40,774 nt of DNA from a virus. The stretch spans positions 1 through 40,774 of IMG/VR virus record IMGVR_UViG_3300009093_000077. One strand, written 5' to 3'. A program made the position numbers and the translations under genes. The notes beneath the pieces are model-generated. The model searched no databases, was not told where the DNA came from, and was given only the letters and a program-made list of their open reading frames with translations. This document shows, piece by piece, positions 1-40,774 of the stretch (positions are counted from its first letter, which is position 1; each line of letters begins with the position of its first letter).

Positions 1-123
1 AACTGGGATACCTTTGGACCTCGCGTCTCGCTCATGGGAGGGATAGCCGGATATGATCTCCGCGCGACGCTCAGGCGTATAATGCTCGGCATCGTCTATA
101 GTCATCATGGTCACGCTGCGACT
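1..123. repeat. Terminal direct repeat (left copy), circular closure
   Basis: These 123 bases are identical to 40652-40774. The repeat lies inside the terminase large-subunit gene, which continues correctly when the two ends are overlapped. The simplest reading is the overlap left when a circular or circularly permuted genome is assembled, not a biological terminal repeat. The unique genome length would then be 40,651 bp. Confidence 0.95.
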
Positions 124-860
124 GATGACTTGGCCCTTTCTTGGAGTTGATTGAGCATTGCGTCGGTGAGGAATAGGCTCACCACCTCACTCATGCCCTT
201 AAGCGGGGTGAAGGTTATGATCGCCAGCCCATTGCGAGCCTGAACGCGGGTATTGCCTTCGGTGTAGATGTCGAGCGGGGGCTCTTCGTCATACCAAACA
301 CCGTCGAGCGTCTCACCCTGCCACTTCTCGCGGCCCTTCTCGTAGGACTTAAAGGCACACACAGATTCTTGCGCCTGGACATCTCCCCCCCCACCCCAGC
401 GCACGATCACGCTATCTATGGCGTTGGGAAGTCCGCGCGTGATGTCCCAATCTTTGAGACAATCGAATGGTATTGCGCCCGTGCCCCAAAGCTCTTTCTG
501 CTGAGGCGGACCTACTAGGATGCGCTGCGGATTATCCCGTGTGGACTCGCCCGTGACACCAGCCGCCCAAAACCGCACAGGATGGTTATAAGCATATCCC
601 TCCCACCAATCCGGATAACGTCCTGTGAGGTGCATCTCCCATTCCATGCCACCGGCTATGGTCTTGCCCAATTGGTTGCCGGCCATGAACAAGCGTTCGG
701 TGTGGAACTTGCCCGCCGCGTGAAACTCGGCCTGCTTAGGATAAGGCCGATAGGCTGCAAGCCGATTACGCGATAGCCTAGTTTGCCGCTCCCGCTCCGC
801 CGCCTTCAGTAATGCCGAGAGCTGATCTGGCGGCATGAACGAGAGCTGAGAGTTGTTCAT
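111..860 (-). CDS. terL: Terminase large subunit, N-terminal ATPase part
   Basis: This is the ATPase half of the motor that pumps DNA into the procapsid. A Walker A motif MAGNQLGKT lies near residue 60, and a Walker B-like stretch VWYDEEPP follows GETLDG. The strings HLTGRYPDWW and FTPLKGMSEVV are typical of a large-terminase family common in alphaproteobacterial prophages. The reading frame stops at 111-113, and the nuclease half follows in the -1 frame from a GTG overlapping the stop (GTGA). I chose the ATG at 860 over an upstream TTG at 875; an ATG at 836 is also possible. It overlaps terS by about 80 bp. The split could be a real two-gene terminase, a mutation or an indel error near the contig join. 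Confidence 0.9.
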   Translation of the reverse strand: MNNSQLSFMPPDQLSALLKAAERERQTRLSRNRLAAYRPYPKQAEFHAAGKFHTERLFMAGNQLGKTIAGGMEWEMHLTGRYPDWWEGYAYNHPVRFWAAGVTGESTRDNPQRILVGPPQQKELWGTGAIPFDCLKDWDITRGLPNAIDSVIVRWGGGGDVQAQESVCAFKSYEKGREKWQGETLDGVWYDEEPPLDIYTEGNTRVQARNGLAIITFTPLKGMSEVVSLFLTDAMLNQLQERAKSSVAA

Positions 861-1128
861 CGCTAAAGCCGTCAAATGTGCCCTCTTTCACCTCGATCTG
901 CTTGGGCAGGAGCGATGCCACGACCTTGAGATATTCATGGGGGCGCTCGGTGCGAACCGTCTCAATAGCCTTGACGCCATTGGCTTCGAAATCTTGCTGC
1001 AGGGCTTGGATGAATTGCTCACCAAGCTTATTGCGCGATCCTTTTGGGCGGCCGGCAGGATTGCCTGAAATGCCAGGCTGAAACTCCCAAGGCTTTCGCT
1101 CTTTCTCAACTGTAGTTTCAGTCAGCAT
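778..1128 (-). CDS. terS: Terminase small subunit-like protein (DUF5681)
   Basis: This 116-residue protein probably recognises the phage DNA and recruits the large terminase. Near residues 17-36 it has FQPGISGNPAGRPKGSRNKL, the signature of DUF5681 proteins, which typically sit directly upstream of phage large-terminase genes, as here. A helical middle part (FIQALQQDF, EYLKVVASLLPK) follows, and the tail is Gly/Ala-rich. No strong ribosome site precedes the ATG at 1128; a palindrome TTCACGTGAA lies just upstream. The family link is solid. The small-terminase role is inferred from position. Confidence 0.8.
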   Translation of the reverse strand: MLTETTVEKERKPWEFQPGISGNPAGRPKGSRNKLGEQFIQALQQDFEANGVKAIETVRTERPHEYLKVVASLLPKQIEVKEGTFDGFSDEQLSALVHAARSALGITEGGGAGAAN

Positions 1129-1143
1129 GTTTCACGTGAATCG

Positions 1144-1515
1144 TTAGCGATCCATATAGGCCCACGCAAATTTGACATGCTCGGAAGCGCCGCGCGGCGC
1201 CATTGGCACATGTCCAAATCCATGCACCCAACCGCCCGGGGTCATGTTAGTGAGATTTTGTAGCCCATAATGGGCAATGCGCTCTTTCTCGAAGGCAAAA
1301 GCATCATCCTGACGATCGAAGTGCGCCACCTTATGTCTAATGACCTTATAGCCTTGTGATAGAATTTCGCGGATGCGGTCATTCTTTCTGGTGCCATATC
1401 CGCGCTTCGCCTCACGTATATGAGCCGATAATCGCCCACCCCCTGAGCTAGCTTTGCCCACGTAGAAAACTAGGTCATCACGCGGATCTACTAATTCGTA
1501 AACGTAATATTTCAC
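1144..1515 (-). CDS. GIY-YIG nuclease domain protein
   Basis: This 123-residue protein is a single GIY-YIG nuclease domain. YVYEL (residues 4-8) and FYVGK (17-21) supply the two signature strands, Arg28 is the expected active-site arginine, and a Glu in FEKERIAHYG (75-84) is the expected metal ligand, followed by the usual LTN. It starts at a GTG whose last two bases are the first two of the upstream gene's stop codon (GTGA), so translation is probably coupled. It sits directly before terS. It could be a free-standing homing nuclease or a packaging-related nuclease, and the sequence does not decide which. Confidence 0.8.
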   Translation of the reverse strand: MKYYVYELVDPRDDLVFYVGKASSGGGRLSAHIREAKRGYGTRKNDRIREILSQGYKVIRHKVAHFDRQDDAFAFEKERIAHYGLQNLTNMTPGGWVHGFGHVPMAPRGASEHVKFAWAYMDR

Positions 1516-1748
1516 TCCAGCGCCTTATCGATCATGGCTTGCCACTCTGCGAGGATGATGTCTGAGAGGGTTGTGCCTGCGTGATAATCGCCTGGAGGGT
1601 GAGAGGCGCAGCCTGCTTCTAGAACGTCTGGGGATGGGTTGCGCATGGCTTTGATGGCGACATGGGCCAGATCTCTGGCTGAACACATTGTCGTGCAATG
1701 CTCATCCTCAAATAGCGCGGCCGCAACGAGCTCCACCATCTCCGTCAT
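1512..1748 (-). CDS. Small phage protein, paralog of the gene at 16707
   Basis: This 78-residue protein is of unknown function. Its second half (AIKAMRNPSPDVLEAG, then EWQAMIDKALE) matches the protein encoded at 16707-17006 (AIKAMREPTEEMVLAG, WQAMIDNALK), so the two are paralogs. The AM-x-EPT...M...AG...W-x-AMID-AL pattern is a widespread small family in phages of alphaproteobacteria. I chose the ATG at 1748 because it overlaps the preceding stop as ATGA; an ATG at 1769 would add seven residues. Confidence 0.75.
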   Translation of the reverse strand: MTEMVELVAAALFEDEHCTTMCSARDLAHVAIKAMRNPSPDVLEAGCASHPPGDYHAGTTLSDIILAEWQAMIDKALE

Positions 1749-1888
1749 TTCTTGCGGCCGGCCTTGCAATCCACGCCCTTAATCGTGCCCTTATTCTTGG
1801 AAGCGTAGAAAACCTGCTTGCCCTTCTTCTCGCCGTACTCGCGGTCCATGGCACGCTCGATCTTGGCGCCTTTCTTAGTGAGAGGCAT
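1745..1888 (-). CDS. Small basic phage protein
   Basis: This 47-residue Lys-rich protein begins MPLTKKGAKIERAM and contains QVFYASKNKGTIKGVD. Small proteins with this MPLTKKGKKI...VFYASxNKGTI pattern are common in the structural regions of phages; no function is known to me. The stop overlaps the next start as ATGA. Confidence 0.75.
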   Translation of the reverse strand: MPLTKKGAKIERAMDREYGEKKGKQVFYASKNKGTIKGVDCKAGRKK

Positions 1889-2033
1889 TGAAAACCCATT
1901 CCTTGCTAAACTGCTGCTGAAGCGACCATTTTGCGAGATGGATCAGTTCTTCGCGGCTCATCTTATCAACGCGGCGGTCCAAAATCGACATGATATAATC
2001 CGGATTTTTGACGGGCAAGTCCAAGATCCCCAT
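1875..2033 (-). CDS. Hypothetical protein, 52 aa
   Basis: The ATG at 2033 follows the preceding stop by one base, and the 3' end overlaps the next gene by 14 bp. The sequence (MGILDLPVKNPDYIMSILDRR, then EELIHLAKWSLQQQF) looks like a helical soluble protein. The open frame extends upstream to 2129, but that part lies over the His-rich gene and looks non-coding. I do not recognise a family. Confidence 0.6.
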   Translation of the reverse strand: MGILDLPVKNPDYIMSILDRRVDKMSREELIHLAKWSLQQQFSKEWVFNASH

Positions 2034-2034
2034 G

Positions 2035-2205
2035 TTACTTACCCTCCTTGGCCAGCTTGCCGACGCCAGAGCGATCGGTTGGCTCTTTTCCGCCGCCAGC
2101 CGGCTTGGAATGATGCTTGCCGTGCGCATGAGCGTGGTGATGGTCGCCCTTGTGATGCTTGTGGATATGCTCCATTGCGGAGCGCATGTCTTCTTTGGAC
2201 GCCAT
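2035..2205 (-). CDS. Small histidine-rich protein
   Basis: This 56-residue protein has a His-rich centre (HIHKHHKGDHHHAHAHGKHH, residues 13-32) and a Gly/Lys tail. The ATG has a good ribosome site (GAAAGGA, about 7 bases upstream). Such a His cluster could bind metal ions such as zinc or nickel, but nothing in the sequence fixes a role. It is followed by the 52-residue gene with one base between stop and start. Confidence 0.7.
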   Translation of the reverse strand: MASKEDMRSAMEHIHKHHKGDHHHAHAHGKHHSKPAGGGKEPTDRSGVGKLAKEGK

Positions 2206-2217
2206 GGAGTTATCCTT

Positions 2218-2406
2218 TCAAGGATGGCAAATGATGGTTGGAGTGGTTTGGTTCTCTATCCAGGCCGCGACTTGATAAGCCGGATCAATATATTTACGGA
2301 TGGCTAATACGCGCTGGGGTGTATCGCCAAGATGCTCTGTATGATGCAGAGCAATCGCCATGACGCTATCCAGAAAATCACTGGACTGCTGGCTTAGGCC
2401 TGGCAT
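2218..2406 (-). CDS. Hypothetical protein, 62 aa
   Basis: This small soluble protein begins MPGLSQQSSDFLDSVMAIAL and includes RVLAIRKYIDPAYQVAAWIE. The start overlaps the end of the OmpR-type gene by 13 bp, and the stop lies 12 bp before the His-rich gene. I do not recognise a family. The tight packing in a same-strand gene run is the main support. Confidence 0.6.
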   Translation of the reverse strand: MPGLSQQSSDFLDSVMAIALHHTEHLGDTPQRVLAIRKYIDPAYQVAAWIENQTTPTIICHP

Positions 2407-2816
2407 TGTGTCTCCAGCCGATAGCCAATGCCGCGAACCGTTTCGATTGCATTCTGCCAGGGCGTGCCTCTGAGCTTGCGGCGAATGTGGCAGATTCGGA
2501 CATCGGCAAGCTTGGAAAGGCGCTGCTCGGCCGTATCGCGCGGCATGACATCGGTAATGGCTTGTTTGCTCACGACTTTGCCGCGCTTTTGATAGAGCAA
2601 CGAGAGAGCAGCGCGTTCGCCTGGCGTGAACAGCTTGGAATCGAGCTTGGGCGGAATTGGGCCAAACGGATCGGGCTCAAAATACGCCATGCATATAGTG
2701 CTGATTTGGTCGCTAATACGTTCGACTTCCCGGTTCTTGGCAACCGCGCACATTTGTTCGAGCAAGTCGGTGATATGATCGGCCGTCGATTGGTGCGGCA
2801 TCGGATGCACGCCCAT
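2394..2816 (-). CDS. OmpR/PhoB-type winged-helix DNA-binding protein (no receiver)
   Basis: This 140-residue protein probably regulates transcription. Residues about 62-137 form a C-terminal winged helix of the OmpR/PhoB class: FTPGERAALSLLYQKRGKVV, then a recognition-helix stretch ADVRICHIRRKL (104-115) and the wing hairpin ETVRGIGYRLE (125-135). The N-terminal 60 residues are helical and are not a receiver domain, so no phosphorylation control is expected. The ATG follows the preceding stop directly. Its place in the leftward operon before the terminase suggests it acts on the phage's own late genes, but host targets are possible. Confidence 0.8.
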   Translation of the reverse strand: MGVHPMPHQSTADHITDLLEQMCAVAKNREVERISDQISTICMAYFEPDPFGPIPPKLDSKLFTPGERAALSLLYQKRGKVVSKQAITDVMPRDTAEQRLSKLADVRICHIRRKLRGTPWQNAIETVRGIGYRLETQCQA

Positions 2817-3116
2817 TCAGGTGAGGCCGTAAAAGGTTTGGACGGTGGTATTGGTGGTGCGGACCTGGGCAATCTTCATGCCGGTGAGCGGGATACCTTT
2901 GGTCAAGGCCACAACCATGGGCGTCGTATTACCCGAAAGAACCAGGCGTGCATTGCCATTCGTGCCCGCGATCAGCGCGATAAGCGGCGGGCTATAGGTG
3001 GTCGAGGTCGAGGCCGTAACCACCTGCACCTGCGTGGCAAATGGAATAATGCAGTTGGTGGGATTGCTGGGATCGGCAACGGCAGTCGCCGTCCGCACGG
3101 ATGAACTAGCGGTCAT
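2817..3116 (-). CDS. Hypothetical Thr/Ser-rich, probably virion, protein
   Basis: This 99-residue protein is rich in Thr, Ser and Val (for example STTYSPPLIALIAGTNGNAR and TTNTTVQTFYG), a composition typical of beta-rich decoration or tail components. No cysteine-rich or membrane segment is evident. It lies between the OmpR-type gene and another beta-rich gene. The function is unknown; the virion role is inferred from composition and neighbours. Confidence 0.6.
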   Translation of the reverse strand: MTASSSVRTATAVADPSNPTNCIIPFATQVQVVTASTSTTYSPPLIALIAGTNGNARLVLSGNTTPMVVALTKGIPLTGMKIAQVRTTNTTVQTFYGLT

Positions 3117-3194
3117 TCATCACCTCAGAATGAGTGTCCCGTAGTTCGCGCCGCACGGGACCGGCGGCCAGAGGGAGCAATCAGCTCTGCGAAA

Positions 3195-3773
3195 TCAGTA
3201 CAGGAGGGCCATGGGGCCAAGATTTGCCGTGTAGGTCGTGGGCGGCGTGATGCTGGCGCCTGTACCGAACGAGCCGGTGGCCGAGCCCGTCAGCGTCGGA
3301 TTCACGTCACTGTTGAGCGTCGCGAGCTTTGCGGTGGTGCCATTGCCTTGAATAGCGATGAAATAGGTGCCCGGAGCCGTCAGATTGTATGTGGCCGTGA
3401 AGGCGAAACGCTGCCATGTGCTGGCGGTGCCCACTAGCGTGCCGGCCGTGGCGGAGGTGGCGAGAAGCACGCCGGTCGGGCTATGCAGCTCAGCCAGCCA
3501 GTTGTCCGTGCCGCCCGTGGTCCCGATCAACACCTGCACGCCGGTCAGAAGCGCGGGGAAGCCCACGATTGTGCTGGAATAATACCGCGTACCCGACACC
3601 ATGGTCTTGTCTTTGACCTGGGTGAAATACGAATATGCAGCTGCATTCTGGACTAAATTGCTCGATCCAGTCTGTGGATTAGCACCGTTTGCCACCTCGG
3701 TGTCGAGACTGCAGGTCTCGTTGCCTGTCCACTGAACGATCTGCGGAACGCCATTGCTTAACCATCCGGCCAT
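3195..3773 (-). CDS. Putative beta-rich virion protein
   Basis: The frame is open from 3863, but the ATG at 3773 has a strong ribosome site (AAAGGAGA about 6 bases upstream), giving 192 residues beginning MAGWLSNGVPQIVQWTG. The body is Thr/Gly/Ala-rich, with a stretch TYNLTAPGTYFIAIQGNGTT like a carbohydrate-binding or jelly-roll strand. It resembles accessory structural proteins of tailed phages. It lies outside the main structural block but on the same strand in the same run of genes. The exact role is unknown. Confidence 0.65.
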   Translation of the reverse strand: MAGWLSNGVPQIVQWTGNETCSLDTEVANGANPQTGSSNLVQNAAAYSYFTQVKDKTMVSGTRYYSSTIVGFPALLTGVQVLIGTTGGTDNWLAELHSPTGVLLATSATAGTLVGTASTWQRFAFTATYNLTAPGTYFIAIQGNGTTAKLATLNSDVNPTLTGSATGSFGTGASITPPTTYTANLGPMALLY

Positions 3774-3886
3774 AGCCGTCTCCTTTTCGAAGTTGGGGAT
3801 TTGGCCGGGTTGGAATAGTTGGAAAGCTACCGCAGGGGTCTTGCCCCAAGCGTCGCAAATCACAACGCAGCCGACAGAAAATTGAG

Positions 3887-4264
3887 TCAGACTTGAGAAA
3901 TTGTCAAGCCGATTGCAGCTCCGCCGCCGTCGAAAGAATATGCGTCGCTATTTTCACGCCATTTGGGAGGGTCAACTATGCCCTTTCTCGGGTATTTGCA
4001 TAGCTCAGGATTGTTCGGGATAGCTCGCCAAGCAATGTATTTCCAGTAGCGGCCACGGTTAGGAAAATCATTCCAAAGCTGCAAAGCGACAAATATAGCT
4101 AGGTCAGTTCCATCGCAAAGTTGCCCCCACGCCTTTAATTTACGCCAAGTCCCAAACGGCATGAAGGGCGCCTTTACTTTGAAATAGAATTCTCCAACAT
4201 TGTCCTGGGGAATACTATTCCAGTGGTCATGGACTGCTCTTGGTGCTTCCGCCGGTATGCCCAT
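3887..4264 (-). CDS. Hypothetical protein, 125 aa
   Basis: The ATG at 4264 has a strong ribosome site (AGGAG, 7 bases upstream); the upstream extension to 4324 runs into the NusG-like gene and is unlikely to be used. The protein begins MGIPAEAPRAVHDHW and is rich in Trp, Pro and aromatic residues, with YWKYIAWRAIPNNPELC in the middle. It has no membrane segment. I do not recognise a family. Confidence 0.65.
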   Translation of the reverse strand: MGIPAEAPRAVHDHWNSIPQDNVGEFYFKVKAPFMPFGTWRKLKAWGQLCDGTDLAIFVALQLWNDFPNRGRYWKYIAWRAIPNNPELCKYPRKGIVDPPKWRENSDAYSFDGGGAAIGLTISQV

Positions 4265-4286
4265 CTTTTTTCTCCTATTTAGTATA

Positions 4287-4739
4287 TTAGGCCGCTCCCT
4301 GAATGTCTCTAATAGACACTTCAATCCGGTTTCCCATGATCTCGAGAAACGCTTTCACGCGCTGCTTATCGGTGCCACGGAAAAGGCCTTCGTAACCTCG
4401 CAGAAGCCCGTTGGTGATCTTGACTGTCTGGCCCGGGATGAAGGCCTGTTCGGCCTGTATAGCTTCGGTAGACTCGCGAAAAGCCATGATAGCGTCCATT
4501 GCTTTAGAGGGAACGATGGTTGGGAGAAATCCGGTCTTGAGCAAGTCGCAACAACCCCGCGTCGAACGCACAACGCCCCAATTGTCTAAATCGCGGTCGA
4601 ACTCCAGGAAAATATAGCGCGGAAACATCGGACGCTTAGCTAAAACAGGCAGATAAACATGGAAATCCTGCTTAGAAAGCTCGACAGCTGCGCGAGCTTC
4701 CTGCTGGGGCTTTGTGACGGCGCAGAACCAGTGTTTCAT
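4287..4739 (-). CDS. NusG/RfaH-like transcription elongation factor
   Basis: This 150-residue protein is a NusG paralog, expected to bind RNA polymerase and suppress pausing or termination. The N-terminal NGN domain (about 1-95) starts MKHWFCAVTKPQQEARA and includes FPRYIFLEF and VVRSTRGC. The C-terminal KOW domain (about 104-150) has PGQTVKITNGLLRGYEGLF. The ATG at 4739 overlaps the preceding stop as ATGA, which favours it over an ATG at 4754. The gene lies in the early part of a leftward gene run of about 31 kb, so an antitermination role on the late operon is the natural inference. RfaH-type specialised factors often need a DNA element; none was identified here. Confidence 0.88.
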   Translation of the reverse strand: MKHWFCAVTKPQQEARAAVELSKQDFHVYLPVLAKRPMFPRYIFLEFDRDLDNWGVVRSTRGCCDLLKTGFLPTIVPSKAMDAIMAFRESTEAIQAEQAFIPGQTVKITNGLLRGYEGLFRGTDKQRVKAFLEIMGNRIEVSIRDIQGAA

Positions 4740-5167
4740 GCGGGGCGCCTCCAAGATTTTGCGGCGCGCGCGAAACCATTTTCTTCTAAAACTTGAGCCA
4801 CGGATTTTGTGGCTCTGGGAGCCTCAAGCGCTCTCGGAAAAGGACGAAATGTCTCAAGCCGGCGATGCGAACTGTCCCCAAAACTTGGCTTGAGAAGCGC
4901 CAAAAGCTGCCCCGGCGTAGGAAAAAATCTATTCTCGCCGTTTCTCCGGTATGCCTGGCAAGCGTCCGCAATTTGGTCGGCAGTGAATCCATCAAGATCA
5001 GAAAGAAAGTCTTCAATCAAAAGCTTAGCCTGTTCTGGCGTATAATCAGGACGCCAATAATGAAGGGCCAAGCGGGACAATGTTATCGCTGTCGTTTTCT
5101 TCCACGCCGCAAGCTGCTTCGAAGGCTCCGATAGCGAAATTTTGGTGGGCATTTGTTCGTTTGCCAT
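4736..5167 (-). CDS. Putative replication accessory protein
   Basis: The ATG at 5167 (MANEQMPTKISL) gives 143 residues; an ATG at 5152 is also possible. The middle part (YTPEQAKLLIEDFLSDL, then ADACQAYRRNGENRFFPTPG) resembles small proteins encoded directly after DUF1376 genes in alphaproteobacterial phages, thought to act in replication as helicase-loader-type partners. It overlaps the DUF1376 gene by 122 bp in another frame, and its stop overlaps the NusG-like start as ATGA. The function is inferred from position. Confidence 0.65.
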   Translation of the reverse strand: MANEQMPTKISLSEPSKQLAAWKKTTAITLSRLALHYWRPDYTPEQAKLLIEDFLSDLDGFTADQIADACQAYRRNGENRFFPTPGQLLALLKPSFGDSSHRRLETFRPFPRALEAPRATKSVAQVLEENGFARAAKSWRRPA

Positions 5168-5849
5168 TTCCAGTTTTTTCCTTATCCGTCGCCCAGTTAA
5201 GCCAAGTTTTCCGCCAGTCAATTTTGACTGCGGAGCCGCCAGCTTTTGCGGCCCAATAGTTTTGAAATCTGGTCGCTTCGTAGGCGAGATCGATCCAGCA
5301 AAGGTTCATTTCCTTGCGTTTTTCGTGTGCTTCGTGGACCCACTCTCTCGGAATGGTTTCTTCAGAACCCCATCGACGCCCGCGTTTTTGGCTTGCGCGT
5401 CCTACATCCGAACGAAGTGAGGATGTATCTTCTTGTTGAGGTAAAGGTATAGGTGTTGGGTTTTGCTCGGTACTTTGCTTAACGTTTGCTTGAGCGTTTG
5501 CTTGTCGCTTTGCTGCTGAAGCAATGCCACCAACGCGGCCAGCAAGTGCCCTAGCATCAGTTATGGAAACGGCTCGGGTTAATTCCTCGTCCGCGCGCTT
5601 CTGATGCCACGCGCCTTCGCGCTCACGGAAGAACTCAGCCATAATCGGCTTGAGCTTGCGCCACTCAGCGGGCGTCGCCTTCACAATAGCCGCGAGCCGC
5701 GCGTCATCTGCCGGCAAAGCCCCACCGCGCCGCCAATAAGCCATGAGCAACAGGAGATATGCCCCATGCTGGTCGCGCGTGAGATGCGTTGTATCGGCAT
5801 GATATGCGCCGATGTGCAAAGGCATCCATTCATCAGGCTTGCGTGCCAT
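5046..5849 (-). CDS. DUF1376 replication-module protein
   Basis: This 267-residue protein has an N-terminal DUF1376 domain (about 1-110): DEWMPLHIGAYHADTTHLTR, DQHGAYLLLLMAYWRRGG and TPAEWRKLKPIMAEFF. DUF1376 proteins occur in phage replication modules and resemble primosome or helicase-loader components, so DNA replication initiation is likely. A linker rich in Gln, Asn and Ser (about 135-175) is followed by a C-terminal helical part with NYWAAKAGG and WRKTWLNWA. The start overlaps the upstream stop as TAATG. No replicative helicase, primase or polymerase was found, so host replication proteins must be recruited. Confidence 0.85.
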   Translation of the reverse strand: MARKPDEWMPLHIGAYHADTTHLTRDQHGAYLLLLMAYWRRGGALPADDARLAAIVKATPAEWRKLKPIMAEFFREREGAWHQKRADEELTRAVSITDARALAGRVGGIASAAKRQANAQANVKQSTEQNPTPIPLPQQEDTSSLRSDVGRASQKRGRRWGSEETIPREWVHEAHEKRKEMNLCWIDLAYEATRFQNYWAAKAGGSAVKIDWRKTWLNWATDKEKTGNGKRTNAHQNFAIGAFEAACGVEENDSDNIVPLGPSLLAS

Positions 5850-6142
5850 TATGCCCGCGCCCCCATGAGCCTCGCCCTGGTGGGCGGCGCAATACAGGAT
5901 GGCTTGAGCGCGATAGCCTCCCGACCACGGCCGGCAGAACGCCTCGCCATGTCACGAAGCATGGCGCGAGCGTCGAGAATATCCGCGAAATGGTCATAGG
6001 CTTTCGTGCGCACGGCGGAATAAGTTCTACCCGTCATGCCGGCGATGTCATGGAATGCAGCATCGCGCTCGGTAACGTTAAGTGACATGGCTGCTTCAAG
6101 CCAAAGTAGTTCATGCAACGCCCAGCTGATGCGAATTTTCAT
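5849..6142 (-). CDS. Small putative DNA-binding protein
   Basis: This 97-residue basic protein contains IAGMTGRTYSAVRTKAYDHF (about 33-52), which looks like a Myb/SANT- or HTH-like helix pair. The C-terminus is Arg/Ala-rich. Its stop overlaps the DUF1376 start as TAATG, implying coupled translation and a shared role in early or replication functions. The ribosome site is weak; an internal ATG at residue 19 is an alternative start. Confidence 0.6.
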   Translation of the reverse strand: MKIRISWALHELLWLEAAMSLNVTERDAAFHDIAGMTGRTYSAVRTKAYDHFADILDARAMLRDMARRSAGRGREAIALKPSCIAPPTRARLMGARA

Positions 6143-6180
6143 TTCTATGCTCGATAGCTATAGGCGCAGCCCAGCGCCGG

Positions 6181-6357
6181 TTATTCTTGCTCTAAGGATT
6201 CGTCTGCAATGCGTGCGGCCTGGATGTCCAAGATAATCGCGTTAATCGCCGCTCTGGGACGCGGCCTTTGTTCGGTTACGCATTCCGGCCCGACGCCATG
6301 AGCGCGGAGAATATGTTCGGCTCGGCGGATTTCAGGAGTGGTCGATGAGTGTTTCAT
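6181..6357 (-). CDS. Small hypothetical protein, 58 aa
   Basis: It begins MKHSSTTPEIRRAEHILRAH and ends ARIADESLEQE, giving a helical, charged protein. The start lies 5 bases after the stop of the next small gene upstream. It belongs to a tightly overlapping leftward run of tiny genes (6181-7011). No known family. Confidence 0.55.
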   Translation of the reverse strand: MKHSSTTPEIRRAEHILRAHGVGPECVTEQRPRPRAAINAIILDIQAARIADESLEQE

Positions 6358-6362
6358 ACAAC

Positions 6363-6542
6363 CTACGAGAGTATTGCTGTTTGCCTGAATCGAATTGAGC
6401 GAGCGCGCGTGCGCTGGCGTTTGGTTTTCATTCTCAGAATTTTGTCGCGGTCGAATTGAAGGCGCAGATCGTCATGGATGCGGCGGTAGTTGCTTCCGCG
6501 CTGTTTGAGAGTGCCCATGCAAGCGAAAAGGGGAAGCGTCAT
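6363..6542 (-). CDS. Small basic hypothetical protein, 59 aa
   Basis: This is an Arg/Lys-rich protein (LKQRGSNYRRIHDDL, then MKTKRQRTRARSIRFR). The ATG overlaps the upstream stop as ATGA, supporting a real coupled gene. The composition suggests nucleic-acid binding, but no fold is recognisable. Confidence 0.5.
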   Translation of the reverse strand: MTLPLFACMGTLKQRGSNYRRIHDDLRLQFDRDKILRMKTKRQRTRARSIRFRQTAILS

Positions 6543-6664
6543 CTATGGATCACTCCCGTAAGCGCAAGCGTAATAATGATTGCCGTGTCGCATAGCATCG
6601 CGATCGGGAAGAAAATGGCGGGAACGCCTTCACCCATAGCGAGCAGCCAGCAGAGGATTGTCAT
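6539..6664 (-). CDS. Small membrane protein, 41 aa
   Basis: The protein begins MTILCWLLAMGEGVPAIFF and has two hydrophobic stretches (about 3-20 and 21-39), so it is probably a membrane peptide. Both ends overlap neighbours by 4 bases (ATGA), which argues that it is translated. The function is unknown. Confidence 0.5.
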   Translation of the reverse strand: MTILCWLLAMGEGVPAIFFPIAMLCDTAIIITLALTGVIHR

Positions 6665-7011
6665 GGTGCCTTCCTCCGCATGTAAGCGTTGAATGCTTGT
6701 GTGAGAGCGCCGGCAATCTCAGGCTCGCCAGGGCGTAGCAATCCGATGTGCTCGACAAAGGCCGCGCCGAAGTCCGGATCGTTCCGACATAGATCAACCA
6801 GATTATCGAAGCTGATTTTACTTTTGCGGCGGCGAATGTTTTGAACCGCCTTGTCAGTCATGCCAGTGGCGGCAACAACCTCCGCAACTGAGCGCTGAGA
6901 TATTTGCGCAGCGAGCCAGTCTCCGTTCTCAACCTTCCCGTCACGATGCGAAGTTTTCTTCCGGTTGGGAGGAATACTAGTTCGGTCCGATAATCCGTTC
7001 GAAGCCATTTC
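6661..7011 (-). CDS. HTH-type DNA-binding protein
   Basis: From the ATG at 7011 (GGGA 7 bases upstream) the protein has 116 residues. A helix-turn-helix lies near residues 35-60: RSVAEVVAATGMTDKAVQNI followed by RRRKSKISF. The rest (LVDLCRNDPDFGAAFVEHIG) is helical. It sits in the cro-initiated operon where lambdoid phages place CII or replication-control genes; such a role is only inferred. The frame stays open to an ATG at 7248 that overlaps the upstream stop as ATGA and would add 79 low-complexity residues. I prefer the short form because a better candidate coding frame lies on the other strand there. Confidence 0.65.
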   Translation of the reverse strand, partial: EMASNGLSDRTSIPPNRKKTSHRDGKVENGDWLAAQISQRSVAEVVAATGMTDKAVQNIRRRKSKISFDNLVDLCRNDPDFGAAFVEHIGLLRPGEPEIAGALTQAFNAYMRRKAP

Positions 7012-7052
7012 AATTCCCACGCAATATGTTTCGCGTGAGGAGGACGGATTTA

Positions 7053-7250
7053 ATGCTGCATGATCTTCGGAGAGAGAAGCGCGAGTCCTTGGACCGGTGT
7101 CGCGCTTCCATTGTGGAGCTTGAGATTGTGCTGCGGGAAATGCATGCGAATAGTTCAGGCAGATATTTGGTTCAGGCAGCGGTATCGCGCCTAAGGCAGC
7201 AAGAGGCTTTCCTGGCTGCGTCGCTTGGTGAGCGGTCGAAAGCGTCATGA
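7053..7250 (+). CDS. Possible rightward small coiled-coil protein
   Basis: This 65-residue reading frame opposes the leftward operon. It looks protein-like: MLHDLRREKRESLDRC, then VELEIVLREMH and LVQAAVSRLRQQEAFL, an amphipathic helix pair. A ribosome-site-like GAGGA lies about 9 bases before the ATG. Against it, both neighbours are leftward, and the opposite strand is also open here. Its end overlaps the leftward membrane gene by 6 bases. Treat as uncertain. Confidence 0.4.
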   Translation: MLHDLRREKRESLDRCRASIVELEIVLREMHANSSGRYLVQAAVSRLRQQEAFLAASLGERSKAS

Positions 7251-7466
7251 GAGTTTCACCCCGCCCCCACGGAGAAACTCAAGCGTCGAAGGGGCGCTAT
7301 TCTCCGTGGGGTTTTCCGCGCCTAGGTGGGGTGAACGGGCGGCAGCGGAATTAAATTCTCGGGATTCTTCGTAGCGAGAGATGCGCGAGGAAAGAATGCA
7401 GGCGGAAACGACAACAAGCGCAACCAGCGCCAGCACGATACCGAATAGAATCCCCCCCAGCAACAT
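7245..7466 (-). CDS. Small single-pass membrane protein
   Basis: This 73-residue protein has one strong N-terminal membrane helix (LLGGILFGIVLALVALVVVS, residues 2-21) followed by a polar tail rich in Ser, Asn and Glu. Tail-in orientation is likely because positive charges follow the helix. The start lies 2 bases after the cro stop, so it belongs to the first leftward operon. The role is unknown; superinfection exclusion is possible for such early membrane proteins but unsupported here. Confidence 0.65.
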   Translation of the reverse strand: MLLGGILFGIVLALVALVVVSACILSSRISRYEESREFNSAAARSPHLGAENPTENSAPSTLEFLRGGGVKLS

Positions 7467-7468
7467 GG

Positions 7469-7699
7469 CTATGAGGCCCTCGCCTGCTGCATGTCATTGC
7501 GGTTAGCGCCGTTCCGATATTCTCGGATATAGGCCCTCACCTTTTCGGCTGTCTCAGGCCAAACGCGGCGGCCACGGCGCAGATCACCAACGAATTTGCC
7601 ATCGTTGACCGCAGCAATTCCAAAGCCGGTTTCCGTGGTCTTCACGTCTTCTCGACCCAGAAATTCCTCGATTTCGTCCAGGAGAGGCTTCGTGCTCAT
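7469..7699 (-). CDS. Cro-like small repressor candidate
   Basis: This 76-residue protein starts the leftward operon, divergent from the repressor gene. It has EIEEFLGREDV, then a helix-turn-helix-like GFGIAAVNDGKFVGDLRRGR (about 26-45) and VWPETAEKVRAYI. Small proteins with this (A)VNDxxFVxxLRxGR pattern commonly sit opposite CI-like repressors in alphaproteobacterial prophages and act as Cro. The predicted -10 box ends only 6 bases before the ATG, so the mRNA may be leaderless. It probably binds the same operators at 7713-7771. Confidence 0.75.
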   Translation of the reverse strand: MSTKPLLDEIEEFLGREDVKTTETGFGIAAVNDGKFVGDLRRGRRVWPETAEKVRAYIREYRNGANRNDMQQARAS

Positions 7700-7705
7700 G
7701 TCCCC

Positions 7706-7734
7706 TTGATAATGGGTTTATTCCCACTTCGCAA
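7706..7734 (-). promoter_or_regulatory. Predicted leftward early promoter (cro)
   Basis: On the minus strand a -35 box TTGCGA (7729-7734) and a -10 box TATCAA (7706-7711) are separated by 17 bases. Operator O1 fills the spacer. The -10 box ends 6 bases before the cro ATG, so transcription would start at or next to the start codon. Confidence 0.6.
7713..7726. promoter_or_regulatory. Operator O1
   Basis: TGGGTTTATTCCCA is a 14-bp site with inverted TGGG/CCCA arms. It lies inside the spacer of the predicted cro promoter, so bound repressor would block the polymerase. Confidence 0.75.
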
Positions 7735-7748
7735 GGGGATTTTTCCCA
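7735..7748. promoter_or_regulatory. Operator O2
   Basis: GGGGATTTTTCCCA matches the O1 arms in 7 of 8 positions. Its centre is 22 bp from O1 and 23 bp from O3, about two helical turns, as expected for cooperative repressor dimers. It abuts the cro -35 box. Confidence 0.7.
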
Positions 7749-7750
7749 AT

Positions 7751-7778
7751 TTTACGGTGGGACGCTTCCCATTATGGT
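7751..7778 (+). promoter_or_regulatory. Predicted repressor promoter
   Basis: A -35 box TTTACG (7751-7756) and a -10 box TATGGT (7773-7778) have 16-base spacing, and operator O3 occupies the spacer. The -10 box ends 6 bases before the repressor ATG at 7785, suggesting a leaderless message like that of lambda cI from PRM. The boxes are weak matches, which suits a maintenance promoter. Confidence 0.45.
7758..7771. promoter_or_regulatory. Operator O3
   Basis: TGGGACGCTTCCCA has perfect TGGG/CCCA arms with a more divergent centre than the other sites. It lies in the spacer of the repressor's own promoter, so it could mediate negative autoregulation, as OR3 does in lambda. Confidence 0.7.
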
Positions 7779-7784
7779 AAGTTC

Positions 7785-8474
7785 ATGAAGATTCGAGATA
7801 ATTGGCGCGAATTGCTTTTGGCGCTGATTGGCGAGCAGGAGCGCGCGCCGATCGCCAGGCGGGCAAAGCTCAACCCGACTTTCATCCGGGATGCTCTTGA
7901 TCGGGGTCAGACCCCTAAGCTGGGAAACGCCGAAAAACTATCGGCCGCGCTCGGGGTCCAGATCACAGACTGGTTTCTACAACCTGAAGCTGTGAATAAA
8001 ACTGTCCCAGCCCGGGAACCCCCAGGGAACTCGCCGGAACTCGATTTGCGAGTCGATCTCATGCCGCGCGACTTTCCCGTTTTCGGCTCCGGCCAATGTG
8101 GGAATGATGGCGCCTTCGAGTTCAACCATGGCGAGGCTATAGATTTCGTGCGCCGGCCACCCAGGCTTTCAGGTGTCAAGGATGCCTATGCCCTCTATGT
8201 CACGGGAACCTCGATGAGGCCGTGGCGGGAGGAAGGCCAGCTAGTTTATGTCCATCCAGGCCAGCCTCCCAAGATCGGTGACTATGTGGTGGTCCAGATC
8301 AAGCCTCAGAAGGCCGGAGAAGCCCCCAGGGCCTATATCAAGCGCCTAGAGCGGCGGACGTCTACTGAGATAGTGGTCAGCCAATTTGAGCCCCAGGAGC
8401 GGCGCTCGTGGCCTCTATCTAAAGTTGTCTCTGTCCACAGGATCGTGGACTGGTCGGAACTTCTGGGAACCTAG
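7785..8474 (+). CDS. CI/LexA-like repressor with S24 peptidase domain
   Basis: This 229-residue protein is the likely lysogeny repressor. The N-terminal XRE-type DNA-binding part covers about residues 5-66 (ERAPIARRAKLNPTFIRDAL). The C-terminal S24 peptidase domain (about 100-225) has Ser143 in YVTGTSMRPW and Lys186 in AYIKRLER as the expected catalytic dyad. FGSGQCGNDG (100-109) resembles the start of the self-cleavage region, though no clear Ala-Gly bond is seen. It should be inactivated by RecA-stimulated self-cleavage after DNA damage. It is divergent from cro and converges with the gene at 8478 with only 3 bases between. Confidence 0.9.
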   Translation: MKIRDNWRELLLALIGEQERAPIARRAKLNPTFIRDALDRGQTPKLGNAEKLSAALGVQITDWFLQPEAVNKTVPAREPPGNSPELDLRVDLMPRDFPVFGSGQCGNDGAFEFNHGEAIDFVRRPPRLSGVKDAYALYVTGTSMRPWREEGQLVYVHPGQPPKIGDYVVVQIKPQKAGEAPRAYIKRLERRTSTEIVVSQFEPQERRSWPLSKVVSVHRIVDWSELLGT

Positions 8475-8477
8475 GCC

Positions 8478-8648
8478 CTATTTGACGATCTGGACCTGGC
8501 AGATCGGGTGGGTCGCGGTTCCACAGGCATCGCCATAGGCCAGATGGATCTCCTGCTGGGCGGATGCGGCTCCTATTCCACTCTCTCCGGCTATGGCCAC
8601 TAGCGCCAGTGCAATGACTGTGAGAACGATTTTCGTATAGCGATCCAT
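8478..8648 (-). CDS. Small exported protein
   Basis: This 56-residue protein begins MDRYTKIVLTVIALALVAIA, a signal peptide with a likely cleavage site after ASA (residue 30). The mature part is about 26 residues with two cysteines (ACGTATHPICQ) that could form a disulfide in the periplasm. The ribosome site is strong (GGAGGG, 6 bases upstream). It is the only leftward gene within the rightward early region and is divergent from the operon at 8789, so operators O4/O5 may also control it. Proteins of this kind recur in alphaproteobacterial prophages; lysogenic expression is possible but unproven. Confidence 0.75.
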   Translation of the reverse strand: MDRYTKIVLTVIALALVAIAGESGIGAASAQQEIHLAYGDACGTATHPICQVQIVK

Positions 8649-8716
8649 GATTTTCCCTCCAAAAACCTGCATTTCAGCGGCTTCAAAGGCTGACACGCGA
8701 AAATATTTGCGCAAAA

Positions 8717-8730
8717 TGGGATTTCTCCCT
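8717..8730. promoter_or_regulatory. Operator O4
   Basis: TGGGATTTCTCCCT matches the shared operator with one arm mismatch. It touches the -35 box of the rightward promoter and lies 20 bp (centre to centre) from O5. Confidence 0.65.
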
Positions 8731-8758
8731 TGCGTGTGGGTTTTTTCCCATTTATAAC
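8730..8758 (+). promoter_or_regulatory. Predicted rightward early promoter
   Basis: A -35 box TTGCGT (8730-8735) and a -10 box TATAAC (8753-8758) are separated by exactly 17 bases. Operator O5 fills the spacer. The first gene starts 30 bases downstream. The promoter would drive the recombination, accessory and integrase genes up to 17 kb. Confidence 0.7.
8737..8750. promoter_or_regulatory. Operator O5
   Basis: TGGGTTTTTTCCCA is nearly identical to O1 (one base differs). It lies in the spacer of the rightward promoter in the same geometry as O1 in the leftward promoter. Confidence 0.75.
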
Positions 8759-8788
8759 TCTCCTCGACTCTTAAAGAGCGAGGACGAG

Positions 8789-9082
8789 ATGGACGGCCGG
8801 GCCAAATACGAAGCTGAGGTGGTGAGCATCTTCCGGGGCTTTTCGCGCCCGATGCCCCAGCCAGCTCCCCGCATGGATCAGCAAGACCTGTCCCGCGAAG
8901 AGGAAGCCGCGAAAATATTTTTCTCATCGCTGGACCATTTCCTAGGCGATCTGGAACGCGCGGCCGCAATGACCGAATTGCGCCAGTCTCAACTACATGA
9001 ACTGCGCGATGCGCTTTTGGATTACGCGCCTGGAAAGGCGACATGGTTTCACGCGATTGATGAAGCGAAGAGGGGCAAATGA
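8789..9082 (+). CDS. Hypothetical first gene of the rightward operon
   Basis: This 97-residue acidic, mostly helical protein (EEAAKIFFSSLDHFLGDLER, then LRQSQLHELRDAL) is preceded by GAGGA 4 bases before the ATG. It overlaps the next gene as ATGA. The function is unknown. As the first gene after an operator-controlled promoter it should be expressed immediately on induction. Confidence 0.7.
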   Translation: MDGRAKYEAEVVSIFRGFSRPMPQPAPRMDQQDLSREEEAAKIFFSSLDHFLGDLERAAAMTELRQSQLHELRDALLDYAPGKATWFHAIDEAKRGK

Positions 9083-9252
9083 TCCCCCGCCCCTACAATC
9101 GCTCTCACTATTTCTTCTCTCGCGGAATTAGCGACGGCGTTCCACTCGAAAAGTCTGCGCCTCCTCTTGAGTCATGGTGGCGCGCTTTTGTCGGTGGATT
9201 GGGCATCGTCATATTCATGATTGCGTTGTTTTTCGTTTTGGGAGTTCGATAA
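9079..9252 (+). CDS. Small C-tail membrane protein, 57 aa
   Basis: The N-terminus is polar (MIPRPYNRSHYFFSRG), and the C-terminus is one hydrophobic segment (VGGLGIVIFMIALFFVLG). The ATG overlaps the upstream stop as ATGA, supporting expression. It could be a small regulator or inhibitor at the inner membrane; no family is recognised. Confidence 0.6.
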   Translation: MIPRPYNRSHYFFSRGISDGVPLEKSAPPLESWWRAFVGGLGIVIFMIALFFVLGVR

Positions 9253-9254
9253 TC

Positions 9255-9926
9255 ATGGGACAGGTCACAACTCTCAAGACTGACGGTGCTGCGCCGACAA
9301 CGCCCAGCACATTCCCAGAAGCCCTCGTAAAGCTCCAGGGGGCGATTAAGACCGCTGCTAAGGACGCAACCAATCCAGCTTTCAAGTCCAAATATGCGGA
9401 CTTGGGCGCAGTTTGGGAGGCAGTTAAGCCGGCGCTCCAAGCAAACGGTTTTGCGCTCATTCAAAGCCCTAACTTCGGTGACGGTGAAATGTGGCTGGAG
9501 ACGATATTGCTGCATGTGAGCGGAGAGCGCTTGACGGGCCGCTATCCGCTGCGCCCGATGAAACAAGACCCTCAGGGCTATGGATCGGCGCTCACTTACG
9601 CGCGACGTTATTCCATCAGCGCGATGCTTGGTGTTGTGGCGGACGAAGATGATGATGGAAATGCCGCCAGCGCAAAGCCTGCGCCCAAGCAAGTTCCTGC
9701 CCAAGCGCCGGTGATGGATGCAGATATTGAGGAAGGCGTTCGTAACTGGACCGCCCTGCGCCGTACGGAGATTGATGAAGCTGTTCGCCTGCCAGACTTA
9801 TATCAATGGCAAGACGTGCATGAGTCTGCGCTAGCGCGCCTCAAGAGCAAGCACCCATCTGCCTATAACGGTCTGATGCAATATTTCAGCGCTAAGTTCG
9901 AAATCCTGAGCAAGAAAGAAGCATGA
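9255..9926 (+). CDS. erf: ERF-family single-strand annealing recombinase
   Basis: This 223-residue protein should anneal single-stranded DNA during phage recombination and genome circularisation. ERF features include FPEALVKLQGAIKTAAKDA near the start, NPAFKSKYADLGAVWEAVKP, and the signature GSALTYARRYSISAMLGVVA followed by DEDDDGN. A Pro/Ala linker (about 140-160) leads to a C-terminal helical part. I chose the ATG at 9255 because it follows the upstream stop by two bases and matches the family start. It is coupled to ninB by an ATGA overlap, a common phage recombination pairing. Confidence 0.92.
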   Translation: MGQVTTLKTDGAAPTTPSTFPEALVKLQGAIKTAAKDATNPAFKSKYADLGAVWEAVKPALQANGFALIQSPNFGDGEMWLETILLHVSGERLTGRYPLRPMKQDPQGYGSALTYARRYSISAMLGVVADEDDDGNAASAKPAPKQVPAQAPVMDADIEEGVRNWTALRRTEIDEAVRLPDLYQWQDVHESALARLKSKHPSAYNGLMQYFSAKFEILSKKEA

Positions 9927-10333
9927 GCCGCGCCCTCATCATTATTCACTCGGACTTTGACCGCAAGCGCGCTGCGCGCTGGTGCGAGAAAGCGCCAGTT
10001 GGTTGCCGGGTAGAATTCAAAGAGCAGAAGCGCTCTCTCGATCAGAACTCAAGGCTTTGGGCAATGCTGACAGACGTTGCAACACAGGCCCAGCACAACT
10101 CCCGCAAATACACGCCCGATCAATGGAAGGTGCTTTTCTTGCACGCTTGCGGGCGAGAGGTGCAGTTCGTCCAGGCGCTCGACAACAAGACATTTCTGCC
10201 TTGGGGCCAATCATCATCCGACCTCTCCAAAGCTGAAATGACGGCGCTCATAGATTTTATTGAGTGCTGGGGCGCAGAGCATAGTGTGACGTTTCATGAC
10301 GGCGAACAGGCCCAAGAGGCCCGTCATGGCTAG
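9923..10333 (+). CDS. ninB: NinB/Orf-family recombination mediator
   Basis: This 136-residue protein matches the NinB family (lambda Orf), which helps load recombinases on SSB-coated DNA. Supporting features are KRSLDQNSRLWAMLTDVA, YTPDQWKVLFLHACG and SSSDLSKAEMTALIDFIECW, the last shared by most family members. It follows erf with an ATGA overlap and precedes an HNH gene, as in many phages. Confidence 0.9.
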   Translation: MSRALIIIHSDFDRKRAARWCEKAPVGCRVEFKEQKRSLDQNSRLWAMLTDVATQAQHNSRKYTPDQWKVLFLHACGREVQFVQALDNKTFLPWGQSSSDLSKAEMTALIDFIECWGAEHSVTFHDGEQAQEARHG

Positions 10334-10703
10334 AGCGGCTGAGTTCTCAAAAGAGACAAAGCGAGCCGCGCTAAAGCGCTCCGGTGGTCTCTGTGAGGCT
10401 TCTGGCAAGCGTTATGGCTTGGAAGATGGACAGCGTTGCAATGCGCCTTTATCGAAGGGCGTCATCTTCGATCATGACGATCCGGAAGCGAACTCAAAGA
10501 ACGCTACTCTCGAGAATTGCCGCGCGATTTGTCCGGTGTGTGATCGCTACAAGACATTCCTCATTGATATTCCGATGATCGCCAAGACCGTCAGGATGCA
10601 GGACAAGCATAATGGCATAAAGCGTCAGGGTCCGGCGCTCATGGGCACCAAAGCCTCAGGCTGGCGCAAGCGGATGAATGGCCAGGTGGAGAGAAGGTCA
10701 TGA
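10326..10703 (+). CDS. HNH endonuclease-like protein
   Basis: From the ATG at 10326 it has 125 residues. LKRSGGLCEASGKRYGL begins the domain. FDHDDPEANSKNATLENCR carries the His/Asp and Asn of the HNH core, and AICPVCDRYKT supplies a CxxC pair for zinc. It overlaps ninB by 8 bases and the recombinase by ATGA. Phage HNH proteins next to ninB may process recombination intermediates (similar in position to NinG/Rap); this is inference. Confidence 0.82.
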   Translation: MARAAEFSKETKRAALKRSGGLCEASGKRYGLEDGQRCNAPLSKGVIFDHDDPEANSKNATLENCRAICPVCDRYKTFLIDIPMIAKTVRMQDKHNGIKRQGPALMGTKASGWRKRMNGQVERRS

Positions 10704-11365
10704 CCACGTCTTATCCCTCCAAAAAAACTGCTTCAGTCCAGAAAGCAGGACGGTCTCATATACCCCCGGGGGTTCCCGGCTGTCCGCTTTTGCCGCCTAG
10801 CCTTTCTGGAAAAAACCGTCTTATGGGGTATGCGCGGGTGTCCACCGCCGATCAAAGCATGGACATGCAGGTTGAGCGCATCCTCAACTATGGGGTTCTG
10901 GACCGCGATTTATTCTGCGACGAGATTAGCGCTGTTGCGAAGAGGCCGGCCTTCAACCTTCTGAAGAAGCAGCTTTGGCCTGGCGACACCTTGGTTGTCT
11001 ATTCTCTGTCCCGCCTCCACAGAGACGCTCGCGAGCAACTCAACTTCTTTAAGTGGTGCGAAGAACAGCACATCAAAATCGTGAGCCTTACCGAGAACGT
11101 GGATATGTCCAAGTCTCACGGCAAGACGATGGCTGGAATTCTCGCGGTCATGGATGAGGCCGAGCGCATGCGTATCCGTGACCGCACCGCCGACGGAATG
11201 CAGACGCGCATTCGTCAAGGACAAATGATGGGGCGCCCCGTGAAACTGACACCGAGCGTCATCACGGAAATTAAGTCAATGAGACGGCGCGGGTTCGAAG
11301 TTTCGACAATTGCACGCAAGACAGAAGTGTCGAAGTCTGCCGTCTATCAAGCTTTGAAGTCCTAA
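10700..11365 (+). CDS. Serine recombinase (resolvase/invertase type) 1
   Basis: This 221-residue protein has an unusual 41-residue N-terminal extension (Pro/Ser/Lys-rich) before the resolvase domain. The catalytic domain opens MGYARVSTADQSMDMQ with Ser48 as nucleophile and Arg46 nearby; YSLSRLHRDAR and EAERMRIRDRT supply the other arginines. A Hin-type helix-turn-helix (FEVSTIARKTEVSKSAVYQA) ends the protein. It should catalyse site-specific exchange, either resolution or inversion; no crossover site was identified. The ATG overlaps the HNH stop (ATGA); an ATG at 10823 would give a standard-length resolvase. Confidence 0.88.
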   Translation: MTTSYPSKKTASVQKAGRSHIPPGVPGCPLLPPSLSGKNRLMGYARVSTADQSMDMQVERILNYGVLDRDLFCDEISAVAKRPAFNLLKKQLWPGDTLVVYSLSRLHRDAREQLNFFKWCEEQHIKIVSLTENVDMSKSHGKTMAGILAVMDEAERMRIRDRTADGMQTRIRQGQMMGRPVKLTPSVITEIKSMRRRGFEVSTIARKTEVSKSAVYQALKS

Positions 11366-11378
11366 CGGGGAGCGGCCG

Positions 11379-11456
11379 ATGGAAATTCTAATGTTGGTGG
11401 CACTAGGCGCGATCCTCGGTGTGGTCGCCGTCATCGCAATTTTGTCTAGAGCCTAA
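11379..11456 (+). CDS. Tiny membrane peptide, 25 aa
   Basis: It is almost wholly hydrophobic (MLVALGAILGVVAVIAILSR), with GGGGAG as ribosome site 6 bases upstream. It is the first of a series of very small genes whose ribosome sites contain GGAGC. Confidence 0.45.
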   Translation: MEILMLVALGAILGVVAVIAILSRA

Positions 11457-11465
11457 GGGAGCCCC

Positions 11466-11585
11466 ATGCGCATCGTGTTCACATTCTGCTGGCCGCCGAC
11501 GAACTGGAAACTCGGCATGTCGCCCGAAGGAAGTGGGCGCTGGCACGTCTTTGGACCAATAGCAATCTGGATCGGGAAGAAATAG
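11466..11585 (+). CDS. Small hypothetical protein, 39 aa
   Basis: It begins MRIVFTFCWPPTNWKLGMS and ends WHVFGPIAIWIGKK. It is rich in Trp and may be a small beta-type protein. GGGAGC precedes the ATG by 3-4 bases. No family is recognised. Confidence 0.5.
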   Translation: MRIVFTFCWPPTNWKLGMSPEGSGRWHVFGPIAIWIGKK

Positions 11586-11594
11586 GAGCGTCGT

Positions 11595-11834
11595 GTGGAA
11601 GTAGAGAAAATCCAGGGTGACCACCGGCACGCAGATCTTGCGAACAAGGTGGCAGATGCGATGAGCGATGGAATGAAAGCTGGGCTTGACGGCGGCCAAG
11701 CGGTGTCCGTCGCGGCAAATGTGGTGGCCGACTATTGGCGCTCTATGGATCTCGGACCACTCAGCCAGCTTGCCGAAATCATACAGCGCACGCCGGAGCG
11801 TCCGTCCCCGGTCGTCAATTCAGATCGAAATTAG
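11595..11834 (+). CDS. Hypothetical helical protein, 79 aa
   Basis: It starts at GTG with TAGGAGCG upstream, the stop codon of the previous gene merging into the ribosome site. The sequence ADLANKVADAMSDGMKAGLD is amphipathic helix, followed by AVSVAANVVADYWRSM. The function is unknown. Confidence 0.6.
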   Translation: MEVEKIQGDHRHADLANKVADAMSDGMKAGLDGGQAVSVAANVVADYWRSMDLGPLSQLAEIIQRTPERPSPVVNSDRN

Positions 11835-11843
11835 GAGCGGATC

Positions 11844-11960
11844 GTGAAGACATTTTTCCGAAGATTAAAATGCGTTCTCTTCCACGCCTATCGCTATCAC
11901 GACGCACCTGGGCGCTATCGCTGCGCCGTATGCGCCGAGATTTGGGATTTACCCGCTTAG
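11844..11960 (+). CDS. Small CxxC protein, 38 aa
   Basis: It starts at GTG, again with TAGGAGCG upstream. The sequence ends RYRCAVCAEIWDLPA; the CxxC pair could be half of a zinc site, perhaps completed by the two His residues (FHAYRYHD) or a partner. No family is recognised. Confidence 0.5.
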   Translation: MKTFFRRLKCVLFHAYRYHDAPGRYRCAVCAEIWDLPA

Positions 11961-11964
11961 AGAA

Positions 11965-12183
11965 ATGGAGCGCCCGTTGGAATCACTGACCGACATTGAA
12001 CGCGAGATTTTGCAGGAGCTGCGGCTGCGCCCGAACGGTGCGATCATCCGCGATCCCGAACTCAAGGCCGTCGTGATCGGGCTTTGCTTCCGCCAGCTTG
12101 TCTGCGACCCGCATCAAGTCGGCTTCGGTCTATTCACTAGAATCACCGCCGAAGGAAAAGCGGCGTTGGATCAACACATCTGA
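11965..12183 (+). CDS. Hypothetical protein with winged-helix-like pattern, 72 aa
   Basis: LTDIEREILQELRLRPNGAI begins like the first helices of a small winged-helix domain, and GFGLFTRITAEGKAALDQ resembles a wing followed by the terminal helix typical of MarR/ArsR-like folds. It could bind DNA, but it is short and the call is tentative. Unlike its neighbours it lacks a GGAGC ribosome site. Confidence 0.55.
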   Translation: MERPLESLTDIEREILQELRLRPNGAIIRDPELKAVVIGLCFRQLVCDPHQVGFGLFTRITAEGKAALDQHI

Positions 12184-12197
12184 GGAGCGTCAGAAAA

Positions 12198-12392
12198 ATG
12201 GACTGGCAACCGATAGAGACAGCGCCGAAAGATGGAAGGCGCGTTATCGCTGTGCAGCCAAGTGGCTATGTTCTAATTCTCCATTTCTATGACAACCACG
12301 CGGGGAGTGCGTTCTGGCGTAACAACGCTGAACAGGAAAAGCCGTATTGGACACCCACACACTGGATGCCGCTTCCTGCGGCGCCCGTCTAA
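12198..12392 (+). CDS. DUF551-like small protein
   Basis: This 64-residue protein has the DUF551 frame: WQPIETAPKDGRRVIAVQ at the start, a central FWRN, and a closing WTPTHWMPLPAAP. DUF551 proteins are frequent in phage accessory regions; their function is unknown. TGAGGAGCG precedes the ATG. Confidence 0.8.
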   Translation: MDWQPIETAPKDGRRVIAVQPSGYVLILHFYDNHAGSAFWRNNAEQEKPYWTPTHWMPLPAAPV

Positions 12393-12406
12393 CTTTGGAG
12401 CCCATC

Positions 12407-12610
12407 GTGCCGACTGAAAAGCAAATTCAAGATTTAGCAGATGCGATGTGGCAACTGCTCGATGACATGGACGTGGACGGGCAATGCGTCTGCCTCGCCG
12501 CCAAGGCCCAAGCGCGCATTGCGTTCGAGCCTTGGAACACGGAGAAAGATGCAGAGCCGCCGATGCTACTTGAGACTGCGCAGAAAATTCGCGCCGACCT
12601 AGAAAAGTAA
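12407..12610 (+). CDS. Hypothetical acidic helical protein, 67 aa
   Basis: I chose the GTG at 12407 because TTGGAGC lies about 5 bases upstream; a longer frame from 12347 would overlap the DUF551-like gene. The sequence TEKQIQDLADAMWQLLDDMD begins a helical acidic protein. The stop overlaps the next frame as TAATG. The function is unknown. Confidence 0.6.
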   Translation: MPTEKQIQDLADAMWQLLDDMDVDGQCVCLAAKAQARIAFEPWNTEKDAEPPMLLETAQKIRADLEK

Positions 12611-12621
12611 TGGAGCCACGG

Positions 12622-12915
12622 ATGCATGTTCTCGAAGAACCGACAGAGACAATTGAGACGGCGGCTTGCGTCTACAAGGGCACGGTCTACACGCTGCCGC
12701 GTCCCGCTCGCCATCACACTGTCATGCGGCATATCTGGGACACCGTGAACAACGACGCTTTCATCGGGCCGGCAGCGCAAGGCTTTGTCACCAGCCGAGG
12801 CCGCTTCGTAAACCGCCGCCGGGCCCTCCGTATCGTCAAGGCTGCGGGCCAGCCCCAGATTGACCACCCGGCCCTCAACGTGGGCGGCCGCCTGTATTCG
12901 GAAGACCTTTGGTAA
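12622..12915 (+). CDS. Conserved phage protein, 97 aa
   Basis: The second ATG (12622) has TGGAGC 6 bases upstream and is preferred to the ATG at 12610. The body has VYTLPRPARHHTVMRHIW, then GFVTSRGRFVNRRRALRIV and closing GGRLYSEDLW. Proteins combining YxLPRPARH, GFxTSxGRFVxRxxA and LxSEDLW are widespread in phages, but I know of no function. It is not a recognised anti-CRISPR. Confidence 0.75.
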   Translation: MHVLEEPTETIETAACVYKGTVYTLPRPARHHTVMRHIWDTVNNDAFIGPAAQGFVTSRGRFVNRRRALRIVKAAGQPQIDHPALNVGGRLYSEDLW

Positions 12916-12980
12916 GCGCCATGCTGAACCATTCCACCTTCAATGGCTGTATATTCCTGGGCTCAACCCGGGAGGAAGTC

Positions 12981-13622
12981 ATGGCGCGCAAATTACAGAA
13001 AGATGCCCAGCACAAGGAAACGACCTCAGTCGATTTTTCACTATTGGGCCACCCCCTTTCTGCGAAAAAGCTGGGTTATGCCCGTGTCAGCACTGAGGAA
13101 CAGGATCTATCTGTCCAGCTCGCCGCGCTCGAAAAGGCCGGCTGCGACCGCATCTACAAAGAGAAAATCTCCGCCGTCGATGCCCGGCGCGATCAACTCC
13201 GCCTCCTGCGAAAGCAGGCTGAGGCTGGCGACACTATCATCATCCACGCCTATTCCCGGCTGTCGCGCAACCTGGGCCAGCTTCTGGAAATCGTGGACGA
13301 CTTCAAGAAGCGCGGCATCGCCATCAAGAGCCTGACAGAGCCGCACATCGACCCATTCACCACCAGCGGGCGCCTGGTCCTGAGCGTGACCGGCGCCGTG
13401 GACGAGCATGAGCGCGGCCAGGTCAAAGACCGCACTAAGCGCGCCATGGCTCAAAAGAAGGCCGAGGGCATGTACATCGGTGCGCCGATCAAGATGACGC
13501 GCGAGATGATTGCCAAGGTCAAGACCATGCGCAAAGCGGGCAAGAGCGTCGCGTTCATCGCGGCGAAACTGAAAATCTCAACGTCAGCCATCTATGGTGC
13601 GCTGAAAAAGCCTAAGAAATGA
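12981..13622 (+). CDS. Serine recombinase (resolvase/invertase type) 2
   Basis: From the ATG at 12981 (GGGAGGAAG directly upstream, a strong ribosome site) the protein has 213 residues. A 30-residue N-terminal extension precedes LGYARVSTEEQDLSVQ, with Ser37 as nucleophile and Arg35. IIHAYSRLSRNL and DEHERGQVKDRT supply further active-site residues. A Hin-type HTH (KSVAFIAAKLKISTSAIYGA) ends it. It is a paralog of the recombinase at 10700 with about a third of residues alike by eye. Candidate roles are dimer resolution or inversion; no target site was found. Confidence 0.88.
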   Translation: MARKLQKDAQHKETTSVDFSLLGHPLSAKKLGYARVSTEEQDLSVQLAALEKAGCDRIYKEKISAVDARRDQLRLLRKQAEAGDTIIIHAYSRLSRNLGQLLEIVDDFKKRGIAIKSLTEPHIDPFTTSGRLVLSVTGAVDEHERGQVKDRTKRAMAQKKAEGMYIGAPIKMTREMIAKVKTMRKAGKSVAFIAAKLKISTSAIYGALKKPKK

Positions 13623-13634
13623 AAGGGACGAAAG

Positions 13635-13841
13635 ATGGTCTTCGAAGTCCAATGCGGCAAGTATCACTTCAGGCGCGTAGATGCGGAAACGCCTGGTGAG
13701 GCGTGGCGCAAATCTACGGACAGCCTGTCTCCTTCCATTCGCGAAGGAGGCTTTGCACCCTTAGCGCGGTTCCGCGAGAAATTCCCAAAGGTGGGGCGCT
13801 GGCATTACATTACCCCTCAAGCATTCGACGGATTGGAGTGA
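13635..13841 (+). CDS. Hypothetical protein, 68 aa
   Basis: It begins MVFEVQCGKYHFRRVDAETP and includes GEAWRKSTDSLSPSIREGGF. AAAGGGACG precedes the ATG, and this GGGAC type of ribosome site recurs before several following genes. No family is recognised. Confidence 0.55.
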   Translation: MVFEVQCGKYHFRRVDAETPGEAWRKSTDSLSPSIREGGFAPLARFREKFPKVGRWHYITPQAFDGLE

Positions 13842-13845
13842 AACA

Positions 13846-14082
13846 ATGAAAGATTTGACGATTGAACTTAACGGCTCTGGCGGTCACATGACCGTTGAGC
13901 ATGGGTGCAGTTGTGGCCCTGCGCGGTACGGCCTCCTACTTGAGATAGAAACCAACATTCCAAGCTCAGGCCCGCGCGATGGTATCTATCGCATAGGCGG
14001 CGTCATGGGTCGCAAGGACATGAAGAAGTTTCGCGACTTGATCGACGCCGAGTTGGCCAAGCCAATTCCGCCCGGCCGCTAA
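13846..14082 (+). CDS. Hypothetical protein, 78 aa
   Basis: It is beta-rich at the start (LTIELNGSGGHMTVEHGCSC, with a CSC pair) and helical at the end (RKDMKKFRDLIDAELAKP). TTGGAG overlaps the upstream stop. The function is unknown. Confidence 0.55.
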   Translation: MKDLTIELNGSGGHMTVEHGCSCGPARYGLLLEIETNIPSSGPRDGIYRIGGVMGRKDMKKFRDLIDAELAKPIPPGR

Positions 14083-14092
14083 AGGGGACGAT

Positions 14093-14326
14093 ATGCAGGT
14101 ACGTGGAATTGGCGATTGGCATTTTGAAGATGGCGGGATTCTGTCGCTGAAAATTATTGGGAAAACTCCGATGAAGGATGCTCTTGATATGGCGCAAACT
14201 TTGATCGACCTAAAACGCAAAGAGTTAGAGGCGAGCCAAGCCTTTTTAAACACTCCCTCTGAGGAGGGGTGCGCCGACGCGAAAGCAGGTGGTCGGCTTG
14301 GCTCACCTGTGACTCAAGACGTTTAA
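14093..14326 (+). CDS. Hypothetical protein, 77 aa
   Basis: WHFEDGGILSLKIIG suggests a beta hairpin, followed by an amphipathic helix (MKDALDMAQTLIDLKRKELE). AAAGGGGAC precedes the ATG by 3 bases. The function is unknown. Confidence 0.5.
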   Translation: MQVRGIGDWHFEDGGILSLKIIGKTPMKDALDMAQTLIDLKRKELEASQAFLNTPSEEGCADAKAGGRLGSPVTQDV

Positions 14327-14336
14327 AGGGGACGCC

Positions 14337-14543
14337 ATGGAACGGGATAAGCATATGATTGAGAATAGCATAGCCCAGACGGCGCAAAAATTCCTTGAAC
14401 CGATGGGGACGCAAGGTCTGCTGGACTTCCTGCGAAAGCAGATCACCGACGAGCACTGGAAGATCGCGCGAGCTCAAGCGACCATTGCCGCATACGAAAA
14501 AGCAATAACAGCCATCGAAGCCCAAGACCAACCGAAGAATTAA
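14337..14543 (+). CDS. Hypothetical helical protein, 68 aa
   Basis: The protein is nearly all helix (TAQKFLEPMGTQGLLDFLRK, then ARAQATIAAYEKAITAIEAQ), probably a small coiled coil. AAAGGGGACG precedes the ATG. The function is unknown. Confidence 0.55.
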   Translation: MERDKHMIENSIAQTAQKFLEPMGTQGLLDFLRKQITDEHWKIARAQATIAAYEKAITAIEAQDQPKN

Positions 14544-14723
14544 ATGGTGTGCCGGATGGATCGTGAAATTGGTTTCTACTGGGTTCAGACCTGCGATGCT
14601 CCAGACACTTGGGCGGTTGCCGAATGGAACGGAGAACGTTTTCTTATGCCCGGCTCTACATACGGTTACATCCCTGAAGAGATGATTGAATTTGGGCCGC
14701 GCGTACTTGCGCCAACAATTTAA
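14544..14723 (+). CDS. Small conserved phage protein, 59 aa
   Basis: The ATG immediately follows the upstream stop; a second ATG at 14556 may be the real start. REIGFYWVQTCDAPDTWAVA followed by EWNGERFLMPGS and EEMIEFGPRV matches a small family often found in phage accessory regions in which aromatic residues form a short beta sheet. The function is unknown. Confidence 0.6.
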   Translation: MVCRMDREIGFYWVQTCDAPDTWAVAEWNGERFLMPGSTYGYIPEEMIEFGPRVLAPTI

Positions 14724-14733
14724 GGGGACATCT

Positions 14734-15048
14734 ATGCGCCTGACCACGCCCGCTGATCCCTTCACCCGCTGTATGGCGTTCGTTGACGAATATCTCAGCG
14801 CGCCGAATGATGCCGATATCGAGTTTCGGATCGGGGCAGACACGAAGGGAAACGCTGCCGTCGCGGTATCCGTCAATGGAAAGCAGCATGGCTTTCTGGC
14901 GAGCGAGGCGCGGACGGTGGCGGACATTATGGAGAGCGCGCTTAAGGCGCATCCGACCCATCCCGATGCCAAGGGCTTGCCAAACGCGATCATGTCACTT
15001 CGGCATACGGCCGACATGGCTGACCGCGCCAATTCACCCTCTACATAA
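14734..15048 (+). CDS. Hypothetical protein, 104 aa
   Basis: The ATG at 14734 is preceded by TTAAGGGGACA. The sequence has FVDEYLSAPNDADIEFRIGA, a beta part with VAVSVNGKQHGF, and a helix with TVADIMESALKAHP. It is soluble. The function is unknown. Confidence 0.6.
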   Translation: MRLTTPADPFTRCMAFVDEYLSAPNDADIEFRIGADTKGNAAVAVSVNGKQHGFLASEARTVADIMESALKAHPTHPDAKGLPNAIMSLRHTADMADRANSPST

Positions 15049-15062
15049 GGCGGACCAAAACT

Positions 15063-15251
15063 ATGCATCGTTGTCCAAAATGCGGAAGCACTCACATCAG
15101 CGGTCCGAGATATTCCAAAGGGACATGGAAGCGCGGAGATTGCCTCGTCTATTCCTGCACCACTTGCGGCTATCAAGAAAACCGGCCCACGCTTGACGAA
15201 ACCGTGAAGCCAAATCCGTTCGCCAATCTTCCATGGCAACAGGGCGAGTAA
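15063..15251 (+). CDS. Zinc-ribbon protein, 62 aa
   Basis: CPKCG at residues 4-8 and CTTCG at 32-36 form a classic four-cysteine zinc ribbon. Small phage zinc ribbons may bind nucleic acid or partner proteins, but nothing specifies this one. Confidence 0.65.
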   Translation: MHRCPKCGSTHISGPRYSKGTWKRGDCLVYSCTTCGYQENRPTLDETVKPNPFANLPWQQGE

Positions 15252-15259
15252 GGGGACCG

Positions 15260-15310
15260 GTGACAATCCATCAGTGGATGTTATTGAGCATGAAGGGGAA
15301 TAGCCCATGA
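15260..15310 (+). CDS. Possible tiny leader peptide, 16 aa
   Basis: A GTG preceded by AAGGGGACC opens a 16-codon frame whose stop overlaps the next ATG as ATGA. It fits the local ribosome-site style but is too short to prove. Confidence 0.25.
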   Translation: MTIHQWMLLSMKGNSP

Positions 15311-15420
15311 CGCGCGAGATCAAAGAGGGCGAGTACCACATCGTCCGGGATAGCAAGCCAACGTCCTATCCATTCGATGTGATGCGGCGGCTCAATCCTA
15401 CTGGCACAACTTCCGCCTAA
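15307..15420 (+). CDS. Small hypothetical protein, 37 aa
   Basis: The protein begins MTREIKEGEYHIVRDSKPTS. GAAGGGGAA lies upstream. The stop overlaps the next ATG as TAATG. No family is recognised. Confidence 0.45.
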   Translation: MTREIKEGEYHIVRDSKPTSYPFDVMRRLNPTGTTSA

Positions 15421-15575
15421 TGCGCGGACGGACGAGGGATATGTCCCGGGAGAAGCGTCATGGGCTATTTGAAGCAGTGCGCGGCGGACCGCTAATGGTC
15501 GGGCTCTATGGATTGCTGACATCCGGTCTCCTAGATTTCCCTCAAGACCATATCCAGGAGCGCCTGCCGGAATGA
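15420..15575 (+). CDS. Small hypothetical protein, 51 aa
   Basis: It begins MRGRTRDMSREKRHGLFEAV and has a short hydrophobic centre (LMVGLYGLLTSGLL). It overlaps both neighbours (TAATG, ATGA). The function is unknown. Confidence 0.45.
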   Translation: MRGRTRDMSREKRHGLFEAVRGGPLMVGLYGLLTSGLLDFPQDHIQERLPE

Positions 15576-15865
15576 GCCCGCATCCTAATATGGCAACGCC
15601 TTTCGATGTGGATGGTTTAGCTGTCCGCTGGGCTGTTGCGCCTGGAACTATCTACAGGATGATTAAGCGGGGCGACATTCGGGCCTTTCGTGCGGGCAAA
15701 TCCCCGCTAAGAATATCCGTGGCCGAAATCTTAAGGATCGAGGAGGGGCAATGTGGCGGCTCAAGCTCTATCGAGGGATCTGGTGCGCCGTCAGACGAGT
15801 TGACGGCAAAACTCAGCGCTCCTCCCTTCATACCAAGGATCGTGGGGAAGCCGAACGGCGGCTGA
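15572..15865 (+). CDS. xis: Excisionase-like helix-turn-helix protein
   Basis: This 97-residue protein has a MerR/excisionase-type HTH: FDVDGLAVRWAVAPGTIYRM then IKRGDIRAFRAGKSPLRIS, the classic pattern of a helix pair followed by a wing with RAG. Its position just upstream of, and overlapping, the integrase by 115 bases supports a role directing excision. The last 40 residues are low-complexity and overlap the integrase start, so the functional domain is the first 60. Confidence 0.75.
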   Translation: MSPHPNMATPFDVDGLAVRWAVAPGTIYRMIKRGDIRAFRAGKSPLRISVAEILRIEEGQCGGSSSIEGSGAPSDELTAKLSAPPFIPRIVGKPNGG

Positions 15866-16704
15866 GAGACCATTTTACGGCGGCGCCGAAGGGCGACCTG
15901 ATTGGTCAGATTGTACCGGCCTATATTGCGGATAAGAAGGAGCAAGGTGCCAAATCCACCAATGCCATGGAAGCATCATGGAAAGCTCTGAAAGCCATGT
16001 TTGGACATTTGCGACCGGATCAAGTCACAAGACCACAATGCCGTCTCTACACCCGCGCCAGGCGTGCCGGCGGGATGACGGATGGGACAGTCATCAAGGA
16101 TTTAGGGGTTTTGAAGGCGGCGCTAGGTTGGGCCAAAATGGCCTCACAGGCAGCCTTTGAGATGCCGCCGACGCCTGCGCCACGGGACCGCTATATTACC
16201 CGCGAGGAGATGGAACGCCTCGCCAAGGCTGCGGAAAAGGCCCATGTCGAGCTGTTTATCCGTCTGGCCTGGGCGACGGCCGGAAGGGCGTCGGCTCTGC
16301 TGGAATTGACCTGGGATCGGGTGGATTTTGAGAAGGGTCAAATCCGACTCTCCAAAGGTCAAGGACGGCAGAAAGGCCGCGCCACGGTGGGCATGACTAA
16401 GACCCTCAGGGCGGCCCTGGAAGCGGCTGAAAAAGCCCGGACAAGCGATTATGTGATTGAGTGGGGCGGAGAGCCTATTAGGAACATAGCCAAGGGCTTT
16501 AGGCGAGCATGTGAGCGGGCCAGGCTGGCCGATGTCACGCCCCATATCCTACGCCATAGCGCGGCAGTCCAAATGGCGGTAAGCGGCGTCGATTTATATA
16601 AAATAGGCCAATTCTTGGGGCATTCTGACCCTAGAATTACATACCGAACTTACGCAAGATTCAGGCCTGAACACCAATCAGATGCAATTGCCGCTTTGGA
16701 GTAA
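15751..16704 (+). CDS. int: Tyrosine integrase
   Basis: This 317-residue site-specific recombinase should integrate the phage at the tRNA-Thr site. Catalytic residues are all visible: Arg179 in TAGRASALLELTW, Lys in the following hairpin (KGQGRQKGR), His265-x-x-Arg268 in PHILRHSAA, His291 in LGHSD and Tyr301 in YRTYARF. An SAM-like core-binding domain covers about 50-130. A strong ribosome site (GAGGAGGGG) precedes the ATG. attP lies about 420 bp downstream, on the far side of one small gene. Confidence 0.95.
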   Translation: MWRLKLYRGIWCAVRRVDGKTQRSSLHTKDRGEAERRLRDHFTAAPKGDLIGQIVPAYIADKKEQGAKSTNAMEASWKALKAMFGHLRPDQVTRPQCRLYTRARRAGGMTDGTVIKDLGVLKAALGWAKMASQAAFEMPPTPAPRDRYITREEMERLAKAAEKAHVELFIRLAWATAGRASALLELTWDRVDFEKGQIRLSKGQGRQKGRATVGMTKTLRAALEAAEKARTSDYVIEWGGEPIRNIAKGFRRACERARLADVTPHILRHSAAVQMAVSGVDLYKIGQFLGHSDPRITYRTYARFRPEHQSDAIAALE

Positions 16705-16706
16705 TT

Positions 16707-17006
16707 ATGAGTGATTTAGTGGAACGGGTAGCGAAAGCAGTGGTTGGCGTCTTGGAAAAAAGCACTGACCAGGATTTGAGAGAGGGTATCGGCCATATTT
16801 ATGGCTTAGGATTTCCCGAGGAAATAAAGGCATTTGAGATTGCCATAGGTCATGCTGCAATTAAGGCTATGCGCGAGCCGACGGAGGAAATGGTCTTAGC
16901 GGGCTGTGCAAAAGCGCGTGAAGAACAGGTACGGCCCATTTCGGTTAACCGCAAGGATGCATGGGATCTCTGGCAGGCGATGATCGATAATGCCCTCAAA
17001 TCTTAG
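16707..17006 (+). CDS. Small phage protein, paralog of the gene at 1512
   Basis: This 99-residue protein starts two bases after the integrase stop; TTGGAG of the integrase end serves as ribosome site. Its C-terminal half (AIKAMREPTEEMVLAGCA, then DAWDLWQAMIDNALK) is clearly related to the protein at 1512-1748. The N-terminal half (LVERVAKAVVGVLEKS) is helical. The function is unknown; it lies between int and attP. Confidence 0.7.
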   Translation: MSDLVERVAKAVVGVLEKSTDQDLREGIGHIYGLGFPEEIKAFEIAIGHAAIKAMREPTEEMVLAGCAKAREEQVRPISVNRKDAWDLWQAMIDNALKS

Positions 17007-17213
17007 GGACTGTTCCTTTGCACGATTTGAACCCTCCAAGCGAAACGAATCGTGCCTGTTCGCTATCCGTTGCAAGCACTGACAAAGAAAAAGCCATTAA
17101 AGATCAACGGTGACATAGCATACGATGCCCTTGGTAAGGGATAGGTCGTGAGTTCGATTCTCACCTGCGGCACCATTTCTTTCAAGCACTTGCGCTGTTC
17201 TTAGGGACAGCGC
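17001..17213. other. attP region with candidate arm-type repeats
   Basis: The gene-free stretch 17007-17249 holds the att core. Around it are an exact 10-bp direct repeat TCTTAGGGAC (17001-17010 and 17199-17208), three copies of CTGTTC (17010, 17056, 17195), an inverted repeat GCACGATT/AATCGTGC (17020-17027 and 17048-17055), and a hairpin GCGCTGT/ACAGCGC (17192-17213). These could be integrase or excisionase binding sites; the hairpin might instead be a weak terminator between converging operons. Confidence 0.5.
17128..17175 (+). other. attP: attP core: 3' half of tRNA-Thr(GGU)
   Basis: The sequence reads as a tRNA from the anticodon arm to the 3' end: CCC-TTGGTAA-GGG (anticodon GGT), variable loop AGGTC, T arm GTGAG-TTCGATT-CTCAC, acceptor strand CTGCGGC, then ACCA. 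No 5' half is present, so it is not a gene. The outer two anticodon-stem pairs would need AT at 17126-17127 but the phage has TG, which places the left edge of identity with the host tRNA at about 17128. Integration would thus restore the tRNA 3' end. Confidence 0.88.
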
Positions 17214-17249
17214 GATTGCAACAACTGAACCGCCTTTATATATGGCGCA

Positions 17250-17780
17250 TCATTTCGCAGCGTCATGAATCGCACGCAAAGACGCCTCCAAAGCATTCAA
17301 TTGCTCGGAGTTCTGGCGCCCGATCCCGTAATCGTCCGCGACGGCTGCTGCAAACTGATCCCATGAAATTGCCGAGCAGGCGTCATCAGGTTGGCTGGCG
17401 GGAGTGGGGATGTCACCAAGATTGGTGCCGGTGGCGGCTGCGTTGAGCAGGCGCACAAGACCAAAAGTTGGGGAATGACAAGCACTATCGGTCGGAACAT
17501 GCGCAGGGATCTCCTTGGTGATGGTATGGGTGACGGTGACCACCCTGATTTGAGCCTGAGCTTCAGCCACAGCCGCGTCGAGCGCAGCCTTATCCTGGGA
17601 CTTGGTAGTGGCCGTGACTGTTTCAATCGCGATACGTACCGCTTGCGCATCGGCCAGCTTCATCTCAGCGATAGTGGACGCCTTTAGGCGTGCTTCGAGA
17701 TAAAAGCCGCCACCAAAGGAGATCGCAGCCAGAAGCGCCGCGCCAATGAGCGTCGAGGTCAGGCTCGAGAGGCCGAACAT
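17250..17780 (-). CDS. Rz: Inner-membrane spanin (Rz-like)
   Basis: This 176-residue protein starts at the ATG overlapping the upstream stop (TAATG). It has an N-terminal membrane segment (about 9-27, LTSTLIGAALLAAISFGGGF), then a long Ala/Glu/Lys-rich helical periplasmic part typical of i-spanins, then SACHSPTFGLVRLLNAA, a motif common in Rz-like proteins of alphaproteobacterial phages. It should disrupt the outer membrane together with the lipoprotein encoded within it (17297-17500). It is the last gene of the leftward late operon before attP. Confidence 0.8.
   Translation of the reverse strand: MFGLSSLTSTLIGAALLAAISFGGGFYLEARLKASTIAEMKLADAQAVRIAIETVTATTKSQDKAALDAAVAEAQAQIRVVTVTHTITKEIPAHVPTDSACHSPTFGLVRLLNAAATGTNLGDIPTPASQPDDACSAISWDQFAAAVADDYGIGRQNSEQLNALEASLRAIHDAAK
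17297..17500 (-). CDS. Rz1: Embedded outer-membrane spanin lipoprotein (Rz1-like)
   Basis: A 67-residue frame lies wholly inside Rz in another frame. It begins MFRPIVLVIPQLLVLCACS, a signal-like segment with Cys16 and Cys18 (lipobox-like LCAC), followed at once by the Pro-rich STQPPPAPILVTSPLPP. Short lipoproteins rich in proline and nested in Rz are the hallmark of Rz1 in lambda. A ribosome site AAGGAG lies about 10 bases before the ATG. The -2 Cys is not the most typical lipobox residue, so I keep some doubt. Confidence 0.7.
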   Translation of the reverse strand: MFRPIVLVIPQLLVLCACSTQPPPAPILVTSPLPPANLMTPARQFHGISLQQPSRTITGSGARTPSN

Positions 17781-17926
17781 TAGGGCAGATGTGGCCGCAC
17801 GAAATACATCAGGGCCATACCAATCGCGAACATGATCCACGTTCCCGTCAGGGGATTAGCCGCGATGAACTTGCGCCAAAGGCCCCATTCCGATGCAATC
17901 TTCGCTTGGATATCGTTGTTGCTCAT
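17780..17926 (-). CDS. Small lysis-cassette membrane protein, 48 aa
   Basis: It begins MSNNDIQAKIASEWGLWRKF and has one hydrophobic segment (GTWIMFAIGMALMYFV, about 28-43). GGAGG precedes the ATG by 5 bases. It lies between the holin candidate and Rz with a TAATG overlap, so it may be a second holin, antiholin or pinholin-like protein; one membrane segment alone cannot decide. Confidence 0.65.
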   Translation of the reverse strand: MSNNDIQAKIASEWGLWRKFIAANPLTGTWIMFAIGMALMYFVRPHLP

Positions 17927-17927
17927 A

Positions 17928-18182
17928 TCAACCTCCTACTTTCTTCATTTCCACATCTGCTTTTGCTTGCTGAACTTTCTCGTATGCCTTGGCGCCGTAA
18001 AGCGTCCCAACCAATGCTGACATCACGCCCAGCGCACCCGTATCGATATGGTGCAGGAAACCAAAAGCTGTTGATGTTGCAGTTACGCCAAGCGACATCG
18101 GCCGAGAGGTTTCACCAACGAACCAAGCCAAATCCTGAAGCCATTTGCGGCTACAAGGCGGCGATGAGCCACTATCGCTCAC
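17928..18182 (-). CDS. Holin candidate
   Basis: A GTG at 18182 overlaps the endolysin stop (GTGA) and gives 84 residues. KWLQDLAWFVGETSRPMSL is followed by moderately hydrophobic segments (VTATSTAFGFL, GALGVMSALVGTLYGAKA) and a charged tail with KVQQAKADVEMKK. The GETSRPxS then LYGAKA pattern is familiar from small membrane proteins in alphaproteobacterial phage lysis cassettes. Position between endolysin and spanins supports a holin role. An ATG at 18098 is the alternative start. Confidence 0.65.
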   Translation of the reverse strand: MSDSGSSPPCSRKWLQDLAWFVGETSRPMSLGVTATSTAFGFLHHIDTGALGVMSALVGTLYGAKAYEKVQQAKADVEMKKVGG

Positions 18183-18538
18183 GCAGTCACCAATAGGTGA
18201 ACGTCTCCACTGTTTGCTATAGCCGCTCTTAGAAGAGGTCCAAGCACGACACATCCATGGCTGGCATCATGCGCAGCGTTGTCGCCATGGATCAGAAAAC
18301 CGGAGCGTCCGAACATTTGGTCTTCAGGATTTGGCGTTAGAGCCATGACTATCGGGCCGCGCACCGCGTCCGTGAATGGTTTTCCGATCCAATAATTTCC
18401 CTGCGGAATAGGACCTAGGTTCGCCACGTCCTGCGCAGTTGGATTGTTACGCCCATATTCCGTGCCCGAGTAGCCAGTTCCTTCGAACTCGCCGTTATGG
18501 AACAGTGCTCCATCATGTTGCTGATACTTCCAAGTCAT
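18179..18538 (-). CDS. DUF2778 peptidoglycan hydrolase (endolysin candidate)
   Basis: This 119-residue protein starts at an ATG overlapping the upstream stop (ATGA). GYSGTEYGRNNPTAQDVANL, GPIPQGNYWIG and FGRSGFLIHGD (77-86) define DUF2778, related in fold to L,D-transpeptidases. The expected catalytic residues are His84 and Cys96 in SHGCVVLG (93-100). Enzymes of this type cut or exchange peptide cross-links. It has no signal peptide, so it needs the adjacent holin candidate for export. It is the only lysis-enzyme candidate in the cassette. Confidence 0.8.
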   Translation of the reverse strand: MTWKYQQHDGALFHNGEFEGTGYSGTEYGRNNPTAQDVANLGPIPQGNYWIGKPFTDAVRGPIVMALTPNPEDQMFGRSGFLIHGDNAAHDASHGCVVLGPLLRAAIANSGDVHLLVTA

Positions 18539-19728
18539 GCCGCAAGATTCCCCCAGATGCGTGTATAGCTGGCGTGTGTTCCAGTCGCGGGGGTCGGGTT
18601 CGGAGGTGCCACGTAGAGAACCGACCATCCGGCATAGGTTGATGGCGTCGCGTTCAACTGAACCGGTGAGCCAGTTCCAGCAATAAAATGAAACTCACCG
18701 ACAATGGCACCAGTGCTATCGTTGAAACACTGACTTATGCCTCCGGTGAGCCCGACTAAGCCAGTTGTGGAAGTCGTAATAGAGCCATCCGAAGTATTGA
18801 TGGTGATAAGATAATTCGTGCTACCAGCCTGGATGAATAGACAATAGATTTGCCTGGTAATGTTGCTCTGGGACATTTGGGCATTGCCGCCTGCGCCAGG
18901 ACCAGCAATCAATCCTGGGAGCGGACTAAGCCAAATTTGACTGCCAGTTGTCGCGTCATACTTCGCGATATAATTAAAGCTAGAGCCTCCAGTATTACTG
19001 TAAAAGCATGCGCAAATGTTCCCGTCCGTCCGGTCCAGGAATAATCCGCTAGATGTTATTTTTGTCCACCCAGCATCAATATCGGTTGGCAGAATTGTCG
19101 CGAGCACTGAATGCGTAATAGCATTCACGTCTACTTTATATAGCAGGCAATTCGCAGCGCTTGAGCTGATAAAATCATAGGTCAAAATATAACCTATGCC
19201 TTGGCCCGGAATACCTCCACAACTATAGGCCTCAAGATTGCCACCATAACTTATGGCGCCAGCACTCCACGGTGTAAGGGGAGTAAGATCGGTTCTTACA
19301 AGGGTGAATTTATCCGAAACTCCCGTAAGGCCTGTAACTATCTGCCAAGGGGAACCACCTAAGTCCTCAATTGAACTCAAGGTTCCTTGGGGAAATGTAA
19401 CCCCAATCGTGTTTGCTTGGGTTTGTAAGAGAGTTGTCGCATCGATCTGATGCATGGTCGAACCGACATTGTCGGAAACGTAAAGGCCACTGGCATCCAA
19501 TCCGACAGGGTATTCTCGAAACGATCCCGGATATGCCGTGTTCTGCTGAAAAGCTAACTCGCCTCCGGTCGGAATATCAAACTTCGTCAAGTACGTTTTC
19601 AGATCAGAACTTGCTGGACCATATTGCCAAACAATACCATTCGACCAGTCGACGCGGCATTGCTGACTGTTTCCGGAATTATTTGTATGCGTGCTGATAA
19701 GAGATTGAAGCTTGTTCTGAAATGCCAT
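18535..19728 (-). CDS. Putative beta-propeller-like tail protein
   Basis: The ATG at 19728 overlaps the upstream stop (TAATG) and gives 397 residues beginning MAFQNKLQSLISTHTNN. Repeated strand motifs such as GLYVSDNVGSTMHQIDATTL, NCLLYKVDVNAITHSV, IAKYDATTGSQIW and YLITINTSDGSI look like the blades of a WD/PQQ-type propeller. It follows the second tail-fibre gene and precedes the lysis enzyme, so it is probably a receptor-binding or fibre-associated protein. It is unusually rich in Ser/Thr/Gly and low in charge. Confidence 0.65.
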   Translation of the reverse strand: MAFQNKLQSLISTHTNNSGNSQQCRVDWSNGIVWQYGPASSDLKTYLTKFDIPTGGELAFQQNTAYPGSFREYPVGLDASGLYVSDNVGSTMHQIDATTLLQTQANTIGVTFPQGTLSSIEDLGGSPWQIVTGLTGVSDKFTLVRTDLTPLTPWSAGAISYGGNLEAYSCGGIPGQGIGYILTYDFISSSAANCLLYKVDVNAITHSVLATILPTDIDAGWTKITSSGLFLDRTDGNICACFYSNTGGSSFNYIAKYDATTGSQIWLSPLPGLIAGPGAGGNAQMSQSNITRQIYCLFIQAGSTNYLITINTSDGSITTSTTGLVGLTGGISQCFNDSTGAIVGEFHFIAGTGSPVQLNATPSTYAGWSVLYVAPPNPTPATGTHASYTRIWGNLAA

Positions 19729-20375
19729 TATGGAATTGTCGCTATAAGGCTGAGAATGAACCGCGTCACAGTCGATATTGAATTGATGTTGAACCGAAGC
19801 GCCGTACCTGCCGCAATGGAAGTATTCCAACCGCTTAAGATATTATCGATGGAGCTTTGAGCGCTCGCGAGTGTCGGCGGCGTCGATGACACAATGGAGT
19901 TTGCTATTGTGGGCGGAGAATTGACCACGAATGGCGCAGCCCAAACATCCATCACGACACTGCCTGATATGGTGGACTGCATCACGGCGCTCTGAAGTGT
20001 GCATGCGACGGGGACATAACTGTCGGCACATATGCCTGTGCCAGGTGTCGATCCATCTCCGTCAACCGTGCATTCCGCCACGAGAAAGGTCGCCGGTAAC
20101 GTGATCTGCGGCGTTGTCGTATTGAAATCCCACTGCAGATTGCCGAGAGAGTCGAATACGCGCTGGCGATATTGCCCATCGCCCCAGATCGTACATTGCC
20201 CCATGCTGTCCAGGACAATGGGATTGGTATTCAATATTGAGAGATTGATGTCCTGATAAGTGTCCTTTGGAACCAGCGAGTTCGGGACATACATGGCAAC
20301 GGTGCCCCCGACCAAAGGCTTACCGTTGATGTCAACGAATTGATTCTTTGCATTCGGGATGATGCCGGAAACCAT
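19728..20375 (-). CDS. Tail fibre/spike protein 2 with shared N-terminal adaptor
   Basis: This 215-residue protein has an N-terminal adaptor (about 1-85): PNAKNQFVDINGKPLVGGTV, DTYQDINLSILNTNPIVLD and GDGQYRQRVFDSLG. This resembles phage tailspike head-binding domains such as that of P22. The adaptor is clearly homologous to residues 1-85 of the fibre at 20720-21721. The C-terminal part (about 95-215) is Ser/Thr/Ile-rich and likely a short trimeric tip. It probably attaches to the virion and binds the host surface. Confidence 0.75.
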   Translation of the reverse strand: MVSGIIPNAKNQFVDINGKPLVGGTVAMYVPNSLVPKDTYQDINLSILNTNPIVLDSMGQCTIWGDGQYRQRVFDSLGNLQWDFNTTTPQITLPATFLVAECTVDGDGSTPGTGICADSYVPVACTLQSAVMQSTISGSVVMDVWAAPFVVNSPPTIANSIVSSTPPTLASAQSSIDNILSGWNTSIAAGTALRFNINSISTVTRFILSLIATIP

Positions 20376-20723
20376 CTATGAGAACTCGAATTGGGTGGTT
20401 ACTTGATTGGTCGTGAGCGCAAGCGGTGTACTATCGGTGATAACGCATTTCAGAATGGCTTGCTTGAAATCTCCGCTCGCAACATTGGTGCTTGTGGTCG
20501 TGGTCTGAGAAGTCGGAGAGGTGATCGCGATGGTTGGATCACCCTTCACAACGGACCAGGCATAGGTGAATGGTCCTGTGCCTCCGACATGCGCGGCGGT
20601 GAATGTGCCAGAGGTGAGCGGACCATGTCCGGTCGTGACGATTAGAGTTGGGCCCGCATTGCCTTGGAGACCCCCTTCCGATCGCGGTCCTGCAACTACA
20701 AGCGATTGAAGACCGGGGATCAT
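20376..20723 (-). CDS. Ig/PKD-like accessory fibre protein
   Basis: This 115-residue protein has GGTGPFTYAWSVVKGDPTIA and ILKCVITDSTPLALTT, the pattern of a PKD/Ig-like beta sandwich. The start overlaps the upstream fibre stop (ATGA). It lies between the two fibre genes and may decorate or chaperone a fibre. Confidence 0.65.
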   Translation of the reverse strand: MIPGLQSLVVAGPRSEGGLQGNAGPTLIVTTGHGPLTSGTFTAAHVGGTGPFTYAWSVVKGDPTIAITSPTSQTTTTSTNVASGDFKQAILKCVITDSTPLALTTNQVTTQFEFS

Positions 20724-21721
20724 GAAATGTTGAGCAGCGGCGTGATAACCACTTCGGCGGAGGAGTGGACGTAATAGGCGAAGTAATCGATGCCGCTCAC
20801 GCCGCTAAGATTGACCGTGGAAATGCCGCCAGCAGCTTTGTAAGCGCCGCCCCATGTGATGGTGAGGCTGGATGCGGTCTGAGCTATGCGGATTATCCCG
20901 GATTGCCCGGCTTGGACGTTGATGGGATTGTTGAGGGTGTAGCTCGCGCCAATCGACACAATGAAGTTATTTCCAGTCGAGAAATCCGGTGTCGAGGCAT
21001 TGGAGGTAACGGTGAGCGTCTTTTCATCGCCCCAGGTCTGCTTCTGAAACTCGTCCGTTCCACCCCAGACATTATTGCCATTCAGAAGCGGGACGTTTGC
21101 GCCGGACGTGCCAATGTTGTGGGTTGCAGCCGTTCCGATCGATCCCGATGCTACCGGGAAATATCCGATGACTTGCCAATAACCGAGAATGTTGATGAAC
21201 TCGACAAACGCACTATCGCCGGCCTGCGTGGTGATATTTGCGGCGCCTGGAAGGATCAAAGACGTAGCGTTATAGGTGAGTTGTAGCGAGCCGTTGAACT
21301 GGACCAGATAGAGCGGATTGGCGAGACTGGCCGACGCACCGAAGCTATTGATCGTTGTCGTGCCAGTGATGAGGGCGTTGTTGGTGGCTATCGTGCCTAG
21401 ATCGGTTGTGGAAGCCGACGCGATTGAAGTCTGTGTCCCAAAGGCTGTCTGATTGGCCTGGGCAATCGTCTGATCCCAGATCGTGTTTCCATCGACATCC
21501 TGGAGGACCTGACGATAGCTCCCCGAGCCAAAGATGACCGCCTGCCCGCGCGAATCCAGGATGATGGGGTTAGTATTGGGGATGGTTTCAGCTGGGTCCT
21601 GGTAAGTATTTGCCGGAATTAGCGTTCCGACTTGGTAAAAATAGACCTGTCCGCCAACTAGCGGGTCGCCGTTTTGATCGATAAACTGTGCCTTCCCGTT
21701 AGGAAGGTTGGAGCCTGCCAT
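20720..21721 (-). CDS. Tail fibre/spike protein 1 with N-terminal adaptor
   Basis: This 333-residue protein begins with the adaptor PNGKAQFIDQNGDPLVGGQV, NTYQDPAETIPNTNPIILDS and GSGSYRQVLQDVDGN, homologous to P22-like head-binding domains and to the neighbouring fibre. Beta-rich repeats follow (NALITGTTTINSFG, LIWGGAYK-like strands) typical of fibre shafts, and the C-terminus is hydrophobic beta. It should bind receptors on the cell surface. Confidence 0.78.
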   Translation of the reverse strand: MAGSNLPNGKAQFIDQNGDPLVGGQVYFYQVGTLIPANTYQDPAETIPNTNPIILDSRGQAVIFGSGSYRQVLQDVDGNTIWDQTIAQANQTAFGTQTSIASASTTDLGTIATNNALITGTTTINSFGASASLANPLYLVQFNGSLQLTYNATSLILPGAANITTQAGDSAFVEFINILGYWQVIGYFPVASGSIGTAATHNIGTSGANVPLLNGNNVWGGTDEFQKQTWGDEKTLTVTSNASTPDFSTGNNFIVSIGASYTLNNPINVQAGQSGIIRIAQTASSLTITWGGAYKAAGGISTVNLSGVSGIDYFAYYVHSSAEVVITPLLNIS

Positions 21722-21797
21722 AATGACTTTCGGTCACATGTTGACGATTGGTGGAATTATGATCGGTTGGAATTTCTGGCGCGGATGGCGCGAAGCT

Positions 21798-23984
21798 TCA
21801 CTGGCCGCTAGAGGGCGCGAGCAGATTATTTCTTACACTGAGGGCCGTGGGTACACCGTAGTGCCGGATGGCATTGGACCGGGCGAGAAGGTCATAGAGG
21901 TTCGCTGCACCCGTACCGGCTGATGGCGCTGCATTTCTCAAAACATAATTGCGGTAGAGATTGCTCTTGAGCGCCGATCCCCCCATTTTGCCGGCCGCCA
22001 GCAAGCCACCAATTCCAAGAGCAGCCTTTGGAATCTCTTCTGGGTTCATGGCCGCGAAAGCACCAGCGCTACCAATGCTTCCACCTTCCAAAATCCGATA
22101 GAGAAGTAGCCGTTCCGCCGTGGTGCTATTTGGGCCTTCCTTGAGGAATTCCTGACCGATGTCGGCCAGCTTTCCGATGTCGCCCGCGCCGGAATACGCC
22201 ATGTCCTTATAGGATTTCTTGACCGCCCCAAGCAGACCGGCCGGCGTAATTTCGCCTTCGATCCCGGCCTTGGAAGCAAGATCCTGTACAGTACGCATGT
22301 TCTTCCATTGGAGGCGCGCTTGCTTGAGATCAGCTAAATCTTGCGGGTTGGCGGAGGCCTGGAGAGCGTCGTCTAAGGCTGACCGGATTTGACCCGCATA
22401 TTGGCGAATATTCGGGTCCTTGCTGCCCATGGCAGCATCGAGCGGCGCACCCTTGCGTGTGAGAGCCTGATAGGTCTTGCCGTCAATCGTGCCGTCATCC
22501 GCTACTTTGGCTAGGATGCCGTTCATCTGGTTTTTGATGGGTTTGTATTCATTGTCGCCCATGACCTGCTGGGCTTCGGATTCGATAGAGGCGAATTTAT
22601 CCGCCATAGCGCCGGTCGCATCCGATGAAATCGTGGTGTTTCCGCCCACGCGGTTGAACACGCTTCCAATACGATCACGGGCAGATGACATGACCTTAGG
22701 CGTCAGATTGTCCGCATCCTCTCCGAAGGTACCAGCAACAGCACGGGTAAAGGCCGTTCTCTGCGCTGCGTTCTGAGATTCCAGACCACTCATGGGCATT
22801 TTGCCGATGGCAGAATCCGCCAGTTTGGCGAATGGGCTTTGGCTGATCTGGCTTCCTCTTAGAGGAATTCCGAAGCGGTCAATGGCTTCCTGGGCTAGAG
22901 CGGCGCGCGCCGGATTCATGCCGCCGCCGAACAACGAGTTATATGCCGCGCCGCCAAGCTTTTTAGCTCCCGGAAGCACAGAACCAAGAGTACCGCCGAA
23001 CTCTGCGCCTTCTTTGATCTGGTCGCCAATGTCTTCATCCGAAGCGCTAGAGGTTGCAGCAGCAGCTGCGCCGCCCTGAAGCGCTCCAGCTGCGCCTTTG
23101 GAGGCTAGCCGCGAAAGGGTTCCTGCGCCCCCGGTGCCAGATAGGAAGTTGATCAGTGGTGCAGATGCGGGCGCTGCAACTCGTGCGGCACTCGCAAGAG
23201 GGGCTAATACTTCCCCGCCAGCAGCCAAGGCCGGGAGCGATCCCGCGACCTGACCTAGGACACGGCCACCTCCAGCCGTTAGATCATTGCCATAGGTACT
23301 ATTGAAGGTATCTCGAGCATTGACGTTATAAGCGTGCGCCTGATCCGCTGTCGGGAGTAAGCCTCCCAGCGTGACTGGCCCGATTTTCTTGTCCACCCAT
23401 TGGGCAATCGGATCAACGCTCGAAACAACGTCTCGCGCGCCCTGGACAACACCTGCCGACGCACGCTGAAGCCATGGCTGTTTATCGGCAGGAACCGAAG
23501 GCGTGGCTGCTTTACCTGGAGCTGCCGGAGCCGCGCTTTGCTGTCCTCCGAGCGCACCTAGCAGATCATCGTCAGAGACATTTTTAACTGGCGCGGCCTG
23601 CTGAGAACCGATTGTGTTCAGTAGATCGTCATCTGATATGTTGCTTTTGCCCATAATGACTTGCCGTCTCAGCTTTGGCGCGAATGAGATGTGAACATGG
23701 TCGCCGCCATCCTCGATCTGATCGAATGGGATTCCGCTGGCCGCCAGTTTGCTTGCCGCCGTCTTGCTATCCATTCCATTGGGAAGGACAAAATCGAAGG
23801 CTTGGCCTGAGAGGTGCGCGGAATTCGGCACACCACCAACCGCAGCGTTCTTTGCGGGCGAGCGCAAACCGCTTGTGATCTGAACGGGCGATCCAAGGAA
23901 CTGGCTGATATAGCCAGACGGATCGGATTGCCAATCACTGTCCGCCACCGACCCATCCTTGCTGCTTGGCATAGAGGGCGTCAT
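21798..23984 (-). CDS. Ejection protein with N-terminal M15 peptidase domain
   Basis: This 728-residue protein combines two functions. Residues about 22-105 match the M15 (D,D-/L,D-peptidase) fold: ITSGLRSPAKNAAVGGVPNS, HLSGQAFDFV with His57 and Asp64, and GGDHVHISF with His96 and His98 as zinc ligands. The remaining 600 residues are Ala/Gly-rich and helical, as in internal virion or DNA-ejection proteins of P22-like phages, with duplicated SDDDLL motifs near 117 and 137. The fused peptidase would open the peptidoglycan during DNA entry. The start overlaps the upstream gene by 50 bp; an ATG at 23972 is also possible. Confidence 0.82.
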   Translation of the reverse strand: MTPSMPSSKDGSVADSDWQSDPSGYISQFLGSPVQITSGLRSPAKNAAVGGVPNSAHLSGQAFDFVLPNGMDSKTAASKLAASGIPFDQIEDGGDHVHISFAPKLRRQVIMGKSNISDDDLLNTIGSQQAAPVKNVSDDDLLGALGGQQSAAPAAPGKAATPSVPADKQPWLQRASAGVVQGARDVVSSVDPIAQWVDKKIGPVTLGGLLPTADQAHAYNVNARDTFNSTYGNDLTAGGGRVLGQVAGSLPALAAGGEVLAPLASAARVAAPASAPLINFLSGTGGAGTLSRLASKGAAGALQGGAAAAATSSASDEDIGDQIKEGAEFGGTLGSVLPGAKKLGGAAYNSLFGGGMNPARAALAQEAIDRFGIPLRGSQISQSPFAKLADSAIGKMPMSGLESQNAAQRTAFTRAVAGTFGEDADNLTPKVMSSARDRIGSVFNRVGGNTTISSDATGAMADKFASIESEAQQVMGDNEYKPIKNQMNGILAKVADDGTIDGKTYQALTRKGAPLDAAMGSKDPNIRQYAGQIRSALDDALQASANPQDLADLKQARLQWKNMRTVQDLASKAGIEGEITPAGLLGAVKKSYKDMAYSGAGDIGKLADIGQEFLKEGPNSTTAERLLLYRILEGGSIGSAGAFAAMNPEEIPKAALGIGGLLAAGKMGGSALKSNLYRNYVLRNAAPSAGTGAANLYDLLARSNAIRHYGVPTALSVRNNLLAPSSGQ

Positions 23985-25428
23985 CGTGAAGCTTATTCTT
24001 CTGCGCCTGTGACATGCCGGAAATCATTTTCTTCTGATCGTCGCGGTTCAAATATTGGAACTGGAACACGCGTGGATCGAAGTGCTGGTTGAACTCGGTT
24101 GAGAACGCGCCATAGCTCTGTGGGCCGTTCTTCTGCTGATATGCCTGCCAGGCTTTATTCTTAGCGGCGATGGCGTCTTCGTTGCCTTGAAGCAGCGAGA
24201 TAATGCCTTTATTGCCGAGCTTGGATAGTGCGGAGTTAGGACTCGTGCTGATGGTGGATTCGAGCTGGAAGTTCGCTCCCGTGCCGCCCAATTGCTGGAA
24301 TTGGCTCTGAGCAAGCTGGGTTGCCATCTTGTCGAATTCTTCCTGGGCTTTGACGCTATCCGTTCCAACGCCTTTGAGGCCCATGGTCTGGGCGACACGA
24401 TTGGTAGCGGCCAAAGCTTCTTTGGACCATTTGGCACCGGGTCCTGGCGTGAAGTCCGAGAGAGTGGCGTTGAGATTCTGAAGCAGGCCCTTGTTGGTCG
24501 GAACCTGATCCGCGCGGCCCTGAAGCGCGGAGGCCATCTGGATCGAGGCTTGGCCCTGACCTGAACTTGCGGTTTGCTGGGCCGGGGAAAGTCCTGCGGC
24601 CTGTCCAGCAATATTATTGCCTGGAGCAGGAGAGCCGCCGCCATTGTTTCGCTGATACTCAGCCTCATAGGGATTGTTGCCCTGAGGCGCGCCGATATAG
24701 CGAGGCGTCTGATCTGGTCCAACAACGGTTGTGGTGGGCGGAGGTGCGGCTTGGATAGTAGGCCCTACCTGCTGTGGTTGGCCAAAACGAGGCGTTGTGA
24801 TCGGAGCCATCCCCCCTCCGGGGAGCTGGGTCATATCCGGTTTGGGATAGAGCGCATCCAGCCGAGCCTGATTTTCCTGGACGGTGATTTGCTGGGATCT
24901 GATCCAGTTCGGAATCTGACTTTCGTCAATTTGCCCAAGCTGACCGTTCTGGCCTGGAATGCGCGGAAGCGTGGCATAGATACGGGCTTGCTCCTCTGGA
25001 GTGGCAACACCGACCGTGCCCGCATGTGCGAGAGCTGAAACCACATCAGAGGATGTCGCTTTGGGACCCAGCGCCGCGAGAGGGGCAAGATAACCTGACA
25101 CCGCCTCGAACTTCTTGCGCGCTAGATCAAGCTGTCCCTGCTGGATGGCCATATTGCGCTGTTGCGCTTCCTGAGATTGGCGGAAGGCTTCAGGCAGGCC
25201 ATAGGTGACGTTGGGATTAGACTGGATCAATCCCGGCAGCTTAGAAGCGTCAAGTTGTCCGGTCGAAGGATCAATAGCGTTCTTATAAATGTCGCTGAGG
25301 CCGAGATTGGTGTTGTATTGCTGCTGAAAGAGCTTGTTCTGGTTGATGACGTTTTGCAGCCGCGCAAAGCCGGATATCGTATCGATAGGATTTTGCGCTT
25401 TGGGATAGAGATCAGAAATATCGCCCAT
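23935..25428 (-). CDS. Internal virion/ejection protein, Gln-rich
   Basis: This 497-residue protein is Gln/Asn/Ala-rich (LQNVINQNKLFQQQYN, SQEAQQRNMAIQQGQLDLAR) and mostly helical, with a Pro-rich low-complexity middle (about 195-275). Such composition and the position between a small ejection protein and the M15 fusion fit a P22 gp16/gp20-type DNA-injection protein. It starts two bases after the upstream stop. No enzyme motif is visible. Confidence 0.7.
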   Translation of the reverse strand: MGDISDLYPKAQNPIDTISGFARLQNVINQNKLFQQQYNTNLGLSDIYKNAIDPSTGQLDASKLPGLIQSNPNVTYGLPEAFRQSQEAQQRNMAIQQGQLDLARKKFEAVSGYLAPLAALGPKATSSDVVSALAHAGTVGVATPEEQARIYATLPRIPGQNGQLGQIDESQIPNWIRSQQITVQENQARLDALYPKPDMTQLPGGGMAPITTPRFGQPQQVGPTIQAAPPPTTTVVGPDQTPRYIGAPQGNNPYEAEYQRNNGGGSPAPGNNIAGQAAGLSPAQQTASSGQGQASIQMASALQGRADQVPTNKGLLQNLNATLSDFTPGPGAKWSKEALAATNRVAQTMGLKGVGTDSVKAQEEFDKMATQLAQSQFQQLGGTGANFQLESTISTSPNSALSKLGNKGIISLLQGNEDAIAAKNKAWQAYQQKNGPQSYGAFSTEFNQHFDPRVFQFQYLNRDDQKKMISGMSQAQKNKLHDDALYAKQQGWVGGGQ

Positions 25429-25429
25429 A

Positions 25430-26074
25430 TTATGCGCCCCAACTGCTAACGCCAGTTACAGCAGGACCAAGCGCGCCGCCAGCTGCTGAATTGTTCGCAC
25501 CGTTCAAATAGGCATAGAGGGGAAGCGCGCTACCGATAGAGTTGCTCGCGCCAAGGATGCCGGCTGCTCCGGCATTACCGGCGGCCATTTGGCTGTTCGC
25601 GACACTGGCACCCGTATTAGCCCCTACACCAGCAATCGCGGCACCCGCCCCATACCCCGTATTTGCCGAGTTCTGAAGTGCGCCCGCGTAACTACCCCAG
25701 GTGCTATTCGCCAGTCCGGTGGAATAGTTCGCTGCACCCTTCAAAGCTGCACCAGAGCTTCCAAGCCCTCTTGCTGCTGCACTATTCTGAACAGATTTAA
25801 GACCCTGCCCAAGCGTGAATTGATAACCCGGCAAGCCTTCTAGAGTGGATTGCATCGTAGATGAATTGCCGCCGACACCCAGAAGGCTATTCAGCGTGTT
25901 GTATGCCCCAAGGCCGCCCTGGACATATGGGTTAAGCTCAGCCTGATTTTGCTGATAGATTCCAAGCTGTGTGTTTGTGGCTTTATTGGCCGCACCAGCC
26001 TGTTGCCCAGATGCGACGACAGAACCAACCGCTCCAATAGCCGCAGCGCCAAGAACCGCCCCAGCAAGTCCCAT
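25430..26074 (-). CDS. DNA-ejection/transfer protein, Ala/Gly-rich
   Basis: This 214-residue protein begins with a hydrophobic segment (GLAGAVLGAAAIGAVGSVVA) and contains GYQFTLGQGLKSVQNSAAAR followed by GLGSSGAALKGAANYSTGLA, a conserved stretch in small ejection proteins of P22-like and other podoviruses. It has few charges. The ribosome site is good (GGAG, 7 bases upstream). It is the first of three consecutive ejection-type genes, matching the order of small, medium and large ejection proteins. Confidence 0.78.
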   Translation of the reverse strand: MGLAGAVLGAAAIGAVGSVVASGQQAGAANKATNTQLGIYQQNQAELNPYVQGGLGAYNTLNSLLGVGGNSSTMQSTLEGLPGYQFTLGQGLKSVQNSAAARGLGSSGAALKGAANYSTGLANSTWGSYAGALQNSANTGYGAGAAIAGVGANTGASVANSQMAAGNAGAAGILGASNSIGSALPLYAYLNGANNSAAGGALGPAVTGVSSWGA

Positions 26075-26075
26075 G

Positions 26076-27134
26076 TTATGCTCCTAACTCAACGCGATAC
26101 ATGCGCCCAAAATCCTGGGCTCCAAGCCGCTTATAAAGCGCGCCAATGCGCTCCCCTTCCCCGCGCACACCGGCCCGCATGAACACTTCGCTCACGTTTT
26201 TCTCTTTGAGGTTCGCCATTGCGGCGCGCTGAAGTTTCAGGCCAAGGCCAGGAAACGCTTTATCCGCAAAGAATGTTGTGTGTTGGGCGATAGTCTGCCC
26301 AGGCGCTTCGAGCGAAGGGGAAAGCAGCGTCATCAAATATCCAAACGGTTTACCGTTGGAACGAGCCACCAGAATTTGCATGAAGCCGAGACTGTGAAGT
26401 TTGCGGAACAGATCCCAATTCTTGCTGATCCAATTGTCGGGATGCTCCTCAACATCTGCGCAATGCTGGCGAAATAAATCCTGACAATCTCTCTCCCACA
26501 CATCACAGGATTCCTCTTTGATGGTGACGGAGCCACAATCCTTCGCCTTAATTGCGATATCCTTGAACATAGCTTGCGCCGCCTGCCCGGCTAGTTTGTT
26601 GATGGCTTTCATGTTGGCGCCGACATAGCGCGTCAGGGCGGGGAAATTCGTCTGAACATTGGTGGCGTTCCATTTCTCCCACCATTCTCGGTCGTGCCCA
26701 TAGTCAGGAATACAGAACTCGAACAATTCACCGCATGTCACTTCGTCTTCCAGGTCGGCATACTCATATGACCGAACATTCGGCATGCGCGCTTCGACCT
26801 GATCTAGCTTATGGTTCAGCTTTATGAGCCCTTTGCGAATCTCATAGAGATTTTCCACACCGATCCTTGCGAGACTTCCGATCACCTCATTGACCGGCCG
26901 CCTAATAGTCACCACCCGAATATCGGGCGCATATTTCAGCAAGAGCCGCCAGAACGGTGCGCCGGCTGTTTCGCAAGTTCCAAACTTGTCGAGCGAGAGC
27001 CAGTTCTTGATATCGTCCAGCGAGCGCATATAGCGGAGCTGATCATGGCCGCATTCCCATTCACGATAGGACAGAAACTTTGATAGCCATGTGGTACGCG
27101 AGCGGGGAAGAGAAAGAACGACAAAACCGCTCAT
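26076..27134 (-). CDS. Sulfotransferase-like plus GNAT acetyltransferase-like fusion
   Basis: This 352-residue protein has two enzyme-like domains. Residues 1-190 resemble sulfotransferases: VVLSLPRSRTTWLSKFL (5-21) fits the PAPS 5'-phosphosulfate loop, and VVTIRRPVNEVIGSLAR (74-90) fits the 3'-phosphate-binding motif. Residues about 205-350 resemble GNAT N-acetyltransferases: QILVARSNGKPFGYLM, FPGLGLKLQRAAMANL (294-309, acetyl-CoA loop) and YKRLGAQDFGRMYRV. GNAT-like proteins are known among podovirus virion genes. It lies between the collar protein (ATGA overlap) and ejection genes. It may modify virion or host surface components; the substrate is unknown and catalysis is unproven. Confidence 0.78.
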   Translation of the reverse strand: MSGFVVLSLPRSRTTWLSKFLSYREWECGHDQLRYMRSLDDIKNWLSLDKFGTCETAGAPFWRLLLKYAPDIRVVTIRRPVNEVIGSLARIGVENLYEIRKGLIKLNHKLDQVEARMPNVRSYEYADLEDEVTCGELFEFCIPDYGHDREWWEKWNATNVQTNFPALTRYVGANMKAINKLAGQAAQAMFKDIAIKAKDCGSVTIKEESCDVWERDCQDLFRQHCADVEEHPDNWISKNWDLFRKLHSLGFMQILVARSNGKPFGYLMTLLSPSLEAPGQTIAQHTTFFADKAFPGLGLKLQRAAMANLKEKNVSEVFMRAGVRGEGERIGALYKRLGAQDFGRMYRVELGA

Positions 27135-27745
27135 GTCTTGATCGCATAAATGATGGAGGCATAAGGCGGCACAAAATTCACGGGAGCGCCCGAGCCAGTA
27201 TTATCGACGGTTATTCCCGTGGTTGCGGTTCCGGTCGTGCCGCCAGTTGCCTGATATGTTCCCGCTGCCGCGCCTGCCGTGTTGAGAGAGGTTTGGGAGC
27301 CGGTGGTATGATTGTGTCCTGGGTCGGTGATCGTGTGGCTGTGCGCTGGTAACTGCGCGACGCTGAGCGTAAAATTCGTGGCCCCGCCCAGGCTGGAGAA
27401 TGCAAAATTGCCGGCCCCGACGAGAAACCTATTCTGCAAATTAGGAAGGTTGAACGTGCTGACGCCATCCCCTGCTCCCCAAGTTTCCCCGATGACTGTA
27501 AAAAGCGCGGCATAGATGGTCCGACTTACCGCTGCTCCGCTGCAAACAAGCCAGCCTGTGGGCGGTGTAACCGCACCGAACGCCATAATCATGCCGCTGG
27601 GACTTGTGTTGCCGCCTGACGATGCGCCTGTGCGAAGCCATAGGCTTATGAGTAGGCGATACCAGGGCTGACCGATGCGATAGGACTGATCCGTGATAGG
27701 CGCAGTGATCTGAGGAAAGCCCTGTAGATTGCCTGCCCCGCTCAA
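27131..27745 (-). CDS. Phage tail-collar domain protein
   Basis: This 204-residue protein carries a tail-collar domain: SGMIMAFGAVTPPTGWLVC, GDGVSTFNLPNLQNRFLVG and a His-rich LPAHSHTITDPGHNH that may bind metal as in T4 gp12. The N-terminus contains WYRLLISLW. The C-terminus ends VPPYASIIYAIK, standard for the family. It starts at TTG within an overlap with the gp10-like stop. It is likely a tail tip or short-fibre component. Confidence 0.85.
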   Translation of the reverse strand: MSGAGNLQGFPQITAPITDQSYRIGQPWYRLLISLWLRTGASSGGNTSPSGMIMAFGAVTPPTGWLVCSGAAVSRTIYAALFTVIGETWGAGDGVSTFNLPNLQNRFLVGAGNFAFSSLGGATNFTLSVAQLPAHSHTITDPGHNHTTGSQTSLNTAGAAAGTYQATGGTTGTATTGITVDNTGSGAPVNFVPPYASIIYAIKT

Positions 27746-29193
27746 GTGGCATGCCCTATGACATCAATGTAGGCGCCCTGGAGAGATGTCTTGACAGGAG
27801 CGGACCAAGACAACTCAAACACCCGGTCTCGCGCCATACCTAGGCGGTTGAACTGAACGGAAGTCAGATAATTGCCGGTATTGCCTAGCGTTTGAATAAT
27901 GGCATCTCCGAATGAGCGGCCCGCATCGTCCGAGAGGCGCAGCGACACCGAGCAAGTGTCATTCGTGCTACCGTTCATCTCGTCGCCCACTTCCATAGCG
28001 GCAATGAGATTGCGATAGGTAACGCGCTTGTTCTCATTCACTGAATGCGGAAAGGATCGGATGCGTGGAATGGGCTGGCCGTTGTCCAGATAGGTGTCCA
28101 GATCCAGGCTGTAGAGATTGCCGTTCTGGTAATCGCCCACCAGAATTTTGTTGTTGAACACACAGGCGCAGTTGCCGCGCCAGCGATGCAGATTGCCATT
28201 GGCGTCCATCCAGGAACGCTGATGCCAAGCATTCTCAGCGATATCGAAAACCCAGGTAACGTCCTCGCTGGGGAACGTCAGGACGTAGAAGGGATGACCT
28301 TCCTGGAGGTAGGTGAAGCCAATCGCGTCATCCTTGATCGCATAGGAATTAATCTCATTCTCAATGGCTTTGGTCGAGATAGCTGTGGCGTTATATTGCG
28401 CGCCACGAAATACCACCGAATTTCCATATAAATCCTGGCCCAGCCAATAAAGCGCCAGATCGAACTTGGCGATGGAGCCGACCGAAGCGCAGCCCTGTTC
28501 CACGAAGGCGCCTGGCATTTCCTGGAAGGCAAAATCGGCCGCGCCGGAATCGAACCATACCTCCGAGGTGGATTGACCTATCAACCATATCTCGCGGTGC
28601 ATGACCGCAAGCCCGGCAATCTTGTCGTTGCCGCCCGTCTTGGCCGCGATATCGAGCGGGTCAAAGCCAATGCCGGTCGTGAGCATCGTGTAAGTGACAT
28701 TGCTCAGCGTGAAGAAAAACTGGTTGGAATCGACGATAGAGAACACAAGGTAGGTATCTAGATAGTCGACCCGCGAGGCCGGATACCAGTTGGTCTGGGA
28801 AATCGCCCCGTAAGCGAAAGTCGTCAGATCGATTACGAAACCATCCTGGGACCCATCCACGATCACGCAGCAGAGCGTATTGTCCTTGATCGAAACAAAA
28901 CCGGTATAGCTGTTGATGTTGCCTAGGAAGTTCCAGCCATAGGATTGCGTGAGTAGATAAACGGCATTGCCTACCACCACGAAACAGGCCCCATTCGAGG
29001 CTGTGTAGGTCGCTCTCACCTGCCCAATGACCGGCGCGGTTGTTTCTAGCGAAAGCCCTGGCGTGGGATAGGTCGTAAATGGAAAGGGCGAATCTGGCGG
29101 ATTGCGTTCTGTATAGAGGTTCACGCACCGTTGCGCGTCCGCGATGATCGATCGCGCTTGATACATTCCCATGATAAGTGGGATTTGCGTCAT
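27742..29193 (-). CDS. P22 gp10-like tail hub / packaged-DNA stabilisation protein
   Basis: This 483-residue protein matches the gp10-like family: MGMYQARSIIADAQRCVNLY, PFTTYPTPGLSLETTA near the start, and repeated propeller-like strands such as NAVYLLTQSYGWNFLG, EIWLIGQSTSEVWFD and ITFPSED-like motifs. In P22 this protein closes the portal after packaging and holds the tailspikes. The start overlaps the MptE-like stop (ATGA). The length is close to the family's usual 470. Confidence 0.85.
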   Translation of the reverse strand: MTQIPLIMGMYQARSIIADAQRCVNLYTERNPPDSPFPFTTYPTPGLSLETTAPVIGQVRATYTASNGACFVVVGNAVYLLTQSYGWNFLGNINSYTGFVSIKDNTLCCVIVDGSQDGFVIDLTTFAYGAISQTNWYPASRVDYLDTYLVFSIVDSNQFFFTLSNVTYTMLTTGIGFDPLDIAAKTGGNDKIAGLAVMHREIWLIGQSTSEVWFDSGAADFAFQEMPGAFVEQGCASVGSIAKFDLALYWLGQDLYGNSVVFRGAQYNATAISTKAIENEINSYAIKDDAIGFTYLQEGHPFYVLTFPSEDVTWVFDIAENAWHQRSWMDANGNLHRWRGNCACVFNNKILVGDYQNGNLYSLDLDTYLDNGQPIPRIRSFPHSVNENKRVTYRNLIAAMEVGDEMNGSTNDTCSVSLRLSDDAGRSFGDAIIQTLGNTGNYLTSVQFNRLGMARDRVFELSWSAPVKTSLQGAYIDVIGHAT

Positions 29194-29990
29194 TTGCTCA
29201 TAAGTTGGTGGACATGGGCAATCATGCCGTCGCCATGGATATTGATGCCGATATCGAAATAATCCGCGAGTTGAAAGAACTGCTGTGCGCCTTGTGCTTC
29301 AGCAGCCCAGGTGCGCGTTGTCTGGAAATTCCGGCCGCCTATAACTTCGTCGCCTGAAACGTCGCCACCATAATTGAGTGTCAGGACTTCCTTTTCGGAC
29401 CAATCATCATCAACGGTGGCGTGATGTCTGCCATCCATGTAGCAGCCGTCCCAGCCATAGAACTCAAAATCCGTATAGCCGAGCCGATGCATGAGCCATG
29501 CAGCGCACATGGTGATAGAAGAGCAAAGCGCAATGCGGGATTTTCCATCTGCTTCATAGTCTTTTAGATGCCAGAGTCGGACATCGCGGCCCTGAAGTTT
29601 TCTGAACAGGTTTGGATGACACTTATTTGCCAGGAAATACGTCGTCCGGTCTGGCGGATTATCTGGGATGAGGCCCGCGACTTCCTCTTGCGGATCGCAG
29701 GCCGCCCAATAGGTCGGATATAGCCCATTCTTGAATAGGCGCATGGCGCTATTGAGAGCCAGCGTCGGGCCTTCAAGATTCCAGAGATTGACATCCGAGG
29801 CGCTCGGGCCGCCGGCAATGATGTTCAGTTTCTTGCGGGTTACTGCCTCAGGCAGATTGCGCTTGAGGCTTGACGCGATTTGCTCGTTGCAAACATCGTC
29901 GGCAACCGGGGTGACAAATTGAAACCCTGTGATGATCGATCCAGCCGGAATATCTCCACCTGGAGGAATGACCGGGATATCAAGCCCCAC
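29190..29990 (-). CDS. MptE/DUF115-like Rossmann-fold protein
   Basis: From the GTG at 29990 (a TTG at 29999 is the alternative) it has 266 residues. LNIIAGGPSASDVNLWNLEG followed by LALNSAMRLFKNGLYPTYW and AACDPQEEV resembles DUF115/MptE-like proteins, a family that includes flagellin-modifying glycosyltransferase-like enzymes and pterin pyrophosphokinase relatives. Further on, DFEFYGWDGCYMDGRHH may form an active-site loop. It is embedded in the tail module between a virion protein and gp10, so it may modify a virion or host-surface molecule. Substrate unknown. Confidence 0.7.
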   Translation of the reverse strand: MGLDIPVIPPGGDIPAGSIITGFQFVTPVADDVCNEQIASSLKRNLPEAVTRKKLNIIAGGPSASDVNLWNLEGPTLALNSAMRLFKNGLYPTYWAACDPQEEVAGLIPDNPPDRTTYFLANKCHPNLFRKLQGRDVRLWHLKDYEADGKSRIALCSSITMCAAWLMHRLGYTDFEFYGWDGCYMDGRHHATVDDDWSEKEVLTLNYGGDVSGDEVIGGRNFQTTRTWAAEAQGAQQFFQLADYFDIGINIHGDGMIAHVHQLMSK

Positions 29991-30438
29991 GCTGCACAAC
30001 CCAGAACGTCTTGTTCACGGCGAGATAGCGATTGGCCTTGTTGGGCGCCAAAAGCGTATCGGCCACATTGGTCGAAGCCGCGCCAATCTTTCCGCCTACC
30101 GCTGGATAGACCTTCACGGAATGGGTAGCGGCGCACCCGACCTCGACCTCAAGCCCGGTCGCAGCAGTTGGCAGGATCACGCCATGGTTGGAGTTCGTCA
30201 GGGAAACGGTAACGAGTGCCTTCTGGGAAGTGATCGGGGTGGCGTTGCCCTGCGTCGCACCAGCGCCGGCCAGAAGCTGCGGCGTGACAGTGAGCGTGCC
30301 GGAGAAGGTCTGGTTCGCCGCCGTGACATCCTGAGGCGTGCCATTGCCGGTCAGATTGTTGCAGACAGCGATGATGCTGTTCATTAGCTCGCCGCCAAAG
30401 AGACGGTAGCCCAGGATTTGGGTAGGAATAGCGGCCAT
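29980..30438 (-). CDS. Putative virion decoration protein, 152 aa
   Basis: It starts with a good ribosome site (GGAGAAAA before the ATG) and is beta-rich: TFSGTLTVTPQLLAGAG, ALVTVSLTNSNHGVILPTA and VKVYPAVGGKIG. Proteins of this shape occur in phage head or tail modules, but no exact role is known. It lies downstream of the HNH insertion and upstream of the MptE-like gene, overlapping the latter by 11 bases. Confidence 0.65.
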   Translation of the reverse strand: MAAIPTQILGYRLFGGELMNSIIAVCNNLTGNGTPQDVTAANQTFSGTLTVTPQLLAGAGATQGNATPITSQKALVTVSLTNSNHGVILPTAATGLEVEVGCAATHSVKVYPAVGGKIGAASTNVADTLLAPNKANRYLAVNKTFWVVQRGA

Positions 30439-30501
30439 TGATTTTCTCCAGGGGCATAGATGGCGTGAGCCATCCCCAGCCCCGCTAGAGAAATGGCCCG
30501 A

Positions 30502-30993
30502 TCAACTGAATCTCGGTCTTCGGTTTTGTTGCTGCTCTTCGATGGAGAGCCAGCGGCAGTTCGTTGGTTCGTAATTCCCGTTTGGGAGAATTCGATCTAT
30601 CGTTAGGTCCGGACGCCAGCCTGGGGCCATATCGTCCCAGAAATTCCAGAAATCAGCGATCCACCTGTCGCAAACTTTGATGCCTCGGCCGCCATAGTAT
30701 TTATAGTCGTGGTCTTTTTTGTTGTAGCAGCGGTCCTTCATTCCAGCCCAAGAGTAATAAATAGGATGGCTGGTTTGCCCGTGCTTGAAATGAAGCTCGC
30801 TTGCGACTTCCCGCTGGAGACAACCACAAGAACGGGATTTGCCTGCTCTTAAATTCCCTGCCGAAACCGCCCGTTCCGTGCCGCACTCACAGCGGCAATT
30901 CCACATCGTGGTGCCGGGTGCGACCCCGATATATGAAACGACTGTCCAGCGGCCGAATTTTGCGCCCTTTAGCTCTCTTAATCTTGAGTTCAT
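30502..30993 (-). CDS. Free-standing homing-type HNH endonuclease
   Basis: From the ATG at 30993 it has 163 residues. FGRWTVVSYIG and WNCRCECGTERAVSAGNLR with SRSCGC form a zinc-binding N-terminal part. HPIYYSWAGMKDRCYN and YKYYGGRGIKVCDRW are hallmark strings of a phage HNH homing family, and LTIDRILPNGNYEPTNCRW carries the nuclease core. It interrupts the structural gene order between gp4 and the decoration gene, as expected for a selfish element. Its ribosome site lies in a hairpin (30999-31021). Confidence 0.82.
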   Translation of the reverse strand: MNSRLRELKGAKFGRWTVVSYIGVAPGTTMWNCRCECGTERAVSAGNLRAGKSRSCGCLQREVASELHFKHGQTSHPIYYSWAGMKDRCYNKKDHDYKYYGGRGIKVCDRWIADFWNFWDDMAPGWRPDLTIDRILPNGNYEPTNCRWLSIEEQQQNRRPRFS

Positions 30994-30998
30994 GATCC

Positions 30999-31021
30999 TC
31001 CCTCCTATCGAAAAGGAGGGA
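30999..31021 (-). promoter_or_regulatory. Hairpin over the HNH ribosome-binding site
   Basis: On the minus strand CCCTCC-N9-GGAGGG, with a flanking A-T pair, forms a 7-bp stem. The 3' arm GGAGGG begins the purine run (GGAGGGAGGATC) that serves as ribosome site for the ATG at 30993, so folding would partly mask it. Confidence 0.6.
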
Positions 31022-31047
31022 ATCATGAGTCATTTTTGGGACTAAGT

Positions 31048-31788
31048 CTAATATATATAATCCCCAAATATCGAGTATTTGCGCCCCTGGCTGAGACCGG
31101 CCGGCATCCTCAGCCGCGGCACCTGGGCGTTCATGTTTCGGATGGTGTTGAGGCTGTCTACGGCCAGTGCGACCAACTGCGGATCAGCGGGAAGCTGGTA
31201 CATCGTGCGCACGCGGCAGGCGAGATTATAACGGAGTGCGCCATAATACTGGCTGGGAAGATTGATTGGATCAGCGAGATTTGAGAACTGGCTGAGTTGC
31301 ACCTTCGCCAGCACATGCACTTCATATTGCTGAACCGGAATGACGGGCCATGGATAGATGATGCCCAGCGGAAACTGCGGGTCATAGAAGATAAATTGCG
31401 GGATTGTCTGAAGCTGCTTGAGCCCGATACGGGAATAGTCTTCCCGACTTTCCAATAATACGAGCGGGTAGTCGATCTTATTGGGCGACGATGCCGTGAT
31501 GATCTGGCGGAAGAAGTTGCCATCTTCCAATCTATCCGGCCGCTGCATCGCGCCGGTATCGATGTCGCCGCCAGGTCCAATTGTGTAAGAAATCGCCCCG
31601 GTCGACAGGATTGAATATTCCTGGAGCGAGTAGATTAGCCAGCGCTTAGACGCCCACTCCCCAAGCATGATGTTGAGCGTGTCGAAGCAATCGTTAGTGT
31701 CTTCGGCCTGTGCGGTCTGGCCGACACCCGTGACGCCGGTATCCTTGAGAACCAATCGGATGATATCTGCCGGCGTGGTGACGGTCAC
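31048..31788 (-). CDS. P22 gp4-like head-tail adaptor
   Basis: From the GTG at 31788, overlapping the upstream stop (GTGA), it has 246 residues. ADIIRLVLKDTGVTGVGQTA, then NDCFDTLNIMLGEWASKRWL and LPSQYYGALRYNLACRVR are typical of the gp4-like family that binds the portal ring and begins the tail. The region also has QFPLGIIYPWPVIP. The frame is open upstream to 31866, but the overlap and family alignment favour 31788. Confidence 0.82.
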   Translation of the reverse strand: MTVTTPADIIRLVLKDTGVTGVGQTAQAEDTNDCFDTLNIMLGEWASKRWLIYSLQEYSILSTGAISYTIGPGGDIDTGAMQRPDRLEDGNFFRQIITASSPNKIDYPLVLLESREDYSRIGLKQLQTIPQFIFYDPQFPLGIIYPWPVIPVQQYEVHVLAKVQLSQFSNLADPINLPSQYYGALRYNLACRVRTMYQLPADPQLVALAVDSLNTIRNMNAQVPRLRMPAGLSQGRKYSIFGDYIY

Positions 31789-32102
31789 GGCGTCACCGTG
31801 AAGGTTGAGACATTCGAAATAAGATGCATGGGCGTAGCGTCGGTATAGAGAACGCGCGCTGACCACACGCCAGTCTGGTTCAAATCTCCATTCTGGAAAA
31901 TATATTGCGCATATTGATTGGCGAGGAATGTCCCCAGTGCAGTCGTGACATTCGAGTTGGGTGCCGTAGCCGCGACTGTTTGCACAGTTAGATCAGGCTT
32001 GGTGAACTGGATTTGAAGCGTAGTGAAAGCGGACAAATCAAACGCGACATTGAAGACGCACGCGATGCCATATTCGCCTTCATTGACGGTGATGACTGTC
32101 AC
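31785..32102 (-). CDS. Small beta-rich tail-associated protein, 105 aa
   Basis: VNEGEYGIACVFNVAFDLSA, LQIQFTKPDLTVQTV and WSARVLYTDATP suggest an Ig-like sandwich similar to the N-terminal domain of baseplate or fibre proteins. It overlaps both neighbours by 4 bases. The function is inferred from position next to the gp4-like gene. Confidence 0.65.
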   Translation of the reverse strand: MTVITVNEGEYGIACVFNVAFDLSAFTTLQIQFTKPDLTVQTVAATAPNSNVTTALGTFLANQYAQYIFQNGDLNQTGVWSARVLYTDATPMHLISNVSTFTVTP

Positions 32103-33532
32103 GGAAATGAGCCTTCCATTGGAACTGTAGAACTCGACATCTGGCCGGACATGGCGATTGGCCTGCTATTGGCAATCACGGCGAGAGGAAGTTGCGATGG
32201 CATGAACGCCGCATTGGCAACTGGATCGCCGTTCATATCTCCCACCACGGGGACGGGCAGATCGTTCATAATTGTGATGAGCGGAACGGTGAGGATGTTC
32301 CGGGTGGGAATTATCGGGGCCGCATGGGCAGTAGCTGCAACGCTATGAAGCGGAATATCGCTGTCGAATCCGAATGTCCCGACGCCAGCAATAGTCGCTA
32401 TACCGGAGAGACTGATATTCGGGCTTGAACTGATCGAGAATGTGTGGGCCGCGCCAGTCGCAGCCGCTGAAGAAAATGGTATATTCTGGGTAAGATCTAC
32501 CGAAAACGAACCTTCGGCACCTGTCGCCGTAACGCTGGAAAAGCTTGGCGAAATTGTCGGCGTTAAAGCAGCGTCAGTTCCTGTCGCGCTTGCCGCTGAT
32601 AGATTGACGCTAACAGTAGTCGAAACATAAGTAATAACGATGATACCTTGGCCGCCTGCGCCGCCTGCACCATCACCTCCGGTAAAATGGCCGCCACCAC
32701 CTGCCCCGCCGCCATAAAGGCCGCCAGCGCCACCATGAAGGCTTACCGCACCAGATCCACCGCCGCCGCCACCACCGCCGCCGCCGGAGCCATGCGTAGA
32801 ATCCCACTCATGTCCCGCTCCGCCGTCGCCGCCCGTTCCAGCACTTCCGCCACCGCCGCCAGACGCGCCATGAACATCACCTGAACCAGCGCCACCGTTC
32901 GAAAGGTTTCCGCCAGCGCCACCCGCTTGAGACGCGGTGTTATTTGCTCCACCAGCGCCGGCCTGCGTGGAATTTCCGGGAGGACCATTGCCAACCGATC
33001 CACCGCCAGAGCCGCCACCGCCGCCTGCACCAGCCGCAGAAGTGGTGGTATTTCCCGCGCCACCGGCAGCGCCTGCTCCGTTTGGTCCACCGGCACCACC
33101 GCCGCCCGCGCTAGCTGAATGCGGGCCGGCTGTACCACCGGAGCCACCATTGCTACCGGTGCCTCCTGTACCGCCTGTGCCACCGGCACCCGAACCGCCG
33201 ACATTCTTGCCACCAACGCCGCCCTTGGCGATAAGAGCGCCACTATTGAAGTTCGTGTCGCCGCCAGAACCGCCATCGCTATAATTCGCGGAACCGGCTG
33301 TGCCACCAGTGCCGATGGAATAGGAAATCGCCGCGCCAGGCGTGAGCGTGACATTGGTGAGTTTGCGATATTCGCCGCCGCCGCCTGACGACAGAAGCGC
33401 AGAAGCGCCGCCGCCATTGCCACCGCCGCCACCACCAATGGCTTCAATGCTATTATTAGCGCTGTTCCAGTCCGATGGAACGGTCCATGTGAGACCGCCA
33501 GCCGTGCTGGTCAGAAAGATGACAGTTGCCAT
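32099..33532 (-). CDS. Glycine-rich adhesin-like protein
   Basis: This 477-residue protein starts with a short beta segment (FLTSTAGGLTWTVPSDWNSA) typical of glycine-rich-domain proteins. Residues about 33-300 are extremely Gly-rich, with GGSGAGGTGGTGGTGSNGG-like tracts. The C-terminal 170 residues are a normal Ser/Thr/Ala beta region. Glycine-rich tracts in phage adhesins (for example the gp38 adhesin of phage S16) fold as polyglycine-II sandwiches with exposed receptor-binding loops; a similar role is inferred here. Its frame is preferred over Ala- and Pro-rich shadows because the ends are protein-like and it overlaps its neighbour by ATGA. Confidence 0.75.
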   Translation of the reverse strand: MATVIFLTSTAGGLTWTVPSDWNSANNSIEAIGGGGGGNGGGASALLSSGGGGEYRKLTNVTLTPGAAISYSIGTGGTAGSANYSDGGSGGDTNFNSGALIAKGGVGGKNVGGSGAGGTGGTGGTGSNGGSGGTAGPHSASAGGGGAGGPNGAGAAGGAGNTTTSAAGAGGGGGSGGGSVGNGPPGNSTQAGAGGANNTASQAGGAGGNLSNGGAGSGDVHGASGGGGGSAGTGGDGGAGHEWDSTHGSGGGGGGGGGGSGAVSLHGGAGGLYGGGAGGGGHFTGGDGAGGAGGQGIIVITYVSTTVSVNLSAASATGTDAALTPTISPSFSSVTATGAEGSFSVDLTQNIPFSSAAATGAAHTFSISSSPNISLSGIATIAGVGTFGFDSDIPLHSVAATAHAAPIIPTRNILTVPLITIMNDLPVPVVGDMNGDPVANAAFMPSQLPLAVIANSRPIAMSGQMSSSTVPMEGSFP

Positions 33533-33554
33533 GGAGGGCGGCTACCCTCCTAAT

Positions 33555-34019
33555 TCAGTTCAACTGTAGGAGGGACGTTCCTACGCCGTTGCTGGGCTGA
33601 ACAAGCGTGAGCGTGCCGGACGTGACAGACTGCGTGCCGCCAAATGAGCCGACATAGACGGCTTTGTTAGACTGGCTTGAATTGTAGATGATGCATCCAC
33701 CAGTCGAGAACGTTGCGGTTGTCCAGCTTGGATTGACGCTCCATTGCCAGAATGCGCCTGTGCCAGAAGTGGAAGGCGTGATGTTCTGCGCTGCCGTCCA
33801 GGCAAATCCGCCAGTCGTATAGCCGGAGCCGTTTGGAACCTCATCGCTATTGCCCGTGAGGTTGGAATAGTTCGTCGTCGCTGCACCATATGTGCCTGCT
33901 GGAGAGCCAATTCCCAGCGCGACCTTGAACACATTGCCGGAGGTCGTGGTGTAGTTATGGATAGCCTGGGGCAACTCGCCTTTGGCGCTCGTTGGAAATG
34001 CGGTTGTGTAACCAGCCAT
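33555..34019 (-). CDS. Conserved phage structural protein, 154 aa
   Basis: The sequence MAGYTTAFPTSAKGELPQAI, NVFKVALGIGSPAGTYGAAT and NYSNLTGNSDEVPNGSGYTT matches a recurrent family of small beta-rich virion proteins whose members keep the NYSN-TGNSDEV-NGSGYTT string. The role is unknown, possibly decoration. It lies just upstream of the Gly-rich adhesin gene in the transcript. Confidence 0.75.
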   Translation of the reverse strand: MAGYTTAFPTSAKGELPQAIHNYTTTSGNVFKVALGIGSPAGTYGAATTNYSNLTGNSDEVPNGSGYTTGGFAWTAAQNITPSTSGTGAFWQWSVNPSWTTATFSTGGCIIYNSSQSNKAVYVGSFGGTQSVTSGTLTLVQPSNGVGTSLLQLN

Positions 34020-34023
34020 TTGG

Positions 34024-34416
34024 CTATTCCATTCTTAGAGAGATGCCGAGACTCGACATGAGATTGCGGTGAACGATTTCCTGGATTGCGGATTGGATCG
34101 GAGGAGCGCGGAACACGTTCGCCCATCTGGTTTCATCCGCGAGGTCGCAAATCCGCGCGGCGGCCTGCTTGGACATCATTGTGATGCCCAGAATTGGCGT
34201 GGCGGGACTGACCTGTTCGAATGTGTCGAGCAAAACATCCGCGATTCGGAATTGAAGCTGGGAGATCTGCTCTCGCGATCCAACCGAAGCATAAACATTC
34301 GGCGTGACGATCAATTCGGCGGTAAGCTGTGCCCACTTCTTGGCAGGGTGTGCACCTTCGTTCGTCACCAGCACGCGAAACGGAGCCGCCACGAACATGG
34401 ACGAAGCGCTATCCAT
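34024..34416 (-). CDS. Hypothetical protein, 130 aa
   Basis: A beta-type start (MFVAAPFRVLVTNEGAHP) is followed by helical segments (REQISQLQFRIADVLLDTF, IQSAIQEIVHRNLMSSLG). It overlaps the upstream gene by 8 bases. It may be a minor virion or assembly protein. No family is recognised. Confidence 0.6.
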   Translation of the reverse strand: MDSASSMFVAAPFRVLVTNEGAHPAKKWAQLTAELIVTPNVYASVGSREQISQLQFRIADVLLDTFEQVSPATPILGITMMSKQAAARICDLADETRWANVFRAPPIQSAIQEIVHRNLMSSLGISLRME

Positions 34417-34654
34417 GCGCGTCCAGTTCTTGCTTTAAGCGTGCAATACCCCAGCGTTTGTCGATCTTGATACCGCGCTCAAAGGCTGCGAACTGAAGGA
34501 GTGCGCGTTCATCTTGTGGCGTTGGCTCAACTGGCTCCGGGGCTAAAGCAACCACTTCCTCAATGACAGGCAGAGGTTCGATCTGAGGCTTCGTCGGCTC
34601 AAATCGGATATGCGAGAAATGCGAGTTCTTGATGATGATGCCGGGTGAGCCCAT
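34409..34654 (-). CDS. Small protein with C-terminal SAP/HeH-like motif
   Basis: This 81-residue protein has a strong ribosome site (GGAGG). After a Pro/Glu-rich linker, ERALLQFAAFERGIKIDKRW followed by GIARLKQELDAHG resembles the HeH/Rho-N-like helix-extension-helix found at the ends of small phage structural proteins. It is encoded right after the coat gene. Confidence 0.65.
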   Translation of the reverse strand: MGSPGIIIKNSHFSHIRFEPTKPQIEPLPVIEEVVALAPEPVEPTPQDERALLQFAAFERGIKIDKRWGIARLKQELDAHG

Positions 34655-34704
34655 AAGACCTCCAAAGCAAAAGGGGCGGAGCGTTTAACCCCGCCCCGTC
34701 AGGC

Positions 34705-35961
34705 TTAGACCTTATCGGCGACCAGGCACGCCCACTCTGGTCTCACGAATAACCACCCGAAGAGGATATCGAGACGATCCGCCGTCTGATCCGTGCCGAT
34801 CACATATTGGGTGACCGCGCGCATGGACACACCGTCCATCTGTTCACGCGCGCCTTTGACATTCGGCGGCATTTCCAGGTCTGCCGTGACCATGGTGACC
34901 GCCTGACGCGCATAGGCGAAGTTCATCCGGTAGGTGACCGATGCCGGATTGACCAACAGCACCGCGCCGTTTGCTGTCGGAGAGGCCGTGACGGTCTGAT
35001 ATTGCGCGGCCTGGCCATTCACCGGAGGAACGATGGCAGGATAGACGCTGATCGAGGTGCCACCCGATGCCATCGGAGCGGTGACCACGAACTGACGTAG
35101 CGCGCCTGTGTCCTGCTTGGTGACGCGGTTGACAGCGTTGCAGCCAGCCAGCGTGATAATGTCGCCAACCTTGAGCGTGCCGGAGCCGCCAGTGATCGTT
35201 ACCGAAGATCCGGTCTGGGAAGCACCGCTGATGGTCGCCGCGCCATTGTATGTGCCGCCCGTATGCTGAACTGTCGTCTGGTCCATGAACCATTCGAAGT
35301 TCAGGGCGTCATACATTTTGGCATTGCGATATTGGCGGCTGATTTCCGTGGCGGGGTTAAATAAGCCCGTCAGGCTGGAAACCGTGCGCGCCATCGTGAA
35401 CGGCGATGTGATGATCTTTCGATCACTGACCTGGGCGGAATTATTGTCCAGGATCGCGCCGGCCGTCAGCCATGTCTCGGAAGTGGGCGAGATGATATTG
35501 CCGCCCGAATCCGTATTGGCGACGTAATTGCAGATACCGCCTTCCGCACCTAGAACCACAGTGCCAGTGAACGGACCCTGGGCCACGGTAACACCGGACA
35601 TAATGGTGGCCGCAACACTGCCCGCGAGGTTGTTGATCTTGGGCGCCAGGATGATCTCGGAATAGTCATCCAAGTTCATGGTCATATCTACCGAGTTGAA
35701 TGACGTATCCACATGGCGCTGGGTCGCCACAGTGATGGTGGTCTGTTGCTCGTTGGTATCCTGGACCTGAAGGGCCGGACCGTCCGAGACCGTGTAATCG
35801 TTGGGCAGGCGGATTCTGAGCTGCTGGCCGATCTTCGCGCCAGTCTTGGCGAACTGTGAATCGTATTGCTTCTCGATGTTGCCGATGAAGGCATTGGAGT
35901 TCATGAACAGGCGGATCGCTTCGCGCGTGATTCCGCCAATAGTAAGCAGCGTATTGGCCAC
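34705..35961 (-). CDS. Major capsid protein, P22 coat-like
   Basis: This 418-residue protein begins at GTG with GGAGA 6 bases upstream (MANTLLTIGGITREAIRLFM). It fits the P22 gp5-like coat family: NIEKQYDSQFAKTGAKIGQQ, LRIRLPNDYTVSDGPALQVQ and TQRHVDTSFNSVDMTM, all conserved near the N-terminus. Residues about 230-330 are a Gly/Thr/Val-rich beta insertion (GGTYNGAATISGASQTGSSV), consistent with the inserted domain of this family. It is preceded by the scaffold gene, as in P22. Confidence 0.88.
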   Translation of the reverse strand: MANTLLTIGGITREAIRLFMNSNAFIGNIEKQYDSQFAKTGAKIGQQLRIRLPNDYTVSDGPALQVQDTNEQQTTITVATQRHVDTSFNSVDMTMNLDDYSEIILAPKINNLAGSVAATIMSGVTVAQGPFTGTVVLGAEGGICNYVANTDSGGNIISPTSETWLTAGAILDNNSAQVSDRKIITSPFTMARTVSSLTGLFNPATEISRQYRNAKMYDALNFEWFMDQTTVQHTGGTYNGAATISGASQTGSSVTITGGSGTLKVGDIITLAGCNAVNRVTKQDTGALRQFVVTAPMASGGTSISVYPAIVPPVNGQAAQYQTVTASPTANGAVLLVNPASVTYRMNFAYARQAVTMVTADLEMPPNVKGAREQMDGVSMRAVTQYVIGTDQTADRLDILFGWLFVRPEWACLVADKV

Positions 35962-36004
35962 GGTTTCTCTCCTGTGGATTTGGTTGAATTGGCGATGTGG
36001 GAAA

Positions 36005-36023
36005 GGCGCTTAAGGGGAGCGCC
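36005..36023 (-). terminator. Possible weak hairpin terminator or attenuator before the coat gene
   Basis: In the 195-bp gap before the coat gene, GGCGCT-N7-AGCGCC forms a 6-bp GC-rich stem, followed on the minus strand by TTTCCC. The U-run is too short for a confident intrinsic terminator. Apart from this the gap 35962-36156 shows no gene. Confidence 0.3.
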
Positions 36024-36156
36024 AAGACCTCATTGCCGACCAAGCAGGAGAACTGAAGAAACGTCCGTGGACGCACAGCTTAGGATCGGGGTTTGCGGAG
36101 CGTGAGACCGCTTACACGCGCGTCACTGGCTTATACCGGCCAGGGCGGTTCTATTC

Positions 36157-36366
36157 TCATTTACAAATGCATGGATTATTAGCGCAATATGGATATTCCT
36201 TGCCGCAATTCAGGCAGGCATGAGTGTCTGTTGTAATGCGATAAAATGATGCTCGTTCACCACATACATGGCAACATTTTGCCCCACTATTAGGTGGTAG
36301 ACCCTCCCAATATTCTTTTGGAAAGGGATCAAAGGTGCCATCCGGATGGAAATTTAGGTGTATCAT
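36157..36366 (-). CDS. Small cysteine-rich zinc-ribbon protein, 69 aa
   Basis: The ATG at 36366 overlaps the scaffold stop (TGATG). The C-terminal half has CCHVCGE, CLNCGKEYPYC and CICK, enough cysteines for one or two zinc sites. MIHLNFHPDGTFDPFPKEYW begins the protein. It lies between scaffold and coat genes; the role is unknown. Confidence 0.65.
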   Translation of the reverse strand: MIHLNFHPDGTFDPFPKEYWEGLPPNSGAKCCHVCGERASFYRITTDTHACLNCGKEYPYCANNPCICK

Positions 36367-37136
36367 CAATGATGCGTATTCGGCTTCCCGCCTGCGGTGG
36401 TGCGAGCGGTTGCATTGCGTTTGGCTATCCACGCTTCCATAGAGTCGGTGTCAGACGGTGCGGATGCTTTGGCCGTACCAGCAATCGTCTTGATCGGTGC
36501 AGGCGCGGATGAAACCGGCTTATCGGGCTTGGACATGGTTGCGGAATATCTCACAAGGGCTGCGGCCATCTTTGCAGCGGGAAGCCGCGCGATCTTCTGG
36601 GCTTCGTCCGGGTTATCGGCCAGGGCGGAGAGAAGCTTGTGGCCATCGGGGATGACTTCGGGATCCGTGATGATCTCCATGAAGTCTGCGCGCTCTCCAA
36701 AGCCAAGATCAGCAACAAGCTCGCACTTTCCTGCAAAATCTTCAGCCCCAAATTCCTTTTTACCAGCCTGTAGGAGTTGGTTGGCACGGGTATCGAAGTC
36801 TCGGCGCGCCACGATGCGCTCTGCAGCCTGGAGGATGGCCTGTTCCTGATCGGGCATCTGCCCAGCCGGCGGCGTCTCGGCAGGTTTGGCCTCGGCTTTC
36901 TTCTGAAGCTCGGCGTTCTTGCGCGTCAGTTCCCCAATGCGCTCCATGTACCATGGCGTGCGCTTGGGCTTTTCGGGCTCGGCAGGCTTCTCAGGCTCTT
37001 TCGGTGCCTCAATTTCTGGCTCCGGCGCAGCCTCAACCGGCTCTGGAGGCGTAACAGTCTCAGGGACAGATCCTTCCTGTTCGATCAGGGTGGGTTCTTT
37101 GGGTTGTTCGAGAGGCAATTCACCAGGTTGCGACAT
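36366..37136 (-). CDS. Scaffolding protein
   Basis: This 256-residue protein is highly charged, with a Pro/Glu-rich N-terminus (EAPKEPEKPAEPEKPKRTPW), then a coiled-coil stretch (ERIGELTRKNAELQKKAEAK) and a helical Ala-rich C-terminus. Composition, lack of cysteines and position between portal and coat genes match phage scaffolds, which guide procapsid assembly and leave before DNA packaging. Confidence 0.78.
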   Translation of the reverse strand: MSQPGELPLEQPKEPTLIEQEGSVPETVTPPEPVEAAPEPEIEAPKEPEKPAEPEKPKRTPWYMERIGELTRKNAELQKKAEAKPAETPPAGQMPDQEQAILQAAERIVARRDFDTRANQLLQAGKKEFGAEDFAGKCELVADLGFGERADFMEIITDPEVIPDGHKLLSALADNPDEAQKIARLPAAKMAAALVRYSATMSKPDKPVSSAPAPIKTIAGTAKASAPSDTDSMEAWIAKRNATARTTAGGKPNTHH

Positions 37137-37277
37137 TAAGATTCTTTCTGCTATTTTGAAGACTAGAGGGCTGCAAATTAGGCCTTAAAAAGCACCCGAA
37201 GAAACTCAGCAAATGCTAGCCAATGTGCTGAGAGGTAAGTGGGAGATAGGGAAGCTGGTCGTTCCCCCCTCTAGATT

Positions 37278-37649
37278 TCAATTTGGTATATTCGTGACCT
37301 GCGTTTCCTGCTGCGAGTACGGCAGCGTAGCGTCCAGCAAGAGCGCATGATAAATTTCCTGCTTCTGCGCCTCTGGAACGGAATTACTTCCCAGCATGGT
37401 AGTCATGGTCGATTTGGCGCTGGTGATGAACCGATGCCACTCATAGTCGATGAAGAACTTCTGGCTGGGATAGTAGGCGTAGAACTGATCGTCATGTGAC
37501 GCGGCATGCTCGTAATAGGCGCCGGCTAGGCTCTTTGCGATCTTGGCGACCAGCCCATGGACCATGCGATGATCCCACTTCTTGCGCCTCTTGCGGCCGC
37601 GCTTGTGGTGGGTGAGTTGGGCTTCGGTGCGCTCTTTCTTGTCGCTCAC
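37278..37649 (-). CDS. Hypothetical protein between portal and scaffold, 123 aa
   Basis: It starts at GTG overlapping the portal stop (GTGA). The N-terminus is very basic (THHKRGRKRRKKWDHRMVHG), then helical with AKIAKSLAGAYYEHAA and FFIDYEWHRFI. It may bind nucleic acid or act in assembly. No family is recognised. A 141-bp gap separates it from the scaffold gene. Confidence 0.6.
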   Translation of the reverse strand: MSDKKERTEAQLTHHKRGRKRRKKWDHRMVHGLVAKIAKSLAGAYYEHAASHDDQFYAYYPSQKFFIDYEWHRFITSAKSTMTTMLGSNSVPEAQKQEIYHALLLDATLPYSQQETQVTNIPN

Positions 37650-39832
37650 GCTGCTTGGCTCTGAGGCTGTGGGGCTGCCGCCTGTTGTTCCATAGCCTGA
37701 CCGTGAGCCGAATCGCCCTGCTCCAGCGCCTGCCCATGATCCTGCTCGGACTGAAGGCTTGCCAGCATGGCCTCATGCTCGTTCTGCATCATGCCCAGAT
37801 TGTTCTCGTGCGAGACCATGTTGAGTTCGTGGATACGGTCTTCGCGGTCTTTAGTACTGCTATCGAGCGGGAGGAGAACCTTCATCCGTTCCGTGATGGC
37901 TTTGTATCTGTCGATGTCTTTCTGTTGCTGCTCGATATTGCGGTCGATCTTGAGCTTGGATAGCTCCTGGCTGAGCTTGGCGTTGAGTTCTGCCATGCCC
38001 TGCATTTGCTTCTGCATTTCGATGTCTTGCGGGGATGGTCCGCCTTGAGGCTTCAGACGGTCTGCAATCTCGTCCGCCATAGGGAAGTCTGCGGCCTTGA
38101 ACAGAAGGTCCCCGATCTTCTGCATCGTTTCGGGGGCCTCTTTTATGATTTGAGTGATGGCCTGGAAGGCTTCCTGGCGCTTGGTCGCATAAGCGGGGCC
38201 GACATCAGCCTCAACGTCATAGGCGCCCACATTGGGATTGAAGATCGACTGGATCGCACCTTGTTCCTGCTGTTGCTGCGCCTGGAATGCTTGCTGGGCG
38301 TTAGGGTCGATTTGCACCTCATGCTCAACTCCGTCATCGCCCATGATCTTGATGATGCGTTCGGTGTCGTAGATCTTGGGAATGAGGTCTAGGAGCTGCT
38401 TGCCGATATAGCGAATAGCAATCGCGAGATTGTCGATATAGTGATAGGTGGCGTTGTCGCCTTGGCGCTGTCTTTGCTGGATGGCTATACCGGAGCGTTC
38501 ATTGCCCTCCATGCCCAGATCGGCCTGGAACTGGCCAGAGACCTCACGAATTTCCTGGGCAGCGAGTTCGATGCCCTTTAGATAAGCCTCCGACATGACC
38601 GGCGGCGGCTGGCGTACGGGAGGTGGAAGCGCCTGACCCTTGTCGTCATAAGCGTTATAGGGAAGCCATGCATGATTGACGGTGTTGGCGCTGTCCCAAT
38701 AGGGCGTCAGGTTCTCGAACGCCGCCATCGGTCCGATATAGGGCGACTTGCTCTGCAGCGCGACATGCTCGGTGGCTGCTGAGTACCAATAATTCGCCAG
38801 GCGCTGCGGGTCTTTCATGGCCCGCGTATGGCCCTTGCGGTCCATCTGGCCGTTGATGACGGTTTCTTCGCCGATGACCCGGATAAGCGGAATATAGCGG
38901 CCGGCCCAGGTGTTACGCTCTATAATCTTAGTCCCGGCAATGAGGAACCATTCCACCTTGCGGTCTATGATGGAGCGGGATTTGGTATCCGGCGCGTCAA
39001 TCGCAGCCTCGAACTCCGCCTTCTCCATGTCGGATTTGCGCTTGATGGCTCGCCGTCCGTCTGGGCCCATATAAGCTACAAGCTTGTCGTCTTTCTCGGT
39101 GACGCGGTAATATTCGGCTACCCTGATCTGATCCTTCCTGAGCCAATCGCCCGACACGTCCAGCGGACTCTTGGTGACCAAATCCTGGTGATTGGGATAG
39201 GTTTCCTTGAACAACTCGGCCGACATGTCATCGAATACGAAGCCATAGCGCGCGTCTGAGCCGTCAGCCTCTTTGATGTCTGGGTCGAGGTATACCGTGA
39301 GAGGGTCTTTGACCCTGCGGATGTAGATTTCCTGGTCGAAGCTCTGGTCGTTGGTCTCAGGGTAATCCGTGACTAGCCTGAGCCAGCCTATCCCGCCCTG
39401 CACCTGAAACAGCGTGGCCGTGTCATAGGCCACCTGGGCGTTGGAGATGTATTCGATGTGCCGGGCAATGCCCTCATAGACCTGGGCGGAGTCGAATGTT
39501 GCCCCGTTCCCTGTCGGGCGGAACTTGATGCCTGGCTTGTTCTGGCGGGCATCATTGATGATGTTGAGGTTATGCTGCCTGATCTTGTTGATGGTCAGGC
39601 AAGGACGCTCGTCGATAGTTCCGTAGCCGCGAGCAGTTCGGGAATTCTCATCCCACTGATAGAGATTGTCGCTGTCCCCGTTGGCGAACTTTACATCCTC
39701 TATGAAGCGTAGCCGAGCGTCATTCTCGTATTGAGCGCAGATGTCGAACCTGCGCTGGGCTTCCTTGACGATACGCTCGTCAGGCGTGCCGGTGTCCTCA
39801 GGCGCGTTGTGATAGGTGTCAGGGGTTGCCAT
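37646..39832 (-). CDS. Portal protein, P22 gp1-like
   Basis: This 728-residue protein forms the dodecameric portal. ERIVKEAQRRFDICAQYEND, RFIEDVKFANGDSDNLYQWD and RPCLTINKIRQHNLNIINDA at the N-terminus, then KDPLTVYLDPDIKEADGSDA and ERSGIAIQQRQRQGDNATY, are characteristic of P22-like portals. The C-terminal 150 residues are Gln-rich coiled coil (QKQMQGMAELNAKLSQEL), matching the barrel of P22 gp1. The length fits the family (about 725). Confidence 0.92.
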   Translation of the reverse strand: MATPDTYHNAPEDTGTPDERIVKEAQRRFDICAQYENDARLRFIEDVKFANGDSDNLYQWDENSRTARGYGTIDERPCLTINKIRQHNLNIINDARQNKPGIKFRPTGNGATFDSAQVYEGIARHIEYISNAQVAYDTATLFQVQGGIGWLRLVTDYPETNDQSFDQEIYIRRVKDPLTVYLDPDIKEADGSDARYGFVFDDMSAELFKETYPNHQDLVTKSPLDVSGDWLRKDQIRVAEYYRVTEKDDKLVAYMGPDGRRAIKRKSDMEKAEFEAAIDAPDTKSRSIIDRKVEWFLIAGTKIIERNTWAGRYIPLIRVIGEETVINGQMDRKGHTRAMKDPQRLANYWYSAATEHVALQSKSPYIGPMAAFENLTPYWDSANTVNHAWLPYNAYDDKGQALPPPVRQPPPVMSEAYLKGIELAAQEIREVSGQFQADLGMEGNERSGIAIQQRQRQGDNATYHYIDNLAIAIRYIGKQLLDLIPKIYDTERIIKIMGDDGVEHEVQIDPNAQQAFQAQQQQEQGAIQSIFNPNVGAYDVEADVGPAYATKRQEAFQAITQIIKEAPETMQKIGDLLFKAADFPMADEIADRLKPQGGPSPQDIEMQKQMQGMAELNAKLSQELSKLKIDRNIEQQQKDIDRYKAITERMKVLLPLDSSTKDREDRIHELNMVSHENNLGMMQNEHEAMLASLQSEQDHGQALEQGDSAHGQAMEQQAAAPQPQSQAA

Positions 39833-40040
39833 TCAGCAACTTTGATTCGTTTGGTCTCGGAGAGGTGGACATAAAGTTGCGCTTATGCTCGCAATAATCG
39901 CCACGTGGCTTGATCCGTCCGCGAAGCATCGGATGCTGGTTGCCGACCCATTCATGGCGTGGCTGGAATACCTGGCCTTGGAACAGAGGCCGGCCGCACT
40001 CAGGACACGGCCTGAAGGTGATAATCACCGGCCCTGCCAT
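39819..40040 (-). CDS. Small zinc-finger-like protein, 73 aa
   Basis: FRPCPECGRPLFQGQVFQPR with a later DYCEHKR gives three Cys and one or two His residues, enough for a zinc site. It overlaps the terminase end by 16 bases and the portal start by 14. Small zinc-ribbon proteins between terminase and portal genes are common in phages; the role is unknown. Confidence 0.6.
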   Translation of the reverse strand: MAGPVIITFRPCPECGRPLFQGQVFQPRHEWVGNQHPMLRGRIKPRGDYCEHKRNFMSTSPRPNESKLLNGNP

Positions 40041-40765
40041 CCTCTTGGCAATGTCGATGGCATCTTTGGACCTTGCTGTGGGCGCTTAAACACGCTGGCG
40101 AACCTTCGCATCATATAGGCGTAGCGAGAGGCTGACAGCACATCATCCTTGATCTTCTGAATCTGGCCGTCTTTGCGGTGATAGAGGCGCTTCTCAGAGA
40201 ACCAGGAGCCGCATGTGCTGAACACTTTCCAATGCCCGGTCTGCATCATGTCGAGCATTTCAAGCACCCCGGCCTCGACGCCATTGCCGCCATCGGGGAA
40301 TGTGGCCCGTTGCGGCAGCATGTTGAGCCCTTCTTTGCGATACTGAGACGCCAGTTCCTCGCAAGAGCCGCCCTTATCGTGTTGCAGTCCGTCATGAGGC
40401 CATGCTGTCGGTATCCACCATCCCCATGGTTTCATGGCCGCTGCGTGCATGATCGGGCCTTGCTGCCTGACCGTATATTCTTTGCAGACGTAGAAAGTGT
40501 CGCTGTCCCGATCCCAGGCGCAGTTCACGCCGCCAAAAGGATGGTCATAGCCAAAGTCCACGCCATTAATCTGGGGCCAATAATCGGGGATCGGAAACGG
40601 CGCAACTGTTATGTCTTCATCTGCCACGGGAAATACGGCGCCAGACCCTAAAACTGGGATACCTTTGGACCTCGCGTCTCGCTCATGGGAGGGATAGCCG
40701 GATATGATCTCCGCGCGACGCTCAGGCGTATAATGCTCGGCATCGTCTATAGTCATCATGGTCAC
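40025..40765 (-). CDS. terL: Terminase large subunit, C-terminal nuclease part
   Basis: This 246-residue frame continues the terminase after the shift. It starts at GTG in the GTGA overlap and opens VTMMTIDDAEHYTPERRAEI, a string that in intact relatives lies in mid-protein. NGVDFGYDHPFGGVNCAWDR supplies the first acidic residue of the RNase H-like nuclease, and KDDVLSASRYAYMM the last; AWPHDGLQHDKGGSCEELA and RATFPDGGNGVEAGV are also conserved. The nuclease should cut concatemers to make genome ends. The upstream codons in this frame (SRSV) also fit relatives, so the break may lie a little before the GTG. Confidence 0.9.
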   Translation of the reverse strand: MTMMTIDDAEHYTPERRAEIISGYPSHERDARSKGIPVLGSGAVFPVADEDITVAPFPIPDYWPQINGVDFGYDHPFGGVNCAWDRDSDTFYVCKEYTVRQQGPIMHAAAMKPWGWWIPTAWPHDGLQHDKGGSCEELASQYRKEGLNMLPQRATFPDGGNGVEAGVLEMLDMMQTGHWKVFSTCGSWFSEKRLYHRKDGQIQKIKDDVLSASRYAYMMRRFASVFKRPQQGPKMPSTLPRGWQGR

Positions 40766-40774
40766 GCTGCGACT
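40652..40774. repeat. Terminal direct repeat (right copy), circular closure
   Basis: Exact copy of positions 1-123. Joining the two copies makes the terminase region continuous, so the contig is a closed circle or a circularly permuted genome. Confidence 0.95.

Follow-up and report, generated by a model that had tools for sequence, protein, structure and literature searches.

A fusion of sulfotransferase-like and GNAT-fold domains encoded next to the DNA-ejection genes of uncultured short-tailed phages

Introduction

What might a protein that joins two enzyme folds be doing between the tail collar and DNA-ejection genes of a short-tailed phage? The question is raised by a 40,774-base virus record (IMG/VR IMGVR_UViG_3300009093_000077), the whole of which is referred to here as the window, and which by gene content we judge to be a temperate P22-like short-tailed phage; its marker genes are those of a portal, a major head protein, Hc3, an integrase, a repressor and an Erf-like protein. 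A preliminary description of this DNA had read a 352-residue frame in the tail module as a sulfotransferase-like domain followed by a GNAT-like domain, and had guessed at an undescribed system, perhaps a surface-modification set formed together with an MptE/DUF115-like gene nearby.

A fusion gene in the slot of P22 gene 14

The frame is present at exactly 26076..27134 on the minus strand (352 aa, ATG start), between the collar and ejection genes. Upstream it is adjoined by a tail collar-domain gene at the P22 gene 26 position (27131..27745, minus; PF07484, E 1.6e-21), the stop of which shares the bases ATGA with the start of the fusion, and beyond this lies the head closure gene Hc3 at the P22 gene 10 position (27742..29193, minus; phrog_578, E 6.1e-101). 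Downstream, one base apart from the fusion stop, begins a gene for a P22 gp7-like ejection protein (25430..26074, minus; phrog_598, DNA ejection, E 8.5e-20), followed by a second ejection-module protein of 497 aa, which is placed at P22 gene 20 by position only and matched none of the families searched (23935..25428, minus), and by a large ejection protein of 728 aa at the P22 gene 16 position (21798..23984, minus; phrog_26400, DNA ejection protein, E 1.1e-43). The order Hc3, collar, fusion, gp7-like, 497 aa and 728 aa is that of P22 genes 10-26-14-7-20-16, and the fusion therefore occupies the gene 14 slot.

Other features of the window may be recorded here. The large ejection protein carries an M15 peptidase domain at its N terminus (PF08291, E 2.3e-11), likely a cell-wall enzyme carried in the virion. 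Two tail-region proteins (19728-20375 and 20720-21721, minus) have the N-terminal family phrog_26190 in common, differ in their C-terminal parts and are possibly interchangeable tail fibres, and a DNA invertase-type recombinase gene is found at 10700-11365 on the plus strand.

The N-terminal half

Residues 1-190 (26565..27134, minus) match phrog_10855, a PHROGs family named 'hydrolase' (E 1.3e-10), and were modelled by AlphaFold with a pLDDT of 83 and a pTM of 0.73. When this model was compared with the PDB by Foldseek, ranks 1-27 were all sulfotransferases (best E 6.7e-4), and VIA-align superposed it on TPST1 with Z 11.1 over 159 residues. The Pfam Sulfotransfer match of the window protein is weak (16.6 bits versus a curated cut-off of 27); among 19 family members, 11 match Sulfotransfer_4 and 7 match Sulfotransfer_3, with L007 and L010 exceeding the curated cut-off. 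A phmmer search of the single fusion protein against the PDB returned nothing useful, and a PDB profile search ranked sulfotransferases, weakly, after a de novo designed helix bundle, which we discarded because its match, to a short helix that is repeated, is due to chance.

The residues of the putative cofactor site were then compared across 85 distinct family sequences. The stretch that had earlier been picked out as PAPS-loop-like, LPRSRTTWLSKFL, spans residues 9-21; the 5'-phosphosulfate-loop-like motif as delimited here, LPRSRTTWLSKFLSY, spans residues 9-23 (27066..27110, minus) and contains P10, R11, R13 and W16, identical in 85/85. The loop reads PR[S/C]R[S/T] in every sequence, in keeping with the pattern P-[KR]-S/T-x-[ST], with Arg at a fourth position that is usually Gly. 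In the 3'-phosphate-type motif RRPVNEVIGS (residues 78-87; 26874..26903, minus), R79 and S87 lie eight residues apart and are likewise unchanged in all 85, as are C28, H30, E55, T56, W62, R63, R78, Q112, R116, N159 and Q161. His30 and the acidic residue at position 31 (27042..27047, minus; Glu or Asp in 85/85) are candidates for the catalytic base, a role suggested for one or the other by position.

In fold, in the 5' loop and in the position of the 3'-phosphate residues the N-terminal half resembles TPST1/2 and the cytosolic sulfotransferases; these are, however, larger eukaryotic proteins of 10-15% identity and give no guide to the substrate of the fusion. Closer relatives, with the same domain at 20-27% identity, are the stand-alone phrog_10855 proteins of Pseudomonas phages (Pamexvirus/Abidjanvirus) and their Casjensviridae relatives. 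As in the fusion, H30, R79 and S87 occur in all of these (they are invariant in six stand-alone homologues of long-tailed phages) and the PR loop in nearly all, whereas the proteins differ in standing alone, in belonging to long-tailed phages and in being encoded among replication and nucleotide genes, not before ejection genes. At two Casjensviridae loci (L026:3132-7740 and L036:126-4750) the stand-alone homologue is found near a MazG-like pyrophosphatase, a cysteine dioxygenase and a kinase, a neighbourhood suggestive of a nucleotide or DNA-modification cluster.

These relatives raise the question of whether the N-terminal half could be some other P-loop transferase, nucleotide-kinase-like, and not a PAPS enzyme. 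The stand-alone homologues bear NTP hydrolase annotations and sit near nucleotide or replication genes, the PHROG name 'hydrolase' would also fit, and nucleotide kinases tie with TPST1 in Z (guanylate kinase, Z 11.4, 140 aligned), a tie to be expected since both are P-loop relatives. Sulfotransferases nevertheless cover more of the domain and top the Foldseek list, relatives pass the Sulfotransfer_3/_4 cut-off, and the PRSR loop and R79/S87 spacing fit PAPS sites. The Walker A motif GxxxxGK[ST] was looked for in the N-terminal half and is absent, which together with the PR[S/C]R loop and the eight-residue spacing places the domain on the sulfotransferase side; a kinase-like enzyme is accordingly very improbable. 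The Foldseek result and the site residues kept in 85/85 sequences show the N-terminal half to be a sulfotransferase-type domain with a preserved, putative PAPS-type site, as the preliminary description had it.

The C-terminal half

Residues 201-352 (26079..26534, minus) match the acetyltransferase family phrog_1249 (E 2.2e-7) and align in VIA-align with several GNATs at Z 15.8 (for 3d8p, rmsd 2.7 over 140 residues). The GNAT core described earlier is thus found as a fold, but its acetyl-CoA site is not of the canonical kind. The motif-A loop FPGLGLKLQ (residues 294-302; 26229..26255, minus) is atypical: G298 is kept in 84/84 of the sequences that have a C-terminal half, in which the loop reads [P/R/K/Q]-[G/N]-[L/I]-G-x-[K/R/M], and the signature Q/R-x-x-G-x-G/A is absent from all 84. 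Because the CoA signature is missing and the loop shortened, this half is termed here a GNAT-fold domain and is not filed as an acetyltransferase.

The phrog_1249 proteins K1E gp27 and a Zobellviridae GNAT are the closest phage relatives of the C-terminal half (hhalign probability 98% to K1E gp27 plus the Vibrio protein) but stand alone, without a sulfotransferase half. Both ct2os315 and Vibrio phage 1.015.O have a stand-alone GNAT in the slot of the fusion, in the latter before large virion genes. K1E gp27, the nearest stand-alone phage GNAT, differs in that its gene precedes the portal gene and its motif-A loop is two residues longer than PGLGLK.

Extent and conservation of the family

When viral contigs were scanned with only the GNAT half as query, 174 relatives were returned, the best 80 of which are all fusions with the same domain order; other scans added approximately 20 more. 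The fusion family thereby extends over about 100 uncultured phages and reaches a small number of bacterial genomes, those of Sphingomonas, Azospirillum rugosum and a Beijerinckiaceae bacterium. Within Azospirillales the gene is sporadic (2 of 82 genomes), as expected of a prophage gene, and a search of plasmids gave no match. By tblastn with five queries, the fused protein was not found in 50,697 phage genome records, in which stand-alone relatives of one or the other half alone turned up; our literature searches found no phage sulfotransferase-acetyltransferase fusion, an earlier remark on a relation between GNATs, gp13 and gp14 being possible.

An assembly or frame artefact is ruled out by the presence of the fusion in 84 of 85 distinct sequences, and purifying selection acts on both halves (dN/dS about 0.05-0.26 between pairs of relatives). 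With each fold independently supported and in the order first proposed, the fusion is a real, conserved and apparently undescribed family, in which each fold by itself is known; to this extent the initial guess of something new has held up. In a single contig (L023:5983-6570) the N-terminal domain occurs alone as a protein of 195 aa in the slot of the fusion, with a gp7-like gene directly after it. Since the tree nests this protein among fused proteins, in a subgroup with support of 96/90, it looks like a case of loss of the GNAT half, and the sulfotransferase half, which persists there, looks like the core of the protein.

Genomic neighbourhood and its bearing on function

An ORF directly follows the fusion in 96 of 99 loci (two contigs being counted twice) and, in 95 of these 96, starts -1 to +5 nt from the fusion stop. 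An iterative search within the set, which possibly over-included Ala-rich proteins, assigns most of these ORFs to the P22 gp7 family, and phrog_598 independently confirms the gp7-family identity of the downstream gene in nine members. The remaining ORFs code for small proteins of the gp14 type and are found mainly where the structural genes of the contig are T7-like. Two distinct clades whose structural genes are T7-like (L028/L078, and L003 with L007-L014) show the same adjacency, so the fusion and the ejection gene have stayed together through module exchange.

The proposed partner behaves quite differently. The MptE-like/DUF115-like gene of the tail region (29190-29999, minus; match below the Pfam cut-off) has a homologue in 1 of 33 fusion-bearing contigs, which may be fragments, as against the ejection-type ORF that follows the fusion in 96 of 99 loci. 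Of 17 loci with flanks that were inspected directly, only L002, the closest relative of the window, has the MptE-like gene. A surface-modification set built on the two genes is rejected on these counts.

The fusion might instead be an enzyme that modifies the host envelope or small molecules. Late in infection it would sulfate and acylate sugars or lipids of the host surface, perhaps to keep progeny from sticking to debris. Sulfotransferases and acetyltransferases are frequently sugar-directed, the bacterial genomes with the gene are those of Alphaproteobacteria (Azospirillum, Sphingomonas, Beijerinckiaceae), and sulfated envelope sugars are known in this group. Against this stand the rarity of the MptE-like partner, the locking of the fusion to the ejection gene and the overlap with the collar gene, which puts it in a structural operon. 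The slot before the first DNA-ejection gene is suggestive of a part in constructing the ejection machinery and not of an effect on the host surface, the tight linkage to the ejection genes speaks for virion assembly over envelope sugars, and we hold an envelope enzyme to be unlikely.

Virion assembly need not involve catalysis, and two well-known phage genes share the slot. P22 gene 14, between genes 26 and 7, encodes a head morphogenesis protein (DUF2824, phrog_651) which at 151 aa and without a sulfotransferase half differs from the fusion, and to which the GNAT half compares with an hhalign probability of 0.8%, one P22 sequence serving as the comparison. T7 gene 13 (Phage_T7_Gp13, phrog_308) lies between the tail nozzle gene and a gp14-type gene, and the SIO1 GNAT has been suggested to correspond to T7 gp13 (PMC6775973). 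T7 gp13 differs from the GNAT half of the fusion in showing no detectable sequence similarity to it (hhalign probability 0.1%). A separate, divergent T7 gp13-like gene is moreover present two genes upstream of the fusion in six soil contigs (L003, L007, L009, L011, L013 and L014), among them L003:4533-5060, L009:4606-5136 and L014:4133-4696; three of the six genes, when compared with phrog_308, matched it at E about 1e-11. From the profile comparison and this coexistence we rule out that the GNAT half is simply T7 gp13. Between the gp13-like gene and the fusion lies a gene for a protein of 315-364 aa (L003:5054-5998, with equivalents in L007, L009, L011 and L014), which has a Cys-x-Gly-Gly-rich start and no family match and is possibly a lipoprotein or ejection component.

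The fusion might then be a functional equivalent of P22 gp14 or T7 gp13 in another sense, namely a non-catalytic assembly factor in which two enzyme folds have been reused as a chaperone or scaffold for ejection proteins, without transferase activity. The shared slot would suit such a factor, as would the description of T7 Gp13 in Pfam as a probable scaffold, the fact that the gp13 homologue of a T7-like phage was not among the virion proteins detected in its proteome (PMC4517105), and the lack of a GNAT CoA signature in 84/84 sequences. Sulfotransferase-site residues identical in 85/85 would, on the other hand, be unexpected for a dead site, and they are common to stand-alone homologues at unrelated genome positions; the GNAT half, as noted, shows no profile similarity to T7 gp13 or, in the comparison with one P22 sequence, to P22 gp14, and in six contigs gp13-like gene and fusion coexist. 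We regard a non-catalytic factor as somewhat doubtful.

A proposed enzyme of the ejection module

The reading that we prefer, at a probability of roughly 0.42, is that the fusion is a late accessory enzyme with two domains, belonging to the ejection module of short-tailed phages and acting on ejection or tail proteins. It is favoured because the site of the N-terminal half is preserved and because adjacency to the ejection gene extends across at least two structural-module types. The fusion would be made together with the adjoining ejection protein and would act on ejection or tail proteins while particles are being assembled. Its N-terminal half would transfer sulfate to a protein side chain; the GNAT half would attach an acyl group or, in view of the altered CoA loop, serve mainly to bind and position the client. 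In the P22-like members it would replace the small morphogenesis gene 14.

Several observations weigh against an ejection-module enzyme. The adjacency may stem from module inheritance and not from function, and the GNAT half lacks the canonical CoA signature and has been dispensable at least once (L023). The nearest cultured homologues of the N-terminal half have genes of replication and nucleotide metabolism as neighbours, and not ejection genes. Finally, the coexistence of a T7 gp13-like gene in the six T7-like soil contigs means that there the fusion is not simply a replacement for gp13.

It is tempting to go further and picture a dual transferase that covalently modifies the phage's own ejection proteins, by sulfation and possibly then by acylation, as a step needed for an infectious ejection machine, although we think this quite unlikely. 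If true, post-translational modification would be encoded by widespread uncultured short-tailed phages themselves. The phages that host the fusion are common in soil and water metagenomes, and none is among the phage records searched. Small enzyme-like or morphogenesis proteins recur before the ejection genes of short-tailed phages, as P22 gene 14, T7 gene 13 and the Zobellviridae GNATs illustrate, and the fusion family brings a well-preserved predicted transferase site to this slot. Since the family offers a candidate cofactor, a defined set of site residues and, in the adjacent gene, a likely client, the role of the proteins encoded there becomes testable.
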